A stretch of 64,000 nucleotides of DNA from an uncultured delta proteobacterium (GCA_903907985.1 CAIVQG010000041.1:1-64000), one strand, 5' to 3'; positions 1-64,000 are shown, counted from the stretch's first letter. Numbers and translations: made by a program. The notes: generated by a model from the letters alone, not told the origin.

Positions 1-190
1 ACATAGTCATCTGATGAATTACTATTATTTGCCCCTCATACTCCTTACTGTTTTTTAAGGTGTCTTTTAAATTTGATTTGTAATCAGATATTCCAACATC
101 CATGCTTCTGACAACCGATGGGTTTAGATAACCACAAAAAATGAAAATCATTACAACAAATAACTTTACTAAAAGATTTTTATTGCTCAT
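1..190 (-). CDS. Exported protein of unknown function, 3' part cut by the window edge
   Basis: Leftward open frame of 63 codons that runs off the window, so only the N-terminus is visible. It starts at ATG (190 downward) behind a good ribosome binding site (GGAG about 7 nt upstream). Residues 1-30 form a typical signal peptide: a basic start (SNKNLLVK) followed by a hydrophobic stretch (LFVVMIFIFCGYL), so the product is probably secreted or periplasmic. The visible mature part is polar and shows no motif I recognise. It lies leftward like the lipoprotein gene upstream (531-1046), 340 bp away, so the two could share a transcript. No function can be assigned. Confidence 0.6.
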   Translation of the reverse strand, partial: MSNKNLLVKLFVVMIFIFCGYLNPSVVRSMDVGISDYKSNLKDTLKNSKEYEGQIIVIHQMTM

Positions 191-530
191 TTTCTTCTCC
201 TTTTTTAATAAACTTGGAAAACTAATTTCAGAAACATAATACTCTGTTCCCCTCATAATCTTCACATTTTAAAGCATTATAATAACAATTTATAAAGCAA
301 GATCATTGGTTTCTGTTTTAATCAAGCATTTTCACGAAAGTTGACCATTTGTGGAATAAGTGCAGTGGTTATGATTTCCTGGAAAATAATTTATGGTCAG
401 TACCCGATCGTTTCAAACGAAATTTTCCCTTGAGATAAATTGTCCTGACTCATATTTGACTTTACAGGCAATGACAAGACAAGTCTGGATTTAAACCGCG
501 TATGTTTTTATATCTGACAATCGGCTCAAG
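191..530. other. Intergenic AT-rich stretch, 340 bp
   Basis: No coding region, tRNA or clear terminator is seen between the leftward lipoprotein gene and the leftward exported-protein gene. The only recognisable element is the ribosome binding site of the latter gene at its left end. Confidence 0.5.
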
Positions 531-1046
531 TCAGTTTTTTTTCGGATTACGCCTCTCTTCTTCCCATTTCATTGCATTGTCATCAGTATATTTAATGTAC
601 CCTTGACCCTCATTTTTTAAAATAAATTGAGATTCATCAATTATGTGTTTTATTGCATCATCTGTATCAGATAATGCAGCTGTAAAACCTTTTATGAATT
701 TAACTTGAGTCGCTGATTTTGACTTTACGTCAAAATGTTTTGGTTCAAAATATATGGCCAATTCAATATCTCTCGCTGATATTGAATAAACCATTATGAA
801 TATTACTTTTTCCTTGTAATAATATTTAATATGACTAAATGGAGTGCTTGTTATAGTTGCAATTGGATATGAATTACTATTTTGTAAAACATATTTTACA
901 GCTTCATAAACTTTTTCCCAATCATAGTCGTAAGATTCCGTGACATAGTCTCCGGTAGACAGCTTCTTTCCCATGTCTTGGGATGTAGCACATGAACATA
1001 GGAAACAAGCAGCAACAATACATGTCAACAATAATATCCTTTTCAT
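531..1046 (-). CDS. Predicted lipoprotein of unknown function
   Basis: 171-residue protein with a lipoprotein signal peptide: basic start (MKRILLL), hydrophobic core and lipobox ending LCSC around residue 19, so it is probably lipid-anchored in an outer or inner membrane. I chose ATG at 1046 rather than GTG at 1052 because GGAGG lies 9 nt before the ATG but only 3 nt before the GTG. The mature part is polar and ends in a charged tail (EEERRNPKKN). No family is recognised. A near-consensus promoter (1180-1208) lies about 130 nt upstream. Base composition matches the AT-rich accessory region around it. Confidence 0.75.
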   Translation of the reverse strand: MKRILLLTCIVAACFLCSCATSQDMGKKLSTGDYVTESYDYDWEKVYEAVKYVLQNSNSYPIATITSTPFSHIKYYYKEKVIFIMVYSISARDIELAIYFEPKHFDVKSKSATQVKFIKGFTAALSDTDDAIKHIIDESQFILKNEGQGYIKYTDDNAMKWEEERRNPKKN

Positions 1047-1179
1047 TCGCACCGTCCTCCCGATCTAGAATCTTCCTGAACAGTCTGTTCTCATATAAGA
1101 AAAATATTTAGTCATCAGTCCACTTCATCGCACAAGTGTTACCAACCGAGGAAACTTCATAGACAATTTATCGTAAAAA

Positions 1180-1208
1180 ATTATACATGAAGCACATTGA
1201 CATGTCTA
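1180..1208 (-). promoter_or_regulatory. Sigma70-like promoter for the leftward lipoprotein gene
   Basis: On the minus strand a TAGACA -35 box (plus strand 1203-1208) and a perfect TATAAT -10 box (plus strand 1180-1185) are separated by 17 bp. This would give a leader of about 130 nt before the lipoprotein start at 1046. Confidence 0.6.
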
Positions 1209-1519
1209 TTTATTTTCAGGTATTCACAGAAATGCAAAGTAAAATGAATTATCAATATTGCATCGTTGTCTATACTTTCTGACTAGACAAATATGAGTGA
1301 CTTATGAAAAAATCCTTTGAGTGATAGCTATCTCAGAGATTCTATATTATTTAGGACTTTTCTTGTGTTTGTTCGCCAAAACATGTTTTCCTATTTTTCG
1401 GATAATTCATACGCCACTATGTCATCGCTTTCGGATGTTCCCTTTCTGTTTGACCACGGGGGGGTAGCCCCTGATGCCACAGACTTATATCCGCGCTTTA
1501 TCAGTTGCGATTATCGCCA
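1209..1519. other. Intergenic stretch without a supported gene
   Basis: About 310 bp between the lipoprotein promoter and the end of the short recombinase gene. A 68-codon frame starting at a TTG is present, but it has no ribosome binding site and no recognisable protein features. Nothing else is supported. Confidence 0.4.
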
Positions 1520-2212
1520 TTAATTCCAGAGTCCTTTAATCTGATCCCCTATTGCTTCGTCTGTTACGTCCGCATAAACCATCGTTGACTGAATCGAAAC
1601 ATGCCGAAGCTGCTTCTGCACAACTCGCAAATCTTTTTCCCGCGAATACAGTTCCACAGCATAAGAATGCCGCAGCGCATGAACTGATTTCCCTTTTTCG
1701 TAAAGTCCAAGCTGCCGCAGGTATTTTTTAACGATCTGCTGTATTGCCTGAGCTGTCCATCTTCCCCTTTGACCAATGAACAGAAAATCATCATCGCCAA
1801 TAGATTCGCCCAGCGTCTGTTTCCAGCTCAAAAACGTCTTTAAATGCTTTTTAAGCGCGTCGGGAATGATAACGTGACCAGATATATGCCCTTTACCGTC
1901 CCGCACAAATATCTTGCTTTCAGAATAACCGATCTTCAAATCACCGCACCGCAGATTTGCTGCCTCTGACACTCTGAGCCCTGTGCTTGTCAACAAATCA
2001 ATAACCAACCATTCTTTTATTCCAGTAACGTTTCCTTTCTTTTCATCGATTTCAGATTGATCCCGAACCGCACGCCTGATCATTTTTATCTGCTTATCAT
2101 TGAAGTACTTTACGCCGTCGATGTTTCTTACATTACCGCTGCCTCTTTTTGCCCTGCTTCGTTTCTTCGTGCTCGCAGGAAAATCTATTACCATTGCCAT
2201 TTCTGTACTCAT
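1520..2212 (-). CDS. Short tyrosine recombinase (integrase/resolvase type)
   Basis: 230-residue phage-integrase-family protein that would cut and rejoin DNA strands at specific sites. The full catalytic set is present: Arg80 (TGLRVSE), Lys107 in the beta-hairpin (DGKG), His178 and Arg181 (HALRHSY), His204 (LRHVS) and the nucleophile Tyr213 (MVYAD). It is shorter than usual (about 300-400 residues): the N-terminal core-binding domain is reduced to about 40 basic residues (KKRSRAKR). Such short forms are common on plasmids and conjugative elements. ATG 2212 has a strong site (AGGAGG, 8 nt). It diverges from the ParB-like gene, which suggests a plasmid-style maintenance module. No att site was found beside it. 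Confidence 0.88.
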   Translation of the reverse strand: MSTEMAMVIDFPASTKKRSRAKRGSGNVRNIDGVKYFNDKQIKMIRRAVRDQSEIDEKKGNVTGIKEWLVIDLLTSTGLRVSEAANLRCGDLKIGYSESKIFVRDGKGHISGHVIIPDALKKHLKTFLSWKQTLGESIGDDDFLFIGQRGRWTAQAIQQIVKKYLRQLGLYEKGKSVHALRHSYAVELYSREKDLRVVQKQLRHVSIQSTMVYADVTDEAIGDQIKGLWN

Positions 2213-2644
2213 TTTTATTCCTCCTTTTCGTTTAATAAAATTTTCTATTGACTTTTCGACTCATTTCTCACCGTAAATCATTAGGTTTTTTGCTTCCAAC
2301 TGCATGATACTCAAAAGAATTTCTCTATTTTGTTTTGAGTTATGATGCCTAAAAGAATAAAGGTCAACCGGAATATTAAGTAAAAACAGTGGTATGGATT
2401 GCATTGAATGATGATTATTCAACAATAATTTTTAAGATAGAAGTAAGATTGGCTGTCTAAACCTGCTAATAAATGTCCCCACAAAGAGTAGTCCTTAATA
2501 CATTCTTTTTTATCTAATAATCCTGTCTGAAAAATATTTAAAGTCAAAATGACAATCTAGGAAGCTCATAGTGTATAATATATGAAAGGAATTGGTAAAC
2601 GTAATGAACAAAATATTAATAATAGGAAAGGGAAATAATAAATC
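2213..2644. other. Divergent intergenic region between recombinase and ParB-like gene
   Basis: 432 bp of AT-rich DNA holding the promoters of two divergent genes. The clearest is a TATAAT box near 2574 for the rightward gene. I see no repeated parS-like sites and no small gene. Confidence 0.4.
2550..2579 (+). promoter_or_regulatory. Candidate promoter for the ParB-like gene
   Basis: A perfect TATAAT box at 2574-2579 is preceded, 18 bp upstream, by TGACAA (2550-2555), a moderate -35 match. The transcript would have a leader of about 60 nt before the ATG at 2645. Confidence 0.4.
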
Positions 2645-3778
2645 ATGATACCGAAAATAAAAATAGAAAGACTGAAAATTGAAGAACCTTTTAAAAGTCT
2701 TTACAGTATAAATTATGAAACCCTAGAAGCTATAAAACGGGATATAGAGGAAAATGGATTTGATGAAAGTCAGTTGATTACTATGTGGAAGGGAAAGAAC
2801 ATTGTAATTGACGGTCATACTCGTTTGCAAGCTGCAAAGGATTTAGGTTTAACTAGCATCCCTGTTCAAATACGTTCCTTTGCTGATGAAAATGACGCTG
2901 TGGAATTTGCAATTCATAGGCAAACGGATAGACGAAATTTAAGTGATGGTGATGTCCTTCATTTGGTTGAAAAACTAGATGTGCTCTTGCCGAGAGGCGG
3001 TGACCGAAAATCAAATTTCGGAAGTCCGAAAATTGAAGTTTCCCGTAAACGCCTTACCCCAAGGCAGCGAAGAATGAGAAGGTATGCAGAGATGACTGAA
3101 GACTCAAGCAATGATTCGAGGGATCGGACTGCTGAATTGATTGGAATCTCCACCGACAAGGTCAGCAAATGCCGTCATGTTTTGAAGAACCTTCAGAGGC
3201 GTGAGATTGATGAGATTACACAGGGCTATGTATCTCTTAATCAAGCTTATCAGCGTTCCCTACTTGCAAATAAAAATGAGAAAAAGAAGTGGGAGCAGAG
3301 TGAAAAAAACAGACAAATTTTGATTGAACTTGGAAAAACAGGTTTCCCGACTGGAAAACAGTACGGGAAAAATGTTGCAAAGCTTGATAAATTAATTTTT
3401 GCCTTGCTCCCTAGGCTTTATAAACGTGAAGAAGAAATGTACAAAATCATGCAGACTGTTAAAGATTTTCAATCGCAGGGGAAAAATGTATTCAATATAT
3501 TTTGCAGCAAGGAACCTGTGCAGCAATTTCTCGGACACTTATTCACAACAGATTTTATTACAATTCTGCAATGCTTTGGATATAAGATCGAAAAGCCCGA
3601 AGACCTTAAGATTATCGAGCAAAAACGCATTCCAAAAGTAGACGGGCGTATAGGTAAAAAGCCTAAGTTCGACATCGAGAGGGTACATCAGATAGGTTTT
3701 GTAAGTAAAAGAGAGCGGAAAGAGAGAGATGCTATTATTGAGAGGGCTGTGATGCGGGATTTAGGAATAAAGAAATAA
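2645..3778 (+). CDS. ParB/RepB/Spo0J-domain DNA-binding protein
   Basis: 377-residue protein with an N-terminal ParB/Sulfiredoxin-type domain (residues about 1-110). The signature GHTRLQAA is visible around residues 57-64 (VIDGHTRLQAAKDLG), the position of the CTP-binding arginine patch in ParB proteins. A central basic linker (RKRLTPRQRRMRR) leads to a helix-turn-helix-like segment (RTAELIGISTDKVSKCRHVLK, about residues 163-183) and a long charged C-terminus. Family members partition plasmids or regulate mobile-element genes. No parA ATPase gene is adjacent, so a transcriptional or replication role is as likely as partition. The start has only a weak AAGGGAAA site. Confidence 0.8.
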   Translation: MIPKIKIERLKIEEPFKSLYSINYETLEAIKRDIEENGFDESQLITMWKGKNIVIDGHTRLQAAKDLGLTSIPVQIRSFADENDAVEFAIHRQTDRRNLSDGDVLHLVEKLDVLLPRGGDRKSNFGSPKIEVSRKRLTPRQRRMRRYAEMTEDSSNDSRDRTAELIGISTDKVSKCRHVLKNLQRREIDEITQGYVSLNQAYQRSLLANKNEKKKWEQSEKNRQILIELGKTGFPTGKQYGKNVAKLDKLIFALLPRLYKREEEMYKIMQTVKDFQSQGKNVFNIFCSKEPVQQFLGHLFTTDFITILQCFGYKIEKPEDLKIIEQKRIPKVDGRIGKKPKFDIERVHQIGFVSKRERKERDAIIERAVMRDLGIKK

Positions 3779-3932
3779 ATAATTATTTTAGTGGTCATTA
3801 TTTGTTCCTTCCTAAAGTCAGTAAAATTATTATCTCCATTGATATTCACTCTTTCAATTCGTAATCAACATTCTCTCATCGATAATATCAAAGAAAAGCA
3901 CCGCAATTTGTGGCAATTTTTTACGTCATAAT

Positions 3933-3976
3933 TTGACAACTAAAAATTTTTATAATAGAGGGACAAGACGTTGTCC
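3933..3976 (+). promoter_or_regulatory. Candidate promoter with GGACAA/TTGTCC dyad before the ankyrin gene
   Basis: A TATAAT box lies at 3951-3956. It is preceded at 3933-3938 by TTGACA, but with a spacing of only 12 bp, so the -35 assignment is doubtful. Immediately downstream is a perfect inverted repeat, GGACAA-4 nt-TTGTCC (3961-3976). A dyad at the transcription start is a classic operator position and could be bound by the helix-turn-helix protein encoded by the second gene of this pair. Confidence 0.35.
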
Positions 3977-4026
3977 ATATAATGTGATATGTTCTATAAA
4001 AAACATAGCCGAATGGAAATATAAAA

Positions 4027-4500
4027 ATGATTGTCAACTCTCATGAACGTATCTTATCCCATGTAACAATTGCGACCAATGAACCAATCAATAAAATAAT
4101 GGCAGCCTTGGAATATGGTGATATTGACACTGTGAAATCACTTCTTGATAGCGGCGCCGATATTGAAACTCAAGATAAAGATGGGAGGACGGCACTAATA
4201 TGGGCCGCATACCATGGCAATTACGAGATCATGGAATTATTGATTGATAGGGGTGCAGATATTAATGCTAAAGATCATTATGGATGGTCAGTCTTGATGG
4301 AGGCTGCATTTCACAATGACTCAGACGCGATGGATTTATTGATTTACAATGGTGCTGAATTTGATTCTAAAGACAATGAAGTATTAAACAGTCTATTGTT
4401 TGCAAGTGCCGATGGAGATCTTGAGTTGGTAAGGTTGTTGCTCAATGACAGTCATTTTGAAGCAGGGGTGAGGCCTAAGAGTGAAATCAAAGAATTCTGA
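4027..4500 (+). CDS. Ankyrin-repeat protein
   Basis: 157-residue soluble protein made almost wholly of ankyrin repeats. Repeats are visible as GADIETQDKDGRTALIWAA, GADINAKDHYGWSVLMEAA and a degenerate third and fourth copy (about residues 25-150). No signal peptide. Ankyrin repeats bind proteins; the partner cannot be read from sequence. The 3' end overlaps the next gene by 20 nt in another frame, so the two proteins are almost certainly co-translated and may act together. The start has only a weak GGAAAT site. Confidence 0.8.
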   Translation: MIVNSHERILSHVTIATNEPINKIMAALEYGDIDTVKSLLDSGADIETQDKDGRTALIWAAYHGNYEIMELLIDRGADINAKDHYGWSVLMEAAFHNDSDAMDLLIYNGAEFDSKDNEVLNSLLFASADGDLELVRLLLNDSHFEAGVRPKSEIKEF

Positions 4501-5212
4501 ACATATCTTGCAAGATAGTAGGAAGCGCGATGCCAAGGCAATCAATTCCTTGAAAAACAGAACTGTAGTGACAATAAAAGATGACACACAGGTTAGTTTC
4601 TCGTCGGACAATGCCATTGTAGCCTATCACCTTGATAAAGTAATGACTGATATTCTATCTAGCATTGCCAACAAATTGAAAGTCACTATTAGCTGGGCGG
4701 ATTGTGTAACCGATTTAATCGCTTTTCCGGCTTTCATGAACATCGTCAATCCCTTGAAGCTTACGGAAAAAGAGATGGACGAAGTATTCCAATGGTTTTC
4801 CTTTTTGGAAGAGACGGGTGACCCAAAAGGCCTGTGTATTCTTTTCACATCAGTACCGACTTTTAAGATACCCGCCAAAGTTAAAAAATATATTATCAAA
4901 ACCCCAGAAATCATCGATGGCGATTATCTGAAGTTAAAGATTCTAAATAAAAGGACTTCGGCTGCCAGGCACAAAAATCAACACCGGAGTTACGACCGTA
5001 AAATATTTCGTATTCTAAGTATTCTTAAGGTATTAAAAACGCAGAAGGTCATGCATATCGAAGATATGTGCAATGACTTCAATGTATGCCCGAAGACAAT
5101 AAAAAGAGACATCGACCTTTTGAACGCTCTGGGCGAAATCATTGAATATGACAAAGTAAAGAAAGGGTATGTCTTGTTGATGGAAGACGGAGCATACAGC
5201 CAACACCTCTGA
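4481..5212 (+). CDS. Protein with C-terminal winged helix-turn-helix domain
   Basis: 243-residue protein starting at GTG inside the end of the ankyrin gene. Residues about 1-170 match no family I recognise. Residues about 170-235 look like a DeoR/HTH_11-type winged helix: IEDMCNDFNVCPKTIKRDIDLL followed by a wing-like GYVLLMEDG. This kind of domain normally forms the N-terminus of WYL or DeoR regulators, so its C-terminal position here is unusual. It probably binds DNA and may regulate its own operon through the dyad at 3961-3976. Overlap with the ankyrin gene suggests translational coupling. An internal ATG at 4530 is an alternative start. Confidence 0.65.
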   Translation: MKSKNSEHILQDSRKRDAKAINSLKNRTVVTIKDDTQVSFSSDNAIVAYHLDKVMTDILSSIANKLKVTISWADCVTDLIAFPAFMNIVNPLKLTEKEMDEVFQWFSFLEETGDPKGLCILFTSVPTFKIPAKVKKYIIKTPEIIDGDYLKLKILNKRTSAARHKNQHRSYDRKIFRILSILKVLKTQKVMHIEDMCNDFNVCPKTIKRDIDLLNALGEIIEYDKVKKGYVLLMEDGAYSQHL

Positions 5213-5297
5213 GCTGAAAAATGTTGTACGAATTCAATAGGCATGAAGAATTACTGAGCATTAACTATAAAGATAGCTTTATGTAGGAGGCTGCATC

Positions 5298-5576
5298 ATG
5301 AAGAGATTAAAAGCAGGTAATCTTTGCCCCGAGTGTAACTTTGAAATGGTTGAAATAAGCCGAGAAACTTTTCAGAACATGAAAGTCTTTAAACCGAAAA
5401 TTAACTCCATTCCACAGAAGATTCAAAACAGCAAATCCGGTGTACTGGCTATTTGTCCCCAATGTGATGCATATGCCTTGGGAATAGACATGGAAAAGGG
5501 ATTCAGTTTTTTCGATAAAGGCGGTAATTTAACCGATATACACAAAATTAGTGACACATTTTGGAATAAACAATAG
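5298..5576 (+). CDS. Small two-CxxC (zinc-ribbon-like) protein
   Basis: 92-residue protein with two CPxC knuckles, Cys10/Cys13 and Cys53/Cys56, the spacing of a zinc ribbon. The start is supported by TAGGAGG nine nt before ATG. No catalytic motif or signal peptide. Small zinc-ribbon proteins often bind nucleic acid or act as adaptors. It is followed 59 nt later by the beta-CASP nuclease gene on the same strand and may be part of that operon. Exact function unknown. Confidence 0.7.
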   Translation: MKRLKAGNLCPECNFEMVEISRETFQNMKVFKPKINSIPQKIQNSKSGVLAICPQCDAYALGIDMEKGFSFFDKGGNLTDIHKISDTFWNKQ

Positions 5577-5635
5577 AGCCTGCGGTAAGAATTGTAATTA
5601 TTACCATTGCATAACAAAAGAAATGTGAGGAAACT

Positions 5636-6901
5636 TTGCTTAAAATAACAATTCATCGCGGCGCTCATGAAATAGGCGGTACCTGTATTCAACTCTCTAC
5701 ATCGAAAACTACGATCCTTCTGGATCTGGGTTTACCGTTGTCGGCGGAAAGCAAGAAAATTAATGTGGCCTCGTTCCAACCGGATGCGGTTTTAATCAGT
5801 CACCCTCATCAAGATCATTTTGGTCTTATCGAGAAACTGCCACCGGAAACACCGGTGTATCTCGGGAAATTGACCAAGGAACTTATTGATGCTACGCGAA
5901 TGTTTCTCGATATGCCTCTTTTCACAAACAACTTTAAATTTTATGAAAAGTGGCAACCATTCAACCTTGGCGATTTCAGGCTGACGGCCTACCTTGTGGA
6001 CCATTCAGCAGCAGATGCCTACGGGTTCCTAATCGAAGCCGAAGGTAAACGTCTTTTTTACAGCGGGGATTTCCGCGGGCATGGTAATAAAAACAAGTTG
6101 TTTCATAAAATGATTACCGATCCCCCAAGAGATATTGACCTGTTGTTTATGGAAGGGACAATGCTGGAAAGGAATAATAATGAATTTCCCCATGAGCGGG
6201 CTGTTCGGGATAAAATACAGAGGATTATAGCCCGGCAGGAGAATGTTTCATTTCTTATCTCATCCTCTCAAAACATTGACAGGCTTGTATCAGCCCATAA
6301 CGCCTGTGTTGCAAAGGGCAAAGTATTTGTTATTGATTTTTATACCGCATGGGTACTGGAAAAGGTAAAGGCTGTTTCCACGGGTATTAGCGCTTTTAAA
6401 TGGGATCATATCGCGGTGCTGGCAAGCGGATTCAAAAGTGGCCGACAATACAGCATAATGCAAAAGCAGCGTGGCAGATTAGGTTCTTTTATCAATAATG
6501 TATTTGACCACACCATTAAAGAAGAAGTTATCCGAGCCGATCCTTCACGTTATCTCGTTCTCGAAAAGGTTTCATCAGTGGGGCGACTTGTTGAATCATT
6601 CCGTGGCAACAAGCCGGTTAATGTCATCTACTCCCAGTGGCTCGGCTATCTTTCTCCCTCAAATGACGATCATCATGGAGCTAAAGCAATGGATGCTTAT
6701 AAGTGCGGAGACGTTCCCGGTGTTGATTTTCATTATGCCCACACCAGCGGCCATGCACCGGTTGAAGATTTGCAGAAGTATGCCGCAGCGCTAAAGCCGA
6801 AAATGCTGGTGCCGATTCATACGGAGTATGGAAACAAATTTAATGAACTGTTCGATTGTATTGTTCAAATAGCAGATAATCAAGTCTTTACATTGCAATG
6901 A
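5636..6901 (+). CDS. RNase J-like beta-CASP metallo-beta-lactamase hydrolase
   Basis: 421-residue metallo-beta-lactamase-fold protein. Metal-binding motifs appear in order: HPHQDH (about residue 59), a histidine in VDHS (about 122), the aspartate in SGDFRGH (about 140), and the late motifs HTSGHAP (about 377) and PIHTEYG (about 398), which match the beta-CASP/RNase J layout and suggest a zinc-dependent RNase or DNase. It lacks RNase J's C-terminal domain, so it is shorter (RNase J is about 550 residues). The start is TTG with GAGG upstream; no nearer ATG fits. The first 20 residues resemble the RNase J N-terminus (HRGAHEIGGTCIQL). It lies 16 nt before a PD-(D/E)XK-like gene and is probably in the same operon, which points to a nuclease cluster. 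Confidence 0.82.
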   Translation: MLKITIHRGAHEIGGTCIQLSTSKTTILLDLGLPLSAESKKINVASFQPDAVLISHPHQDHFGLIEKLPPETPVYLGKLTKELIDATRMFLDMPLFTNNFKFYEKWQPFNLGDFRLTAYLVDHSAADAYGFLIEAEGKRLFYSGDFRGHGNKNKLFHKMITDPPRDIDLLFMEGTMLERNNNEFPHERAVRDKIQRIIARQENVSFLISSSQNIDRLVSAHNACVAKGKVFVIDFYTAWVLEKVKAVSTGISAFKWDHIAVLASGFKSGRQYSIMQKQRGRLGSFINNVFDHTIKEEVIRADPSRYLVLEKVSSVGRLVESFRGNKPVNVIYSQWLGYLSPSNDDHHGAKAMDAYKCGDVPGVDFHYAHTSGHAPVEDLQKYAAALKPKMLVPIHTEYGNKFNELFDCIVQIADNQVFTLQ

Positions 6902-6917
6902 ATAAGGGAGGGTTATT

Positions 6918-7748
6918 ATGGTAAAAAAAGATATCTCTGAAACAGAAAGCCGCTTGCGTGATCGTCTTGATCGAATGAAGAAAATGGCTGATGAATTAAA
7001 CAAGCTTGAGATTGTCGAGCTTGCAAAGCTCGATAGATATATCCGCATTGGAGGAGAATCTTTTCGTGCAGTTTCATTAAGAGAAGATTATCCACTGTGT
7101 GGTTGTGCAAAAAGTGGCACTAGACAACTTGCCACTATTGATCGTCACTTCAAAAAATGTGAAGGAAAACTTCCTATGCACGTATTGGAAAAGAAAAAAG
7201 AGCGGAAGTTGCAATGTTGGATAATTAAACAATCACTCATCAACAACCGAAATATGATGATTTTTTTAAATAAAGCAAAGGGTTGCTTTGATGAACTTGT
7301 CTTTGCGTTAGATGAGGTGTCATTGGGAGACAAAAAAAATCCCGTGGCAAAAATTAACGGGCTTCGATTAAATGGCAGCCCAATGGCAGTTAGGTGCGAT
7401 CTGCTTGCGGTTGGCAGTAAGGATGGAAAAACATTCCCTGTATTAATCGAATTGAAGTCAAGCCGGAATAAGAAAGATTTGATTGCACAGATTGACAATT
7501 TTGCTGAACTTATCTGTCGGTTTAAAGACTGCTTTATACCCCTGCTCGAGACGTGTACTGGCTTGCAAATCAATGATTACAATCCGCGAAAAATAATTGT
7601 TTGGCCGACGCCACAGCAACAAAATTCCATAACCCAAAAACATCTAAACTTTCTCACCAATATTGGAATTAGTATCCTTGAATATAATGATAGCGTTGAA
7701 AACAATATAAGCTCGCGATATGTGTTTAACGCGCATTGGGCAAAATAA
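6918..7748 (+). CDS. Uncharacterised protein with PD-(D/E)XK nuclease-like motif
   Basis: 276-residue protein with no family I recognise. Residues 5-40 are a charged, coiled-coil-like helix. A possible metal site (C61-x-C63 with H77 and C81) follows. The central part carries a restriction-endonuclease-type signature: Asp161 (RCDLLAV), Glu178 and Lys180 (VLIELKSS), then Gln191, the order expected of a PD-(D/E)XK core. This implies a DNA or RNA nuclease, but the fold is inferred from a short motif. The start has GGGAGG 7 nt upstream and the gene follows the beta-CASP hydrolase by 16 nt. Confidence 0.62.
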   Translation: MVKKDISETESRLRDRLDRMKKMADELNKLEIVELAKLDRYIRIGGESFRAVSLREDYPLCGCAKSGTRQLATIDRHFKKCEGKLPMHVLEKKKERKLQCWIIKQSLINNRNMMIFLNKAKGCFDELVFALDEVSLGDKKNPVAKINGLRLNGSPMAVRCDLLAVGSKDGKTFPVLIELKSSRNKKDLIAQIDNFAELICRFKDCFIPLLETCTGLQINDYNPRKIIVWPTPQQQNSITQKHLNFLTNIGISILEYNDSVENNISSRYVFNAHWAK

Positions 7749-7835
7749 TTGCCGACATAATATTTTTATACACGAAATTAACTTCTGTATAGGTTTGAAT
7801 TTTAACGGCACTCTGGCCGAACATAGGAGGGAAGA

Positions 7836-8747
7836 ATGGAAATAAATAGACGTAATGGTTTCACCAGGCTTAAGGATAATCACCCACTCGTCGACAGTCT
7901 GCTCTCTGAATCGTGGTGGCATGAGATTGTAAAACTTTCACATACTGATCCGGATATCAGCATCCAACTCCGCTCGGATTCTATCAATGTTTACTCGAAA
8001 ATGGGAAGCCTGCTGAGGATAAGCCTACAGGGCAATAAAGTCTGTTGTGGGGTTCATTATAAGTACCTCGTTGCGAATGTGAAATCGCCTTATGAGAAGA
8101 TAGTCCCATCGAACGGACAACTTCTCGTGGAAAAAGACAATTTATGCCCCAATATCCGAGACATCCTAAAAAATATCAAGACCATCAAACAGAACATTGC
8201 TGTTTACACCGGAGAAGAAAAAGCGATTCAGTCCCGGCTCGTTGAGAAAAACAAAGAGACGATCGTCGATATAGAGGTGGCCTTCTCAGGAAAGTCTGTG
8301 CCGGATGATGTTGAGGGAGACAACGCCCGTATCGATTTTGTCAATTTTGATAAAAACATCCGGAAGCTTGTTTTCGTAGAGCTGAAGCAGGCTTTTGATG
8401 CAAGGCTCTATAACCAAGATATAAATGACCAGATAAAGAAATATTACGACTTCGCTCTAAAAAACGAAGGACAAATCATTAAAGCATATCAAGATTCCAT
8501 CAACACCAAAAAGAAGCTCGGAATCATAAAGACCACATCATTCCTTGCTGATGCTAAAATAGAGGCAATAGAGCCGCGTCCTATTCTTGCCATTGCAGGA
8601 TACAATCAAAATGTCATAGATGGGCTATCTGTAAAAATCAGAAAAAATATTTGTACCAAATATCTTGCAGGATTGTATTTTTTTGGCACTGACGTGGACC
8701 TCAATATACAAATGCGCAAACATCAAAACAAAGAAATATTTCTGTAA
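7836..8747 (+). CDS. Uncharacterised protein with second PD-(D/E)XK nuclease-like motif
   Basis: 303-residue protein without a recognised family. It shows another nuclease-like core: a helix with Glu132 and Gln132-region residues (EKAIQSRLVEKN), then Asp167 (RIDFVNF) and Glu182-Lys184 (FVELKQAF). Spacing D-14-E-x-K fits the PD-(D/E)XK superfamily and differs from that of the neighbour upstream, so this is not a simple duplicate. The N-terminal 100 residues are predicted mixed alpha/beta. ATG has GGAGGG 5 nt upstream. It lies 87 nt after the previous nuclease-like gene on the same strand. A nuclease role is an inference. Confidence 0.62.
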   Translation: MEINRRNGFTRLKDNHPLVDSLLSESWWHEIVKLSHTDPDISIQLRSDSINVYSKMGSLLRISLQGNKVCCGVHYKYLVANVKSPYEKIVPSNGQLLVEKDNLCPNIRDILKNIKTIKQNIAVYTGEEKAIQSRLVEKNKETIVDIEVAFSGKSVPDDVEGDNARIDFVNFDKNIRKLVFVELKQAFDARLYNQDINDQIKKYYDFALKNEGQIIKAYQDSINTKKKLGIIKTTSFLADAKIEAIEPRPILAIAGYNQNVIDGLSVKIRKNICTKYLAGLYFFGTDVDLNIQMRKHQNKEIFL

Positions 8748-8802
8748 AAAGCAACTCTCTGTTAATTGATTATTGAGACACAATAGAGGAGACAATATAT
8801 TC

Positions 8803-9138
8803 ATGAGTGAAATTGAATTCTGGATAGGCGTTGATCTGGATGGCACGCTGGCTGAATATCATGGCTGGATCGGAATCCATCATATCGGAAAGCCGATTAC
8901 GCCTATGGTTGAACGTGTTCAGCGTTGGATAGACGAAGGGAAGAAGGTCAAGATTTTCACTGCACGAGCTTCCGAAGGGACGGCAGCAATAGAATTCATT
9001 CACACCTGGCTTGAAAAGCAAGGTCTCCCAAAACTCGAAGTTACTAATGTCAAAGACTTCGGCATGACGGAACTTTGGGATGATCGCTGTATTTCGATAG
9101 GAACGAATACGGGTCAAATAAAACATCACACAGACTGA
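8803..9138 (+). CDS. Small HAD-family phosphatase-like protein
   Basis: 111-residue protein that begins with the HAD motif I, DLDGTLAEY (nucleophile and acid-base Asp, residues about 10-12), followed by a motif II-like segment KIFTARAS (about 48) and a late acidic pair (WDDR). Such short proteins occur in phages and islands and resemble the HAD fold of nucleotidases or polynucleotide-kinase phosphatase domains; the substrate is unknown. I take ATG at 8803, which has GAGGAGA 10 nt upstream, instead of the in-frame TTG at 8773. It ends 12 nt before the start of the DnaE-like gene, so the two are probably co-expressed. Confidence 0.72.
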   Translation: MSEIEFWIGVDLDGTLAEYHGWIGIHHIGKPITPMVERVQRWIDEGKKVKIFTARASEGTAAIEFIHTWLEKQGLPKLEVTNVKDFGMTELWDDRCISIGTNTGQIKHHTD

Positions 9139-9150
9139 TTGGAGAAAAAT

Positions 9151-10581
9151 ATGGCGAACGCAAAAGCCGATTTTGTCCATCTCCATGTTCACACAGAATA
9201 CAGCCTTCTTGACAGTACCTTGCGCCTTGGTGACCTATTTAAAAAGGCTAAAGAATATCAGATGCCGTCCATCGCCATGACTGATTATGGCAATCTCTTT
9301 GGCGCTATCCAATTTTATAAGCAGGCGCAAAAAGCCGGCATCAAACCCATTATCGGCTGTGAGTTGTATGTTGCTCCGAAAAGCAGGTTTGACAAGTCTT
9401 TTGCTGGTATTGAAGAATCTTCGCATAATCTTGTCGTTCTCGTCAAAAACTTGCAGGGATATAAGAATCTGCTGAAACTCTTATCGATTGGATATATAGA
9501 AGGTTTCTACTATCGCCCCCGGGTGGATAAGGAAATCCTTCAGTATCATCACGAAGGGCTTATCGCCATAAGTGCTTGTCTACATGGGGAAGTTTCTTCA
9601 TATATCTTGAAGGGTGATCACAGCGCCGCCGTCAAAGCTGCCCGCGCATACAAAAAAATGTTTGGTACAGAAAACTTCTATCTTGAAATCATGGAAAATG
9701 GTCTGCCTGAACAATGGGTTGTCAATGAAGGCATGATGGAAATCAGTCGTCTTCTATCCATTCCTGTTGTCGCCACCAATGATTGTCATTATCTTCATGC
9801 TGATGATGCAAAAGTTCATGAAGTGCTTCAGTGCATTCAGACTGGAAAAACCCTTAACGACAATAACCGGCTGCGTTCTAAAACGAATCAGTTTTATTTG
9901 CGATCACCGAGCGAAATGAAGCGTCTTTTTTCACATTGTCCAGAGGCAATTGCCAATACGGTCCTGATCGCGGATCAATGCAACCTATCTCTTGAATTAG
10001 ACTGTCCTCGTCCTTGCCAATTCCAATTGAAGGAAGGATGCATCCCTGATGAATACCTGGTAAAAAACGCTAACGAAAGAGTGAACGGAGTGCAATCCAC
10101 TATCGATACAGATTTTTCTCAGAAAGGGAGTGATTACATCATCCGCCATATCACAGAGAAATACGGTAGAAACCGTGTAGCAAAGATCATCACATTCAGA
10201 AAAATGAGGGCGAAATCTGCCATTCGTCATGTTGGTCATGCCATGCATCTTCCCTATGAAGATGTTAATGCCATCACAAAAATGGTTCCCACTATTCAGA
10301 ATATATCTCTGGAAGACGCTTTTAATATGGAACCTCGACTTAGAAAAGCAGCAAAAAAGAGCGAGAAGATACAAAAACTTTTATCCCTTTCTTGGGCGCT
10401 AAACGGTTTAATCATGCATTCATCAACCAGTACTGTTGGTATGGTCATTTCCGATAAGCCCCTTGTTGATATGGTTCCCTTATGTTCTGGTTCTGGGGGC
10501 GATATTGTTACCCAATACTCGATAACCGATCTCCAGAACATGGGGTTTTCGATACTCAAATTTCCCCATATTACAAGGTAA
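9151..10581 (+). CDS. PHP-domain protein derived from DNA polymerase III alpha (DnaE), polymerase-defective
   Basis: 476-residue protein matching the N-terminal half of DnaE. Residues about 5-280 are a PHP domain with most metal ligands in place (HLHVHT at 10-15, IIGCELY, SACLHGE, ATNDCHYL), although the usual TDH is TDY. From about residue 310 an internal deletion removes the GPGRGSAAGS region and joins directly to a palm piece (IDTDF, which keeps the D-x-D pair). The frame ends at LQNMGFSILKFPHITR, where the third catalytic aspartate (KMDFLG in DnaE) would stand. The fingers, beta-binding and OB domains are absent. DNA polymerisation is therefore very unlikely; a PHP nuclease or phosphoesterase role, or a decaying paralogue, remain possible. 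ATG 9151 has GGAG 7 nt upstream. Confidence 0.8.
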   Translation: MANAKADFVHLHVHTEYSLLDSTLRLGDLFKKAKEYQMPSIAMTDYGNLFGAIQFYKQAQKAGIKPIIGCELYVAPKSRFDKSFAGIEESSHNLVVLVKNLQGYKNLLKLLSIGYIEGFYYRPRVDKEILQYHHEGLIAISACLHGEVSSYILKGDHSAAVKAARAYKKMFGTENFYLEIMENGLPEQWVVNEGMMEISRLLSIPVVATNDCHYLHADDAKVHEVLQCIQTGKTLNDNNRLRSKTNQFYLRSPSEMKRLFSHCPEAIANTVLIADQCNLSLELDCPRPCQFQLKEGCIPDEYLVKNANERVNGVQSTIDTDFSQKGSDYIIRHITEKYGRNRVAKIITFRKMRAKSAIRHVGHAMHLPYEDVNAITKMVPTIQNISLEDAFNMEPRLRKAAKKSEKIQKLLSLSWALNGLIMHSSTSTVGMVISDKPLVDMVPLCSGSGGDIVTQYSITDLQNMGFSILKFPHITR

Positions 10582-10643
10582 ATGATTTCAATCGGAAATG
10601 ACCGAAATACTGCCGAACTATAACTAGGTACATGGTTCAAGTA

Positions 10644-11669
10644 TTAGATGCAGTTCAACGGAAGATAATGAGTATTCATTATACTCACATGGCTGCTGAT
10701 TTCTTTAATCAAAAAATCCGGGCTAATTAACTTTGCCTCTTTGCCAAATGATAAAACCCATGAAACCACTTCTGGTTCGGATGAAGTTGTAAATTCGAGA
10801 GCAATTCGGCCTTGGCTTTTTTTTGTAATTTTCTGGTCTGGACTCCACATTCTTTCCGAGATGTATTGTGCCGCCCATCCGGCAAATTCGACCTCTACTT
10901 TAAAAGCACGATTTTTGATTATTCCAAAATGTTTATTAAAAATCTTCTCAAAGTCATATTTTTCAGGCTGTTCATATTGCTTTTCAGTCATTTGGATTTT
11001 CTTAATTCTCTGAACGGCAAGCAATGGATCGTAATCCGGCGCCTCAAGCATTTTACCTGGTCTGCTTGATAATTTTGCATGAAGGTAAATAGTGTCCTTA
11101 TGTGAAAACAACTTCAGAGGCATAATACTGAATGTTTTAGCTTTAGTTTCAGTAATGGCTTGGTAGTTTACTTGACAAATCCTTCGCTGTTTCATGGCTT
11201 CAATAAGAGTGCAGATTGTGTCATGATGAGGCGTGTAATCTATTGTCCCTGTCCGGATTGTGGCAAAATGTTTATCGGAAGAATCTCCCTTTTTACCGGT
11301 TACTAAAGATTGACTTTTTAGCAGTGCAAGCGTTGCTTCCTCAAACAGCTGTTTTCCGAGAAGTTGAGAAGTAAAATCGCGGCACATCTGAAGAATGTTA
11401 AACTCTGTCTCCGAGATGGATGCTACTGATATTGCTCTTTCCGGACGTTTTATCCGATAGTAATGCCGGTTTCCCACCTGTGACAATTCTATTCTTAAAC
11501 CATAGCCTTTCTCGATATCGTCAATAAGGCGAATTACCGTTTGCTTTGAACATTCCAGCATTTCGGATAGCTCTGTCAGAGAATAGCTTTCACCTGAAAA
11601 CAGAAGCTTCACAAACAACCTTATCAATTTTTCACCGTAACTTTGATACATACTCTTTTTTCCACCCAT
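10644..11669 (-). CDS. WYL-domain transcriptional regulator
   Basis: About 341 residues, transcribed leftward. The N-terminus holds a helix-turn-helix (SLTELSEMLECSKQTVIRLIDDIEKGYGL, about residues 24-52). The middle and C-terminal parts match WYL proteins: a beta-sheet region with IMPLKLFSHKDTIYLHAK and a WCX-like tail. WYL domains bind ligands, often single-stranded DNA or nucleotides, and repress defence genes (for example BrxR and CapW). I chose ATG at 11669 because AGGGGGC lies upstream; a frame extension to 11822 would overlap the divergent promoter. The gene diverges from a three-gene module, with a perfect palindrome (11741-11758) between them, the expected place for autoregulation. 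Confidence 0.82.
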   Translation of the reverse strand: MGGKKSMYQSYGEKLIRLFVKLLFSGESYSLTELSEMLECSKQTVIRLIDDIEKGYGLRIELSQVGNRHYYRIKRPERAISVASISETEFNILQMCRDFTSQLLGKQLFEEATLALLKSQSLVTGKKGDSSDKHFATIRTGTIDYTPHHDTICTLIEAMKQRRICQVNYQAITETKAKTFSIMPLKLFSHKDTIYLHAKLSSRPGKMLEAPDYDPLLAVQRIKKIQMTEKQYEQPEKYDFEKIFNKHFGIIKNRAFKVEVEFAGWAAQYISERMWSPDQKITKKSQGRIALEFTTSSEPEVVSWVLSFGKEAKLISPDFLIKEISSHVSIMNTHYLPLNCI

Positions 11670-11740
11670 ATTTAGCCCCCTAGGAAAATCGTGTGATTCT
11701 ATGGAACGATAACATATTATAGTGCTACCAAACAAGGGAA

Positions 11741-11758
11741 ATGCATTTATGAATGCAT
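11741..11758. promoter_or_regulatory. ATGCATT-4-AATGCAT palindrome, candidate WYL operator
   Basis: Perfect inverted repeat with 7-bp arms and a 4-nt centre (TATG), halfway between the divergent WYL gene and the small gene starting at 11779, and just before that gene's ribosome binding site. This is the usual place for an operator controlling both directions. Confidence 0.45.
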
Positions 11759-11778
11759 CCCCAAAAAAGGAGGTCATT

Positions 11779-12054
11779 ATGTCCTGCGAAAATTGTCTTA
11801 ACCTAAAGGTAAAAATGTTCACTTTTGGAGATCTGAGGAAGAAATGGAATGAAATCTATTCGCCTGATTCAATGACGGAAGGTTATGAAAAAAGGCTCAG
11901 GAGAGAGTCACTGAAACAAAATAAACCTTTTGAAAGGACAAGGCTCAAATTTATTTATTGCTCTAAAGGTATGCTGAATCGCTTTTACATTATTCGCGGT
12001 CATTCAATTATAAAGACTAAACCGGGAATGCAAGGTTGTCAATTTTATTTGTAA
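11779..12054 (+). CDS. Small protein of unknown function, first gene divergent from the WYL regulator
   Basis: 91-residue basic protein. Start chosen at ATG 11779 because of a very strong ribosome binding site (AAAGGAGG, 5 nt); the frame continues upstream but would run through the palindrome. Two cysteines at the N-terminus (CENC) could bind metal. The rest is rich in Lys and Arg (KRLRRESLKQNK) and may contact nucleic acid. No family recognised. It is followed after 13 nt by the Tat-signal protein gene. Confidence 0.6.
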   Translation: MSCENCLNLKVKMFTFGDLRKKWNEIYSPDSMTEGYEKRLRRESLKQNKPFERTRLKFIYCSKGMLNRFYIIRGHSIIKTKPGMQGCQFYL

Positions 12055-12067
12055 ATGGGAGGTGCAT

Positions 12068-12550
12068 ATGAAAAGCCGCAGGGATTTTTTAAAGAACATT
12101 GTTTTCACAGCAGGCATTGGTCTAGTATTGCCCAATTCAGCGGTGGCTGGTTACGAAAAGATAAATCAGGACAACACCGCCATTCCAAGGCAGAATAATA
12201 TTCCGAGAATATCAATCTCGACCATCATTGAAATTATTAATGTTAGTCGATCTTATGAGACTGATGAAATATACGTTGGTTGCCTGGCAATGGATGGTTG
12301 TACGGACGTGTTTGAATTATCATTTTTAACTAACTTTAAGCAAAAGTGGTCTGACAGCTTAAAACCTGGGTCGATTTATATTTTTCACGGAAAGTATATG
12401 TCATTGCGTGATACCGAATATCCGATGATCTATGACGTTGATCTGGAAACTTTCCAACCGATAGAAATATTCAAAAATGAAGCTGAAGTCAGGCAGCATT
12501 TTGAAGAATACAAATCAAGAAAAGAAAAAGAAAATATAGTCCCATTTTGA
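12068..12550 (+). CDS. Exported protein with twin-arginine signal, unknown function
   Basis: 160-residue protein starting with a twin-arginine motif, SRRDFLKN, followed by a hydrophobic core and an A-x-A-like cleavage site (NSAVAG, about residue 29), so it should be folded in the cytoplasm and sent out by the Tat system. The mature part (about 130 residues) has alternating beta-strand-like segments (IYVGCLAMDGC, GSIYIFHGKY) that resemble a small OB-like barrel, but no cofactor motif is visible. ATG at 12068 has GGGAGG about 5 nt upstream; GTG two codons earlier is less likely. Having an exported protein in a nuclease-rich island is notable. Confidence 0.65.
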   Translation: MKSRRDFLKNIVFTAGIGLVLPNSAVAGYEKINQDNTAIPRQNNIPRISISTIIEIINVSRSYETDEIYVGCLAMDGCTDVFELSFLTNFKQKWSDSLKPGSIYIFHGKYMSLRDTEYPMIYDVDLETFQPIEIFKNEAEVRQHFEEYKSRKEKENIVPF

Positions 12551-12564
12551 AGGTTGGATAATAT

Positions 12565-13338
12565 ATGAAAGAAATTGATTTCATTTTTAACGATGATGTC
12601 GTGAAGCAGCTTGGCAGAAATATGAACTATGAAGAATGCGAGGTTGTTCGCATTTTCTGGCCTATCTATTACCTCTATCGCATGTATCGCCTCCTCAGTT
12701 TAATATTGGATAAAAAGCATACACCGGAGGAATACGACAAGATGGGGATCTTTCATCTCGAAATCGAAGCTGACCTGCCAGTCTATCATCTCATCCATGC
12801 AATTATGCTTAACAAGATAAAAAGAGTTGAAAGAATTCTGAGAAAGGCAGAAATTGAATTGGATCATGATCTATCAAAAACAGCAGTTGCCTGGAGATTA
12901 GGTAAGGGAAACTGGAGACAAATGTACAACTATACTTTCCTGAGTATAGCGACAATATTAGGCAGAAAAGAAATATTCAAACTGCTTATTAATAAAGGGG
13001 CTGATCCTGGAAATTTAATCAGATTATCCGGAATGTATCCGGCTCCAATTTCACTGTCGGTAAATGAATGTTTAATTATGAACGAAATGTTTCACTGGTA
13101 TAAGACGGGTAAAAAGATGAAGCTCAAGGAACCACAGGTTAATGCCTTACTTGATGCCATAATTCTGGCCAGTCAGAAAAGCCCTTCTATTGTTTCCAAT
13201 GAACGACTGGCAGACCCAATAATAAGAGTCGCCCTGTATTGGTACTGGTTGAAGGATACGGTAAAAGATGCTAGACAACTTAAGTGCCTTATTCCTCTGA
13301 ATCCTTTGGCTATGAAGGAAATTCTCAGCATTGCATAG
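12565..13338 (+). CDS. Ankyrin-like helical-repeat protein
   Basis: 257-residue soluble, mostly helical protein. One ankyrin-like repeat is clear (TFLSIATILGRKEIFKLL then INKGADPGN, about residues 132-158), with weaker helical pairs before and after it (PVYHLIHAIMLNKIKRVERIL). No catalytic motif. It follows the Tat-signal gene by 14 nt, as the third gene in the module divergent from the WYL regulator. It may act as a binding or scaffolding partner; the repeat count is too low to be sure of a full ankyrin domain. A perfect 18-bp palindrome lies just after its stop. Confidence 0.65.
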   Translation: MKEIDFIFNDDVVKQLGRNMNYEECEVVRIFWPIYYLYRMYRLLSLILDKKHTPEEYDKMGIFHLEIEADLPVYHLIHAIMLNKIKRVERILRKAEIELDHDLSKTAVAWRLGKGNWRQMYNYTFLSIATILGRKEIFKLLINKGADPGNLIRLSGMYPAPISLSVNECLIMNEMFHWYKTGKKMKLKEPQVNALLDAIILASQKSPSIVSNERLADPIIRVALYWYWLKDTVKDARQLKCLIPLNPLAMKEILSIA

Positions 13339-13342
13339 AGTG

Positions 13343-13371
13343 AAGAAGATATATCTTCTTGTTATAATAAC
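13343..13371. promoter_or_regulatory. Two adjacent palindromes after the ankyrin-like gene
   Basis: AAGAAGATATATCTTCTT (13343-13360) is a perfect 18-bp palindrome, followed directly by the palindrome GTTATAATAAC (13361-13371) that contains a TATAAT box. They could form a weak terminator for the upstream module and/or an operator and -10 box for the gene at 13464. No T-run follows, so a classic terminator is doubtful. Confidence 0.35.
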
Positions 13372-13463
13372 AACTAAAATAATCTAAATATATCATCATT
13401 CGAAATTATGTTACAAGCCAAAATCATTTATTGTATCAGTATATTGCTAGAAAGGAGAAGGCC

Positions 13464-14138
13464 ATGCTGTGTTTTGCTAGATGGAAGAAAGATGAAAATC
13501 ATCGACATTGTTTCCGAGACCAAACAATTCTCCAATTTGGAGATAGTTGGAAATTGCTGGCAAATTTTATTCTATTAAATCCTGGTAGTGCATCACCAAA
13601 AGATGAAATTAAACAAAATAAATTTCTTGAAGATAGTGATCTACCTTTTTACATAAATGACAAGGACAACGGTTACTATGAATTCACTATTGATCGACTT
13701 ATGAATGACCTGCTGAAACTATATTCAGCTAATTATTCAGGAGGAGTATTGAAATTGTACAATCTTTTTAACCTAAAGAACCAGTACTCAGGTGACGCAA
13801 TTGCAGGTTTTAAAGAAAATATGCACAATCCTAATATGGTTACTGCGCAAGAAGAAATACTGTTTGCTGGTGCTCCCGTTATTATTGCTTGTGGAAGGAA
13901 AGCGTCTTCAGACGATGATTTAAAAAGAGAGCTAGAAAAATACATTAAGTCAGCATTAAAATCTAGCAGTCAAATCTATTCGCTATCAAAGGTCGATAGA
14001 AAGTTGTTTGCAATTGTAAAAACAGAGCCTGATGAAAATGGGATCATCGAAAGCTATCATCCATCGTATACATTTAAGTATGGAAATGCCACTATACTCG
14101 AACAAGACATAACAAGACATCTCACCCTTCTATTATGA
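13464..14138 (+). CDS. DUF1643-like protein of unknown function
   Basis: 224-residue soluble protein. An early segment (NFILLNPGSASPKDE) and a middle VVNLF-like segment (LYNLFNLKNQ) followed by IIACGRKAS resemble DUF1643 proteins, which are found in phages and islands and may share a uracil-DNA-glycosylase-like fold. The late ESYHPSY motif is compatible with that layout. This is a pattern match by eye, not a firm assignment. ATG 13464 has AAGGAGAAG 4 nt upstream; the frame extends to a TTG at 13431 without a good site. The gene stands alone with about 95 nt to its downstream neighbour. Confidence 0.55.
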   Translation: MLCFARWKKDENHRHCFRDQTILQFGDSWKLLANFILLNPGSASPKDEIKQNKFLEDSDLPFYINDKDNGYYEFTIDRLMNDLLKLYSANYSGGVLKLYNLFNLKNQYSGDAIAGFKENMHNPNMVTAQEEILFAGAPVIIACGRKASSDDDLKRELEKYIKSALKSSSQIYSLSKVDRKLFAIVKTEPDENGIIESYHPSYTFKYGNATILEQDITRHLTLLL

Positions 14139-14233
14139 TGGGCGGCAGGAAGGTATGATGTTTGAGTAGAACTGTGGAACAATGCCTAGCACTCGTCAAA
14201 AGAGATAAAAATCGCAAATATTAGGAGTTATCT

Positions 14234-14998
14234 ATGCCAGAACAAAAAGTTATTGGGAAAATCAATATTGAACATTATCCTTTAGAATCTAATGATATGC
14301 AGAGGATAATCCTAGAGACAGTTAATGAATTTGTATTCTCTGATTTTCAGGATAATAACTATCCCTTCCACTATCTTTACGAAGCCGACATTCAGGCTCA
14401 TCTGGCCTGCAAAATATCTCAACGAATAAAAAACCAAATAATCTTTTCTGTTTTGCCTGATAAAGATAAGAAATATAGCCTGACGCCAATAACACGCGAG
14501 TATCCATTAGGTATGAGACATGATATCGTTTGTATCAACCCATTCAAACTACAACAATATGTAAACTGGAAATTGGAAGAAGGTAAGCCATTTAAATTCA
14601 GCCAAATCATGTGGGAATTGCCACTTCTCGTAGGTATAGAAATCAAATACAGTCTTTTTGGTTATACATTACACATTAACGAATCAGGCAATGATGATAG
14701 AAATAAACTGATTCGGTATAAAAATGGGTCCGGTGAAAATAGCAACTATCACGAAGAAAGAAATACGAAAATTGAACGAAGCGATGAATCTAAATTATTT
14801 ACTGAGCAGTTTAAGCATCTTTCAATAATGTTTTTTCAAGATAAGGACTGGTTTAATGATCACAGATCCGAATTAAAAAATGAAACCTTCCTGTTAAAAA
14901 AAGAATCTCCCATTCGAGATGCAAAGACAATAGAATATGATGGAGTTTACATGGTTGGTCCAGATAAACAGGTATTCAGCTATAATGTAGAGAACTGA
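14234..14998 (+). CDS. Uncharacterised protein with third PD-(D/E)XK nuclease-like motif
   Basis: 254-residue protein with no named family recognised. It shows the full PD-(D/E)XK order: helix with Glu50 (YEADIQAHL), Asp97 (RHDIVCI) and Glu136-Lys138 (VGIEIKYS). The central core is followed by a charged segment (about 150-190) and a mixed C-terminus. It resembles type-II-restriction-fold proteins found next to other nucleases. ATG has AGGAG 7 nt upstream. The next gene, a Cas4-like/DEDD fusion, starts 2 nt after its stop, so they are almost surely co-translated and may form one complex. Confidence 0.65.
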   Translation: MPEQKVIGKINIEHYPLESNDMQRIILETVNEFVFSDFQDNNYPFHYLYEADIQAHLACKISQRIKNQIIFSVLPDKDKKYSLTPITREYPLGMRHDIVCINPFKLQQYVNWKLEEGKPFKFSQIMWELPLLVGIEIKYSLFGYTLHINESGNDDRNKLIRYKNGSGENSNYHEERNTKIERSDESKLFTEQFKHLSIMFFQDKDWFNDHRSELKNETFLLKKESPIRDAKTIEYDGVYMVGPDKQVFSYNVEN

Positions 14999-15000
14999 CT

Positions 15001-16488
15001 ATGCAAGAGATATCAACATTTCTAAGCAAATCACTTTTTATTCGCGGATTGCAGTGTCATAAATCACTTTATCTGCAAAAGTACAGGCCTGAATTGAAGG
15101 ATGCCATCACAGATGAAAAGGACAAGCTTTTCAGCGGTGGAAACGAAGTAGGCATCCTGGCACATGATCTGTTTCCAAGTGGCTCCGAAGTCCCTTATGA
15201 AGGTTTATCATATCAGGAGCAACTAGAATTAACGGAGTCATTAATAAAGCAAGGTCATCATACAATTTACGAAGCTGCTTTCCAATATGCAGGAGTATTT
15301 ATAAAGGCGGATATTCTTCATTTAGGTAAAGATGGATGGGAAATATACGAAGTTAAGGCATCAACAGCGGTAAAAGATTATCAGGTTCACGATGCTGCTG
15401 TTCAGTACCATGTATTGTCCGGCATTAATCTGCCAGTATCAAAAATATATCTCGTGCATATAAACAATCAATATGTCCGAAGCGGCGATATTGAAGTTGA
15501 TAAGCTTTTTTCTAAAGTAGATGTCACTGAGACTGCTAAAAAAAAGCAAGCCTTCATCGCCACTGAACTTAAAAAGCAACGTGATATGCTTAATGGCAAT
15601 GAACCAGTCATCGGTATCGGTCCACATTGTTATGATCCTTATGAATGTGATTTTAAAGGACACTGCTGGAGGGATCTTCCCAAAGATTCAATATTTGATA
15701 TCCGTGGCCGATTGAATAATAAATATTCTCTCTACGAACAAGGTGTCACATCAATGTATGAAGTTTCTCCTGAATTTTTGTCAGTAACTCAATCCATGCA
15801 GATAGAAGCAAACAGAACTAAGCAGATTTTTTATGATCATCGTGCAGTAAATGGTTTTCTCAAAAACTTCTGGTATCCAATATATTTCTTGGATTTTGAG
15901 ACTTTCATGACAGCTATACCAACTTTCGATGGAATAAGGCCATATCAGCAAATCCCGTTTCAATATTCCCTGCATTATATTGAACACGAAGGAGGCGATT
16001 TAAAACATCATGAATTTCTGGCACGGCCAAATACAGACCCAAGGGAAGAATTGATCAATAAACTGATTATTGAAATACCGGATAATGCATGTGTAGTTGC
16101 CTATAACAAATCTTTTGAAATAGGCGTCTTAAAAATTCTTGCTGAGCAATATCCTCAGCATAAAAAACAAATTGATGAAATTATTGAAAACATGAAGGAT
16201 CTCATGGAGCCATTCCGGCGCAAGGAAATTTACCACTGGCAACAAAATGGATCATATTCATTAAAAGAAGTTCTTCCTGCTATGCTGCCAGAATTCAGTT
16301 ATGATAATTTGGACGTTCGAGATGGCGGGATGGCTATGCAATCATATGCTACCATGAATCAAATTGATGATCCCAATGAAATAGAAAACATCCGTAAAGC
16401 GCTTCTAGAGTATTGCGCTTTAGACACACTGGCGATGGTAAAGATTTTTGAAAAATTGAAAAACAATGACTTCAAGGAATCAAGCTAA
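15001..16488 (+). CDS. DUF2779-type fusion: Cas4-like Fe-S nuclease plus DEDD exonuclease
   Basis: 495-residue two-domain protein. Residues 1-225 look like a Cas4/RecB nuclease: Cys19 and a C-terminal cluster Cys210, Cys216, Cys222 that can hold a 4Fe-4S centre, with His55, Asp104, Glu117-Lys119 (YEVKAS) and Gln135 as the PD-(D/E)XK site. Residues about 290-490 are a DUF2779/RNase H-like exonuclease with Asp298 and Glu300 (FLDFET), an Asn-containing AYNKSFE, Asp400 and Asp475 (CALDTL), the DEDD pattern. Both active sites look intact. Such proteins are thought to process DNA or RNA ends; the exact substrate is unknown. It follows the third nuclease-like gene by 2 nt. Confidence 0.82.
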   Translation: MQEISTFLSKSLFIRGLQCHKSLYLQKYRPELKDAITDEKDKLFSGGNEVGILAHDLFPSGSEVPYEGLSYQEQLELTESLIKQGHHTIYEAAFQYAGVFIKADILHLGKDGWEIYEVKASTAVKDYQVHDAAVQYHVLSGINLPVSKIYLVHINNQYVRSGDIEVDKLFSKVDVTETAKKKQAFIATELKKQRDMLNGNEPVIGIGPHCYDPYECDFKGHCWRDLPKDSIFDIRGRLNNKYSLYEQGVTSMYEVSPEFLSVTQSMQIEANRTKQIFYDHRAVNGFLKNFWYPIYFLDFETFMTAIPTFDGIRPYQQIPFQYSLHYIEHEGGDLKHHEFLARPNTDPREELINKLIIEIPDNACVVAYNKSFEIGVLKILAEQYPQHKKQIDEIIENMKDLMEPFRRKEIYHWQQNGSYSLKEVLPAMLPEFSYDNLDVRDGGMAMQSYATMNQIDDPNEIENIRKALLEYCALDTLAMVKIFEKLKNNDFKESS

Positions 16489-16522
16489 ATAGAGCATAGA
16501 AATTACATTCTACGCCAGAGAT

Positions 16523-16819
16523 ATGCAACCAATGAAAATAACAACAAAAGATATTTGTCAGGATTTAGACCATGTTGAGGTTGTCATTTCAGGAACTGTT
16601 TCGTCTATTAAGGAAGTTCTAACAAAAAGCAGGAACAAGATGGCATATTTGACTCTAACAGATAATTATGGCAGTGTTTCAGTGATGATTTTCCCGGATG
16701 TATATAAGAAATCAGAAAAAATATTTTTAAATAATAATGCTATATTTACCTTATACGGCACACTCGATGTGAGTGAGAGTAGCACTTTATTAATCGCGTC
16801 TGAAATTGAAATAAAGTAG
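16523..16819 (+). CDS. Stand-alone OB-fold nucleic-acid-binding protein, like the DnaE OB domain
   Basis: 98-residue protein that consists of a single OB fold. The order V-x-V-S-G-x-V (residues about 18-26), K-x-K-MAYLTLTD (about 41-48), GSVSVMIFPDVYKK and the late GTLD strand match the tRNA_anti/OB domain near the C-terminus of bacterial DnaE (typically GxMAFVTLEDLTGSVEVVVFPDVYEK). It should bind single-stranded nucleic acid. It lies 34 nt after the Cas4-like gene. The DnaE-derived PHP protein encoded 6 kb upstream lacks this domain, so the island holds two separate pieces of DnaE. The ATG has only a weak site; ATG at 16532 is an alternative. Confidence 0.75.
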   Translation: MQPMKITTKDICQDLDHVEVVISGTVSSIKEVLTKSRNKMAYLTLTDNYGSVSVMIFPDVYKKSEKIFLNNNAIFTLYGTLDVSESSTLLIASEIEIK

Positions 16820-16868
16820 CACCGGGTAAAGTAATAGCACTTGGTTAAACGTAAGGAGCTGAAAATAA

Positions 16869-17462
16869 ATGTCAGATGAATCGCAATTTTCATTTTTAAT
16901 TGACTCTCAAAAAGATGATTATCAACTTATTCAAAAGGTCATTGAGACCCTTCATGAATTAGACATAAATGAATTCAATAGAAATGATCTTGTTTCTTCA
17001 GATATATTTACCAAACCAGAAAAAGAACGACTGAAAAAAATATTTCATGATAAATTATTGTTTTTATATGCTTGTAATAAACAATTTTACTATGAAAACG
17101 GAAAATGGAAATACGAAAAATATAAATACACTATAAAACAGTTGTTAATGCTTCTGAACAGTCGGAAGTTTAAACTTGGGGCTAATGTAAATACGACAGA
17201 TTTAACCTTGATAAAAAATATCCTTTTGGAGTGGGATGAAATGTTCGTGCGAGAATGGGAGATGTCTCGCGATGATGAGGCGCCAAGATCTGAAATCAAT
17301 GAGGAAGTCCTCCATTACATATCAGACCATATGAAAAAACGGATAGGCGAATGCAATATTTTTGATTTTAACTTTATCATAGCCTTTACGGGAGCATATT
17401 ACGAATACAACAGTTTGCTCTTGGAGAAAATAATATTGGAAATGGATAAACCAAGTTGCTAA
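16869..17462 (+). CDS. Acidic helical protein of unknown function
   Basis: 197-residue, acidic, mostly helical soluble protein without signal peptide or membrane segment. No catalytic motif or repeat is seen; clusters of Asp/Glu around residues 135-150 (SRDDEAPRSEINEE) are notable. The start has AAGGAGCTG, a good site, 8 nt upstream. It is the last rightward gene of the nuclease-rich run, 49 nt after the OB-fold gene, and is probably in the same transcript. It could be an inhibitor or partner protein, but nothing in the sequence proves this. Confidence 0.55.
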   Translation: MSDESQFSFLIDSQKDDYQLIQKVIETLHELDINEFNRNDLVSSDIFTKPEKERLKKIFHDKLLFLYACNKQFYYENGKWKYEKYKYTIKQLLMLLNSRKFKLGANVNTTDLTLIKNILLEWDEMFVREWEMSRDDEAPRSEINEEVLHYISDHMKKRIGECNIFDFNFIIAFTGAYYEYNSLLLEKIILEMDKPSC

Positions 17463-18634
17463 TTAATGACCTGCCCCAAATACATGTGCCACATGTTAAA
17501 TTGGAGGCCAGCCATTTTTCATTTCTCAGTTTACGTTCAACTCCGAAGGCTAACGGGTCAAGTCTTTGCTTGACTCATTAACAATTTCAGAAGCTACAGT
17601 TCAAGTGGCAATCATCACCTCAGTTCCGCATCGAAAACAGTTGAGTTGTAGATGAACTAAATAAAAATCGATTACCAACGCAACCGCGCTTATTATCCTA
17701 TGCAAGTTGCCAAATACCAAAAGATTTACCGCAATCTTCCTGCTTCTTCCTTACGGTCTCCCTTCGGAATGTCACATATCAAGCAAAATGATACTGAAAT
17801 CAAAATTTCCGCGTCTTTTTTCAAAAAAGCCTGATATATCAATAACATAAATCATGCACATACCAAAATAATGCAAATTTACACGTGATAGATGAGACGT
17901 TTCAGGTCGAGTTCGTTCAATACAGGCGTGGTTTTGCGCGGTTTAAGCATGGCTTGATGATGGACTTTGAAGCAACTAAACAGTTTTCTTTTAATGAAAA
18001 ATAAGAGATATGCGGAACAGGCGACTTTCGGCATTTTTTCATAAATCTTCGGCATCGCTTAACAAGGTCAGTAATGCAGGCGGAACTTCTGCGGCTTGCT
18101 TCAAACCACAGTTTTCGACCTCGGTGTCGGAACAGCAAAACTATGGTTCAGGCATTTATTAAAAAACGGTTTGGCGGCATAGGTTAGCAGGAAGCAGGAT
18201 TTATTCTACGAAACGCAATTGTATGGAAACAAGCAAGGTAAAAAAACCTTGGTGCGCTGTCAGGTATGAGCAGGCATGAGTTCATGTTAAATAAGCAGGA
18301 TATTAAGTTGTTTGGTATGCAAGATTAATCCTGCTGCTTTTCCTTGTTTTCAATATACGCTGCGAAGCAGCGGTAGTGTTTTGATGTATTGGTATTAATG
18401 AAAAACATAGTAGAAGAGCTTATGCGGTTAAGCATAAGAGAAGCATGTTTGAATTAATTTCAATGCAGCAAGGCACTCAAGTTTCTTGCTATGTTGATGG
18501 CTGTTTTCAATATTTGTTAATAATATTATCATGATACGAAGATAGTCAATATATCGACTGCAAAATTTCCTTTGAATAAGCGCAATTTTTCAATGGTTGA
18601 CATATTCTGTCAATATATTGAATATGCCGACTAT
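17463..18634. other. 1.17-kb gene-free region with several perfect hairpins
   Basis: Lies between a rightward and a leftward gene. No convincing protein is found; a 73-codon leftward frame (17917-18138) and a 60-codon one in another frame have no ribosome binding site and may be remnants. The right half holds four small inverted repeats within 200 bp: GCAGGAT/ATCCTGC (18295-18334), CGCTGC-GAA-GCAGCG (18358-18372), CTTATGC/GCATAAG (18419-18438) and AGCAAG/CTTGCT (18467-18490). They could be terminators of the convergent genes, part of a structured RNA, or a replication origin of the element. Confidence 0.45.
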
Positions 18635-19390
18635 TCAGTAAGAGAAATTCTCTAAAAACTTCCTGTGATTTTTTGCATTGAGAGATCTAATTTTTCTCTT
18701 ACTTCCATTAGGCATCTTCATATAGTATCCGTCTATATAAAGCATTGCCCTTCCGTGCGTTTGAAGATGCTTAATTTTCTCAATGATCCCTGCTTCGCTG
18801 AATGCTTGCAAATATTTCTGCATAGTAATTTTTTTTATTCCTAATTCTTTTTCTGCCTTATCAAAGAAGTCCCGATTAACAATGACATGCGAATATAACC
18901 TTTCCTCTGTCTCATTTCTTTTGATCCTAGCGGTAAAAGATTTTAAATCAGCCTCTGTAATCGATTTTTCATGATCCCCTTGGGAATCGATGAAGTGCAA
19001 AATATCAAGAAGCTTAGGGTACCGCTTTATTGCAACTTGAAGTTTTTCATTCTCCATATCAGTTATCCAGCCCAGGTTAAAAGGATAGTCATTTTTCAAC
19101 CATATTTCTTTTATGCGCTGACATTCTTTCACGAATAAATCGAGATGAGATTTTACTGTTTTGTGGAATTCTGTATTTGCTCTTGCTCTGAAATGCTTTT
19201 TCGAGTCATCGTCTAAATCGTCAAAGTTATTATCATCAGAATCTATAATTTCTTTTATTGCGTTATCCTTAAATTCCGTCCACAAAGTTTTTACTTCTTT
19301 ATACCATGCAGGATGCCTTATAGGCTTTTCCTTCCTAGGTTTTGTTCCCTGTCGATTCGTTTCTATTATGCGTCTGTTGGTTATTTTCAC
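18635..19390 (-). CDS. Mobile-element protein, possible replication or regulatory protein
   Basis: 251-residue basic protein. The C-terminal half has a winged-helix-like segment (DKAEKELGIKKITMQKYLQAFSEAGIIEKIKH, about residues 177-208) followed by a wing (RAMLYIDGYYMK), an arrangement seen in plasmid and phage replication initiators and in regulators. The N-terminal half is charged and helical, with an acidic patch (DSDDNNFDDLDDD). Start is GTG at 19390 with AAGGAG 6 nt upstream. It belongs to the leftward int/xis module at the right end of the element, so a replication or excision-related role is plausible but unproven. Confidence 0.6.
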   Translation of the reverse strand: MKITNRRIIETNRQGTKPRKEKPIRHPAWYKEVKTLWTEFKDNAIKEIIDSDDNNFDDLDDDSKKHFRARANTEFHKTVKSHLDLFVKECQRIKEIWLKNDYPFNLGWITDMENEKLQVAIKRYPKLLDILHFIDSQGDHEKSITEADLKSFTARIKRNETEERLYSHVIVNRDFFDKAEKELGIKKITMQKYLQAFSEAGIIEKIKHLQTHGRAMLYIDGYYMKMPNGSKRKIRSLNAKNHRKFLENFSY

Positions 19391-19477
19391 TTTTTACTCC
19401 TTAGTTAGTTTTTTACTTGACGGAGCAGAGCTCTGATTGTGGTGTCTAATCAATTTTCGCGTCAGCTACTCATTAAA

Positions 19478-19930
19478 TCAAAAGCACCAGTGCAGGGTTA
19501 GCCTCAGCTCCGTCTTAAAATCTTTAATATCTTTGCCGAGCAAGTCGAAGGCCAAGCTGAATTTCCGCCGTTTATCGCCGCTTTCAAATATTCCGCTGTC
19601 AGCAAGAAGACGTTCTGCATAGTCGAGGATTTGATTATGTGACTGAGTCAAAACTTTATCATCAAACCGCAAAGGTGAGGAAAGTTTCAAAAGTTCCAGC
19701 ACCATTTTCGCTGGCAGCCACATTTTTCCTTTACCTGTTTGATCCGCATAAACAGCACCAATGTAACATGCTAAAAGAAGGAACATCCGCAATTTGTTGA
19801 TGTCCTGCGCTTCGTCGCAGACAACGAACACTGCTTCATATTTACTTATATGTACGATTTTTGTTCCGCGCACATGCTTACTTAAAGTCTTAAAATTAAT
19901 TGCAGTGTATAATTTTTTTTTCATTTTCAA
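19478..19930 (-). CDS. Mobile-element protein of unknown function
   Basis: 150-residue soluble protein between the xis-like gene and the winged-helix gene, all leftward. Start ATG 19930 has AAGGAG 8 nt upstream, and it begins 17 nt after the xis-like gene stop. The sequence is alpha-helical with a conserved-looking hydrophobic core (FLLLACYIGAVYADQT) that is too polar for a membrane segment. No catalytic motif or known family. Likely part of the control or replication module of the element. Confidence 0.6.
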   Translation of the reverse strand: MKMKKKLYTAINFKTLSKHVRGTKIVHISKYEAVFVVCDEAQDINKLRMFLLLACYIGAVYADQTGKGKMWLPAKMVLELLKLSSPLRFDDKVLTQSHNQILDYAERLLADSGIFESGDKRRKFSLAFDLLGKDIKDFKTELRLTLHWCF

Positions 19931-19947
19931 ATCTCCTTTATCAATTT

Positions 19948-20169
19948 CTAATTATTTCTTTCCGGTAAAGAATCAATCGTCAGTATTGGGTTTCGTTTGA
20001 TCCAGTTTTCAAAATCACTGACCAGATATAAAACCTTTTTCCCACCAACCTTGTAATATTTACACCCCAATCCGCGGAATCTTAAGTTAGCCAAACTGCC
20101 CACAGAAAGACCGTATGCCTCGGCAGCTTCTTTTGGGGTCAATGCTTTCTTTTCTATTTTTATTGCCAT
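19948..20169 (-). CDS. AlpA/excisionase-like helix-turn-helix protein
   Basis: 73-residue protein of the HTH_17/AlpA excisionase type: LTPKEAAEAYGLSVGSLANLRFRGLG (residues about 10-35) is the helix-turn-helix, followed by KVGGKKVLYLVSDFENWI, the typical beta-hairpin and final helix. Such proteins direct excision (Xis) or act as regulators in tyrosine-integrase elements. ATG 20169 has AAAAGGAG 9 nt upstream. It lies 238 bp downstream of the integrase, separated by AT-rich DNA with short repeats that could be Xis sites. Confidence 0.8.
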   Translation of the reverse strand: MAIKIEKKALTPKEAAEAYGLSVGSLANLRFRGLGCKYYKVGGKKVLYLVSDFENWIKRNPILTIDSLPERNN

Positions 20170-20246
20170 TTTTAAAAATCTCCTTTTTATTCTTATTATA
20201 CCATATTTCCTCGCTAGAATTGAAAACTATTTTAATTATATCAATA

Positions 20247-20265
20247 ACTTAGATATATACTAAGT
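20247..20265. promoter_or_regulatory. ACTTAG/CTAAGT inverted repeat upstream of the xis-like gene
   Basis: 6-bp arms separated by ATATATA, within the 238-bp AT-rich gap between integrase and xis-like gene. Nearby are similar short motifs (AAGTACATAT, AAGTATATC). This is a possible promoter/operator or Xis binding region; no exact promoter could be fixed. Confidence 0.3.
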
Positions 20266-20407
20266 ACATATCAAGTATATCTTCCTTGTCGAAAAGTGAT
20301 TGAAAAGATTAAAGAATAATTTTCATACATGAGTTTAATTTATTTTTTATTTGATGTGATTTATTTCAAGCAAGGGGTGATCAGGATAAAGATAATTATA
20401 TAAAAAG

Positions 20408-21595
20408 TTATATTTGACTATGAACAATCCTTTTTTTATCAAAAGCTTTTTCAAGATTCAGCGTCGCCTGCCTCTTGTGCTCCGGCATTAAGTGAGCGTA
20501 CCGTACAGTCATGGCAAGTGTCTTATGACCGAGAAGTTCTTTGATTGTCAAGATAGTTTCTCCCTGCAATGCGAGCCATGAAGCAAATGTATGTCTGAGC
20601 GTATGAAATGTGACCTTCTGCCGTGGGTCAGTAATGCCTTCGTTGAATTTAAGCTTATCAATTGTTTTCCCAAATGTGTGAGAGATAGATGTTATTTTGC
20701 CACCATGCCTTTTGTCCCTAAAAATATATTCGTTCGGAGATTCAGGAACACGCTTTGACAGAGCTTCTTTAACAGCTTCCGTCATATATGCTTTGCGGCT
20801 TTCCTTGTTTTTAGGGTCAGATATATTGATTAGCTTGTTGTCGAAATCGAGGTCTTGACCTTTGAGGTTGAATATCTCTCCAGCTCTTAATCCGCAATGA
20901 AGAGAGATTAAAGCCATGTCATGGAGCTGAGCGTCTTTCTTTTCGGTAAGATTCTTTTTCACAGATTTCTTTCTGCTGCTATAATCAACTTTAAGTTCAT
21001 TTAGAAGTAGAGAGGCTTCATCATATCTGAGGAAACGTTCACGCTGGTTTTGTAGATTAGGAAGCTTGATACCTTTGATCGGATTTTCTCCATTATACAT
21101 TTTCCACAAGATGGCTTTATTGAAAATCTGACGGAATAAGACAAGACAATGTTTTACGCTACCAGCAGTAAGTTTCTTTTTCGTGAGGTTGGTTTTCAGA
21201 CGCTCCAAATCGAATGACGAAATCTCATTTAATCGCTTGTCATCAAAAATAGCCGCAAGATGATTTTTGTACAGATATTTATCGTCACGACCTTCCCGCG
21301 TCTTATTTTGTGACGCCCATTTAAGATAGTCTTCCGCAACATCTTTAAAGTAAGGAACTTTCTGCTTATCTTTCGGAAGCTCCTCTCCATGACGAATATT
21401 CCTGATCCTGTTTGACCTAATCTCGGAAGCAACTTTAGCTGCATAACCTTCACTGAGCCAACCGACTTTCTCCCATACTTTCTTTCCATCGAGCCTGTAA
21501 GTTATATCAAAGCAACTGTCAGCTTTACCGTTGTGCATTCGCGCATCGGATTTCCTTTCGTAGACACCGGAGTATTTTGTCAGCTCTCTTTTCAT
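20408..21595 (-). CDS. int: Tyrosine integrase of the tRNA-Thr-integrated element
   Basis: About 395-residue integrase that would recombine the element with its tRNA target. An N-terminal arm-binding region (ITYRLDGKKVWEKVGW) and a SAM-like core domain (about residues 80-170) lead to the catalytic domain with Arg (HCGLRAGEI), the His-x-x-Arg box (HTLRHTFASWLA), a second His (LLGHKTLAMT) and the nucleophile Tyr (VRYAHL), all present. I take ATG at 21595 (AGGG 5 nt upstream); in-frame ATGs at 21625 and 21649 are possible. The tRNA-Thr 3' fragment lies 150 bp upstream of the start, as expected for an int next to its att site. Confidence 0.9.
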   Translation of the reverse strand: MKRELTKYSGVYERKSDARMHNGKADSCFDITYRLDGKKVWEKVGWLSEGYAAKVASEIRSNRIRNIRHGEELPKDKQKVPYFKDVAEDYLKWASQNKTREGRDDKYLYKNHLAAIFDDKRLNEISSFDLERLKTNLTKKKLTAGSVKHCLVLFRQIFNKAILWKMYNGENPIKGIKLPNLQNQRERFLRYDEASLLLNELKVDYSSRKKSVKKNLTEKKDAQLHDMALISLHCGLRAGEIFNLKGQDLDFDNKLINISDPKNKESRKAYMTEAVKEALSKRVPESPNEYIFRDKRHGGKITSISHTFGKTIDKLKFNEGITDPRQKVTFHTLRHTFASWLALQGETILTIKELLGHKTLAMTVRYAHLMPEHKRQATLNLEKAFDKKRIVHSQI

Positions 21596-21991
21596 TGCTA
21601 CCCTATTGCTACCCCTTTCGGTCATTCTGAGTGATTTTAAGTGATACAAGTATTTTTACAAATGATGCATAACATACTTAATTTAAAAGCATATTGATGT
21701 CAAGTGATTTATAGTGAGATGAGTCAGTTTTGCATAAAAACGTATTCGTAATCAGTAGGTCGCCAGTTCGATTCTGGCCATCGGCTCCAGTAAAATTCAA
21801 TAGGTTAGTTAATATCAGACAATTCCTTTCCTTCCATTTGTAACCAAATTGCGTGTGGGGAAACGGGATCGAATATTTACCTTTGACATTTGCAAGGTTT
21901 CAAAATGCTTGAAACGCAATCAGGTTTTCTAGCAGTGTGCATCCATTGAATACAGGCAGCCGCATGGTATCATCGTATAAAGAGGTGAATA
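21596..21991. other. Element border region with att site, no gene
   Basis: About 396 bp between the integrase start and the TfoX-like gene. It contains the 46-bp tRNA-Thr 3' fragment (21744-21789). The DNA to the right of the fragment is not coding for about 200 bp. Nothing else is recognised. Confidence 0.5.
21744..21789 (+). other. att site: 3' fragment of tRNA-Thr(CGT)
   Basis: These 46 bp match the anticodon loop with anticodon CGT (ATTCGTAATC), the variable region, the T-arm (GCCAG-TTCGATT-CTGGC), the acceptor strand CATCGGC and a terminal TCCA. The 5' half of a tRNA is absent upstream. Integrases of this type insert into the 3' end of tRNA genes, which leaves an intact tRNA at one end and such a fragment at the other. 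Reading direction implies that the intact tRNA lies left of the window start. Confidence 0.85.
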
Positions 21992-22321
21992 ATGGCCTAC
22001 GATAAAGGATTGGCCCAGAGAGTTCGCGAAATAATGGAGGAAGAGCCGGGATTTGATGAGAAGAAAATGTTCGGCGGATGGTGCTTTTTGCTTTTCGGCA
22101 ACATGGTCTGCGGCATTATCAAGGAAGACCTGATTGTGCGGGTCGGCGCGGACAGGTATGCCGATATGCTGAAGATGCCTCATACGAAAAAATTTGATCT
22201 TACCGGCAGGCCGATGAAAGGCTGGGTGATGGTTTTATCCGACGCGCTGGATTCTGACGAAGAACTAAACGAGTGGGTGCAGCAAGCAGTATCTTTTGTT
22301 CGAACACTGCCGCCGAAGTAA
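21992..22321 (+). CDS. TfoX N-terminal-domain family protein
   Basis: 109-residue protein matching the TfoX_N domain, with the typical VREIMEEEPGFDEKKMFGGWCFLLFGNMVCGI and the later RVGADRYADML (about residues 50-60). TfoX_N proteins include competence regulators, but most stand-alone members, like this one, lack the C-terminal helical domain and have unknown function. ATG has AGAGGTG 5 nt upstream. First gene to the right of the element border, with base composition like that of the chromosome. Confidence 0.85.
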   Translation: MAYDKGLAQRVREIMEEEPGFDEKKMFGGWCFLLFGNMVCGIIKEDLIVRVGADRYADMLKMPHTKKFDLTGRPMKGWVMVLSDALDSDEELNEWVQQAVSFVRTLPPK

Positions 22322-22526
22322 CGTATATCGTTAGGCATATTTGATCACAAAAGCCAAGCTGGCGACTGAAAGTTCAAGAGGAATACTTCCATGGGGCATA
22401 ACGGCCTTACGCCTGCATTGCCTCGGTACGCGAGGGCAAACATAGCGATAATATCGAAAAGATGAAGCTACAAAATTAAACATAAAACAATTTCATTTAG
22501 TGTTTCGGGATCATAAAAAACCAGGC

Positions 22527-22588
22527 GACTATTACGCAACGCCTTGCATAATAGTCTTGACTTTTACGCAATGTCCTGCTAAATAGTC
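22527..22588 (+). repeat. Two 30-bp direct repeats immediately upstream of the DUF4143 ATPase
   Basis: Copies at 22527-22556 and 22559-22588 share GACT-T/A-TTACGCAA and end in AATAGTC; they differ at about seven positions. The first copy is also an inverted repeat (GACTATTA/TAATAGTC). The second ends 4 nt before the ATG, and no Shine-Dalgarno sequence is visible. They could be an operator or an RNA element controlling this gene. Confidence 0.7.
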
Positions 22589-22592
22589 AGCC

Positions 22593-23720
22593 ATGAAACG
22601 CTATCTTTACGATTCGATAAAAAAAGATTTGCAGAAGAAGATGGTTATTCTGACCGGGCCACGGCAAGTCGGTAAAACCTGGCTGGCCAAGGCACTACTG
22701 GATGAATTCAAGTCCCCTCAATACCTGAACTTTGATAATATGGCCGATGCGAAGATTATCAATACGCAGTCATGGCCTGTCCAAAGTGATCTGCTCATCT
22801 TTGATGAAATTCACAAAAAGCCGGAATGGAAAAAATTTATCAAAGGTGTCTTTGACACTCGTGCAAAAAATCAAGCCATGCTGATTACCGGCAGCGCAAG
22901 ACTGGATACATTCCGGCAATCCGGCGAATCACTAGCCGGACGTTATTACCCGATGCGGCTTAATCCGCTTTCCGTACGTGAACTTAAGGATTCCGTCGGG
23001 CCTGACGAAGCCTTGGCGCTTCTGAACCGGCTGGGTGGATTCCCGGAACCTTTTTTATCCGGTTCGGATACAGAAGCAGCCCGCTGGCGTAATCAATATT
23101 ATACGGACTTGATCCGGGAAGATATTCTGGAATTCGGCAGGCTGCAGGAAGTACGTTCCATGCGGCTGTTACTGGAACTGTTGCGCTCTAGGGTCGGATC
23201 ACCAGTTTCGTATACGTCGATCGCACAGGATATCCAAATAGCTCCCAATACGGTACGCCGATATGTCGATATCCTGGAAAGTCTTTGTATCGTGTTTACC
23301 GTGCGGCCCTTCCATACCAATGTGGCCAGGGCCATTCTGAAAGAACCGAAACTGTATTTTTATGACAGCGGCTTTGTGCAGGGCGGTGAAGGAATCCAGC
23401 TGGAAAATACCTGCGCGGTATGTCTGTTAAAACATGCTCAGTACTTGCAAGATATTACCGGCGAAGATATTGAATTGAACTACATCAAAACGAAAGACGG
23501 CAAGGAAGTTGACTTTTCACTCAGCCGAAAAGGAAAGGCAACGCATCTCATCGAGGTGAAAGTCTCCGATGATTCCCCTTCCGCTTCACTGGTTCTGTTT
23601 GCCAGGAAACTGCCGGAAGCAAACGCCATTCAACTTGTGCAAAATCTGCGGCACGAACAGCAGAAAGATAGCATCGCTATTATCAGTGCCGGCAAATGGC
23701 TGGCACAATTGTCTGCCTGA
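22593..23720 (+). CDS. AAA+ ATPase with C-terminal DUF4143 domain
   Basis: 375-residue protein of the AAA_14 plus DUF4143 group. Walker A is GPRQVGKT (22-29), Walker B LLIFDE (68-72), with a sensor-like GSARLD at about 97-102. The C-terminus has a PD-(D/E)XK-like end (EVDFSLSRKG...LIEVKVS, about 305-330), as in many DUF4143 members. The family is widespread, poorly understood and often mobile. No Shine-Dalgarno is seen; two 30-bp repeats abut the start. The nucleotidyltransferase gene follows by 16 nt, but a functional link is not obvious. Confidence 0.88.
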   Translation: MKRYLYDSIKKDLQKKMVILTGPRQVGKTWLAKALLDEFKSPQYLNFDNMADAKIINTQSWPVQSDLLIFDEIHKKPEWKKFIKGVFDTRAKNQAMLITGSARLDTFRQSGESLAGRYYPMRLNPLSVRELKDSVGPDEALALLNRLGGFPEPFLSGSDTEAARWRNQYYTDLIREDILEFGRLQEVRSMRLLLELLRSRVGSPVSYTSIAQDIQIAPNTVRRYVDILESLCIVFTVRPFHTNVARAILKEPKLYFYDSGFVQGGEGIQLENTCAVCLLKHAQYLQDITGEDIELNYIKTKDGKEVDFSLSRKGKATHLIEVKVSDDSPSASLVLFARKLPEANAIQLVQNLRHEQQKDSIAIISAGKWLAQLSA

Positions 23721-23736
23721 ACAGAAAGCAACAGAT

Positions 23737-24450
23737 ATGCAAAACAAACACATTAATACAGCATTTATTCTGGGGGCGGGGTTGGGCACGCGCCTGCGGC
23801 CACTGACGGAAGATATTCCCAAGCCGCTGTTAGAAATTGGCGGCAGGCCGATTATTGCTTATGCGATGGAGCATCTGCGGAAAGTCGGCATAAAGCGGTT
23901 TATCGTCAATACGCATCACTGCGCCGAAAAATATGCTGAGGCATTCTCGGACAGGACCTGGCAGGGCATCCCGATCGACTTCCGTCACGAGCCGGTGCTT
24001 CTGGATACTGGAGGCGGCATTAAAAACATCGAAGATTTAATTGCCAGTGAGGAGAGGATAATTGTTTATAACGGTGATATTATTACCAACCTGCCGCTTT
24101 TTCCTTTGCTGAACCGCCACTTTTCCGGTAAGGCAGAAGTTACGCTGGCGTTGCGCGGCAGCGGTCCGCTTTTGAATGTTAATATTGATGAGAACGGTTT
24201 TATCTGCGATATGCGGCATATTTTAAAAAAGCCGGGGATTAAGAGCTGCCTATTCGCCGGAATTTACATTATTGAAAGATCCTTTTGGAGTCGATTGCAG
24301 GCGGGAAAGATAGAATCTATTGTTTTGCCTCTCCTTGAAATGATTAAAGAGCATCCCCATTCTGTCGGCGGCATTGTCATTGATGAAGGTTATTGGCATG
24401 ATGTGGGAACCATACAAGAATACAATAAGCTAAAACAGGAAGACTTTTGA
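23737..24450 (+). CDS. Sugar nucleotidyltransferase, MurU-like
   Basis: 237-residue nucleotidyltransferase with the G-x-G-T-R-L-x-P-L-T...KP signature (FILGAGLGTRLRPLTEDIPKPLLEIGGRP, residues about 8-36) and NGDI (about 109). It would join an NTP and a sugar 1-phosphate. The next gene is a sugar-kinase-like phosphotransferase; together they resemble MurU/AmgK of the cell-wall recycling pathway (UDP-MurNAc from MurNAc), although related pairs act in other sugar pathways. ATG 23737 is chosen because the MurU-like sequence begins there. The gap of 190 bp to its partner contains a repeat. Confidence 0.82.
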   Translation: MQNKHINTAFILGAGLGTRLRPLTEDIPKPLLEIGGRPIIAYAMEHLRKVGIKRFIVNTHHCAEKYAEAFSDRTWQGIPIDFRHEPVLLDTGGGIKNIEDLIASEERIIVYNGDIITNLPLFPLLNRHFSGKAEVTLALRGSGPLLNVNIDENGFICDMRHILKKPGIKSCLFAGIYIIERSFWSRLQAGKIESIVLPLLEMIKEHPHSVGGIVIDEGYWHDVGTIQEYNKLKQEDF

Positions 24451-24492
24451 ATGACAGAACAAGAGGCTGCAACCCCTTGCTCTATTAAAATC

Positions 24493-24556
24493 GTCATACC
24501 GGCATGCGCCGGGTCTTACTCCGGCCCAAAGCCCGGTGAATGCCGGGGGTATCCAG
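24493..24556. repeat. REP/MITE-like imperfect inverted repeat
   Basis: About 64 bp with ends CATACCGGCAT and ATGCCGGGGGTAT, and inner GCGCCGGG/CCCGG arms, inserted between the nucleotidyltransferase and kinase genes. The motif ATACCGGCATGCGCCGG is typical of short interspersed palindromic elements. A 67-codon frame across it is not a gene. Confidence 0.6.
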
Positions 24557-24641
24557 AATTTACTGATTATACTGAATTCCCCCATATCGCAGCACGAGGC
24601 AGGCTCTTCGTCGCGCTTCGCTTGCACGGAATGAAAAAAGC

Positions 24642-25643
24642 ATGGAACTTATGAATCAAGATATACAAAAATTTTTAAACGGTCATCTGGGTACCGATAA
24701 TTTTGAACTCATTCCCATCAAAAAAGGCGGTTCCGATCGCAGTTTTTCCCGTGTTTTGCTGCCCGATCAATCCAGTTTTATTTTTATGCACTATGGCACC
24801 GATGTCGCGGAAAACTCCTGCTGGGTGGATGTCAACAAGTTTCTGGCCGGAATCCATGTTGCCGTGCCGCGAATCATTGCGCAAGACACAAAACTTCATT
24901 TCATTGTGCTGGAGGACTTAGGCGATATTGATTTGTGGTCGCAAAGGGCTCTGTCCTGGGAAAAGCGGCGCGAGCATTATTTTCAAGTATTAAGGCAAAT
25001 CCACAAGCTGCATGCCTTTGATCTGTTCCGGCTGCCCTCAGGATTAAAACTGGCAAAGAGTTACAGCAAAGAACTATACCGCTGGGAACATGATTATTTT
25101 CTGGATAACTTTGTCGGAGCGGTTTGCCAATTGGCACTACCCCCCTCTTACATAAAAGATTTACAAAAGGAATTAGCCGGATTAATTGCCCGCCTGCAAA
25201 AAATAGAACCGTCCCTGATTCATCGGGATTTTCAATCGCAGAATATTATGATTAGAAACGGCAAGACGGTGCTGATTGATTTTCAAGGTATGCGCCGGGG
25301 TTGTCTGTTTTACGACCTGGGCTCGCTGATCTTCGACCCTTATGTTACTTTTACCGCCAATGAGCAAAACGAACTGGCAACATTTTATTATGAATTGATG
25401 AGACCGGACTACGGCCTCGACGAGTTTATTAAGAATTTCCTGGAGGCTTCCGCGCAAAGACTTATGCAGGCGTTGGGAGCGTATGGATTTTTGGGACTGA
25501 AAAAAAACAAATCGGATTTCCTCGGACATATTGATAATGGCATTAATAATTTATTGACGGCCGCAACTTCTGCGGCAGACCTGCCGATGCTCCGGGAACT
25601 GGCAGGTCTCTGTATCCAAAAGCTGGCCCAAAACAAAATTTAA
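24642..25643 (+). CDS. Aminoglycoside-phosphotransferase-fold sugar kinase, AmgK-like
   Basis: 333-residue protein with the phosphotransferase core: LIHRDFQSQNIMI (catalytic Asp and Asn, about residues 191-204) and VLIDFQGMRRG (metal-binding Asp, about 210). It resembles AmgK, which phosphorylates the anomeric carbon of MurNAc/GlcNAc, and fits beside the MurU-like gene. The nucleotide-binding front is atypical, so substrate identity is an inference. ATG 24642 has a weak site; ATG 24651 is an alternative. Confidence 0.78.
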   Translation: MELMNQDIQKFLNGHLGTDNFELIPIKKGGSDRSFSRVLLPDQSSFIFMHYGTDVAENSCWVDVNKFLAGIHVAVPRIIAQDTKLHFIVLEDLGDIDLWSQRALSWEKRREHYFQVLRQIHKLHAFDLFRLPSGLKLAKSYSKELYRWEHDYFLDNFVGAVCQLALPPSYIKDLQKELAGLIARLQKIEPSLIHRDFQSQNIMIRNGKTVLIDFQGMRRGCLFYDLGSLIFDPYVTFTANEQNELATFYYELMRPDYGLDEFIKNFLEASAQRLMQALGAYGFLGLKKNKSDFLGHIDNGINNLLTAATSAADLPMLRELAGLCIQKLAQNKI

Positions 25644-25756
25644 TTGCGGGATTTGGCTTTGCTTTATCCATATAATATCTCAGCGACAAAGGCATTGCAA
25701 GCATGTAAGCGATATGCTAGACAAACCCATCATATTTTAGGTTTCTGGAGCAGGCT

Positions 25757-28342
25757 ATGAACATAAAGTACGAACCTCTGCAAATTGAAGAAAAATGGCA
25801 AAAAAAGTGGGAAGAAGAAAAAGCTTTTAAAGTTACCGAAGACCCGCAAAAGAAGAAATACTATCTACTGGAAATGTTCCCCTATCCTTCCGGTAAAATT
25901 CATATCGGACACGTCCGCAATTATACAATCGGTGACGTTTATGCCCGTTATAAACGCATGCAGGGTTTTAATGTTTTGCATCCGATGGGGTGGGATTCTT
26001 TTGGCATGCCCGCAGAAAACGCTGCCATCGAACATAAAATTCATCCCTCCCAGTGGACCAACGAAAACATCGCCCACATGAGAAAGCAACTTAAAAGAAT
26101 GGGCTTCAGCTATGACTGGGACAGGGAAATATCAACCTGTGAGCCGAATTATTACCGTTGGGAGCAACAATTTTTCCTGTGGATGTATGAAAAAGGATTG
26201 GCTTACAAAAAACGCTCTACCGTCAATTACTGCTCCAAATGCGAAACCGTTCTGGCCAATGAACAGGTGGAACAAGGACTTTGCTGGCGCTGCGGCGATG
26301 AAGTCAGCGAGAAAGTATTGGAGCAATGGTTTTTTAAGATCACCGCCTACATTGAAGAATTGCTCGATTATTGCGACAAACTGCCCGGCTGGCCCGAAAG
26401 AGTCCTCACCATGCAGCGCAACTGGATCGGTAAAAGCTTCGGTTGTGAAGTGACTTTCCCGCTGATCGGAACAGATAAGTCCATATTTGTTTTCACGACG
26501 CGGCAGGACACGCTTTTCGGCGCAACTTTCATGCTGGTTGCCGCCGAGCATCCCCTGGTTATGGAATTATCTGCCGGCAAACCCATTGAGAATGATGTCC
26601 GGCAATTTGTCGAAAAGGTTAAGAAACAGGACAAACTGATGCGTACCTCCGAGTATTATGAAAAGGAAGGAATCTTTTTGGAGGCCTATTGCCAGAACCC
26701 CTTAACCGGACACCGCATGCCCGTTTATGCCACCAATTTTGTTTTAGCCGATTACGGCACCGGCTGTGTTATGGCGGTTCCGACCCACGATCAACGGGAC
26801 TTTGAATTTGCCAAGAAATTTAATCTGCCGATGGTGGTCGTCATTCAACCACCGGATAGACCGCTGAATGTGCAAAATATGACCGAAGCTTATGTCGATG
26901 ACGGTGTGTTAATTCACTCCGGACAATTCGACGGCATGGAGAACAGAAAAGCCCTGGAAGCTATTGCCGATTATTTAGAGTCAATCGGCCGCGGCAAACG
27001 AACAATTCAATACCGTCTGCGCGATTGGGGTATTTCCCGGCAACGTTACTGGGGAGCACCCATTCCCATTGTTAATTGTAAAAAATGCGGACTCGTTCCT
27101 GTGGACGAGGCCGATTTGCCTGTTGTGCTACCCCGCGACGTCGTTTTTACCGGGGAAGGCGGATCGCCGCTGGCTGCTCTGAAAGAATTTGTCGAAACTA
27201 ACTGCCCTAAATGCAATGGCCCGGCAAGGAGAGAAACCGATACTATGGATACTTTTGTGGAGTCTTCCTGGTACTTCGACCGTTTCTGCAGCGCTGATTG
27301 CAACGAAAAGCCGGGGCTGGACCGCGCCAAGCTTGATTACTGGATGCCGGTGGACCAATACATCGGCGGTATTGAACACGCTATTCTGCATTTGTTATAT
27401 TCCCGTTTCTACACGAAGGTATTACGTGATTTCGGCGTTCTTGGTGTTGATGAACCTTTCTTGAATTTGCTTACGCAAGGCATGGTTTGCAAGGAAACGA
27501 TGAAGTGCGCCGAACACGGCTTTCTTTACCCCGAGCAGGTGGAAGACGGTAAATGTGTCCTCTGCCAAAAAGAAGTAATTATCGGCAAAACCGAAAAAAT
27601 GTCCAAATCCCTGAAAAATGTCATTGACCCTGATTATCTGATTACAACTTACGGTGCTGATACGGCTAGAATCTTCTGCCTGTTTGCCGCTCCGCCGGAA
27701 AAAGATCTGGAATGGAGCGATCAGGGAGTGGAAGGATCATTCCGTTTCTTAAGCCGCCTGTGGCGCATCTTTATGGAATATTTCGATGACATAAAAGATG
27801 TAAAAACGCTGACAGGCAGTGATTCGCTGGAAGGTGAAATGAAAAATCTGCGGCGCAAGACTCATCAAACCATCCGGAAGGTGACGATTGATATTGAAGA
27901 CCGTTTCCATTTTAATACGGCGATCAGTGCGGTTATGGAACTGGTCAACACGCTCTATTCGATTAATCGCCCCGGAAGTGCCGACAAGATTGCTTTAGCC
28001 TGTGTCCGCGAGGCGCTGGAGAATGCAATTATCTTGCTGGCGCCCATTGTTCCGCATATGACCGAAGAGCTGTGGCAGATGCTCGGCCACAAAACTCCGG
28101 TTTCCACTGTCAGCTGGCCGCAATTCGATAAAACAATTGCCAGCGAAGAAGAAATTACTATTGTCCTGCAGATCAACGGCAAACTACGCAGCCGGATAAT
28201 GGTAGCTATTGATGAAGAAGAGGAAAGCATTAAAGCGGCAGCTCTGGCGGATGAAAAAATAGCTTCCCTGATAAAAGGTAGCAATATACGTAAAGTCATT
28301 TACGTGCCGAAAAAGCTGGTAAATATTGTCGTTGCCCCCTAA
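25757..28342 (+). CDS. leuS: Leucyl-tRNA synthetase
   Basis: 861-residue class I synthetase that charges tRNA-Leu. HIGH box at residues 49-52 ([12 protein letters not shown]), zinc-domain cysteines ([13 protein letters not shown]), CP1 editing domain with the GTGCVMAVP segment (about 333-341), a second zinc site (CKKCG) and KMSKS at about residue 615 ([11 protein letters not shown]). Length and order match bacterial LeuRS. The anticodon and C-terminal domains are complete. The gene begins with a strong match and a CTGGAG site. lptE follows by 12 nt, a common arrangement in Deltaproteobacteria, so they form an operon. Confidence 0.98.
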
Positions 28343-28354
28343 AAAAGGTTTATT

Positions 28355-28891
28355 ATGAAACAGAAAATTATAAAGTCCTTGATCAGAGCAGTATTACTCT
28401 GCTGTTTTTTCGCCATTATAATTGGCTGCGGCTATGCCTTTGCTCCGCAAGGCGACTACATTGACAAACGGATCCAAAAGATTTATGTTGGGCAGTTCGA
28501 CAATAAAACTGCTCAAGCCGAAGTGGAGAATTATGTCCGTTCGGCTTTTATCGACCAGTTTATTCTAACGCGCCGGTTTAAAATTGTCGAAAGTGTGGAA
28601 CTGGCGGATGCCACAATTAAAGGAAGTATTCTTAATCTCAGCACGGCTCCGCTTTCTTATCGCAGCACTACAATAGCCGCCGAAGAACGGGCAACAATGA
28701 CCCTAGAATTAACTTTCCGGGAGAAGGAAAGCGGCAAAGATATCTGGAAGTCGCAAAGCATAAGCGGAACTGTTGATTACACTATTGCCAGTGACATTAA
28801 TACGCTGCCGGCAACAAGAAAAGCTGCGTTCATTAAACTGGCCAATGACACTGCGGAAAAAACCTTCAATCAAATGATGTCCGGTTTTTAA
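28355..28891 (+). CDS. lptE: LPS-assembly lipoprotein LptE
   Basis: 178-residue outer-membrane lipoprotein that plugs the LptD barrel and helps place lipopolysaccharide in the outer leaflet. Signal peptide with lipobox IIGC (lipidated Cys25), then the typical GYAF and a domain with IKKIYVGQFDNKT-like and TLEL segments (here RIQKIYVGQFDNKT). The family is very variable in sequence; pattern, size and place after leuS support the call. Spacing from leuS is 12 nt with AAAAGG before ATG. Confidence 0.88.
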   Translation: MKQKIIKSLIRAVLLCCFFAIIIGCGYAFAPQGDYIDKRIQKIYVGQFDNKTAQAEVENYVRSAFIDQFILTRRFKIVESVELADATIKGSILNLSTAPLSYRSTTIAAEERATMTLELTFREKESGKDIWKSQSISGTVDYTIASDINTLPATRKAAFIKLANDTAEKTFNQMMSGF

Positions 28892-28921
28892 TAATTTACC
28901 GGGAAGCGTTACTCAATAAAC

Positions 28922-30346
28922 ATGACCCCATTATTCGGCAAATTCGGCGAATTTTCATTTTATGCTCTGAATAACGCAGAGCAGCCATGTCCCATCGGTC
29001 TGCCCAGCGACAGCTTCGTGAAGGATGGCCAGAATTTATCTTCCTTTCTCCAAACAGTAACAACCCGCCATCTGCTCGCCCTTACCACAGGAAAAGAAAT
29101 CAGGATTGATGACAGCGCGATTCGCCGCCTGCTGACGATTGCCGCAGACACCCGCGCCGGCATTGTTTATTCCGATTATTTTACGAATAAAGAAAACAAG
29201 CTAATTCCCCGCCCGCTCATTGATTATCAACCCGGAAGTATTCGCAACGACTTTCATTTCGGCCCTGTTTTGCTTTTTGCAACGAGAGCCATTAAAGCCG
29301 TTCTGAAAAAATATGGTACGTTGCCTGCCGATTCCGCTTTGGCTTTTTATGATTTGCGGCTGAAAATCTCCCTCGATTATTCAATATTTCATATTCCGGA
29401 ATTCCTCTATTCAGTTGTAGCGAAGGAAGAAGCGGAGGCAAAAGACAACAGCAAACAGGAAGAAGCTCATTTTGCTTATCTTGCCAGCCGCAATGCTGAC
29501 CGGCAAAAGAAACTGGAAAAAATTGCCACGGCGTATTTAAAATTAGCGGGTGCCTATCTGCCACCGCGCACTAAGAAGGCAGGCCCGGTAAATGTTTCCT
29601 TTCCCGTTCAGACCAGTGTCATTATTCCTGTATATAACCGCAAAAAAACCATTACTGATGCGCTGCAGAGCGCGCTTACCCAAAAAACAACGTTCGCTTT
29701 CAATATCATTGTTGTGGATAATCATTCCACCGACGGCACAACACAAATAATTAAAAAACTCGCTGCCCGCTACCGGCAAATTCAGCACCTGATTCCGTGC
29801 CGCCGCGACCTCAGTATCGGCGGCTGCTGGAATGAAGCAATCTATTCCTCTTGCTGCGGACAGTATGCCGTACAGCTTGATTCCGACGATCTTTACTCTG
29901 CACCCGATACTCTGCAAAACATTGCCGATATTTTTGCAGACGGCGACTATGCTATGGTTGTCGGTTCTTATACGATAGTCAATGAGCAGTTGCAGAAAAT
30001 TCCCCCGGGGCTGATTGACCATCGCGAATGGACTTCCGGCAACGGCCACAATAACGCCCTGCGGATCAACGGTCTGGGCGCTCCCCGGGCCTTCAATACG
30101 GCTATTCTGCGGCAGATCGGCTTTCCTAATGTAGGCTATGGCGAAGATTATGCGGTTACGCTGAGGATTTCGCGGAAATATAAAATCGGGCGTATTTATT
30201 CCAGCATTTACCTGTGCCGCCGCTGGCCGGACAACACCGATGCTGTACTATCATTGGAAAAACAAAATCGCTATGATTTTTATAAAGATAAACTGCGAAC
30301 GGCGGAAATAAGCGCGCGACAAATAATGAATAAAAAAGGGGGATGA
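28922..30346 (+). CDS. Glycosyltransferase with C-terminal GT2 domain
   Basis: 474-residue protein. Residues about 225-470 are a family 2 glycosyltransferase: SVIIPVYNRKKTI (about 237), VVDNHSTDGT and LDSDD (the metal-binding D-x-D, about 322). The N-terminal 220 residues are an extra domain of unknown role. No membrane helix, so it probably acts on the cytosolic face on a polysaccharide or lipid-linked sugar. It lies 31 nt after lptE and directly abuts the HIT-like gene, which starts at the next codon after its stop. Acceptor unknown. Confidence 0.85.
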   Translation: MTPLFGKFGEFSFYALNNAEQPCPIGLPSDSFVKDGQNLSSFLQTVTTRHLLALTTGKEIRIDDSAIRRLLTIAADTRAGIVYSDYFTNKENKLIPRPLIDYQPGSIRNDFHFGPVLLFATRAIKAVLKKYGTLPADSALAFYDLRLKISLDYSIFHIPEFLYSVVAKEEAEAKDNSKQEEAHFAYLASRNADRQKKLEKIATAYLKLAGAYLPPRTKKAGPVNVSFPVQTSVIIPVYNRKKTITDALQSALTQKTTFAFNIIVVDNHSTDGTTQIIKKLAARYRQIQHLIPCRRDLSIGGCWNEAIYSSCCGQYAVQLDSDDLYSAPDTLQNIADIFADGDYAMVVGSYTIVNEQLQKIPPGLIDHREWTSGNGHNNALRINGLGAPRAFNTAILRQIGFPNVGYGEDYAVTLRISRKYKIGRIYSSIYLCRRWPDNTDAVLSLEKQNRYDFYKDKLRTAEISARQIMNKKGG

Positions 30347-31315
30347 TTGGAAAGCCAAAATTTCACAATATTCCCCGGCAGCGGACAAACGTCTCTTCGT
30401 GAGCTTTGTGCGAATCTTCTGGAAGAACAAAAAATAAACTGGCCCGGGCTTGCTGCGGCCCATAAAGGTCTGGCCAATGTTCAATCAAGATTGCTCTCCG
30501 GCGCAGGCTATGATGTTTGTGTACAATTTAATCCGGCCCGGGCAGTAAACAGCGGCGCGGCCGTTGATGAAGAATCAATTAAAAACCGGCCTTGTTTTTT
30601 ATGCCTCCATAATCTTCCGCGCGAGCAGAAGGGAATCCTTTATAAAAATGAATATTTAATCCTCTGCAATCCCGGACCTATTTTTGCAGAACATTTTACT
30701 GTCGTACATGTGCAGCACCAGCCTCAGGCAATTGCGGCATCGCTGTACAGGCTATTGGGCATAGCTAAAGATATGTCCCCTGATTTTGCTGTGTTTTACA
30801 ACGGACCGGCTTGCGGAGCCTCTGCTCCCGATCATTTGCACTTTCAGGCAATTCCGGCTAATATCCTGCCGCTGCAGAAATCAAAGGGCTCTCATTTCCG
30901 GCTAATCACGGATACTAAAATAAAGATTTATCGGGGAGAGGGCATAAATCGCGCTGCGCTGGTATTTGCCGGAAGCGACAAAGACTTGTTACTTACGCAA
31001 TTTGATCGTCTGCTTAAAACTGCGCAAAACGCTCTTTCCATCAGTGATGAGCCCATGATAAATGTGCTTTGCTCTTATGAAAATTGTATCTGGCGAATAA
31101 TGATTTTCTTTCGTTCCAAACATCGCCCTGATGCCTTTTATCGGGAGGGTGAACAGAGAATTTTCATTTCTCTGGGAGCAATAGACATGGCCGGACTTAT
31201 TATCACGCCGCTGGAGTTGGATTATAACCGTCTGGATGGTGAAAGCATTCGCAATATCTACACGGAGGTATCGCTACCGGAAGATATGATGAATAAAATA
31301 ATTAATGAATTATGA
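30347..31315 (+). CDS. HIT-superfamily protein (DUF4922-like phosphorylase/transferase)
   Basis: 322-residue protein with a histidine-triad-type core: PCFLCLHNLP (Cys pair, about 84-88) and GASAPDHLHFQAIP (about 160-173), the H-x-H-x-Q site that takes a nucleotidyl group. The layout (CxxC then HxHxQ) is like GalT or GDP-galactose phosphorylase relatives, and the DUF4922 label fits. It starts at TTG immediately after the glycosyltransferase stop, with AAAGGGGGA upstream, so it is translationally coupled to it. A role in sugar-nucleotide handling for the same glycan is likely but unproven. Confidence 0.75.
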   Translation: MESQNFTIFPGSGQTSLRELCANLLEEQKINWPGLAAAHKGLANVQSRLLSGAGYDVCVQFNPARAVNSGAAVDEESIKNRPCFLCLHNLPREQKGILYKNEYLILCNPGPIFAEHFTVVHVQHQPQAIAASLYRLLGIAKDMSPDFAVFYNGPACGASAPDHLHFQAIPANILPLQKSKGSHFRLITDTKIKIYRGEGINRAALVFAGSDKDLLLTQFDRLLKTAQNALSISDEPMINVLCSYENCIWRIMIFFRSKHRPDAFYREGEQRIFISLGAIDMAGLIITPLELDYNRLDGESIRNIYTEVSLPEDMMNKIINEL

Positions 31316-31328
31316 TGGAGATTTCTTA

Positions 31329-31883
31329 ATGTCAGACAGCGAAGAGATCATTATTGACAGCGCCATGATCTTTGCCGAAGCAATCGAAGGAACAACGGCT
31401 CCGGAGCAAATCGTCGACAGTTTGTCATTTATCGATGTCTTCTATTATTCCTTTGACGGCAAAAGGCATCAGGGGCAAATAGTCGTAAACAGCGAACTGG
31501 ATGACGATGTCGGTGAAATATTTGCGTTGATCGAAAAACTAAAATTTCCGGTGGATAAAGTTATTCCTATTGCCGAATACCAATGGGATGACCATAAATC
31601 GATGGCCGCCAACAATTCTTCCGGCTTTAATTTCCGGGTAATTGAAGGGACAACCAAATTGTCGATGCATTCCCTGGGGCGCGCTGTAGACATCAATCCG
31701 TTACAAAATCCGGTAATATATCCAGATGGAACAATAGCTCCGGAAGGTGCAGTATACAAACCGGGGAAAGAAGGAACCTTTGCCGGCGCTCACCCTGTTG
31801 TCCGGGCATTTTTAGAACGCGGCTGGCACTGGGGAGGTAATTTCACGCAGCCTAAAGATTATCATCACTTCGAAAAACCGTGA
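31329..31883 (+). CDS. M15-family peptidase-like protein
   Basis: 184-residue protein with the D,D-/L,D-carboxypeptidase-type zinc site SMHSLGRAVDINP (His and Asp ligands, about 109-121) and the late GWHWGGN...DYHHFE (His ligand). This matches M15C peptidases and phage endolysins that cut peptidoglycan stems. No signal peptide is clear, so export is not explained; it may act on intracellular muropeptides. I take ATG 31329, preceded by GGAG 8 nt upstream; an ATG at 31305 lies inside the preceding gene. No lysis genes surround it. Confidence 0.83.
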   Translation: MSDSEEIIIDSAMIFAEAIEGTTAPEQIVDSLSFIDVFYYSFDGKRHQGQIVVNSELDDDVGEIFALIEKLKFPVDKVIPIAEYQWDDHKSMAANNSSGFNFRVIEGTTKLSMHSLGRAVDINPLQNPVIYPDGTIAPEGAVYKPGKEGTFAGAHPVVRAFLERGWHWGGNFTQPKDYHHFEKP

Positions 31884-31973
31884 CGCCGGTTTCCAGTCGT
31901 AGCAATATCTCTGCCGGCAGAAACGCCTGGCATTACCCCCGCATTTATTAAAAATTGTCGATATTCCTGATCA

Positions 31974-32864
31974 TCAGGATACGAGTTCCTCAATCACGGC
32001 CTTGACGGATTTGATTTCCTTGATCAGTGCGGCCACCTGGCCAGCGCCGGCGGGGAAGAGATCGAAATTCCCCTTGGGCCAGGCTTCCGTGACAAAGCCC
32101 AGGTTGTATATCTGGGCAAGATCGATCGTCGGATCTTTCATTTCCGATTGCAGTTTCGGAGTCGGGATAACACGCATGTTCATGTTGGCTGTGGGAAGCA
32201 GATCCGTGCCGCCGTCGCCGCAATTGATGATGGCCTCTTTCCAGACCTGATGAGCCGGAGATTCCTCTGTGGCAATGAGGCGTGTGCCTAGCTGAACGCC
32301 TTGCGCGCCAAGGGCAAGCGCGGCCCGATAGCCTCGTCTGTCCGCTATGCCACCGGCGGCAACAACCGGTACGTTTACGTGGTCGGCTACCAGCGGTACT
32401 AGCACCATGGTCGATGATTCCGAACCGCGGGAGCGCAGACCGCCGGATTCTAGTCCGGAAACAATGACGCCATCCGTTCCGGCCTGTACGGCCTTGATCG
32501 CCGTGGGAAGGGAAAGAAGAACATGTAGGGATTTCATCCCTAGGGCGTGAATTTGCGGGATAAGGCCTTTGGGCGAGCCACCCGACGTCGTGACGGTCTT
32601 CACGCCGAGAGACGCCAGTATTTCAAGGATTTCGAAATTGGCCGGATTCATGGTCATGAGATTGGCGCCGAAGGGCTTGTTTGTCAACTGGCGTACTTCA
32701 CCGGCCAGACGTTTGGCCTCTTCCGCGCTGGCAAAGCCTAGGGCCAACATGCCGAAAGCTCCGGCCTCAGATATTGCCGCAACAAACTTGGGACTGTTCA
32801 ACGCACCAACGGGCCCCTGAATTACTGGGTACCTGCATTCCAATATCTCCAACAACGTAGCCAT
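31974..32864 (-). CDS. Nitronate monooxygenase-family flavoprotein
   Basis: About 296-residue TIM-barrel FMN enzyme of the NPD/nitronate monooxygenase family. Motifs: QGPVG at the N-terminus, GANLMTMNP (about 70), GLESGGLRSRG (about 145-155), AAGGIADRRGYRAALALGAQGVQLGTR (about 175-200). Family members oxidise alkyl nitronates; close relatives include enoyl reductase FabK. Start at ATG 32864 with GGAGGT 7 nt upstream; the frame extends to 32960 with no better site. It is convergent with the M15 peptidase gene. Confidence 0.88.
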   Translation of the reverse strand: MATLLEILECRYPVIQGPVGALNSPKFVAAISEAGAFGMLALGFASAEEAKRLAGEVRQLTNKPFGANLMTMNPANFEILEILASLGVKTVTTSGGSPKGLIPQIHALGMKSLHVLLSLPTAIKAVQAGTDGVIVSGLESGGLRSRGSESSTMVLVPLVADHVNVPVVAAGGIADRRGYRAALALGAQGVQLGTRLIATEESPAHQVWKEAIINCGDGGTDLLPTANMNMRVIPTPKLQSEMKDPTIDLAQIYNLGFVTEAWPKGNFDLFPAGAGQVAALIKEIKSVKAVIEELVS

Positions 32865-33067
32865 AACTGATACCTCCAAAGTGGATTTGTCCCGTTCCAT
32901 GATGGCGGGAAATACATTTTCGTATCTTTTCTGAAGCATAGTGTTTTTCAACGACCACACAGTTTCCGCATGATATGCTTATTATTATTGATTTAATATT
33001 GGAAGCGTCCCTCTTTGTTTTTGTTTTTGCCATCCATGAAAATTGATTCTTCCAGCCACCACCCGGA

Positions 33068-35200
33068 CTATTTTTGTTCTTTCATCCTGAGAATTAAATC
33101 CAGATTCTTTTTTGCTTCAGCATAGTTTTGATCTAGCCTTAAAGCTTCCTGAAGACATACTATTCCTTCATCAACTTTTCCTGTTTTTGCAAGGATTACT
33201 CCAAGAGAGTTATAGGCTTTGGCAAACTTTGGATTGATCTCTATCGCTTTTTTAAGCTGAACGATGGCTTCTTCGAACTTTCCTGTATAAGTTAATGCTA
33301 CGGCCAGACTGTTGTATATTTCAGGTATCCGGGGATTGATTTTGATAGCCTCGCGAAAGCGAATTATCGCCCCATCAAAATTACGCTTATATCCGAGAGC
33401 CAAACCCATACTTACATGAGCATTAAGATTTTTCGGTTCAATTTTCAGAGCTTCCTGGAAATGAATGATTGCTCCGTCCAGATCACCTTTTTTCATCAGG
33501 GTATTTCCCGCCATCATCCGGCCCGAAAAAGTATTGACGTCCTCACTAACCCTGGACTGTTTTGTCGATGCGTATTCTTTAACTTGATTCTGCAGCAATG
33601 CCATTTTAAGATTGTTCTGCGCATCCAGATAACCGGGATTGATTTTAACCGCTGTGCTGAATTGTTCTATGGCTTTTTGCCAGTCACCACGCTGAACATA
33701 AGCGACACCAAGGCTATTATAAGCCTCAACAAAATCAGGTTTACTCTTTATGGCAGCAATGTAACGCTCTATGGCTTCATCCAATCTTCCTTGGCGGACG
33801 AGCAAGTTACCAAAATTCATGTTCGTATCTTTATCATCCGGTTTAATCTTCAACGCTTTCCAATAATGAAATTCCGCCGCTTTGCTATCTCCTTGTCCTG
33901 CAAGCAAAACTGCCAGGTTGCAATGCATCGTATAATTATCCCTCGTCACTTTCAGTGTGTGGGTGAACAGTTCGTAGCTGTTTTTCCAATAGTCGCATTG
34001 CTGCCATGTTAAGAATGACAAGATCGCAAGGAAAACTATCCCCACTGGAAATAATATTTTTTTTCGTATTTCTTCACGCTTAATCAGAAACGGTATCCCC
34101 CAAGCCAGCATGATGCTGATACCGATTGAAGGCAGATAAGTATAGCGATCGGCCATTGCGTGTTTTCCTATCTGAATAATTCCGATAACCGGGAGAATAG
34201 TTATTGCGTACCATAACCATCCAACAAAGAGATAGGGCACCCGTTTCACCATTACAATGACGGCAGCGCTGATAACGATAATCAGCAAAGTTGCACCCAC
34301 GACTTGCCAGACAGGAAGTTGATGGGAAAAAGGATAGAAAACAGCCAGATCATGAGGCCATAATGTTTTTCCCAGATAAGTCACAAAAGAAACAGGCGCA
34401 TTGGCAATCCGGGAACTCAGAGAAAAAGCTTTAGATGACGGATTGTGCTGAGCGTAAAGCGTGATGATAGAAAAACCTGCTGAAAAGACAAAAAAAGGTA
34501 TTTTCTCCCGCAGTTGCCATAACGGAATTATTCCTGCGATCTTGGTTCCTGATAATTTTTGGTCGTTAAGTTGAAGACGACCAAGCGGCCAATAATCGAG
34601 AAGGATCAGAACCATCGGCAGAGTGACAATCATGGACTTGCTCATAAGCCCGCAGACAAAGCACAAAAGAACAAGCAGATACCTTCTTACAACCGGCTTT
34701 TCGGTGTAATAGACATACAGGCAAAGAGTCAGCATCCAGAAAAATCCACTCAAGACATCTTTACGGTCCGCGATCCAGGCAACCGATTCTACATGAAGCG
34801 GGTGAAGCGCAAAAAGCGCCGCAACGAAGGCGCTTCGCCAAATCGCCCCTGTCATGCGGTTAAAAAGCCAGAATAGCAGTAGAGTACTCATTATATGCAG
34901 GATAAGATTGGTTAGATGGTAGCCCCCGGCATTCAAGCCATAGAGCTGATAATCGAACATCAGGGATAACCATGTCAGAGGGTGCCAGAATTCGGCATAG
35001 GTTGTACTGAACGCCCAGCTAACTCCGTCCAGTGTGATTCCGGATTGGATATGACTGTTCTGTGTGACATAAACAATATCATCGAAATTAACGAAGTCAT
35101 ATTGATGCACTTGCCAGAAAACAGCAAGTGTAGCAAATATAAGAACGATATAAACGATCAGCAACTGCTTCTTGGGACTAAGATTCAACTTATTTAACAT
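33068..35200 (-). CDS. Multi-pass membrane protein with C-terminal TPR repeats (TMTC-like)
   Basis: 710-residue protein. The first half has about ten hydrophobic helices with loops such as FVNFDDIVYVTQN (Asp pair, typical of GT-C fold sugar transferases). The second half (residues about 440-710) is a row of about seven TPR repeats (KAIEQFSTAVKINP, GAIIHFQEALKIEP). This is the layout of TMTC O-mannosyltransferases and related bacterial proteins, so transfer of a sugar to an exported protein is possible. I place the start at ATG 35200; the frame continues upstream with a coding-unlike sequence. Separate from the patatin gene by 34 nt on the same strand. Confidence 0.85.
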   Translation of the reverse strand: MLNKLNLSPKKQLLIVYIVLIFATLAVFWQVHQYDFVNFDDIVYVTQNSHIQSGITLDGVSWAFSTTYAEFWHPLTWLSLMFDYQLYGLNAGGYHLTNLILHIMSTLLLFWLFNRMTGAIWRSAFVAALFALHPLHVESVAWIADRKDVLSGFFWMLTLCLYVYYTEKPVVRRYLLVLLCFVCGLMSKSMIVTLPMVLILLDYWPLGRLQLNDQKLSGTKIAGIIPLWQLREKIPFFVFSAGFSIITLYAQHNPSSKAFSLSSRIANAPVSFVTYLGKTLWPHDLAVFYPFSHQLPVWQVVGATLLIIVISAAVIVMVKRVPYLFVGWLWYAITILPVIGIIQIGKHAMADRYTYLPSIGISIMLAWGIPFLIKREEIRKKILFPVGIVFLAILSFLTWQQCDYWKNSYELFTHTLKVTRDNYTMHCNLAVLLAGQGDSKAAEFHYWKALKIKPDDKDTNMNFGNLLVRQGRLDEAIERYIAAIKSKPDFVEAYNSLGVAYVQRGDWQKAIEQFSTAVKINPGYLDAQNNLKMALLQNQVKEYASTKQSRVSEDVNTFSGRMMAGNTLMKKGDLDGAIIHFQEALKIEPKNLNAHVSMGLALGYKRNFDGAIIRFREAIKINPRIPEIYNSLAVALTYTGKFEEAIVQLKKAIEINPKFAKAYNSLGVILAKTGKVDEGIVCLQEALRLDQNYAEAKKNLDLILRMKEQK

Positions 35201-35234
35201 AGTCGACTTATTATTTCTCACACCTGTCGATATT

Positions 35235-36131
35235 TTAAGGCAATCGCCCTTCCTGGCGCAGTTTAGTGAGAATTTGATTGATTGCCGGCAGGGCTTCGTT
35301 GGCAGCTTTTTCGCCCTCCATAATGGCTTCATGTCTTTTGGAGAAATCACTCGAGCCGATGTAGCCGACCTTGGGCTTGATAACGACATCGGCGTTTTTT
35401 ATCTGAATGGCAGATATTTTGCTGTACATTATGTCAATGGCCTGCATAATCGTTTCAATAGTACCGGAAGGCGCAGACGCTGCCAAGCTCGATGAAATGT
35501 CAACGGCTATGACAATATCAGCACCGTAGCGACGGGCAACATCTATCGCCAGGGGGCTCACAACTCCGCCATCAACATACATCTTGTCACTGATTACAGC
35601 CGGTTGGAAAATGCCCGGAATCGAACAACTGGCACGAACGGCCTTGCCGGTATTACCGCGGCCAAAAGCTATTTCTTCACCGGTTTGAATATTCGTTGTC
35701 ACAGCGTAAAAAGGAATCTTGAATTTATCTAGCGGCGTATATTTAACTTTAGTATTAACAAAAAGTTCGAGCTTGTCTCCCTTGATAAAACCGTTATCCG
35801 GGATGATATAGTCGGCAACATCATCTTTCTGCAGGGCGAAGGCAATTGTTTGCAGTTCATACGGATTGTACCCATAGGCATACAAACTGCCGACAAAAGA
35901 ACCGACGCTGGTGCCAACAACCATATGAATAGGAATTTTATTTAGTTCGAGAATTTTTAAAACTCCAATATGGGCAAAACCTTTAGAAGCGCCCGCACCT
36001 AAAACAACGGCAATTCTGGCCGGCTTCGCTGATACAGGAAGTTCTTTCGGTCCACTTGCACAGGAAAGCAGTATCGTCAGCAAGGCGGCCGCGCAGATAA
36101 TTCTGCTTAAACGAGAAACATTCGCGAACAT
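35235..36131 (-). CDS. Patatin-like phospholipase lipoprotein
   Basis: 298-residue protein with a lipoprotein signal (lipobox LLSC, Cys24) and a patatin domain: GAGASKGFAHIGVL (oxyanion hole, about 46), nucleophile Ser in GTSVGS (about 74) and DGG (about 187), giving the Ser-Asp dyad. Members hydrolyse acyl lipids. It belongs to the RssA-like group. It begins 6 nt after the helicase stop, so it is the second gene of that operon, although the functions do not obviously match. Confidence 0.9.
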   Translation of the reverse strand: MFANVSRLSRIICAAALLTILLSCASGPKELPVSAKPARIAVVLGAGASKGFAHIGVLKILELNKIPIHMVVGTSVGSFVGSLYAYGYNPYELQTIAFALQKDDVADYIIPDNGFIKGDKLELFVNTKVKYTPLDKFKIPFYAVTTNIQTGEEIAFGRGNTGKAVRASCSIPGIFQPAVISDKMYVDGGVVSPLAIDVARRYGADIVIAVDISSSLAASAPSGTIETIMQAIDIMYSKISAIQIKNADVVIKPKVGYIGSSDFSKRHEAIMEGEKAANEALPAINQILTKLRQEGRLP

Positions 36132-36137
36132 TGATTT

Positions 36138-37613
36138 CTAGTATTTCCTTTCCTTTTTATGCCCTGGCCGCGACCGTTTCATTGGTGGTTTGTGATACGG
36201 CACGGCTTGCGGATCGGTTTGCTGCTCGGCGACAGGCGCCAGTTGAACCGGCGGCGCATGCAGTGATTGCTGGTAATAATCATCCAGCAACATGGCAATT
36301 AAAGCCAGTTCATCTTCGGTCTGCGTAAGATTTCTCGCCAGCGGAACAAAACGCTGCATGCGTTCGATTTCCAGATTGTCCCGGGAGCGCAGGCGCGCTT
36401 CCAGAAGTGCTGTTATTCTTTCCGCCACGACTCTTTCCATTTCCTCGTCATCGGGCAGCGGACGTTCTTCCATGTTGATGCTATAAAAACGGGCAATGTT
36501 CTGCAGTTTGAATTTTTCCATTTCCGCGACTACCGAAATGGCCACGCCGCTGCAGCCCATCCGTCCGGTGCGGCCAGCACGATGAATATACGCCTCCGGG
36601 TCTTCCGGCGGTTCATATTGAATAACGTGCGACAAATCGGGAATATCAATGCCCCGGGCCGCCACATCGGTAGCTACCAGGAAGCGCAGGGCGCCGCGCC
36701 GGACGCGCGCCATGACTTTTTCCCGGGCGCTCTGCGCCAGATCGGAAGAAAGCTCGTCGGCATCATAGCCGAAGCGCTTCAGGACAACGGATAGATAATG
36801 TACGGTGTCTTTGGTGTTACAAAAGATAATGGCCGAAGAGGGATTTTCGATTTCAATGATACGGACAAGCGATCTTTCTTTACGCATCCCCGGAACAACA
36901 TAATAAACATGTTCGATCTCGGCAATGTGCACCTGATTGCCGCTTAAGCTCAGCAACTCCGGCTTCCGCAGAAACTGTGTCGACAGACGGATAACCTGCG
37001 GCGGGAAAGTTGCGGAAAACATGCTGCTGACCATGTCTTTCGAAGGAATGTATTTACGAATTTTCACCATATCCGGATAAAAACCCATGGATAACATACG
37101 GTCAGCTTCATCAAAAATTAATATTTTCAGATGATCCAGCGATAAAGCGTTTTTTAAAAGATGGTCGAGGATACGTCCCGGCGTGCCGACGACCAGTTGA
37201 GCTCCACCGCGAAAGGCTTCGAGTTGAGAGGCGTAACCGACTCCTCCATACACCACAGCGACTCGTAAATCCGAGCCCGCCACCAGCATCTGGGCCTCCC
37301 GGGAGACCTGAAGAGCCAACTCGCGGGTTGGTACCAGCACCATGGCCTGGGCGACATTACGGCTCAGATCAATTTTTTGCATAATTGGCAAAATATAGGC
37401 GCCAGTTTTGCCGCTGCCGGTACGCGATTGAACCATCATATCGCGATCCGCCAGAATGTAAGGAATGGATTTGGCCTGTACCGGCGTCAGACTTGTCCAG
37501 CCGGCATTTTCGCAGGCAGTACGCAGTTCCGGTGCCAGCCCGGAAAGAGAAATCTCGGCTAGGGCATCTGCCGGTTCAATATTATTTTCTTCATTCTTTT
37601 TAGTTTCTTCCAT
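36138..37613 (-). CDS. DEAD-box RNA helicase
   Basis: 491-residue ATP-dependent RNA helicase. Motifs in order: Q motif (SLTPVQAKSIPY), I (SRTGSGKT, 63-70), Ia (PTREL), II (DEAD), III (SAT), IV-like IIFCNT, V (ATDVAARGIDI), VI (HRAGRTGR). The C-terminal tail is basic (MKRSRPGHKKERKY), which helps RNA binding. It resembles CshA/RhlE-type helicases in ribosome assembly or RNA decay. Transcribed leftward with the patatin gene after it. Divergent from rho, 394 bp away. Confidence 0.95.
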   Translation of the reverse strand: MEETKKNEENNIEPADALAEISLSGLAPELRTACENAGWTSLTPVQAKSIPYILADRDMMVQSRTGSGKTGAYILPIMQKIDLSRNVAQAMVLVPTRELALQVSREAQMLVAGSDLRVAVVYGGVGYASQLEAFRGGAQLVVGTPGRILDHLLKNALSLDHLKILIFDEADRMLSMGFYPDMVKIRKYIPSKDMVSSMFSATFPPQVIRLSTQFLRKPELLSLSGNQVHIAEIEHVYYVVPGMRKERSLVRIIEIENPSSAIIFCNTKDTVHYLSVVLKRFGYDADELSSDLAQSAREKVMARVRRGALRFLVATDVAARGIDIPDLSHVIQYEPPEDPEAYIHRAGRTGRMGCSGVAISVVAEMEKFKLQNIARFYSINMEERPLPDDEEMERVVAERITALLEARLRSRDNLEIERMQRFVPLARNLTQTEDELALIAMLLDDYYQQSLHAPPVQLAPVAEQQTDPQAVPYHKPPMKRSRPGHKKERKY

Positions 37614-38007
37614 GTTAATTTCAGTACCTTTCCTCCAGAAAACAAATTAATTATTTAAAATCATTTAGTTTATTCTGGCTCAGGAATCAAGGGGAAAATT
37701 GATTTGGATACAAATAGACGCATTAAAATAGATATTTATGGCAATTTTCATAAAATATATTGACAGACACCTTGTGATGTTATAGGGTAACTGGCAATTC
37801 ATTAAGAGGCCTTATTAGGCTCTGCCCTTTGGAGTGTTTCAGGTATTCTAACAAACAAGCCGATACTAATCTAGTGACTGCTAAAAAATCGTGACTCTGT
37901 GTATCCAAGTGCATCTTTTGAATAATAATGAAGCAAAATAATGAATATCCAGCATATCAGAATAACATCTTGAGTTATTTGATTTTAATCTAAACAAGGA
38001 AGTATTT
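37614..38007. other. Divergent intergenic region between helicase and rho
   Basis: 394 bp without a gene. The rho side holds a TTGACA box (37760-37765) and a TATAGG box (37781-37786), only 15 bp apart, and a short hairpin AGAGGCCT/AGGCTCT around 37803-37823. The leader of about 220 nt to rho may be regulatory, since rho of other bacteria is attenuated by its own product; this is an inference. Confidence 0.4.
37760..37786 (+). promoter_or_regulatory. Candidate rho promoter
   Basis: TTGACA (perfect -35) at 37760-37765 followed by TATAGG at 37781-37786, spacing 15 bp, shorter than the ideal 17. About 220 nt before the rho start. Confidence 0.35.
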
Positions 38008-39255
38008 ATGCATATCGAAGACATTAAAAGGTTGCCGATCAGTGAACTCAACAATCTGGCCAAGGATTTGACTGTGCCCGGCGCCAGCAGCATGCGCCGG
38101 CAGGATTTAATCTTTGCGATTCTTCAGGCACAGGCGGAAAAAAATGGCGTGATTTCCGGCTCGGGTGTATTGGAGATTCTGCCGGACGGATTCGGTTTTT
38201 TACGTGCTGTGGACTACAATTATCTGCCCAGTCCGGACGATATTTACATTTCACCTTCACAGATAAGAAGGTTCAATTTAAAAACCGGCGATACAATCTC
38301 CGGCGAGGTTCGGCCACCCAAAGAAGGAGAAAAATATTTTGCTCTCCTGAAAGTTGATACCGTTAATTTCGAAAGTCCTGAGGCCGCCCGCGATAAGATT
38401 CTTTTTGATAACTTGACCCCTCTTTATCCGCTGGAAAAATTGAATCTGGAATTTGATCCGGAAAATTTATCCACCCGGGTTATGGATTTATTTACACCCA
38501 TCGGCAAAGGACAGCGAGGATTGATTGTTTCTCCTCCCCGTGCCGGCAAAACAGTACTTCTGCAGGATATTGCCCACAGCATCACGGCCAATCACAAAGA
38601 AGTAGTGCTGATGGTGCTTTTGATTGATGAACGGCCGGAAGAAGTTACAGATATGCAGCGCAGTGTTGCCGGTGAAGTAATTTCATCGACCTTTGATGAA
38701 CCGGCCTCGCGTCATGTCCAGGTAGCCGAAATGGTTATTGAAAAGGCCAAGCGCCTGGTTGAGCACAAAAAAGATGTAGTTATTTTATTAGATAGCATCA
38801 CCCGGCTCGCCCGAGCTTATAATACAGTCGTTCCCCCCAGCGGCAAAGTTCTGTCCGGCGGTGTAGACTCCAATGCCTTGCATAAGCCCAAGCGTTTCTT
38901 CGGCGCAGCCCGCAACATCGAAAACGGCGGCAGCTTGACAATTATCTCCACCGCACTGATTGATACCGGAAGCCGTATGGACGAAGTCATCTTTGAAGAA
39001 TTCAAAGGAACAGGCAACATGGAACTGCATCTGGACCGCCGTATTGCTGATCGCCGGGTTTTTCCGGCCTTCGATCTGATCCGTTCCGGAACCAGAAAAG
39101 AAGAATTGCTGATTGCCAAAAACAATCTCAACCGTATCTGGATATTACGCCGGCTTCTCCAGGAAATGAATCCTGTTGATGCCATGGAATTCATCATTGG
39201 CAAGATCAAGAAAGCAGAAACGAACCAGGAATTTTTGGATTCGATGAATTCATAA
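38008..39255 (+). CDS. rho: Transcription termination factor Rho
   Basis: 415-residue hexameric RNA helicase that ends transcription. The N-terminal Rho-N domain (residues about 1-45), the RNA-binding OB ([16 protein letters not shown], about 52-67), Walker A (PPRAGKT about 178-184), Walker B (VVILLDS, about 260) and the Q-loop and R-loop segments ([24 protein letters not shown]) are all present and complete. Highly conserved, no insertion. ATG at 38008 has AAGGAAG 7 nt upstream. rpmE follows, a common arrangement. Confidence 0.97.
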
Positions 39256-39411
39256 ATAATTGAATAATTGGCAATTTATTGTTAGGGTTCCATTAATAAT
39301 TATCTTGAATTTTTGTTGCAGATATTATAAGGCAGCCAAACTGCTTTAAAATTACATTGAAAAAATGAAGTGTTATTGAACATAAAGGCTAAGAAGGAGA
39401 CGTTAAAAGAC

Positions 39412-39660
39412 ATGAAAGAAGGCATTCATCCCGAATATAAAGAAACAACCATAACTTGCGTTTGCGGCAAGGTCATTGAAACCAAATCAACCAAGAAAGA
39501 TATCCGGGTTGAAATTTGCTCCAATTGCCATCCCTTTATAACTGGTAAGCAGAAGATCATGGATACGGCCGGCCGCGTGGAAAGATTCAAGAAGAGGTAC
39601 GAAGTCAAAGAAACAACTCCGCAGACAGCAAAAAAGACCACCAAAAAAGCAACGGTGTAA
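39412..39660 (+). CDS. rpmE: Ribosomal protein bL31 (zinc form)
   Basis: 82-residue ribosomal protein L31 of the large subunit. It carries the zinc-ligand cysteines CVCG (residues 16, 18 region) and CSNCHPF, the C+ form, and the [10 protein letters not shown] tail typical of bL31, extended by a Lys/Thr-rich end ([11 protein letters not shown]). I take ATG 39412 because the protein normally begins MKEGIHP; AAGGAGA lies 12 nt upstream. Placed after rho and before prfA, as in many bacteria. Confidence 0.95.
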
Positions 39661-39743
39661 TTTTTCTTTACAGGAACGGACAAACGGACTCTCTCCATAT
39701 GCTGATGAACATTACTCATCGCTCACATTGTTTGTAGGTACAT

Positions 39744-39761
39744 CCCTTCCAGCAGGAAGGG
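39744..39761 (+). terminator. Hairpin downstream of rpmE
   Basis: CCCTTCC-AGCA-GGAAGGG, a perfect 7-bp stem. The nearest T-run (CTTTTT) starts about 16 nt later, so it is not a textbook terminator; it could end the rho-rpmE transcript partially or stabilise it. Confidence 0.35.
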
Positions 39762-39824
39762 CGCCTGCAAATGCGTCTTTTTAAAACTAACCCCAACCTC
39801 CCCAACTTCGTTTAAAGAACCGGC

Positions 39825-40907
39825 ATGGATATTATATTAGAAAAACTTCGTGATATTGAACTTCATTATCGGGAGCTGGAAGGCCAGCTCAGCGATCCGC
39901 AGATTGTTTCCAAGCAGAACCTGTATCAAAAATACGCCAAAGAGCACTCCGATTTAACCGCATTGGTGGATTTAATCCGTCAATATGAGAAAATTCGCTC
40001 GCGTATCGAAGAATATCAGGGTTTTCTCCAGGAAAACGATGCGGAATTAAGAGACATGGTCAAAGAGGAACTGCCTCAATTGCAGCATGACAAAACCCAA
40101 TGGGAAGAGAAGCTTAGAATCATGTTGTTGCCGAAAGATCCCAACGACGATAAAAATGTCTTTCTGGAAATTCGGGCGGGAACTGGCGGTGATGAAGCGG
40201 GTCTTTTCGTTGGTGATTTATTCCGGATGTATGCGCGTTATGCTGAAAATCAGGGTTGGCGCGTGGAAGTTGTGAGCAGCTCACCTGCGGGCGGGATGGG
40301 TGGATTCAAAGAAATCATTGCCCAAATCGAAGGCGAAGGCGCTTATAGCCGATTGAAGTATGAAAGCGGGACTCATCGGGTGCAGCGCGTGCCGGTTACG
40401 GAAGCACAGGGACGGATTCATACCTCTGCGGTAACAGTGGCGATTATGCCGGAAGTGGAAGACGTAGAGCTCAATATTGATCCCAACGAATTGCGGATTG
40501 ATGTTTATCGTTCTACCGGTCACGGTGGCCAGAGCGTCAACACAACCGATTCCGCCGTCCGCATTACCCATTTGCCGACGGGTCTGGTTGTTACCTGCCA
40601 GGATGAAAAATCACAGTTGAAGAATAAAGCCAAGGCCATGAAGGTTTTGCGCGCTCGCCTGCTGGATGCCATGGTGCAAAAACAAAACGCGGAAATTTCA
40701 GCAGCGCGTAAAAACCAGGTGGGTTCCGGTGACCGCTCGGAACGCATCCGCACTTATAATTTCCCTCAAGGCCGCATTACCGATCATCGTATCAACATGA
40801 CCCGTTATGATCTGGATAGTTTCTTAAACGGCAATATCGGCACAATGATCGATGGGCTGGCGACACATTATCAGGCGGAATTATTAAATAACAGCAATAA
40901 TCATTAA
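39825..40907 (+). CDS. prfA: Peptide chain release factor 1
   Basis: 360-residue class I release factor. GGQ motif at residues 234-236 ([15 protein letters not shown]), the ester-cleaving site whose Gln is methylated by PrmC, and the codon-recognition [12 protein letters not shown] segment (PxT-type loop, residues about 187-199), which marks RF1 (UAA/UAG) rather than RF2. The N-terminal coiled domain is complete. The next gene, prmC, lies 30 nt downstream and encodes the modifying enzyme, so the two form an operon. Confidence 0.97.
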
Positions 40908-40937
40908 ATTAATCTTTAGTCTTCGCGGATTCAGAGC

Positions 40938-41798
40938 ATGCCAGTTCGGGATATTATTAATGAAGCTGCCCGCAATTTTGCCATGGCGGGGATTGCATCG
41001 CCGCGGTTGGATGCGGAAATATTACTTGCCTTCTGTCTGGACTGCGAGCGGCTCGATTTTTTAAAAAATCCGTCACTTCCGGTAGCGGAAAATGCGTTGG
41101 CCTCATTTCAGAAACTCGCCGAGCGCAGGCTGAAGGGGGAACCGGTGGCCTATATCACCGGTCGTAAAGAATTCTGGTCTTTTGTGCTGGATGTTAATAA
41201 TTCTGTGCTCATTCCCCGTCCGGACACGGAGGTGCTGGTGGAAGAGGCGCTCATTCTCTGCAAAAAGCCGGATACCGTGGAAATTAAGATTTTAGACATC
41301 GGAACAGGCAGCGGAGCAATCGCACTGGCCCTGGCTTCCGAAATTCCCCTCGCCCGTTTGACGGCTACAGATATCTCGGCTGCAGCTCTCGCCACCGCCC
41401 GCAAAAATGCTGACACTCTGAAATTAAATTCGCAAATAATATTTCTCCAGGGCGATTTATTTGAGCCGGTTGACGATTTTTTTGATATAATCGTTTCCAA
41501 TCCGCCTTACATTGGGGAAGACGAATATGAAAAATTACCGGTTGGCGTTAAGAATTATGAACCCCCAGAAGCGCTGCAGGCTGGCGCCGACGGTTTGGAT
41601 TTCTATCGGAAAATAGTTGCGGAAGCCCCCGGTCATCTTAATAATAATGGTTGGCTTCTACTGGAAATAGGGTCAACTCAAGACGCGCCAGTCATTGATA
41701 TTTTTAATGCATCCGGGCAATATAGTGATATAAGCGTTAGAAAAGATTATGCTGGCCTGCCACGCGTAATCAAGGCAAGGAGAAAAATCAATGGATAA
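40938..41798 (+). CDS. prmC: Release factor glutamine methyltransferase
   Basis: 286-residue SAM-dependent methyltransferase that methylates the Gln of the GGQ motif in release factors. SAM-binding motif [14 protein letters not shown] (about 116-129) and the active-site NPPY at residues 188-191 are clear. The N-terminal helical domain (residues 1-80) matches PrmC. Follows prfA by 30 nt and overlaps murA by 8 nt, so translation is coupled. Confidence 0.97.
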
Positions 41799-43038
41799 AT
41801 TTGTTATTCAGGGGGGAAAGCCCCTTCACGGAGATGTTCATATCAGCGGGGCAAAGAATGCCGCTCTGCCGGTTTTAGCGTCAGCCTTGCTTGCTCCCGG
41901 AACAAGCACTTTCCATAACATACCGGATCTTGTGGATATCAAGACGATTAAAAAGCTATTAAAAAATTTAGGCGTGGAAATTGAAGGCAATGAAACTGTT
42001 CAAATCAATGCCGAAAAAATTACCAACCACGAAGCTCCCTATGATCTGGTGAAGACAATGCGGGCTTCCGTGCTGGTTTTGGGGCCGCTTGTTGCACGCC
42101 TGGGAGTGGCACGGGTATCGCTGCCCGGCGGATGCGCAATCGGTGCAAGACCGGTCAATCTGCACATTAAAGCCTTACAGGAGCTGGGCGCGCACGTCGA
42201 ATTAAATAACGGTTACATTGAAGCAAAAGCAAAGAAATTAAAAGGTGCGGACATTTATTTTGATATTCCCACGGTGACCGGTACCGAAAATATAATGATG
42301 GCGGCGGTTCTGGCGGAAGGCACAACGGTATTAAAAAATGCCGCCTGCGAACCGGAGATCGTCAATCTGGCTGATGTTTTAAAGGATATGGGGGCAAAAA
42401 TCTCAGGTGCCGGCACGGATGTTATTACCATTGAAGGTGTAACCTCACTCACACCGGTGGAAGCATCAATTATTCCCGACCGGATTGAAGCCGGCACTTT
42501 CATGATTGCCGCCGGCATGACCCGCGGTGAGATAAACATCCTGGGCTGTAATTCCCATCATCTGGAAGCATTAATCAATAAACTGCGCGATACCGGAATG
42601 AAGATCAAGCCTATCGCCGGCGGATTGAAAGTATCCTGCGGTCAAAAGATAAACAGTATTGACGTTAAAACACTCCCCTATCCGGGCTTTGCAACAGATC
42701 TGCAAGCCCAAATGATGGCCTACATGTCTATCGGCAGCGGCTTGAGCGTAATCAATGAAACAGTTTTTGAAAACCGCTTCATGCATGTCAGCGAGTTGAT
42801 GAGGATGGGTGCAGACATAGTTATTCAGGGCAGCAGCGCTATTGTCCGCGGAGTGCCCAACTTGCGCGGCGCCCAGACAATGGCAACTGATTTGCGGGCA
42901 TCCGCTTCGCTGCTTCTGGCGGCACTGGTTGCGGAAGGGACAACGGAAATTTCCCGCGTCTATCACATTGACCGCGGATATCAGGGAATAGAAAAGAAAT
43001 TTTCCGCGCTGGGGGCGGATATCAAGAGGATAAAGTAA
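41791..43038 (+). CDS. murA: UDP-N-acetylglucosamine 1-carboxyvinyltransferase
   Basis: 415-residue EPSP-synthase-fold enzyme for the first committed step of peptidoglycan synthesis. Lys22 (GAKNAAL) and Cys115 ([11 protein letters not shown]), the key residues and the fosfomycin target, are at standard positions. The two-domain inverted alpha/beta structure is complete. It overlaps prmC by 8 nt and lies 2 nt before hisD. Cys115 rather than Asp suggests fosfomycin sensitivity at the target level. Confidence 0.97.
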
Positions 43039-43040
43039 TT

Positions 43041-44339
43041 ATGAGAATTATTAAAGCCGATGCCGTTGAATTCGGAGATTTTTTCCGCGAACTGCGCCAG
43101 AGGGGCGGCGCTTTTACTCCCGAACTCATAGCTTCCGTGGCGGAAATAGTGCGCGATGTTGCCGTCAGAGGCGATGAAGCCTTGTTTGAATATACGGCAA
43201 AGTTCGACAAGTACGAACTTTCCGCGGCAACAGTGGAAGTAACCGCTGAAGAAAGAAAGTCCGCACAGGCTGAAGTGCGGCCGGAAGATCTGGCCGTAAT
43301 CAAACTGGCCGCGCAGCGTATTGAAAAATATCACAAAAAACAGATAATGGAAAGCTGGCTCGTTGATGATGAGGACGGTGTGGAAGCAGGCCAGCGGATT
43401 TTACCTTTACAGCGAGTCGGCATTTATGCCCCCGGCGGCAAGGCCGTTTATCCTTCGACTCTGCTGATGGCGGCCATTCCGGCACGCATTGCCGGGGTGA
43501 AAGATATTATTCTGGTTACGCCCACTAAAGACGGCAAACTAAATCCGCTAATTGCCGCCGCTGCGGAAATCAGCGGTGTAAACCGTATTTTTAAAGTAGG
43601 CGGGGCGCAAGCGATAGCAGCACTCGCCTACGGCACGAAAACAATTCCCCGGGTGGATAAAATTGTGGGACCCGGCAATGCCTATGTTGCTGCGGCCAAG
43701 AAGCTTGTTTTTGGCCAGGTGGATATTGATATGATCGCCGGACCCAGTGAAGTTGTAGTGATTGCCGATAAAACAGCAAACGCGTCCTTTGCCGCCGCCG
43801 ACCTGCTGGCACAGTTAGAACACGATGAAATGGCTGCCGCTGTTCTCTTTACACCGGATGAAAATCTGGCCTCGGAAGTATCAAAGGAAGTGGACAGTCA
43901 AATGAAAGCTTTATCACGTACCGCAATAATGGAAAAATCATTAGCCCGGTATGGAGCGATTATCATTACCGAAGATATTGACGAAGCAGTAGAACTGTCC
44001 AATGTTTTTGCACCGGAGCATTTGGAACTGATGGTGGAAAATCCGGCCGGCGTTTTAGGGAAGGTGCGCAATGCCGGCTCTGTTTTTCTGGGATCTTTCA
44101 CACCGGAAGCTCTGGGAGATTACATGGCCGGAACAAACCATATTCTGCCGACCGAAGGCACGGCGCGTTTTTCTTCTCCTCTGGGAGTTTATGATTTTGT
44201 CAAACGGATGAGCGTACTGCATTGTTCGCCTGCGGCTCTGGGTAAACTGGGCAGCAAGACGGCTCATTTTGCGCAGATGGAAGGCCTTGATGCTCATGCC
44301 AATTCGGTTAATGTAAGAATTAAAAACTTCACAAAGTAA
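43041..44339 (+). CDS. hisD: Histidinol dehydrogenase
   Basis: 432-residue zinc enzyme for the last two steps of histidine synthesis (histidinol to histidine, NAD-dependent). Motifs: GPGNAYVAAAKKLV (about 214-227), GPSEVVVIAD, LEHDEMAA (zinc ligand His), APEHLEL and AGTNHILPTEGTARF (late zinc ligand and catalytic region). Complete. It starts 2 nt after murA and ends overlapping by 11 nt the end of the convergent hydrolase gene; no other his genes are nearby. Confidence 0.96.
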   Translation: MRIIKADAVEFGDFFRELRQRGGAFTPELIASVAEIVRDVAVRGDEALFEYTAKFDKYELSAATVEVTAEERKSAQAEVRPEDLAVIKLAAQRIEKYHKKQIMESWLVDDEDGVEAGQRILPLQRVGIYAPGGKAVYPSTLLMAAIPARIAGVKDIILVTPTKDGKLNPLIAAAAEISGVNRIFKVGGAQAIAALAYGTKTIPRVDKIVGPGNAYVAAAKKLVFGQVDIDMIAGPSEVVVIADKTANASFAAADLLAQLEHDEMAAAVLFTPDENLASEVSKEVDSQMKALSRTAIMEKSLARYGAIIITEDIDEAVELSNVFAPEHLELMVENPAGVLGKVRNAGSVFLGSFTPEALGDYMAGTNHILPTEGTARFSSPLGVYDFVKRMSVLHCSPAALGKLGSKTAHFAQMEGLDAHANSVNVRIKNFTK

Positions 44340-45105
44340 TTGTCTCGTTTACGGCCATAATCCGGACTTCCGTTCCCGGACAATGCTCCCGCACTTGCTT
44401 AACAAAGGGTTGGATATCAACTGTCTTGGAAACTGGTGGATAGAAATCATCCTGATGGATTGGTATGACCAGGCGCGGCTGGAGCACGCGGACATATTGG
44501 AAAGCGATGTCACAAATATGAGTGTGGCCCTGCAGGGGCACAAGCAACAGGTCGAGGGGAAAAGCGGAAAGGCGTTCTAATTCTTTATTAGTCGACCCGC
44601 CGCTGCCGAAGTGATGCATTGTATATTCATTGATTGTAAAACGCCAGCTCAGTACCTGGCCTTTAGGATAGGCTTTGATGATTTTTGACAAGCGGCGATA
44701 TTGTGTGCCTGCCCGCAACAACCTTTTGGCAATAAGCGGCAGATCAAATTTAATGTGCCGGCTGAAAAAAGCCTGCGCCCGGTAGCCGCCAAAATCGGCA
44801 AGATAGCCGTCTGTTTTAATCACATTTATGCGGTTGCTATTTACACCTGCTCGCACCAGAGTAGATGCAGCGATTTCCGAACAATACACTGAAGCTGTGC
44901 TCCGTGCCATAATATTCGGAACATCGCAAAGATGGTCGAAGTGGCCGTGAGTAATAAATATCTGACCGGCCTTGGAGATATCTTCCGGTTGCAGGTTTTG
45001 GGCAGGTCGAGCTTGCGGATTTCGCGAAAGATATGGATCGATGAGAAATACTTGATCGTTAGCCTCAACCTCAAAACCTGCAGTTCCCAACCACCTAAGC
45101 TTCAT
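44329..45105 (-). CDS. Metallo-beta-lactamase-fold hydrolase
   Basis: 258-residue MBL-fold protein of the UlaG/L-ascorbate-lactonase-like type. Metal motif THGHFDHLCD (about residues 52-61), LDPYLSRN-like LIDPYLSRNP at about 21, a later HHFGSGGSTN (about 165) and PIHQDDF (about 220). Substrate unknown. ATG has AGAGGGA 7 nt upstream. Its 3' end overlaps hisD on the other strand by 11 nt. Confidence 0.83.
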   Translation of the reverse strand: MKLRWLGTAGFEVEANDQVFLIDPYLSRNPQARPAQNLQPEDISKAGQIFITHGHFDHLCDVPNIMARSTASVYCSEIAASTLVRAGVNSNRINVIKTDGYLADFGGYRAQAFFSRHIKFDLPLIAKRLLRAGTQYRRLSKIIKAYPKGQVLSWRFTINEYTMHHFGSGGSTNKELERLSAFPLDLLLVPLQGHTHICDIAFQYVRVLQPRLVIPIHQDDFYPPVSKTVDIQPFVKQVREHCPGTEVRIMAVNETITL

Positions 45106-45227
45106 GCCGTCCCTCTTTCAGTTGATTATTACCAGTGCATTTTCTATATGTAACATCGCGTTTCCTGCCGGAAATAGCACCGATAGTTACAAACAGAGAA
45201 GGCAGTACTGGACCAGCAAGGTTCACA

Positions 45228-45662
45228 TCAGTTTTTTGAGGGAAGCGACACTGTTGCCAGGCCCGGAGCGGCTATCTTGCCCTCTTGATTTTCCACCCAG
45301 AGCTCGCATTCGACGTAATTTTTACCCTCACGGGAATACTTATCTTTAACCTTGCCCCTGCATGTCAATGTCTCTCCTGGAAAATTGCTGGCCTTATGCG
45401 TACAGGAAAGCTTGTGCAACTTTCCTAGTTCACCGATCCATTCCAGCACCAGACGACTCAGTAAAGCGCATTTATTGGGACCATGAACGATAACATCAGG
45501 CATGCCCATGAGCCTGGCAAAATCCTTGTCATAATGTATTTCGTAGAAATCCTTTACCGCTGCCGCCCACTTGACCACACTGCGGGTGGTAATAATTTCC
45601 TTTACCTGATGCGGTATATCCTGCCCTATTGTTACATCTTCAAAGTATACGGGTGCGTTCAT
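45228..45662 (-). CDS. MaoC-type hotdog dehydratase, catalytic-like subunit
   Basis: 144-residue hotdog-fold protein. The start VYFEDVTIGQDIP and the core DFYEIHYDKDFARLMGMPDVIVHGPNKCALLSRLV carry the D-x(4)-H of MaoC hydratases (Asp and His, about 38-43), which add water to enoyl-CoA or enoyl-ACP. Together with the upstream gene (45690-46160), which encodes a FAS1-like dehydratase N-terminal half, it probably makes a two-subunit hydratase. ATG has AAGGAGAT 10 nt upstream. Confidence 0.83.
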   Translation of the reverse strand: MNAPVYFEDVTIGQDIPHQVKEIITTRSVVKWAAAVKDFYEIHYDKDFARLMGMPDVIVHGPNKCALLSRLVLEWIGELGKLHKLSCTHKASNFPGETLTCRGKVKDKYSREGKNYVECELWVENQEGKIAAPGLATVSLPSKN

Positions 45663-45689
45663 CCTTATGGTTATCTCCTTTAAGTTTAT

Positions 45690-46160
45690 CTACCCGGCGA
45701 TCATTATTTCTGTAGGACGGTATACGGCTACCAATTCACCGCGCTGGTTGGTATAGGTGATCTCGGAAGTAATGAAAAGCATCTTCCCCCTGTTACCATC
45801 CTTTTCGGTAAGATTCATGATTTTCCCCTGCGGCGTCAATACGTCACCGGCGTGGACATCGGCCATAAATTCCCATTCGTCACTACCGTGCAGAATGGCA
45901 ACTACCGGAAAAGGGAATTTCAGCACTTCCAGCGGTGCGCTCAACTGCAAATCATATGTCGGTAACATGGGCGGCGCCAGAACGCTGCTATGGCCCTTGC
46001 TCCTGGCGTATGCTTCATCAAGATAAAGAGGGTTAAGATAATTCATCGCTTCCGCCATGTTGCGAATAGTGCCCTTTTCCACTTCAAACGACCCTCCGGA
46101 GTTCAGTGGCTTTCCGATAGCAGCACGCATCTCCTCGGTGATTAATGATTTTTCAGTCAT
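45690..46160 (-). CDS. FAS1-like/MaoC_dehydrat_N hotdog subunit
   Basis: 156-residue hotdog protein matching the N-terminal dehydratase half (MaoC_dehydrat_N): initial helix region TEEMRAAIGKPL, ATRFAEAM-like NMAEAMNYLNPLYLDEAYA (about 31-49), APPMLPTYD and HGSDEWEFMADVHAGD. It usually lacks the catalytic pair and completes the fold of the catalytic subunit encoded 27 nt downstream. AGGAGG lies 14 nt before ATG, a long spacing. A good sigma70 promoter is seen at 46271-46299. Confidence 0.8.
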   Translation of the reverse strand: MTEKSLITEEMRAAIGKPLNSGGSFEVEKGTIRNMAEAMNYLNPLYLDEAYARSKGHSSVLAPPMLPTYDLQLSAPLEVLKFPFPVVAILHGSDEWEFMADVHAGDVLTPQGKIMNLTEKDGNRGKMLFITSEITYTNQRGELVAVYRPTEIMIAG

Positions 46161-46270
46161 GGCAGATTTTACAACCTCCTGTTGCGTATCAGTGAAAACG
46201 TAAACTTACAGAATAATCATCTTCGGCAACGCCGAAATTCAACTAACGATATCTTTTATTGTTCGGGGCA

Positions 46271-46299
46271 ATGTAACGATAAATGTCATTGTCTGTCAA
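46271..46299 (-). promoter_or_regulatory. Sigma70-like promoter for the hotdog dehydratase pair
   Basis: On the minus strand TTGACA (plus strand 46294-46299) and TTACAT (plus strand 46271-46276) are 17 bp apart. The leader to the FAS1-like gene at 46160 would be about 100 nt. Confidence 0.55.
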
Positions 46300-46399
46300 T
46301 AAATATTGACCTGCTTTTATTGCGGGACCAGAGAAGAGATGAAGGGTTAAAGTTTGTGCATACTCGTGTTTTGGATTGTTCTCGGTCGTAATCAGAACT

Positions 46400-48034
46400 T
46401 CAGGCGGCACAATGTTCCCGGCCGGACTTCTCCAGGTAGTATTCATAACTGCCGTTGTAAATACGCATCTGGCCATGATCGATTTCAAAGACGCGGTTGA
46501 CCAGACGGCGCAGAAAGTGGCGGTCATGGCTGACGAGCACAACCGTCCCGGAAAAATTTTGCAGTGCGTTAAGCAGCGTTTCGCGGGACTGGATATCAAG
46601 ATGGTTGGTCGGTTCATCGAGGATCAGCAAGTTGAGTGGTTGCACCAGCATTGTTGCAAGAACCACCCTGCTTTTTTCACCACCGGATAGCTTGTCAATC
46701 CTTTTGTAAATATCATCACCCTGAAACAGAAAAGCGGCGCAGAGATTACGCAGCGTGCCGAGATGCGCCTGCGGCATGGCATCCTGTACTGTTTCCAAAA
46801 CGGTCTTCTGCGGCTGCAGAATATCCATGGCATGCTGGCTGAAATAGCCGGGGCAAACATTGGCTCCCAGATTCATGCTGCCGGTTGAAGGCTCCGCCTG
46901 GCCAGCCAGCACTTTCAAAAAGGTGGACTTGCCGGCGCCGTTTACACCGACCACGGCGATCTTTTCCGTCCGCCGGATGACGCCGGTGACACCGCCAAAG
47001 ACAGATTTCGCGCCCCCGTCTGGAAGGGACCAGACTTTACCTAAGACATCGAGTTTGACTACATCGTCGCCGCTGCGCGGCGGTTCGGCAAAGTCGAATT
47101 TAATGTTGCGCTGTTCGGGTGGTATTTCGATGCGTTCAATCTTATCTATCTTTTTGATACGTGACTGTACCTGCGAGGCATGGGAGGCCCTTGCCGCGAA
47201 GCGGGCGATGAAGTCCTCTTCTTTGGCCAGCATTTCCTGCTGGCGGCGGTGACTGGCCAGAAGTTGTTCGCGCCTAATTTCCCGTTCCCGCAGATAAAAA
47301 TCGTAATTACCGCTGTAAGTAGTGATGGTGCGGTTAGCCACCTCAACAATGCGGTTTACCACCCGGTTCATAAATTCACGGTCATGGCTGGTCATTAACA
47401 GTGCGCCCGTAAATGAGTTTTGCAGCCATTCCTCGAGCCAGATAATCGATTCCACATCCAGATGGTTGGTAGGTTCATCCAATAAGAGCACATCCGGATT
47501 GATCGAAAGTATTTTGGCAAGCGCAATGCGCATTTTCCATCCGCCGCTGAAAGTTTCCACCGGGTGATTATAACTCTCCGGCCCGATGCCCAGTCCCGTT
47601 AGAATAATTTGCGCACGGCTTTCCAGATCGTAACCGCCGCGGTGCTCGAAGGCGGCTTGAATGTTGCCATAGCGCGTGAGCAGATCGGCCATTTCATCTT
47701 CTTCCATCGGCTGGCACATGTCGGCTTCCATCTGTGCAATCTGCTCTCCGAGTTCCATGACGTCCCCGGAGGCGGACATGACTTCCGCGAGTGCCGAGCG
47801 ACCGGACATGGCGCCGACATCCTGAGAAAAATAGCCGCAGACTATATTGCGCGCTTTGGTTATTTCTCCGGCATCGAACTCTTCTTCGCCCATGATCAGC
47901 CGAAAGATGCTTGTTTTGCCCGCGCCGTTCGGGCCAACCAGGCCGCTGCGGGACCCGGGCAATATCTGAAAACTGGCATCCCGAAACAGGATTTGCGGTC
48001 CATGCTGTTTGGCGATGCCGCTGAAATGAATCAT
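46400..48034 (-). CDS. ABC-F ATPase
   Basis: 544-residue protein with two ABC ATPase domains and no membrane part. Walker A boxes GPNGAGKT (about 36-43) and GVNGAGKS (about 349-356); signature motifs FSGGWKMR and LSGGEKSR; Walker B boxes LLLDEPTNHLD and LILDEPTNHLD. A linker of about 80 residues lies between them, as in Uup/EttA/YheS-type ABC-F translation factors, which act on the ribosome. Subgroup cannot be set from motifs alone. Transcribed leftward. Confidence 0.93.
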   Translation of the reverse strand: MIHFSGIAKQHGPQILFRDASFQILPGSRSGLVGPNGAGKTSIFRLIMGEEEFDAGEITKARNIVCGYFSQDVGAMSGRSALAEVMSASGDVMELGEQIAQMEADMCQPMEEDEMADLLTRYGNIQAAFEHRGGYDLESRAQIILTGLGIGPESYNHPVETFSGGWKMRIALAKILSINPDVLLLDEPTNHLDVESIIWLEEWLQNSFTGALLMTSHDREFMNRVVNRIVEVANRTITTYSGNYDFYLREREIRREQLLASHRRQQEMLAKEEDFIARFAARASHASQVQSRIKKIDKIERIEIPPEQRNIKFDFAEPPRSGDDVVKLDVLGKVWSLPDGGAKSVFGGVTGVIRRTEKIAVVGVNGAGKSTFLKVLAGQAEPSTGSMNLGANVCPGYFSQHAMDILQPQKTVLETVQDAMPQAHLGTLRNLCAAFLFQGDDIYKRIDKLSGGEKSRVVLATMLVQPLNLLILDEPTNHLDIQSRETLLNALQNFSGTVVLVSHDRHFLRRLVNRVFEIDHGQMRIYNGSYEYYLEKSGREHCAA

Positions 48035-48124
48035 ATAATGTAAACCTTTCTTTAAAGGGGCGGACTGTTAGCACATTCAGAACATTGCAGCAAGTCATCA
48101 TTTAAAGGGCATCATTTAGAGTTT

Positions 48125-48146
48125 AAAGGGGACGGTTGTCCCCTTT
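48125..48146 (+). terminator. Perfect hairpin after the acyl-CoA synthetase gene
   Basis: AAAGGGGAC-GGTT-GTCCCCTTT, directly after the leftward synthetase stop. In the plus direction it is followed by TTAATT, but on the minus strand by AAACTC, so it lacks a T-run for the gene that reads into it. Termination is uncertain. Confidence 0.35.
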
Positions 48147-49847
48147 TTAATTGGCGTCCCATCCGCCGGCTTTGCGGAGCGATTCGATTATCGGCTCGGC
48201 AAGCTTTTGCAGGGCAATCTTGTCCACCTTGGTGCTTCTGGTCAGGGGGAAGTCGCGGTCGGCAGGCCATATCTCCACATGCTGGGGGCGCTTATAGGAT
48301 GCGATGTCCTTGCAGTGATCCATTACCTCCCACGCGTTTAATTGTGCTCCCTTTTTCGGCTTGACAAAGGCGAAAATTCCGTCATCAAATATTTTATGTT
48401 TCATGCCGATGACCTCAACGAGATCAACATTAGTGAGTTTCGCTATGTGATCTTCGACCTCGCCCGGGAACACCTTGAACCCCTTTTGCTTGATCATGAA
48501 TTTCTCTCTGCCGGAAAGAAACAGCGCCCGGTATGTGCCCATATCCTTGAAATAGCCGATATCTCCGGTGTAAAGAATTCCTTCCTGCGATATCGTTTTT
48601 GCCGTTGCCTCGGGCTGACCGTAATAACCGAGAAAGACGATGGGCGGGTGATAGCATATTTCCCCGATTTCGCCGTCGGGCAGTTCCTCGCCCGCTGCTC
48701 CGCTCTCCTGCATGGGCTTCCGAATTGTCACTGCCGCCAGATCGTCGAAGGCTCGTCCCACCTGTCCGGCCATTTCCTCAAAGCTGATGCCGGGAGGGGT
48801 AAAGGTCGCAAACCCGGCGTTTTCCGTCATGCCGATACCGGTGCCGATCCTCGGAGCCATAGCGGACAACTTCTTTAAAAATTCCACATCGACTGCCGAT
48901 CCTGCATAGGCTACGACTTTCAGGCTGCTGAGATCATATTTGCTGTAATCGGGATGGGCCCACATCATCCGGAACTGCGTGGGAATCTGTCCCAGGGCAT
49001 CTATTTTGTGTTTGGCGATAGCCTCCAGGCTCATTTTGACGTCGAATATTCGGAGCAGAATAGCAGTGCCCCCGAGAAAAATTGTGGTCATGAATGTTTC
49101 CGTGACGCAACCCACATGGCTGGGAGGAAGGTTGACCAGTATTTTGCCCTTTTCCATATTCATTCCCCGCGCCAGTATGCGGTTTTGGACAATAATGTTT
49201 TCATGGCAGAGGATTGCCGGTTTCGGCTCGCCTGTAGTTCCGGTAGTGTAAATTATCAGGGCGGGGGTTCTCTTGTCGATCTGTGCGTAGCTCTTTTTCA
49301 GAGTTCCCGCAAAGATGTCTTTTATTTTCAGCCAGATCAGGCTCTTCTTATCCATCATCGCGCTGATACTGATGGCTCCGTCGATGATGTCACCCGGTTG
49401 GGGTGCCGGGGTGAACTGCACAAGGTGCTTTACGTAGGGGCATTTTTCCCTGACCGCGCTGCCGGAAGTACGGAAATCCCTCACCGGCGTATTGCCGAGA
49501 AAGAAAAAGGCCTTCGGCTTAATTTTGTCGATGTCCCGCACAACCTCCGCATCCTGAAGGCGCACATCCAGCGGGGCGATGATGGCGCCTATCTTAAAGC
49601 ACGCATACATCAGCATGAGATGTTCCGGCAGCAGGACCAGCAGAGTAGCAACGGTATCGCCCTTTTTTATCCCCATATCGAGAAGTTTTAGAGCAAAAAA
49701 ATCGACAAGAGAGGCAAACTTTTTATACGTGAATGATCTGTCGTCCTCGTGCTGGATCATGGCGACAGCGTCGGGTGTTTTCTTTGCCCAGTATTCAATG
49801 TAGGAATTGACCAGAGGCAACTGCAGCTCTTCTTTATGGTTTGTCAT
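48147..49847 (-). CDS. AMP-binding acyl-CoA synthetase
   Basis: 566-residue ANL-superfamily enzyme that activates a carboxylic acid with ATP and CoA. A3 motif IIYTTGTTGEPKPA (about 203-216), A5-like GIGMTENAG (about 340), A7 YTGDIGYF (about 435), A8 REKFMIKQKGFKVFPGEVE and the A10 region with RSTKVDKIAL lysine. The substrate is unknown; aromatic or fatty acid fits the hydratase and crotonase genes in the same leftward operon. Fourth gene, 19 nt (49848-49865) after the double-hotdog hydratase gene. Confidence 0.92.
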   Translation of the reverse strand: MTNHKEELQLPLVNSYIEYWAKKTPDAVAMIQHEDDRSFTYKKFASLVDFFALKLLDMGIKKGDTVATLLVLLPEHLMLMYACFKIGAIIAPLDVRLQDAEVVRDIDKIKPKAFFFLGNTPVRDFRTSGSAVREKCPYVKHLVQFTPAPQPGDIIDGAISISAMMDKKSLIWLKIKDIFAGTLKKSYAQIDKRTPALIIYTTGTTGEPKPAILCHENIIVQNRILARGMNMEKGKILVNLPPSHVGCVTETFMTTIFLGGTAILLRIFDVKMSLEAIAKHKIDALGQIPTQFRMMWAHPDYSKYDLSSLKVVAYAGSAVDVEFLKKLSAMAPRIGTGIGMTENAGFATFTPPGISFEEMAGQVGRAFDDLAAVTIRKPMQESGAAGEELPDGEIGEICYHPPIVFLGYYGQPEATAKTISQEGILYTGDIGYFKDMGTYRALFLSGREKFMIKQKGFKVFPGEVEDHIAKLTNVDLVEVIGMKHKIFDDGIFAFVKPKKGAQLNAWEVMDHCKDIASYKRPQHVEIWPADRDFPLTRSTKVDKIALQKLAEPIIESLRKAGGWDAN

Positions 49848-49865
49848 GGCACCCTCCGCTATTTT

Positions 49866-50741
49866 TTATTCTTTTATCCGGACATAGCCGTTATTGATAA
49901 CCTTCTGCCCTTCGCTGTTTTGCACGTTGAAGAACACGTCACTACCGTCGCCGGCTTGCGTTTTGCCAATCTGCCGGACCATGATGTTCGTGCCCGGCAG
50001 CACCATGCCGGTAAACCTGCAGTATATTGTTTTTATCCTCTCCGGGTCGCCGGCAGCTTCCCGGTCGACAATATCCCTCACCGCGAAGGCCAGGGTAGCC
50101 GTTCCCTGGAGGATTATATCCGGCAACCCCACCTGATGGGCGAACTGTCGGGAGGTATGAATGGGGAAATAGATATTGGTGCAACCGTCATAGATAAAGG
50201 GAGTCAATTTGTCGATGTGGATGGTGTTTTCCCATTGTATGTCTTCGGAGCCGACTTTTGGTACGCTCGGGACAGTTTCCATTCCCACGGCTTCCCCCCG
50301 GCAGGTAACTCCCCGCATGAGTCCGCCGATATGCTCGGTAAACACAGGTTTCCCGTCCTTATCGGATGCGGCAAAACGGATGATGACATGGGTGCCGGCG
50401 CGGTGAGGCTCGATTGCAGCAATGCATCCCTTTATGGTCAGTTCATCGCCAGGCCGGATAAAACGGTGAAACTCCAGATGCTCGGTAAAATGCACCTGCG
50501 TGGCCAAAAGCTCCAGCGGAAAATCCGCCGCTTCAATATATTCCCAGATCCGCTCCGATATGGGCCAGGTTATGGCGGCGCAGTTCATGGGATGGGCGAT
50601 TATCCCGCCCGGCCGTTCATCGTTAAAGTAGGCTTCATTGGGATCATTGACAGCAGCGGCATAGTTCATGATGGCACGCCAGGTGACAGTTGTTTTGTAA
50701 TCGCGCAGAGTGGTACCGGCAAAGGATGAATCGAGATGCAT
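49866..50741 (-). CDS. Double-hotdog MaoC-type hydratase
   Basis: About 291-residue protein with two hotdog domains. The first has TWRAIMNYAAAVNDPNEAYFNDE, as in FAS1-like dehydratase N-halves; the second has FPIHTSRQFAHQVGLPDIILQGTATLAF, a MaoC catalytic-type core. It probably hydrates an enoyl-CoA. I choose ATG 50741 because GGAGG lies 8 nt upstream; the ATG at 50756 has no site. Third gene of the leftward operon. Confidence 0.83.
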   Translation of the reverse strand: MHLDSSFAGTTLRDYKTTVTWRAIMNYAAAVNDPNEAYFNDERPGGIIAHPMNCAAITWPISERIWEYIEAADFPLELLATQVHFTEHLEFHRFIRPGDELTIKGCIAAIEPHRAGTHVIIRFAASDKDGKPVFTEHIGGLMRGVTCRGEAVGMETVPSVPKVGSEDIQWENTIHIDKLTPFIYDGCTNIYFPIHTSRQFAHQVGLPDIILQGTATLAFAVRDIVDREAAGDPERIKTIYCRFTGMVLPGTNIMVRQIGKTQAGDGSDVFFNVQNSEGQKVINNGYVRIKE

Positions 50742-50790
50742 GTCCTGTTCCTCCATGGTGATTTGGTAACGGCAGGATGTTTTCCTGATA

Positions 50791-51066
50791 TTATTTTTTC
50801 AGAATTCCCTTTTTCAACGGGAGCCACCACGTAAACCCGAAGAGCCATGTCTTGATGAGTGTGCGCGGGATGGAAAGGTTTTTCGCTCTGCCGATGGCGA
50901 GACCGATGGGTGATTCCGCCAGGTGCAGGACAGCAAGCGCCAGAAAAATACTCCATGCCCTGATCCCGCCCTCCGGGAACAGGTAATAGCCGGCGGCTAT
51001 GGCCAGAAAAGCAAGACCGATAGCGCCGGCTTCCAGAAATATCCAGAAACCTTTAGAAGAACCCAT
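50791..51066 (-). CDS. Small membrane protein of unknown function
   Basis: 91-residue protein with about three hydrophobic stretches (residues about 9-28, 36-54, 70-83) and a basic end (LKKGILKK). No motif is recognised. It lies 22 nt after the crotonase gene and before the double-hotdog hydratase, so it is in the acyl-CoA operon; it could help localise the pathway at the membrane, but nothing proves this. Confidence 0.65.
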   Translation of the reverse strand: MGSSKGFWIFLEAGAIGLAFLAIAAGYYLFPEGGIRAWSIFLALAVLHLAESPIGLAIGRAKNLSIPRTLIKTWLFGFTWWLPLKKGILKK

Positions 51067-51088
51067 TAAAGATCCTGATTAAATGCCG

Positions 51089-51874
51089 TCATTTACCCTT
51101 GAAATTCGCCTCCCGGCGTTCCATGAAGGACATCAGCCCTTCCTTGACGTCCTCGCTCGACATCAAAGGTATCAGATCAGGAATGAGACGTTCAAACGCG
51201 GCCTTGTCCCCATTCGCCTTAGCAAAACGTGCGGACTTGAGGGCCGCCATGACACCTAGAGGGCCGCGCTTGGAGATATCCGTCGCAATTTGTATAGCCC
51301 GCTCGACTTCTTTTCCCGGTTCGGTTACTTCCTGCGCGAGGCCCAGTCGGAGCGCTTCATCGCCGGTCATCTCATCCCCCGTTAGGAGATAACGCATGGC
51401 ATTTCCCCAGCCGATTTCCTGGAAGAGACGGACTGTTCCGCCGCCCACCGGGTAGATGCCTCGCTTCACTTCCAGCAAGGCGATGCGGGCATCACTGGCG
51501 ATTACGCGAATGTCCTGCGCCAGCAGTAGTTCGAAGCCGATGGTATAACAGCGACCGCGGATGGCCATAACCACCGGTTTTCGGCATCGCTTTTCCTCGT
51601 CGATACCCAGCGGATGAATGCAGCCGTCCGGTATGGTCCATTTACCGCCTGAGAATACGGCACCCCATTTGTCCAGCTCGAGGCCCGAAGTGAAATGCTT
51701 TCCGTGGGCAAAAAGTACGCCGCAACGCAGGTCGGGGTTACTGTCCAGTTCGCCGTAAGCGTAGGCAAGTTCCTCGTACATTTCCAAGTCAAAGGCATTT
51801 TGTTTCTCGGGACGGTTCAGCCCCATAAGAAGCACGTGGTCACGGGTTTCGACAGTAATACGTGTATATTCCAT
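51089..51874 (-). CDS. Enoyl-CoA hydratase/isomerase (crotonase) family protein
   Basis: 261-residue crotonase-fold protein. Start region ITVETRDHVLLMGLNRPEKQNAFD, the oxyanion-hole HGKHFTSGLEL (about 55-65) and RGCCYTIGFELLLAQDIRV-like RGRCYTIGFELLLAQDIRV (about 105-123) are clear, then the GIYPVGGGTVR segment. The usual catalytic Glu pair is not certain, so it may be hydratase, isomerase or hydrolase. ATG has CAGGAGG about 11 nt upstream. First gene of the leftward operon, downstream of two dyads. Confidence 0.9.
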   Translation of the reverse strand: MEYTRITVETRDHVLLMGLNRPEKQNAFDLEMYEELAYAYGELDSNPDLRCGVLFAHGKHFTSGLELDKWGAVFSGGKWTIPDGCIHPLGIDEEKRCRKPVVMAIRGRCYTIGFELLLAQDIRVIASDARIALLEVKRGIYPVGGGTVRLFQEIGWGNAMRYLLTGDEMTGDEALRLGLAQEVTEPGKEVERAIQIATDISKRGPLGVMAALKSARFAKANGDKAAFERLIPDLIPLMSSEDVKEGLMSFMERREANFKGK

Positions 51875-51911
51875 TGCTATAAATCCTCCTGACTGTTGTT
51901 TTTATTTATTG

Positions 51912-51933
51912 GCGATATAATCATATATATCGC
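51912..51933. promoter_or_regulatory. GCGATATA-6-TATATCGC dyad upstream of the crotonase gene
   Basis: Perfect 8-bp arms separated by ATCATA, about 38 bp upstream of the crotonase ATG. The position, in the leader or over the -10 box of a possible promoter, suits an operator for a dimeric regulator. Confidence 0.5.
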
Positions 51934-51965
51934 ACAGGTGAGTCCATTTAGCAAGACTATTACAG

Positions 51966-51983
51966 ATGAAATGACCATTTCAT
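51966..51983. promoter_or_regulatory. ATGAAATG-2-CATTTCAT dyad, candidate operator
   Basis: Perfect 8-bp arms with 2-nt centre in the divergent region between the acyl-CoA operon and the phosphoesterase gene. It resembles operators of TetR-type regulators of acyl-CoA metabolism, but no such regulator gene is in the window. Confidence 0.5.
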
Positions 51984-52073
51984 TTCACTGTGCCGCATAC
52001 ACCATAAGAATTGACTTACTGAAAGATTTCCTTTAGCCTTACACAGCAAAATTTATAAAAAGCGGATAACTTT

Positions 52074-53198
52074 ATGGTAATATTTCTTTTGTCGTTCTTG
52101 TTGCTTTACGGCGGAATTCATTTTTATGCTTTTGTCCGGGCTGATAACATATTTCATTTTCCAGCCGGCATTAGAATGCTTATCATCATTCTGCTGATTA
52201 TGTTGATATTTGCTCCGCTGTTCGTCCGTATTGCCGAGAGCCGTCATCTGGAATCATTGGCCCGCGCTTTGGCTTATACCGGATATCTCTGGATGGCTTT
52301 TATTTTCCTTTTTTTCTGCCTGAGCATAATTTTCGATGCCGGAAGATTCACCTGCAGGTTTTTTCCCTCTCCAGTCACATCTGTTCCTTTAATGAGCATT
52401 ACCTTTGGTCTGGCTGTCTTTCTCTCCTTTGTATTTGTTGCTTATGGATTCATTGATGCGCAGATAATCAGAATTAAAAAGCTGGAAGTAGCCACCGGGC
52501 AAAACTTACCTAATGGCGGGAAAATTCGTATTGTCCAGATATCCGATGTTCATGTCGGTCTGATAATCAAAGAAAAACGGCTGCAATCCCTCGTGAGTAA
52601 AATAGAGGAAGCAAAACCGGACATGTTAGTTTCCACGGGAGATTTGCTCGATGGTGAATTAAATAATGTCCTGCCTCTGGCTGCAATATTCGGACAGATT
52701 AAACCCCAATTCGGCAAGTACGCCGTTACCGGCAATCACGAATATTATGCCGGAATCACAAAATCCCTCGAGTTTACAAGGCAGGCCGGCTTTGAAGTTC
52801 TCCTCGATGAGGGAAGAGAGGTAGCGGGAATAAATATTGTCGGCATTGATGATATTACCGGCAGAAGAGCAGTGATCGTCAACGAGAATTCCCGTTCCAC
52901 AAAAACAATGCCGGCAATCAATAATGATAAATTTGTCCTGCTGCTGAAACATCAACCCTATGTCAACAAGTCCGATAATTTTAATCTGCAGCTTTCCGGT
53001 CACACTCACGGCGGACAGATTTTCCCCTTCCGTCTGGTCACCGCTTTGTTTTTCCAAAACAATTACGGTTATTATGACCTGGAGAAAAACAAGTCGCTTT
53101 ATGTCAGCAGAGGGGTCGGCACCTGGGGGCCGCCGGTACGGATATTTGCGCCGCCGGAAATTACCGTTATTGATTTGATCGGAAAAAATGCAAAGTGA
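52074..53198 (+). CDS. Membrane-anchored calcineurin-like metallophosphoesterase
   Basis: 374-residue protein with four hydrophobic helices in the first 135 residues, then a metallophosphoesterase domain: QISDVHVG (about 158), STGDLLDGE (about 188), TGNHEYYAG (about 221) and SGHTHGGQIFPF (about 305-317), all metal-binding motifs intact. It resembles YkuE/YaeI-type enzymes, some of which act on UDP-diacylglucosamine or phospholipids. Substrate not known. It diverges from the crotonase gene. Confidence 0.9.
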   Translation: MVIFLLSFLLLYGGIHFYAFVRADNIFHFPAGIRMLIIILLIMLIFAPLFVRIAESRHLESLARALAYTGYLWMAFIFLFFCLSIIFDAGRFTCRFFPSPVTSVPLMSITFGLAVFLSFVFVAYGFIDAQIIRIKKLEVATGQNLPNGGKIRIVQISDVHVGLIIKEKRLQSLVSKIEEAKPDMLVSTGDLLDGELNNVLPLAAIFGQIKPQFGKYAVTGNHEYYAGITKSLEFTRQAGFEVLLDEGREVAGINIVGIDDITGRRAVIVNENSRSTKTMPAINNDKFVLLLKHQPYVNKSDNFNLQLSGHTHGGQIFPFRLVTALFFQNNYGYYDLEKNKSLYVSRGVGTWGPPVRIFAPPEITVIDLIGKNAK

Positions 53199-53274
53199 TT
53201 CCGATCCATAATTTTCTAACCCGTCGCCAACAGCTCTTTAGATTGCCGGTTTAATTAAAAAGGAGGTTCACGTT

Positions 53275-54147
53275 ATGCCTTTTTTTACATCAGATGACGG
53301 TGTTCGTCTGCATTACCGGGAGAGTGGTGACGGCCCGGCAGTGGTGCTGCTTCATGGATTGACGGCCAGTTCCCTCTACTTTCAAAAACAGATTCCGGCC
53401 CTCGCCGGGAATTTCAGGATAATTGCCCCGGATTTGCGCGGGCATGGAGAGTCGTCAGCATCAAGCGACCATCTGACGATTCCGCGCCTGGCCATGGACT
53501 TAAAACAGCTTCTGGAAGAAATGAAGATAACAAAAGCATCTTTCATCGGTTGGTCGATGGGGGCACAGGTGATTTTTGAATACATCAAAAACTATTCCTG
53601 CAAAGACATAGAAAAAATTGTTATTATTGATATGACACCAAGGCTCATGAAGTCTGCAGATTGGAACTGCGGCCTGCCGGGTGTTTTCAGCAGAAAGCAG
53701 GGAGATTTCGGCCACGAGGATAATCTTTATCTGCTCTCCATGATGCTGGATAACTGGGAAGCTTACAGCAGGGTTATCGCCCAGCGGATTTTAAACAAAT
53801 CCCTATACAACGAAAAAATGGAATTCAACGCCGCGGCCGATTTCAAAGGGAAAGAGGATCTGCCCTGGCTTTACGAGGAGGCTAAAAAAAATAAGGCCTG
53901 CGTCGTCGCGGCCTTCTGGATTTCCATGGCTATGCAGGATTACCGGCCTGTTTTGCCAAACATCGCCGTTCCCTGTCTTCTGACATACGGAACGGAAAGC
54001 AATTATTATCCGCCAGAAAATTATGAATACATGCAAAAGCAGATACCCCGGGCCAGGGTTATCCCGTTTGCCGGATGTGGCCACGCTTTACATATCCAGG
54101 ATCCGGAATTGTTCAATAAAACGGTAATGAATTTTTTACAGTCGTAA
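53275..54147 (+). CDS. Alpha/beta-hydrolase
   Basis: 290-residue hydrolase. HGLTASS oxyanion segment (about 26-32), RGHGES (about 60), nucleophile Ser in GWSMGAQ (about 92-98) and late His in GCGHALH (about 270), plus a middle Asp, form a complete triad. It could be an esterase, haloperoxidase-type or other hydrolase. AAAGGAGG lies 9 nt before ATG. It is 76 nt from the phosphoesterase gene on the same strand. Confidence 0.88.
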   Translation: MPFFTSDDGVRLHYRESGDGPAVVLLHGLTASSLYFQKQIPALAGNFRIIAPDLRGHGESSASSDHLTIPRLAMDLKQLLEEMKITKASFIGWSMGAQVIFEYIKNYSCKDIEKIVIIDMTPRLMKSADWNCGLPGVFSRKQGDFGHEDNLYLLSMMLDNWEAYSRVIAQRILNKSLYNEKMEFNAAADFKGKEDLPWLYEEAKKNKACVVAAFWISMAMQDYRPVLPNIAVPCLLTYGTESNYYPPENYEYMQKQIPRARVIPFAGCGHALHIQDPELFNKTVMNFLQS

Positions 54148-54275
54148 AAAGCTTGCTTCCCGAACGGAATTAAAGCCCCTGAATAATTGCTATCCGGAAT
54201 AGAAAAAACAGTATTCTTAAATCCGCGAGTGGCCTCATATACTTATCTGCGGCTGATCTTCAGCCTAAAATTATA

Positions 54276-54303
54276 TTGACAAAATTAGAGAAAAGGATAT
54301 TTT
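54276..54303 (+). promoter_or_regulatory. Candidate promoter of the lipoprotein gene
   Basis: TTGACA at 54276-54281 and TATTTT at 54298-54303, 16 bp apart. A small perfect hairpin, CGGTC-GCC-GACCG (54317-54329), follows in the leader before a strong AAGGAGGAG site. Confidence 0.4.
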
Positions 54304-54358
54304 TGATTCGAACTTTCGGTCGCCGACCGTATATTATCCAGTAAGGAGGAGAACTAGC

Positions 54359-54949
54359 ATGAAGTATTTCAAGTATTCTGCATCGTTAGTGGTTATTCTA
54401 ATATTGTCCCTCGTGTTCATTGGCTGTGCAAAGCCCCCCGAAGCGGAGAAGTCAGCGGCCAATGCCGCAATGACTGCTGCTGTAGCCGCGGGCGCCGACA
54501 AGTACGCCGCCACTGATCTGGGTGCAGCCAAAAAGATTTGGGACACAGCCGAAGGCCAGATGAAGGAAAAGATGTATAAGGAAGCAAAACTGGCTTATGT
54601 GGATGCTAAGGCCGCCTTCGAGAAGGCCGCAGCCTCAGCCGCAGCAGGGAAGAAGGCAGCGGCCGCCGAGGTTAATGTCTCTGTAGTTGCTCTGGAGGAG
54701 GCTTGGTCAAAACTCGAAACCACCGCAAAAACTGTCGAAAAGAAGATGAAGGACAAGAAGGAGGCCTGGACTGCTGACGCCACCGCATTTACAGAGCGCC
54801 TGAAAGCAACCAAAGACGGGATTGCCGCTGATCCGATCGGCGCCAAAGCGAAACTCGCCGAGCTGAAAACCGTTATCGATAAATGGGATGCCGCCTTTAC
54901 TGAACTGGCCGCAACCCCTGTAAAATCAGAGAAGAAGAAAAAGAAATAA
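54359..54949 (+). CDS. Ala/Lys-rich coiled-coil lipoprotein, DUF4398-like
   Basis: 196-residue protein with signal peptide and lipobox FIGC (Cys22). The mature part is rich in Ala, Lys and Glu and almost fully helical, with DLGAAKKIWDTAEGQMKEKMYKEAKLAYVDAKAAFEKA (written over residues 57-94) like DUF4398, and a C-terminal KKKKK. Such proteins are periplasmic helical rods. A strong ribosome binding site, a leader hairpin and a strong terminator suggest high expression. Function is unknown; an envelope structural role is likely. Confidence 0.85.
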   Translation: MKYFKYSASLVVILILSLVFIGCAKPPEAEKSAANAAMTAAVAAGADKYAATDLGAAKKIWDTAEGQMKEKMYKEAKLAYVDAKAAFEKAAASAAAGKKAAAAEVNVSVVALEEAWSKLETTAKTVEKKMKDKKEAWTADATAFTERLKATKDGIAADPIGAKAKLAELKTVIDKWDAAFTELAATPVKSEKKKKK

Positions 54950-54982
54950 TCACTTCTTCACGGATAGTGACTTTATGAGTCC

Positions 54983-55021
54983 AAAGGGCGTTAGCGTTTG
55001 CAAAAGCGCAGCGCCCTTTTT
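54983..55021 (+). terminator. Rho-independent terminator of the lipoprotein gene
   Basis: AAAGGGCG stem paired with CGCCCTTT about 20 nt later, followed by TTTTTC. Inner bases pair further (GCG/CGC). It is 34 nt after the stop codon. Confidence 0.75.
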
Positions 55022-55208
55022 CTTCCCGCCGGAGAGGCATAATCTTTGATTGGGAAATTGAATTATACCACTTCGAGTTCAAAGGATAACGAGGCGGCAA
55101 GAAGGAGGCTCCGGAGGCGTATTACTAGTACGTTGAGGACGCCGACGACGCCGGCCTGCGCCGGGGCAGGCGGTGCCACCAAAGTTGGCCACAGAAATCG
55201 AAGCGGTA
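55022..55208. repeat. GC-rich spacer with repeat-like palindromes
   Basis: 187 bp between the terminator and purQ contain clustered palindromic tracts such as GGAGGCTCCGGAGGC and GCCGACGACGCCGGC...GCCGGGGC. Short frames across it have no ribosome site. It looks like an interspersed repeat, but copies elsewhere in the window were not found. Confidence 0.35.
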
Positions 55209-56033
55209 TTAGAATTCTTTGCTGCGAATGAAGTTAACGGCGTTGCGGAAAATCGCAATACCCTGGCCTTCTTCGGAAAGGCACTCGCGAGTCCAGCGGG
55301 GGTGATTGGTACGGTGCAGATAAGCTTCGGGATGGGGCATCAAACCAAAGAGCCGTCCCGTTTCATTACAAATTCCGGCAATCGCGTTTATCGAACCGTT
55401 GGGGTTAGCGGGATATTGCATGGCCGGAAGGCCGTCCGCATCGCAGTACTGAAAGGCAAAAAGATTTTTCCGGGCGATCTGTTTTAAAACTGTAGCGCTG
55501 GCGGGCACGAATTTTCCTTCGCCATGACGCACCGGGTAATAAACAACATCCAGGCCTTTTGTGAAAACGCAGGGACTTTGTGCATTGGCCTTTAAATAAA
55601 CCCAGCGGTCTTCGAATCGCCCGGAATCGTTAAAAGTAAGAGTTGTACTCTGCGCTGTGTAATTACTCTCGAGCCCCGGCAATAATCCCAGTTTCACCAT
55701 CAATTGAAAACCGTTACAGACACCCAGAATTAATTTTCCGGCTGCAATAAAATCTATTAAATCGGCAAAGAGTATTTCCTGATGTCCGGCAATCCTGGCG
55801 TGCAAAAAGCGGTTGGCGCCGGCTTTGGCCGAGCCCAGATCATCGCCATCGAGAAATCCGCCCGGCAAATTTAAAAAGGAATAATCGGCCAGGCGCTTTT
55901 CCCCGTAAAGAAGTTCACTTAAGTGGACAATATCAATTACATCAGCGCCAGCCAGCTTACAGGCATGGGCCATTTCCATCTCACAGTTAGTGCCGTTACC
56001 GGTTAAAACAATTGCTTTTACTTTACGGGACAT
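55209..56033 (-). CDS. purQ: Phosphoribosylformylglycinamidine synthase, glutaminase subunit
   Basis: 274-residue class I glutamine amidotransferase that supplies ammonia to PurL for purine synthesis. N-terminal TGNGTNCEME, nucleophile Cys106 (GVCNGFQ), and the His/Glu pair (GLMPHPEAY, about 240-250). Slightly longer than PurQ of other bacteria (about 230). Leftward, 179 nt (56034-56212) after the end of purL. Confidence 0.92.
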   Translation of the reverse strand: MSRKVKAIVLTGNGTNCEMEMAHACKLAGADVIDIVHLSELLYGEKRLADYSFLNLPGGFLDGDDLGSAKAGANRFLHARIAGHQEILFADLIDFIAAGKLILGVCNGFQLMVKLGLLPGLESNYTAQSTTLTFNDSGRFEDRWVYLKANAQSPCVFTKGLDVVYYPVRHGEGKFVPASATVLKQIARKNLFAFQYCDADGLPAMQYPANPNGSINAIAGICNETGRLFGLMPHPEAYLHRTNHPRWTRECLSEEGQGIAIFRNAVNFIRSKEF

Positions 56034-56100
56034 AGAATAATCTCGCTTCTAGGCCGTTGTTCAACAACGGCTGTACTATTGTAATATCGTAATCGGCATA

Positions 56101-56214
56101 AGGGGCCGTAACGAAATGGTCTTGCCACCCGCATGGGTGGTTAGAAATGTAATGATCTTGCCATAACCTGAAGGTCACAAGACCCGCAGGGGTGATTATT
56201 TTTTAACGGCCCCT
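56101..56214. repeat. Palindromic element between purL and purQ
   Basis: Outer arms AGGGGCCGT (56101-56109) and ACGGCCCCT (56206-56214) enclose a hairpin CCACCC-GCAT-GGGTGG (56125-56140) and a similar GACCCGCAGGGGTG at about 56181-56194. The right arm covers the purL stop codon. It may form a long RNA stem controlling purQ, or be a MITE-like insertion. Confidence 0.45.
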
Positions 56215-59194
56215 AAAAATTAAGCGGCTTCTGCCAGGCTTCTTTGAGTTTGCTGATTTTTTCTTTAATAATTAACCGGCCATTTAATCCGGTAATCTGA
56301 AACAATTCATTACCAGCTACAAAACCGATTTCACTAATGGCATTGCCGGCCATAATTTTATCAAATTTAGCTTTTGCCGACGGGTGGATGGTCACGACAA
56401 AGCGGCTGGCTGTCTCGGAAAACAAAATATAATCATTTCTCTTTTTGCCCTGATAGGGAACATATTTCAAATCAACATTCATCCCCAGTCCCCCGGCAAA
56501 AGCAGTTTCCATCAGGGCCACAACCAACCCGCCGTCGGAGCAGTCATGGCACGATGCAACCAGACCCGCCCCGATTGCCTTATGTAGCGCCCGATACATT
56601 TTCCTGGCGCACTCGGCGTCAACTTTGGGTACATTATTGCCCACGGCATCATGCAGGGCAAACCATTCCGATCCGCCCAGTTCATCTTTTGTTTCTCCCA
56701 GAACATAAACCAGATCCTGCGGGCGCTTGGCATCCATCGTTACGGCCTTGCGGACATCTTGAATTTTACCGATGACGGAGTAAAGAAGGGATGGCGGAAT
56801 GGAAATCTTGGTTTTGCCGATGGAATAGTCATTCTTCATGCTGTCCTTGCCGGAAATGCAGGGAACACCATAAGCGGTTGTGTAATCAAAAATGGCCATA
56901 TTGGAGCGAACCAGTTGGGCCAGCTTGTATTCGCCGTCGGGCGTTTTGGCGGACTTTACCGGATCACACCAGCAGAAGTTATCCAGGCCCGCCAGGCAAT
57001 CCAGATCGGCGCCCACAGCCACGGCATTGCGCACGGCTTCATCAATGGCGCAGGCAGTCATATGGTAAGTATCAATATCGCTGTAACGCGGACAAATGCC
57101 ATGCGCCACGACAACACCTTCCATAGAATCAAGAATCGGCCTTATTACAGCTGCGTCCGACGGACCGTCATTGGCGACACCCACCAGCGGTTTGATTACC
57201 GAACCGGCCTGAACTTCATGGTCATACTGACGCACGACGGATTCCTTCGAGCAGATATTTAATCTTGCCAGCATTTGTTTCAGGGCCTTACCCCAGTTTA
57301 CGGGTTCCGGAAAATTTGGTTCCTTGTTTTTCGGCGGCTGCCATCGGGCAGCAAGCTTTAATTGCGGAACACCATCATGCAGAAATTCCATATCCAGGAA
57401 GGCTACAGTCTTTTTGCAGTAGAGTACATGAAATTTTCCGGAATCCGTAAATTTACCCAGAACTGTAGCTTCCACATCCATCTTTTTGGCCAGCGCTATA
57501 AATTGCTTAACTTTTTTAGGATCAACCGCCAGCGTCATGCGTTCCTGAGCTTCGGAAACCAGAATTTCCCACGGCTGCAAGCCCGGATATTTTAAGGGGG
57601 CAAGCGCCAAGTCAATCCGGCAGCCACCGCAATAGGTGGCCATTTCGCCGACCGATGAAGAAAGTCCGCCGGCGCCGTTGTCGGTAATGGCGCGATATAG
57701 CCCCCGGTTGCGGGCGACCAGCAGGAAATCGGTCATTTTTTTCTGGGTGATCGGGTCGCCGATTTGTACCGCCGTAACCGGCGAACCTTCATGCAGCTCT
57801 TCGGACGAGAAGGTGGCGCCATGAATTCCATCTTTGCCGATCCGGCCTCCGGTCATAATGATCGCGTCGCCCGGCATTATTTCTTTGGTATGGGTTGCTT
57901 TGCCGTTAAGCCTTGCGGGCATGAAGCCGGCCGTGCCGCAATAAACCAGCGGCTTGCCCAGGTAGCGGTCATCAAACACAATGCTGCCGTTGACTGTCGG
58001 AATACCGCTTTTATTGCCGCCGTGTTCGACGCCTTCGCGGACGCCTTCGTAAATGCGCCGGGGATGAAGAATCCGGGGCGGCAGCTTCTTTTGATAAAAA
58101 GGCGAGGCGAAACAAAAGACATCGGTATTGAAAATAAGCTTGGCGCCGATACCGGTGCCGAATGGATCGCGGTTAACCCCGACAATGCCGGTGAGTGCTC
58201 CACCGTAGGGGTCAAGCGCCGACGGCGAATTATGTGTTTCGACTTTAAAAACCAGGTTATAATTATCATTGAACTTGATTATTCCGGCATTATCAACAAA
58301 CACGGAAAGACAGAAATCCTTTTTGCCCTTGGCTTTCCGGATTTGGGCCGTGGAACCCTTGATATATGTTTTAAAAAGCGAATCAATCGTGAGTTTTGCA
58401 CCGGAAGTAGTGTAAGTTATTTGACTGTTAAATATTTTATGCTTGCAATGCTCCGACCAGGTCTGCGCGAGGCATTCCAGTTCGACATCCGTAATATTTT
58501 CGGAAAGGCCGATTTTCCCCCGCGCTGCAACAATACTTTTCTGCTGAAAATATTTTTGCATGGCCTTCATCTCTTCGAGATTCAGTGCCAGCAGCTTATC
58601 CTGGCTGATCTTCAAAAGCTGATCGTCATTAAAACCAGCGAGGTTTATTTCTTCCACTGCCGGTTTATCTTCTCCCAGAACATGCGGGACATAAGCGGGC
58701 AGGCCGGAGGTGAAATTAAATTCAGCCGGGCCGAAAATCTGATGCCTTTCGATCAAATCATTGGCTAAAAGTCCGGAAGCAATCATTGCGGTGTCGGTCC
58801 GGGAAATTTTCCCGCGGAGGAGATATTGACGGGAAGTATAAACACTTATCTTTCGTGCGCCGCTGCTTTCCCTCAGCAACAGTTCAATTGCTTCGCGGGC
58901 GGTTTTACCGACATTATCGGTGACTCCGGGCCGAAAACCAACCTCAATGAGCCAATCGAAATCAATAGACAACGGTTTATTAACGGTATAGTTCTGGATG
59001 ACAGGATCAGATAGAGGACCTGCGGCGGCCTCTTTTAATTGAGCTTTGGTTAACCCGCCTTCGATTGTGTAAACCTCGACGGTGGACACTTTTTCCACAG
59101 GCAAAGAGAAATTATCACTGATTCTTCTCTTTATTTTTTCGCCCAAAGCATCGCGAATACCTTTTTTAAAGCCGACTTCAATTCGATCCGCCAT
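56213..59194 (-). CDS. purL: Phosphoribosylformylglycinamidine synthase, PurS-PurL fusion
   Basis: 993-residue enzyme of the fourth purine step (FGAR to FGAM, ATP plus ammonia from PurQ). Residues about 1-170 contain two PurS-like halves (EVGFKKGIRDALG and EVGFRPGVTDNVG); then the PurL body with the FNSQITYTTSG linker-like AEF region, the HGGNKSGIP (about 395) ATP-binding loop, and duplicated AIRS-like domains (GGLSSSVGEMA, SDGGLVVALMETAFAGG). It is not fused to the glutaminase domain, so it pairs with the separate PurQ. A strong promoter is at 59250-59278. Confidence 0.95.
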   Translation of the reverse strand: MADRIEVGFKKGIRDALGEKIKRRISDNFSLPVEKVSTVEVYTIEGGLTKAQLKEAAAGPLSDPVIQNYTVNKPLSIDFDWLIEVGFRPGVTDNVGKTAREAIELLLRESSGARKISVYTSRQYLLRGKISRTDTAMIASGLLANDLIERHQIFGPAEFNFTSGLPAYVPHVLGEDKPAVEEINLAGFNDDQLLKISQDKLLALNLEEMKAMQKYFQQKSIVAARGKIGLSENITDVELECLAQTWSEHCKHKIFNSQITYTTSGAKLTIDSLFKTYIKGSTAQIRKAKGKKDFCLSVFVDNAGIIKFNDNYNLVFKVETHNSPSALDPYGGALTGIVGVNRDPFGTGIGAKLIFNTDVFCFASPFYQKKLPPRILHPRRIYEGVREGVEHGGNKSGIPTVNGSIVFDDRYLGKPLVYCGTAGFMPARLNGKATHTKEIMPGDAIIMTGGRIGKDGIHGATFSSEELHEGSPVTAVQIGDPITQKKMTDFLLVARNRGLYRAITDNGAGGLSSSVGEMATYCGGCRIDLALAPLKYPGLQPWEILVSEAQERMTLAVDPKKVKQFIALAKKMDVEATVLGKFTDSGKFHVLYCKKTVAFLDMEFLHDGVPQLKLAARWQPPKNKEPNFPEPVNWGKALKQMLARLNICSKESVVRQYDHEVQAGSVIKPLVGVANDGPSDAAVIRPILDSMEGVVVAHGICPRYSDIDTYHMTACAIDEAVRNAVAVGADLDCLAGLDNFCWCDPVKSAKTPDGEYKLAQLVRSNMAIFDYTTAYGVPCISGKDSMKNDYSIGKTKISIPPSLLYSVIGKIQDVRKAVTMDAKRPQDLVYVLGETKDELGGSEWFALHDAVGNNVPKVDAECARKMYRALHKAIGAGLVASCHDCSDGGLVVALMETAFAGGLGMNVDLKYVPYQGKKRNDYILFSETASRFVVTIHPSAKAKFDKIMAGNAISEIGFVAGNELFQITGLNGRLIIKEKISKLKEAWQKPLNF

Positions 59195-59249
59195 GTCAAA
59201 CCTTTAAATTATCCAATATTTTGCCTTACTCTGCTGTGCAGACGATGCG

Positions 59250-59278
59250 CTTATACCGAAAAGCGGCAAATTATGCAA
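59250..59278 (-). promoter_or_regulatory. Sigma70-like promoter of purL
   Basis: On the minus strand TTGCAT (plus strand 59273-59278) and TATAAG (plus strand 59250-59255) are 17 bp apart, about 50 nt upstream of the purL start. No purine riboswitch is seen. Confidence 0.6.
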
Positions 59279-59370
59279 CTTACAAATTTTGCGCAATACT
59301 TTGATAATTTGCAGCACAAAGGGCGGTTCGTTCCGGCATCCGCTTCCCGCCTTTGATGATCTGTTTTCCA

Positions 59371-59399
59371 TTGACAGACACCCCCCCCTGTCTTATACT
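59371..59399 (+). promoter_or_regulatory. dctP promoter with C8 tract in its spacer
   Basis: TTGACA (59371-59376) and TATACT (59394-59399) are 17 bp apart, a near-consensus sigma70 promoter. The spacer contains CCCCCCCC (59381-59388) and short arms GACAG/CTGTC overlap it. A change in C number would alter the spacing. Confidence 0.8.
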
Positions 59400-59456
59400 T
59401 CAACCCGCAAAAGGGATGCTTGATTACTTTAATCCTAAATAAGGAGCAGGAAATCT

Positions 59457-60452
59457 ATGAAAAAACTAGGGACAGTTTTATTGTTTGTTTTATTATCAGC
59501 AGCATTGGCCGCCTCACCCGTTCTGGCCAAGTCCAGCTGGAACGCCAATTCGGTTTGGCCCCCCAAGAATCATCAAAGTGTAGGTCTGAACGATTTTGCC
59601 GAAAAAGTAAAAAAAGCCACCAACGGTGAGCTGGAAATTGTCGTGCACACGGGAGGCGCCTTGGGCTACAAGGGTCCCGAGCTTCTGAAGACAGTCCGCG
59701 ACGGCCTCGTACCCATTTCTGACATGCTGATCAGCGGCGTAGCCGGTGACGAAAAGCTTTTCCAGATTGTAACCCTGCCTTTCCTTGTGCGTGACTTTAA
59801 TGAACTCCAGATCCTGCTCGGCATTTGCCGTCCCTATTTCGATAAGACCGCAGAACAAAAGTGGAACCAGAAGATCCTCTATATCGCCCCCTGGCCGGGC
59901 GCGGGACTCTGGACAAAGAAGAAGATCACCTCTCTGGCGGAAATGAAAGGTCTCAAGACCAGAACCTATGACAAGAACGGCGCATTGGTCATGGAAGCCG
60001 TAGGCGCTACGCCCCATGCATTGCCGTTCAGCGAGGTTTATACATCCCTCCAGACCGGTCTGATCGACTCCGTTATGACCTCCACACCTACAGCGGTAGA
60101 CGCCAAGTTCTGGGAGGTTCTCAAATATTATGAGCCCCTCAACATCACCATCGCCACTGATATGGTAACCGTCAACCTCAAAGCGTTTCAGAAACTCCCC
60201 AAGGACCAGCAGAATGCACTCATCAAAATCGGCAAGGACATGGAAAAAGAGATGTGGGCCAATGTTCCCAAACTCGACAAAGCACAGGAAGCCATCTCCA
60301 ACAAAAACGGCATTGAAACCGTTGCTGTCAGCAAAAAACTGATTGCCGACCTCGAAAAGATCACGGAAAACATCCGGGTGGACTGGCTGAAAACAGCCTC
60401 TCCCGAAGGCAAGAAAATCTATAATGACTTCTTGAAAAAAGTAAAGAGATAA
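59457..60452 (+). CDS. dctP: TRAP transporter solute-binding protein
   Basis: 331-residue periplasmic DctP-type receptor. Signal peptide to about residue 23 (ASPVLAKS). Body shows the TRAP signature: a GGALGYKGPELLKTVRDGLV stretch (about 63-82), IAPWPGAGLWTKKKI, GLKTRTYDKNGALV (about 165), with Arg that salt-bridges the ligand carboxylate. The ligand is therefore probably an organic acid. AAGGAG lies 9 nt before ATG. A terminator-like hairpin follows before dctQ. Confidence 0.93.
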   Translation: MKKLGTVLLFVLLSAALAASPVLAKSSWNANSVWPPKNHQSVGLNDFAEKVKKATNGELEIVVHTGGALGYKGPELLKTVRDGLVPISDMLISGVAGDEKLFQIVTLPFLVRDFNELQILLGICRPYFDKTAEQKWNQKILYIAPWPGAGLWTKKKITSLAEMKGLKTRTYDKNGALVMEAVGATPHALPFSEVYTSLQTGLIDSVMTSTPTAVDAKFWEVLKYYEPLNITIATDMVTVNLKAFQKLPKDQQNALIKIGKDMEKEMWANVPKLDKAQEAISNKNGIETVAVSKKLIADLEKITENIRVDWLKTASPEGKKIYNDFLKKVKR

Positions 60453-60478
60453 CGCTTTCGCTTCCCAGATGGGACTTA

Positions 60479-60507
60479 GGACCCCGGATGGTCATCTTCC
60501 GGGGTCC
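60479..60507 (+). terminator. Partial terminator between dctP and dctQ
   Basis: GGACCCCGGA paired with TCCGGGGTCC (10-bp stem, 9-nt loop), followed by CTTTAT. Common in transporter operons to make more receptor than membrane subunits. Confidence 0.7.
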
Positions 60508-60609
60508 CTTTATCCGATCGGACCTGCACCTGCGGACAGTCAGGACCGGCCCTGACCGGAAACGCCGTTCGCAGGCCAACTGAAAACCTTTTGATAACAG
60601 GACATCATT

Positions 60610-61146
60610 ATGAAAAAGATCATCAATGCCATTGACACTCTCTCCGGTATCGGCGGCTGGTTGGCGGGTATCCTGATGGCCATCGCCTTCCTGATGGCCA
60701 TCGCCGAAATTGCCACACGGAGCTTCTTTGGCGGGACGTTATATATCGCCGATGAATATTCCGGTTATCTCATGGCCTTGATAACATTCATCGGTCTGGC
60801 CTACACCCTGCGGGAACGGGGCCATATCCGGATGATGTTTCTCGTCCATATCCTGAAAGGCCGGGCCAAAACAATCTATGATATGATCTGCCTGGCCGTC
60901 GGATTTCTGTTCTGCCTCGCCTTTACCTGGTTTACCTGGATTTTTTTCTGGGATTCGGTGGTAAATAAATCCCAATCAATGCAGCTGTCGGAGACTTACC
61001 TGGCCATTCCTCAGGCCTTTTTGCCTCTGGGGGCAATCCTCCTGGCTCTTCAATTTTTGGCGGAGTTCCTCAAAGGGGTGGAAGTGCTCCGCAATGATAC
61101 GGAAGGGTTAAATATTCTCGAAGAAGTTGACGAACTCGGACGTTAG
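60610..61146 (+). CDS. dctQ: TRAP transporter small membrane subunit
   Basis: 178-residue DctQ protein with four hydrophobic helices (residues about 18-38, 51-71, 92-112, 134-154). The EIATRSFF sequence at about 32 is typical of the family. It pairs with DctM. Starts 157 nt after dctP and 18 nt before dctM. Confidence 0.9.
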   Translation: MKKIINAIDTLSGIGGWLAGILMAIAFLMAIAEIATRSFFGGTLYIADEYSGYLMALITFIGLAYTLRERGHIRMMFLVHILKGRAKTIYDMICLAVGFLFCLAFTWFTWIFFWDSVVNKSQSMQLSETYLAIPQAFLPLGAILLALQFLAEFLKGVEVLRNDTEGLNILEEVDELGR

Positions 61147-61164
61147 GAAATGGAGTAATAATTC

Positions 61165-62469
61165 ATGCACATAGATCTGGGACCTGCATCAGCGGTAATT
61201 CTTGGTTTACTGCTCGTCTTTCTCGGCGGCTCTATCTGGATCGGCATAGCCCTGTTTCTGGTGGGCATTGGCGGATTTTTTGTCTTTACCGATGTTTCCT
61301 TTGGCGCGATCCTCGCCAATGTCGCCTGGAACAATACAAGCGGCTCCGCCATGATGGCCCTGCCGTTCTTTATCTGGATGGGGGAGATTCTCTTTAGGAG
61401 CAAGATTTCGGAGAGCCTTTTCCGGGGGCTGTCCCCCTGGATGGATAACATTCCCGGACGCCTCGTGCATGTCAATGTCCTAGCCTGCACCTTTTTCGCG
61501 GCAGTCAGCGGCTCTTCGGCCGCAACCACGGCGACGGTCGGCAAAATAACCGTCCCGGAATTAAAAAAACGGGGCTACGATCATGACCTGTCTATCGGTT
61601 CTCTGGCCGGCGCCGGGACACTGGGGTTCATGATTCCGCCCAGCATGATGATGCTGGTTTACGGCATTATCGGGGATGTGAGCATCGGCAAACTCTTCAT
61701 CGCCGGTTTCATCCCCGGCTTTATGATTGCCTTTCTGTTTTCCGGCTATATCCTGATCCGTTGCCTTATCACACCGAGCCTGGCTCCGCGGGGCGAGGAA
61801 CGCTACACCTGGAAGGATCGCTTCCTGGCCCTTCCTGCAATCGCGCCGGTCGTAATTCTGGTTATGTTTGTTCTGGGAAGCATCTACATGGGATGGTCAA
61901 CACCCACCGAAGCCGGCGCCATCGGCGTTCTGGGGGCGTTCTTTTTTGCCGCACTGACGCGCAGCCTGACGTGGGAAGTTTTTAAAGTGAGCCTGTTGGG
62001 AACAGTCAAGACCAGCTGCATGATCATGCTGATTGTCATGGGCGCATCCTATCTGTCGAATGTTATCGGTTATCTCGGCATCACTCGGGCGCTGACGGAT
62101 TACGTAACCACTCTTGCTCTTTCGCCCTATACGCTGATCATCATTCTCTCGATCCTTTACCTGATCCTGGGCTGCCTGGTCGATGGTTTCTCCATGATCG
62201 TCATGACCGCGCCGGTCGTGATCCCGCTTATTCAGGCCGCCCAGTTCGATCCTATCTGGTTCGGCATTTATCTTGTTCTGATGATCGAATTGGCGCAGGT
62301 GACGCCGCCGGTGGGGTTTAACCTCTTCGTCATCAGCGGCCTGAATGACGACAGTCTCGTGACAATTGCCAAAGCCGCGTTTCCTTTTTTCCTGCTCATG
62401 CTGCTGGCCACGTTCTTGATTACCGTTTTCCCGGAAATCGTCCTGTATCTGCCCAACAAGATGAAATGA
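61165..62469 (+). CDS. dctM: TRAP transporter large membrane subunit
   Basis: 434-residue DctM permease with about 12 hydrophobic helices, the transport pore of the sodium-driven TRAP system. Motifs AAVSGSSAATTATVGKI (about 110-126), GAGTLGFMIPPSM (about 151) and ELAQVTPPVGFNLFV (about 378). Complete. Convergent with pxpC, 8 nt apart, so no room for a terminator of its own. Confidence 0.94.
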   Translation: MHIDLGPASAVILGLLLVFLGGSIWIGIALFLVGIGGFFVFTDVSFGAILANVAWNNTSGSAMMALPFFIWMGEILFRSKISESLFRGLSPWMDNIPGRLVHVNVLACTFFAAVSGSSAATTATVGKITVPELKKRGYDHDLSIGSLAGAGTLGFMIPPSMMMLVYGIIGDVSIGKLFIAGFIPGFMIAFLFSGYILIRCLITPSLAPRGEERYTWKDRFLALPAIAPVVILVMFVLGSIYMGWSTPTEAGAIGVLGAFFFAALTRSLTWEVFKVSLLGTVKTSCMIMLIVMGASYLSNVIGYLGITRALTDYVTTLALSPYTLIIILSILYLILGCLVDGFSMIVMTAPVVIPLIQAAQFDPIWFGIYLVLMIELAQVTPPVGFNLFVISGLNDDSLVTIAKAAFPFFLLMLLATFLITVFPEIVLYLPNKMK

Positions 62470-62477
62470 TATTTCCT

Positions 62478-63458
62478 TCAAGAAACCCTGGCAGGACTTA
62501 TTCCGGATAGCCGTCCAACAGGGCTGGTCAAAGAAGCAAGTCTTTGTTGCCGTTCTTCCCAGAGGCGCTCCGCCTCATCTATCCCGATTATCTCAAACAG
62601 GACATAATCGCCTGGTTTCAGATGGGCCAGCCGATCCAGATCAGCCCGGATTACCCGGGCGATCCGGGCGTAACCGCCGATCGTCCGTTCATAGAGCATG
62701 ATGATCGGCAGGCCGTCTCCGGGAATCTGCACCGTTCCGGGCAGGATGCCCTCGGAGATAATACTTTTGTCAACATCGTTGCGAAAGGTAAGCGGCTGGC
62801 CTTCCAGGCGTATGCCCGTTCGGTTAATAGTCGCCGAGACGTCATAGACAGTTCGGCCTTCCCTGTCCGCAAATATTTTTTGCGCAGCCTCGGAAAAATA
62901 ATGATATTCCGGTCCTGCCGTGACGCGCAGACGATGGGGAGACTTCATCATGGGGATCGTGCTGCCGGGAATCGCACCCCACGGAATGTCATTAAATCCG
63001 TCGATGTTGATCCGGTCACCTACGGATAGTGCCCGGCCCTGATAGCCGCCAAAACGGCACTCCAGATTAGTAGCAAATCTGCCAATGACGCGCTCGAGCG
63101 CCATGCTTCCCGCAAAGCCTAGATAGTACCGAAAACCTTCTGTTACCTCATGGACCTTCAAGACACTGCCGGACGCTGCCGAAAACGACGTCCACGGGTT
63201 CAAAGGCTTATCATCCAGAGATGCCCGAACCCGGGCACCGGTCAGTGCACAAATTATGTTCCGATGAAACCGGAGGGAAAATTGCGCGCCTATAACTTCC
63301 AGTGCCGGTGCATGCCCATTCTGAGCCAACAGGCGATTGAGGACACCGTAGGCAAAAGAATCTAACGCGGCCGAAGGCGGCACGCCCACAGCGGCATAAC
63401 CATAGCGTCCGCTGTCCACAATGCACGTCATTATTCCCTGATGGATGATTTCAATCAT
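62478..63458 (-). CDS. pxpC: 5-oxoprolinase subunit C (KipA/PxpC, biotin-dependent-carboxylase-type domain)
   Basis: 326-residue CT_C_D family protein (KipA/PxpC). Start IEIIHQGIMTCIVDSGRYGYAAVGVPPSAALDSFA, GCRVRASLDDKP-like LTGARVRASLDDKP and the late GYARIARVIRADLDRLAHLKPGD match the family. With PxpA and PxpB it hydrolyses 5-oxoproline to glutamate using ATP. Overlaps pxpB by 4 nt (ATGA type) on the same strand. Confidence 0.92.
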   Translation of the reverse strand: MIEIIHQGIMTCIVDSGRYGYAAVGVPPSAALDSFAYGVLNRLLAQNGHAPALEVIGAQFSLRFHRNIICALTGARVRASLDDKPLNPWTSFSAASGSVLKVHEVTEGFRYYLGFAGSMALERVIGRFATNLECRFGGYQGRALSVGDRINIDGFNDIPWGAIPGSTIPMMKSPHRLRVTAGPEYHYFSEAAQKIFADREGRTVYDVSATINRTGIRLEGQPLTFRNDVDKSIISEGILPGTVQIPGDGLPIIMLYERTIGGYARIARVIRADLDRLAHLKPGDYVLFEIIGIDEAERLWEERQQRLASLTSPVGRLSGISPARVS

Positions 63459-64000
63459 GCGTTGATAAATTTCACCTTGTCTCCAATTTGCAGGAGACTG
63501 TATGGTTCCTTCTCGGGATTAAATAGCCGGACATCAGTGCGTCCGATAATCCGCCAGCCGGCCGGCGACGGAAAGGGATAAACTCCTGTCTGTCCCTGGG
63601 CAATGCCAACGGACCCGGCGACAATTCTGGTCCGGGGCGTCTCGAGCCTCGGGACATTGATACGCGAATCCAGAGTCCCCATATAAGGAAAGCCCGGAAT
63701 GAAACCCACGGCATAAACGGTATAAATAACTTCCGAATGAATGGCGATCACATCGCTCTCTGTCAGTCCTGTCTGCTGACAGACGACTTTCATATCCAGG
63801 GCATCCGGGCCGCCATAGTGAACGGGAATATCATGCCGGACAGGATCAGGCGTGTGGCCGGAACAGAGCGCTTCGGCCTCTTTTTCCCTGAGCAACGAAG
63901 ACAGGCGGACAAAACTTGTCCGCCCGGTATCGAAGTGGATGAGACAGGAACGGAAGCTGGGGGTAAGGTCGATGATCTCCGGCAGGGACAGTGATTTCAT
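63455..64000 (-). CDS. pxpB: 5-oxoprolinase subunit B (KipI/PxpB), 5' end beyond the window
   Basis: 181 visible residues of the KipI/PxpB protein, with GFIPGFPYMGTLDSRI, ETPRTRIVAGSVGIA and GQTGVYPFPSPAGW typical of the family. The first Met sits exactly at the window edge (64000), and the reading frame still shows family sequence at once (LPEIIDLTPSFRSCLIHFD, normally about 45 residues into the protein). The true start is therefore to the right of the window. It works with PxpC; PxpA may lie next to it outside. Confidence 0.9.
   Translation of the reverse strand: MKSLSLPEIIDLTPSFRSCLIHFDTGRTSFVRLSSLLREKEAEALCSGHTPDPVRHDIPVHYGGPDALDMKVVCQQTGLTESDVIAIHSEVIYTVYAVGFIPGFPYMGTLDSRINVPRLETPRTRIVAGSVGIAQGQTGVYPFPSPAGWRIIGRTDVRLFNPEKEPYSLLQIGDKVKFINA

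What the first reader, a model, noticed from the sequence alone, without database searches (positions are those of the whole stretch)
5298..8747. Operon of a zinc-ribbon protein, a beta-CASP nuclease and two unrelated PD-(D/E)XK-like proteins
Four closely spaced rightward genes: two-CxxC protein, RNase J-like hydrolase with all metal motifs, and two unknown proteins each showing D...ExK nuclease signatures with different spacing (D161/E178/K180 and D167/E182/K184). They lie inside an integrated element. Several different nuclease folds in one operon is a hallmark of defence or DNA-processing systems, and I know of no named system with this composition.
Basis: partly seen in the sequence, partly recalled or inferred. 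Interest (0 to 1): 0.75.

Follow-up and report, generated by a model that had tools for sequence, protein, structure and literature searches.

The report
Two-nuclease module with swappable partner gene
A mobile piece of bacterial DNA carries an RNA-cutting-type enzyme gene that, across many bacterial phyla, is almost always paired with a DNA-cutting-type enzyme gene that is repeatedly swapped for a different one, which suggests a so far undescribed bacterial system against invading DNA or viruses.

Summary
The genes are real and intact. The conserved unit is not the four-gene operon. It is a pair: a ~415-aa beta-CASP metallo-hydrolase with all metal motifs, plus a 220-350-aa PD-(D/E)XK protein next to it or fused to it. 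The pair was found in about ten phyla, on plasmids and in a few viral contigs: about 50 of 53 loci with enough flank hold it. The partner belongs to at least six families that BLAST does not join, and it changes 22 times on the beta-CASP tree. Nearly identical beta-CASP genes (89-96%) carry different nucleases, with DNA similarity stopping and restarting at gene boundaries. The window holds two such cassettes in tandem; relatives at the same position hold only the first, only the second, or a third kind. AlphaFold models of both proteins (pLDDT 82) show the restriction-endonuclease core. The zinc-ribbon gene is local. Best reading: an exchangeable-effector nuclease module, probably defence against mobile elements. 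Function and target are inferred. PADLOC, NCBIfam, Pfam and the open-access papers searched name no such pair.

The parts
4481..5212 (+). HTH (DeoR/WYL-type) regulator, probable regulator of the operon
   Evidence: HTH_DeoR 7e-7; 66-76% identical gene at the same place upstream of the beta-CASP gene in L002 and L003
5298..5576 (+). small two-CxxC protein (zinc-ribbon-like), accessory or unrelated
   Evidence: no family over its cut-off; found only in this window; the same slot holds another small gene (c8) in L002, L003, L013
5636..6901 (+). beta-CASP metallo-beta-lactamase-fold nuclease, constant component (TTG start)
   Evidence: Pfam Lactamase_B_2 and RMMBL; all metal motifs and the His of motif C invariant in 39 homologues; nearest solved chain 2az4 EF2904 1.2e-30, then RNase J
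6918..7748 (+). p3: PD-(D/E)XK nuclease-like protein, exchangeable cassette 1
   Evidence: AlphaFold2 pLDDT 82.0, pTM 0.86; top matches EndoMS Z 7.5, NucS 7.2, XisH 6.4, BsmI 6.2, SduA 6.1; E95, E133, D161, E178, K180 invariant
7836..8747 (+). p4: PD-(D/E)XK nuclease-like protein with a frataxin/YdhG-like N-terminal domain, exchangeable cassette 2
   Evidence: AlphaFold2 pLDDT 82.5, pTM 0.83; residues 126-303 match Upx Z 9.2, SduA 6.8, NucS 6.8; residues 10-133 match YdhG/frataxin folds Z 6.8; D145, E147, D167, E182, K184 invariant
8803..9138 (+). HAD-type phosphatase-like protein (ORF opens at TTG 8773; the conserved start is ATG 8803)
   Evidence: PHROG polynucleotide kinase 2.3e-8; 89% identical gene in L003; fused to the beta-CASP C-terminus in L016; also in L086; conserved start context GGAGACAAYATWTT-ATGAG
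9139..10581 (+). DnaE remnant: PHP domain plus part of the palm, missing the GPGRGSAAGS region and the third catalytic Asp
   Evidence: PHP 2.1e-57 and DNA_pol3_alpha 1.2e-33; the own genome has a separate full-length DnaE, 49-56% identical; same deletion and same C-terminal end in L003; DnaE-derived ORFs at 9 related loci
10644..11822 (-). WYL/WCX transcription regulator, neighbour
   Evidence: WCX 3.2e-11, WYL 1.1e-5; WYL genes also in 9 of 109 neighbours of other loci
20408..21649 (-). tyrosine integrase near the right end of the low-GC element
   Evidence: Phage_integrase 6.4e-27; GC rises from ~37% to ~47% at about 22 kb
1520..2212 (-). second, shorter tyrosine recombinase
   Evidence: Phage_integrase 6.9e-26

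Best explanation
The window carries one example of a mobile, modular nuclease system. Shown: a constant beta-CASP enzyme is paired with one PD-(D/E)XK protein, and the nuclease gene is replaced as a cassette between conserved flanking genes; here two cassettes stand in tandem. Inferred: the two proteins act together as a restriction-like defence against invading nucleic acid. The PD-(D/E)XK protein recognises and cuts the target, with its family-specific N-terminal domain giving specificity. The beta-CASP enzyme, which has the RNase J/CPSF-type motif C histidine, degrades or processes the products or transcripts as an RNase J-like nuclease. HAD or calcineurin-like phosphatases and catalytically crippled DnaE/PHP pieces are accessories at some loci, perhaps end-processing enzymes or sensors and decoys of the replication machinery. 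Swapping the nuclease would change target range or escape phage inhibitors while the partner stays. Confidence: pair and cassette exchange ~0.95; both proteins catalytic nucleases ~0.8; defence against mobile elements ~0.6; this division of labour ~0.3.
For: Pairing: 46/53 loci with >1.2 kb on both sides by motif, plus L006 (507-aa partner, over the length filter), L051 (hidden ORF), L089 (opposite strand) and L073 (fused, broken core), so ~50/53. Fusions: beta-CASP-p3 in L002, beta-CASP with another PD-(D/E)XK family in L074, L075, L076, beta-CASP-HAD in L016. Exchange: partner family changes 22 times on the beta-CASP tree (least possible 6); L022 vs L027 is 87.5% over the beta-CASP gene, nothing over the partner, 92.7% from the first base of the next gene; L020 vs L023 beta-CASP 96.4%, partner 26.7%; W vs L003 similarity stops at 6882 and resumes at 8788; W vs L002 stops at 7793 and resumes at 8788. 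Where the partner is not swapped it evolves at the rate of the beta-CASP (L020/L021 93.0 vs 97.5%, L023/L026 94.7 vs 93.6%), so variety comes from replacement. Patchy spread: 14/395 genomes of the phylum. Mobility and defence context: plasmids, one copy beside Eco57I R-M genes, one beside two DUF262 genes, one beside Tn3/Tni genes; WYL regulators in 9/109 neighbours against 41 WYL matches in 30 whole genomes.
Against: No experiment, and no phage target or spacer-like clue. PADLOC hits to the core proteins are only weak (PDC-S02 2.7e-5 for p4). A p4-type gene occurs without beta-CASP in L102 and, between transposases, in L101, so the pair is not strictly obligate. Beta-CASP without partner in L055 and L085. 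Only 7 viral contigs. The role of the DnaE remnant is unexplained. The L002 and L075 fusions run through what look like Shine-Dalgarno codons, so separate translation is possible there (L002 DNA).
Confidence: 0.55

Rival explanations
1. Toxin-antitoxin-like or addiction module: the variable PD-(D/E)XK protein is a toxic nuclease and the constant beta-CASP enzyme (or a small neighbour) controls it, which keeps the element in the host.
For: Small operon on plasmids and elements, exchangeable toxic-looking part, patchy spread.
Against: An intact p4-type gene exists without a beta-CASP gene in L102; beta-CASP and nuclease are fused in several genomes; all beta-CASP metal motifs are invariant, which a mere antitoxin would not need; the constant and variable roles are the reverse of what one expects if the antitoxin must match its toxin.
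Confidence: 0.15
2. DNA or RNA repair/processing module of the mobile element (replication, end processing, RNA repair), not defence: nuclease, phosphatase and DnaE/PHP pieces process nucleic acid ends.
For: HAD phosphatase fused to the beta-CASP, metallophosphoesterases and DnaE pieces nearby, PHROG polynucleotide kinase hit, closest folds include the repair enzymes NucS/EndoMS.
Against: DnaE pieces lack polymerase residues; accessory genes vary from locus to locus; wholesale swapping of the nuclease fits conflict better than housekeeping repair.
Confidence: 0.2
3. Two independent genes that often share hitch-hiking islands: the beta-CASP and the PD-(D/E)XK genes are just common cargo placed side by side.
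For: Both superfamilies are common in mobile elements; a few loci have one without the other.
Against: About 50/53 adjacency, same strand in nearly all, both orders and fusions; swap breakpoints sit between the two genes while flanks are kept.
Confidence: 0.05

Closest known systems
Shedu (SduA, DUF4263)
   Same: PD-(D/E)XK core with E..D..ExK; p4 core matches E. coli SduA 8ps4 Z 6.8 over 142 residues, p3 Z 6.1; weak SduA_C profile match 20.1 bits
   Different: below SduA_C cut-off (27); other N-terminal domains; here tied to a beta-CASP enzyme
Type VII CRISPR-Cas effector Cas14 (beta-CASP)
   Same: beta-CASP nuclease used in a prokaryotic interference system (PMC10910872, PMC12669027); NCBIfam cas14 model 1.7e-12
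   Different: 46.5 bits against a cut-off of 800; no Cas10-like C-terminal domain in this 421-aa protein; no Cas5/Cas7 among the ten genes scanned; partner is a PD-(D/E)XK protein
RNase J / short beta-CASP EF2904 (2az4)
   Same: fold and all metal and beta-CASP motifs; 2az4 E 1.2e-30, RNase J 1e-21
   Different: TIGR00649 59.1 bits against a cut-off of 400; ~130 aa shorter than RNase J; linked to a nuclease gene
Defence systems with exchangeable effectors (CBASS, Lamassu, type III CRISPR ancillary nucleases; from general knowledge)
   Same: constant component with swappable effector cassette; Can2/Card1 are PD-(D/E)XK and appear among structural matches
   Different: the swapped part here always keeps the PD-(D/E)XK motif; no cyclase, SMC or CARF component seen

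Membership tests
beta-CASP nuclease superfamily | HxHxDH, downstream H and D, beta-CASP motifs A (D/E), B (H), C (H/V) | tested here: met
   H56-x-H58-x-D60-H61, H123, D145, E173, H373, H395 invariant in 39 sequences
PD-(D/E)XK superfamily (p3, p4) | alpha-beta-beta-beta-alpha-beta core with D..(D/E)xK on the central strands | tested here: met
   AlphaFold2 models and VIA matches dominated by this superfamily; Z mostly 5-9, Foldseek E-values weak
Shedu SduA | SduA_C/DUF4263 domain above the curated cut-off | tested here: not met
   p4 20.1 bits, cut-off 27; p3 no hit
RNase J | RNase J family model above cut-off, C-terminal domain | tested here: not met
   TIGR00649 59.1 of 400 bits
Type VII CRISPR-Cas | Cas14 model above cut-off, with Cas5 and Cas7 genes | tested here: not met
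   46.5 of 800 bits; no Cas5/Cas7 hit among 10 neighbouring proteins
Named defence systems of PADLOC-DB 2.0.0 | profile hits to the system's core proteins | tested here: not met
   no PADLOC hit for the beta-CASP protein at E<1 and only weak candidate-family hits for p3 and p4; newer collections not available here
anti-phage defence system (functional class) | protects cells against phage or plasmid | not testable with these tools
   needs a phage-challenge experiment

The most novel reading that the evidence does not exclude
A so far undescribed defence system: a constant beta-CASP ribonuclease-type core whose target range is set by exchangeable PD-(D/E)XK cassettes (singly, in tandem or fused), with accessory phosphatases and inactive DnaE pieces that monitor or mimic the replication machinery.
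Probability: 0.4. Interest if true: 0.8.

Novelty: new variant of a known kind. Interest (0 to 1): 0.62.

Why it matters
It turns an odd operon into a defined, testable two-part module found in about ten phyla, with sharp predictions (which residues, which partner, which swap). If it is defence, it adds the beta-CASP family as a constant partner of restriction-type nucleases and gives a natural series of near-identical loci that differ only in the nuclease gene, ideal for asking what sets target specificity. The recurrent inactive DnaE pieces raise the question whether such systems watch the replication fork.

Tried and rejected
Four-gene conserved unit: rejected, the zinc-ribbon gene is unique to the window and p3/p4 alternate. 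'Unrelated' p3 and p4: rejected. First loose motif scan was uninformative (48/218 controls positive) and was replaced by a stricter one. Viral-contig scans with p3 and p4 found nothing; with the beta-CASP alignment 7 loci. PDB sequence search with the p4 alignment found nothing. Phage records: only distant beta-CASP relatives. Open-access papers: no beta-CASP + PD-(D/E)XK pair found. Element ends: no direct repeat of 13 or more bases between 1-2700 and 21500-22700, no tRNA gene.

Full report
What is there. The four ORFs named in the finding are real, intact and on one strand. The beta-CASP protein (5636-6901) has the RNase J-like metal motifs; in an alignment of 39 relatives from many phyla HPHQDH, H123, D145, E173 (motif A), SGH373 (motif B) and PIH395 (motif C) are invariant. 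From general knowledge of the family, a histidine at motif C is typical of RNA-acting members. Its nearest solved relatives are EF2904 (2az4, 1.2e-30) and RNase J (about 1e-21), with type VII Cas14 far behind.

The two unknown proteins. p3 has no Pfam match and p4 only sub-threshold ones (SduA_C 20.1 bits, YhcG_C). AlphaFold2 models are confident (p4 82.5/0.83; p3 82.0/0.86). For p3 nearly all structural matches are PD-(D/E)XK enzymes (EndoMS/NucS, XisH, BsmI, PaqCI, SduA, Can2). For p4 the C-terminal half matches Upx (Z 9.2), SduA and NucS (6.8), and the N-terminal part a frataxin/YdhG-like fold. These Z values are middling and Foldseek E-values are weak, so the case rests on the match list being dominated by one superfamily together with the invariant residues at the right places. 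Profiles of p3 and p4 match each other over the core (4.9e-5; 6.8e-4 with other rows), and iterated profile searches join them.

The pair is the unit. A scan of 84,980 genomes with the beta-CASP protein gave 47 loci, the phylum sample 14 of 395 genomes, plasmids and viral contigs more. Nearly everywhere a 220-350-aa gene sits directly after or before it. Under a strict motif 46 of 53 loci with enough flank have such a partner; four more have one that the filter missed, so about 50 of 53. Adjacent ORFs carry the motif in 54/92 cases against 13/194 controls. Partners fall into at least six families (p3, p4, c6, c10, c29, d1); p3, p4 and, via iterated profiles, c29 with c6 are linked, so these look like deep branches of one superfamily. 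Fusions: L002 (699 aa, beta-CASP-p3), L074-L076 (beta-CASP with the d1 family), L016 (beta-CASP-HAD).

Cassette exchange. On a tree of 59 beta-CASP domains the partner family changes 22 times where 6 would suffice; the labels are still more clustered than shuffled ones. The DNA shows how: L022 and L027 are 87.5% identical across the beta-CASP gene, share nothing over the partner, and are 92.7% identical again from the start of the next gene; L020 and L023 share a 96.4% identical beta-CASP with unrelated partners. At the window's own locus the order HTH - small gene - beta-CASP - [nuclease] - HAD - DnaE remnant is shared with L003 (nuclease c6); L002 has p3 and the start of the HAD gene before its contig ends, and L086 has p4, HAD and a DnaE trace. 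The window's p3+p4 is therefore a tandem of two alternatives. Where partners are not swapped they evolve at the pace of the beta-CASP protein, so the variety comes from replacement and not from fast drift.

Accessories. The HAD-like gene 8803-9138 was cut off the finding but belongs to the conserved flank and is fused to the beta-CASP in Campylobacterota. The next gene is a DnaE derivative: PHP domain kept, the GPGRGSAAGS region deleted and the end reached before the third catalytic Asp; L003 has the same deletion. The genome has its own complete DnaE. DnaE-derived ORFs lie near the beta-CASP gene at nine loci (W, L003, L015, L017, L019, L024, L057, L085, L086), and in L019 the PHP part is fused to a small 'GIFW' domain that itself recurs at 12 loci. 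One of the nine, L057, lies on a plasmid next to dnaX and may be plasmid replication genes.

Function. WYL regulators are frequent neighbours (9/109 scanned ORFs; genome baseline 41 matches in 30 genomes); one plasmid copy lies beside Eco57I-type R-M genes, one beside two DUF262 genes, one beside Tn3/Tni genes. The pair is rare and patchy. Together with a swappable nuclease this fits defence or inter-element conflict better than housekeeping. The split of work between the two enzymes is inference. A toxin-antitoxin reading is weakened by an intact p4-type gene without beta-CASP (L102) and by the fusions.

Novelty. No Pfam, NCBIfam, PADLOC (2023) or PHROG family names the pair, and searches of the open-access literature found none. 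Subscription papers and newer defence catalogues could not be checked.

Noticed in passing
window 9139-10581; L003:3872-5308, L015:2485-3453, L017:7819-8760, L019:9459-10730, L024:4333-6678, L085:6929-8008: Truncated or internally deleted DnaE (DNA polymerase III alpha) derivatives without the full set of catalytic residues recur next to the beta-CASP/nuclease pair.
   Followed up: partly
L018, L028, L032, L038, L049, L050, L051, L055, L005, L008, L019, L085: A ~110-aa domain ('VGIFW...PRGR') without a Pfam or PHROG match in the copy scanned (L051) recurs near the pair; in L019 it is fused to a DnaE-derived PHP domain.
   Followed up: partly
L004, L007, L052, L054: Calcineurin-like phosphoesterase genes recur near the pair, next to or a gene or two away.
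   Followed up: partly
L020, L021, L022, L027: A ~136-aa protein (c7) follows the nuclease in Bacteroidota whatever the nuclease family is; no Pfam match for the copy scanned (L022).
   Followed up: partly
window 14234-16488: A DUF2779 / RNase H-like protein (15001-16488) with an unnamed 254-aa protein before it in the same element; DUF2779 genes also lie near the beta-CASP loci L028, L038 and L091.
   Followed up: no
window 4027-4500 and 12565-13338: Two ankyrin-repeat proteins on the element flank the operon region.
   Followed up: no
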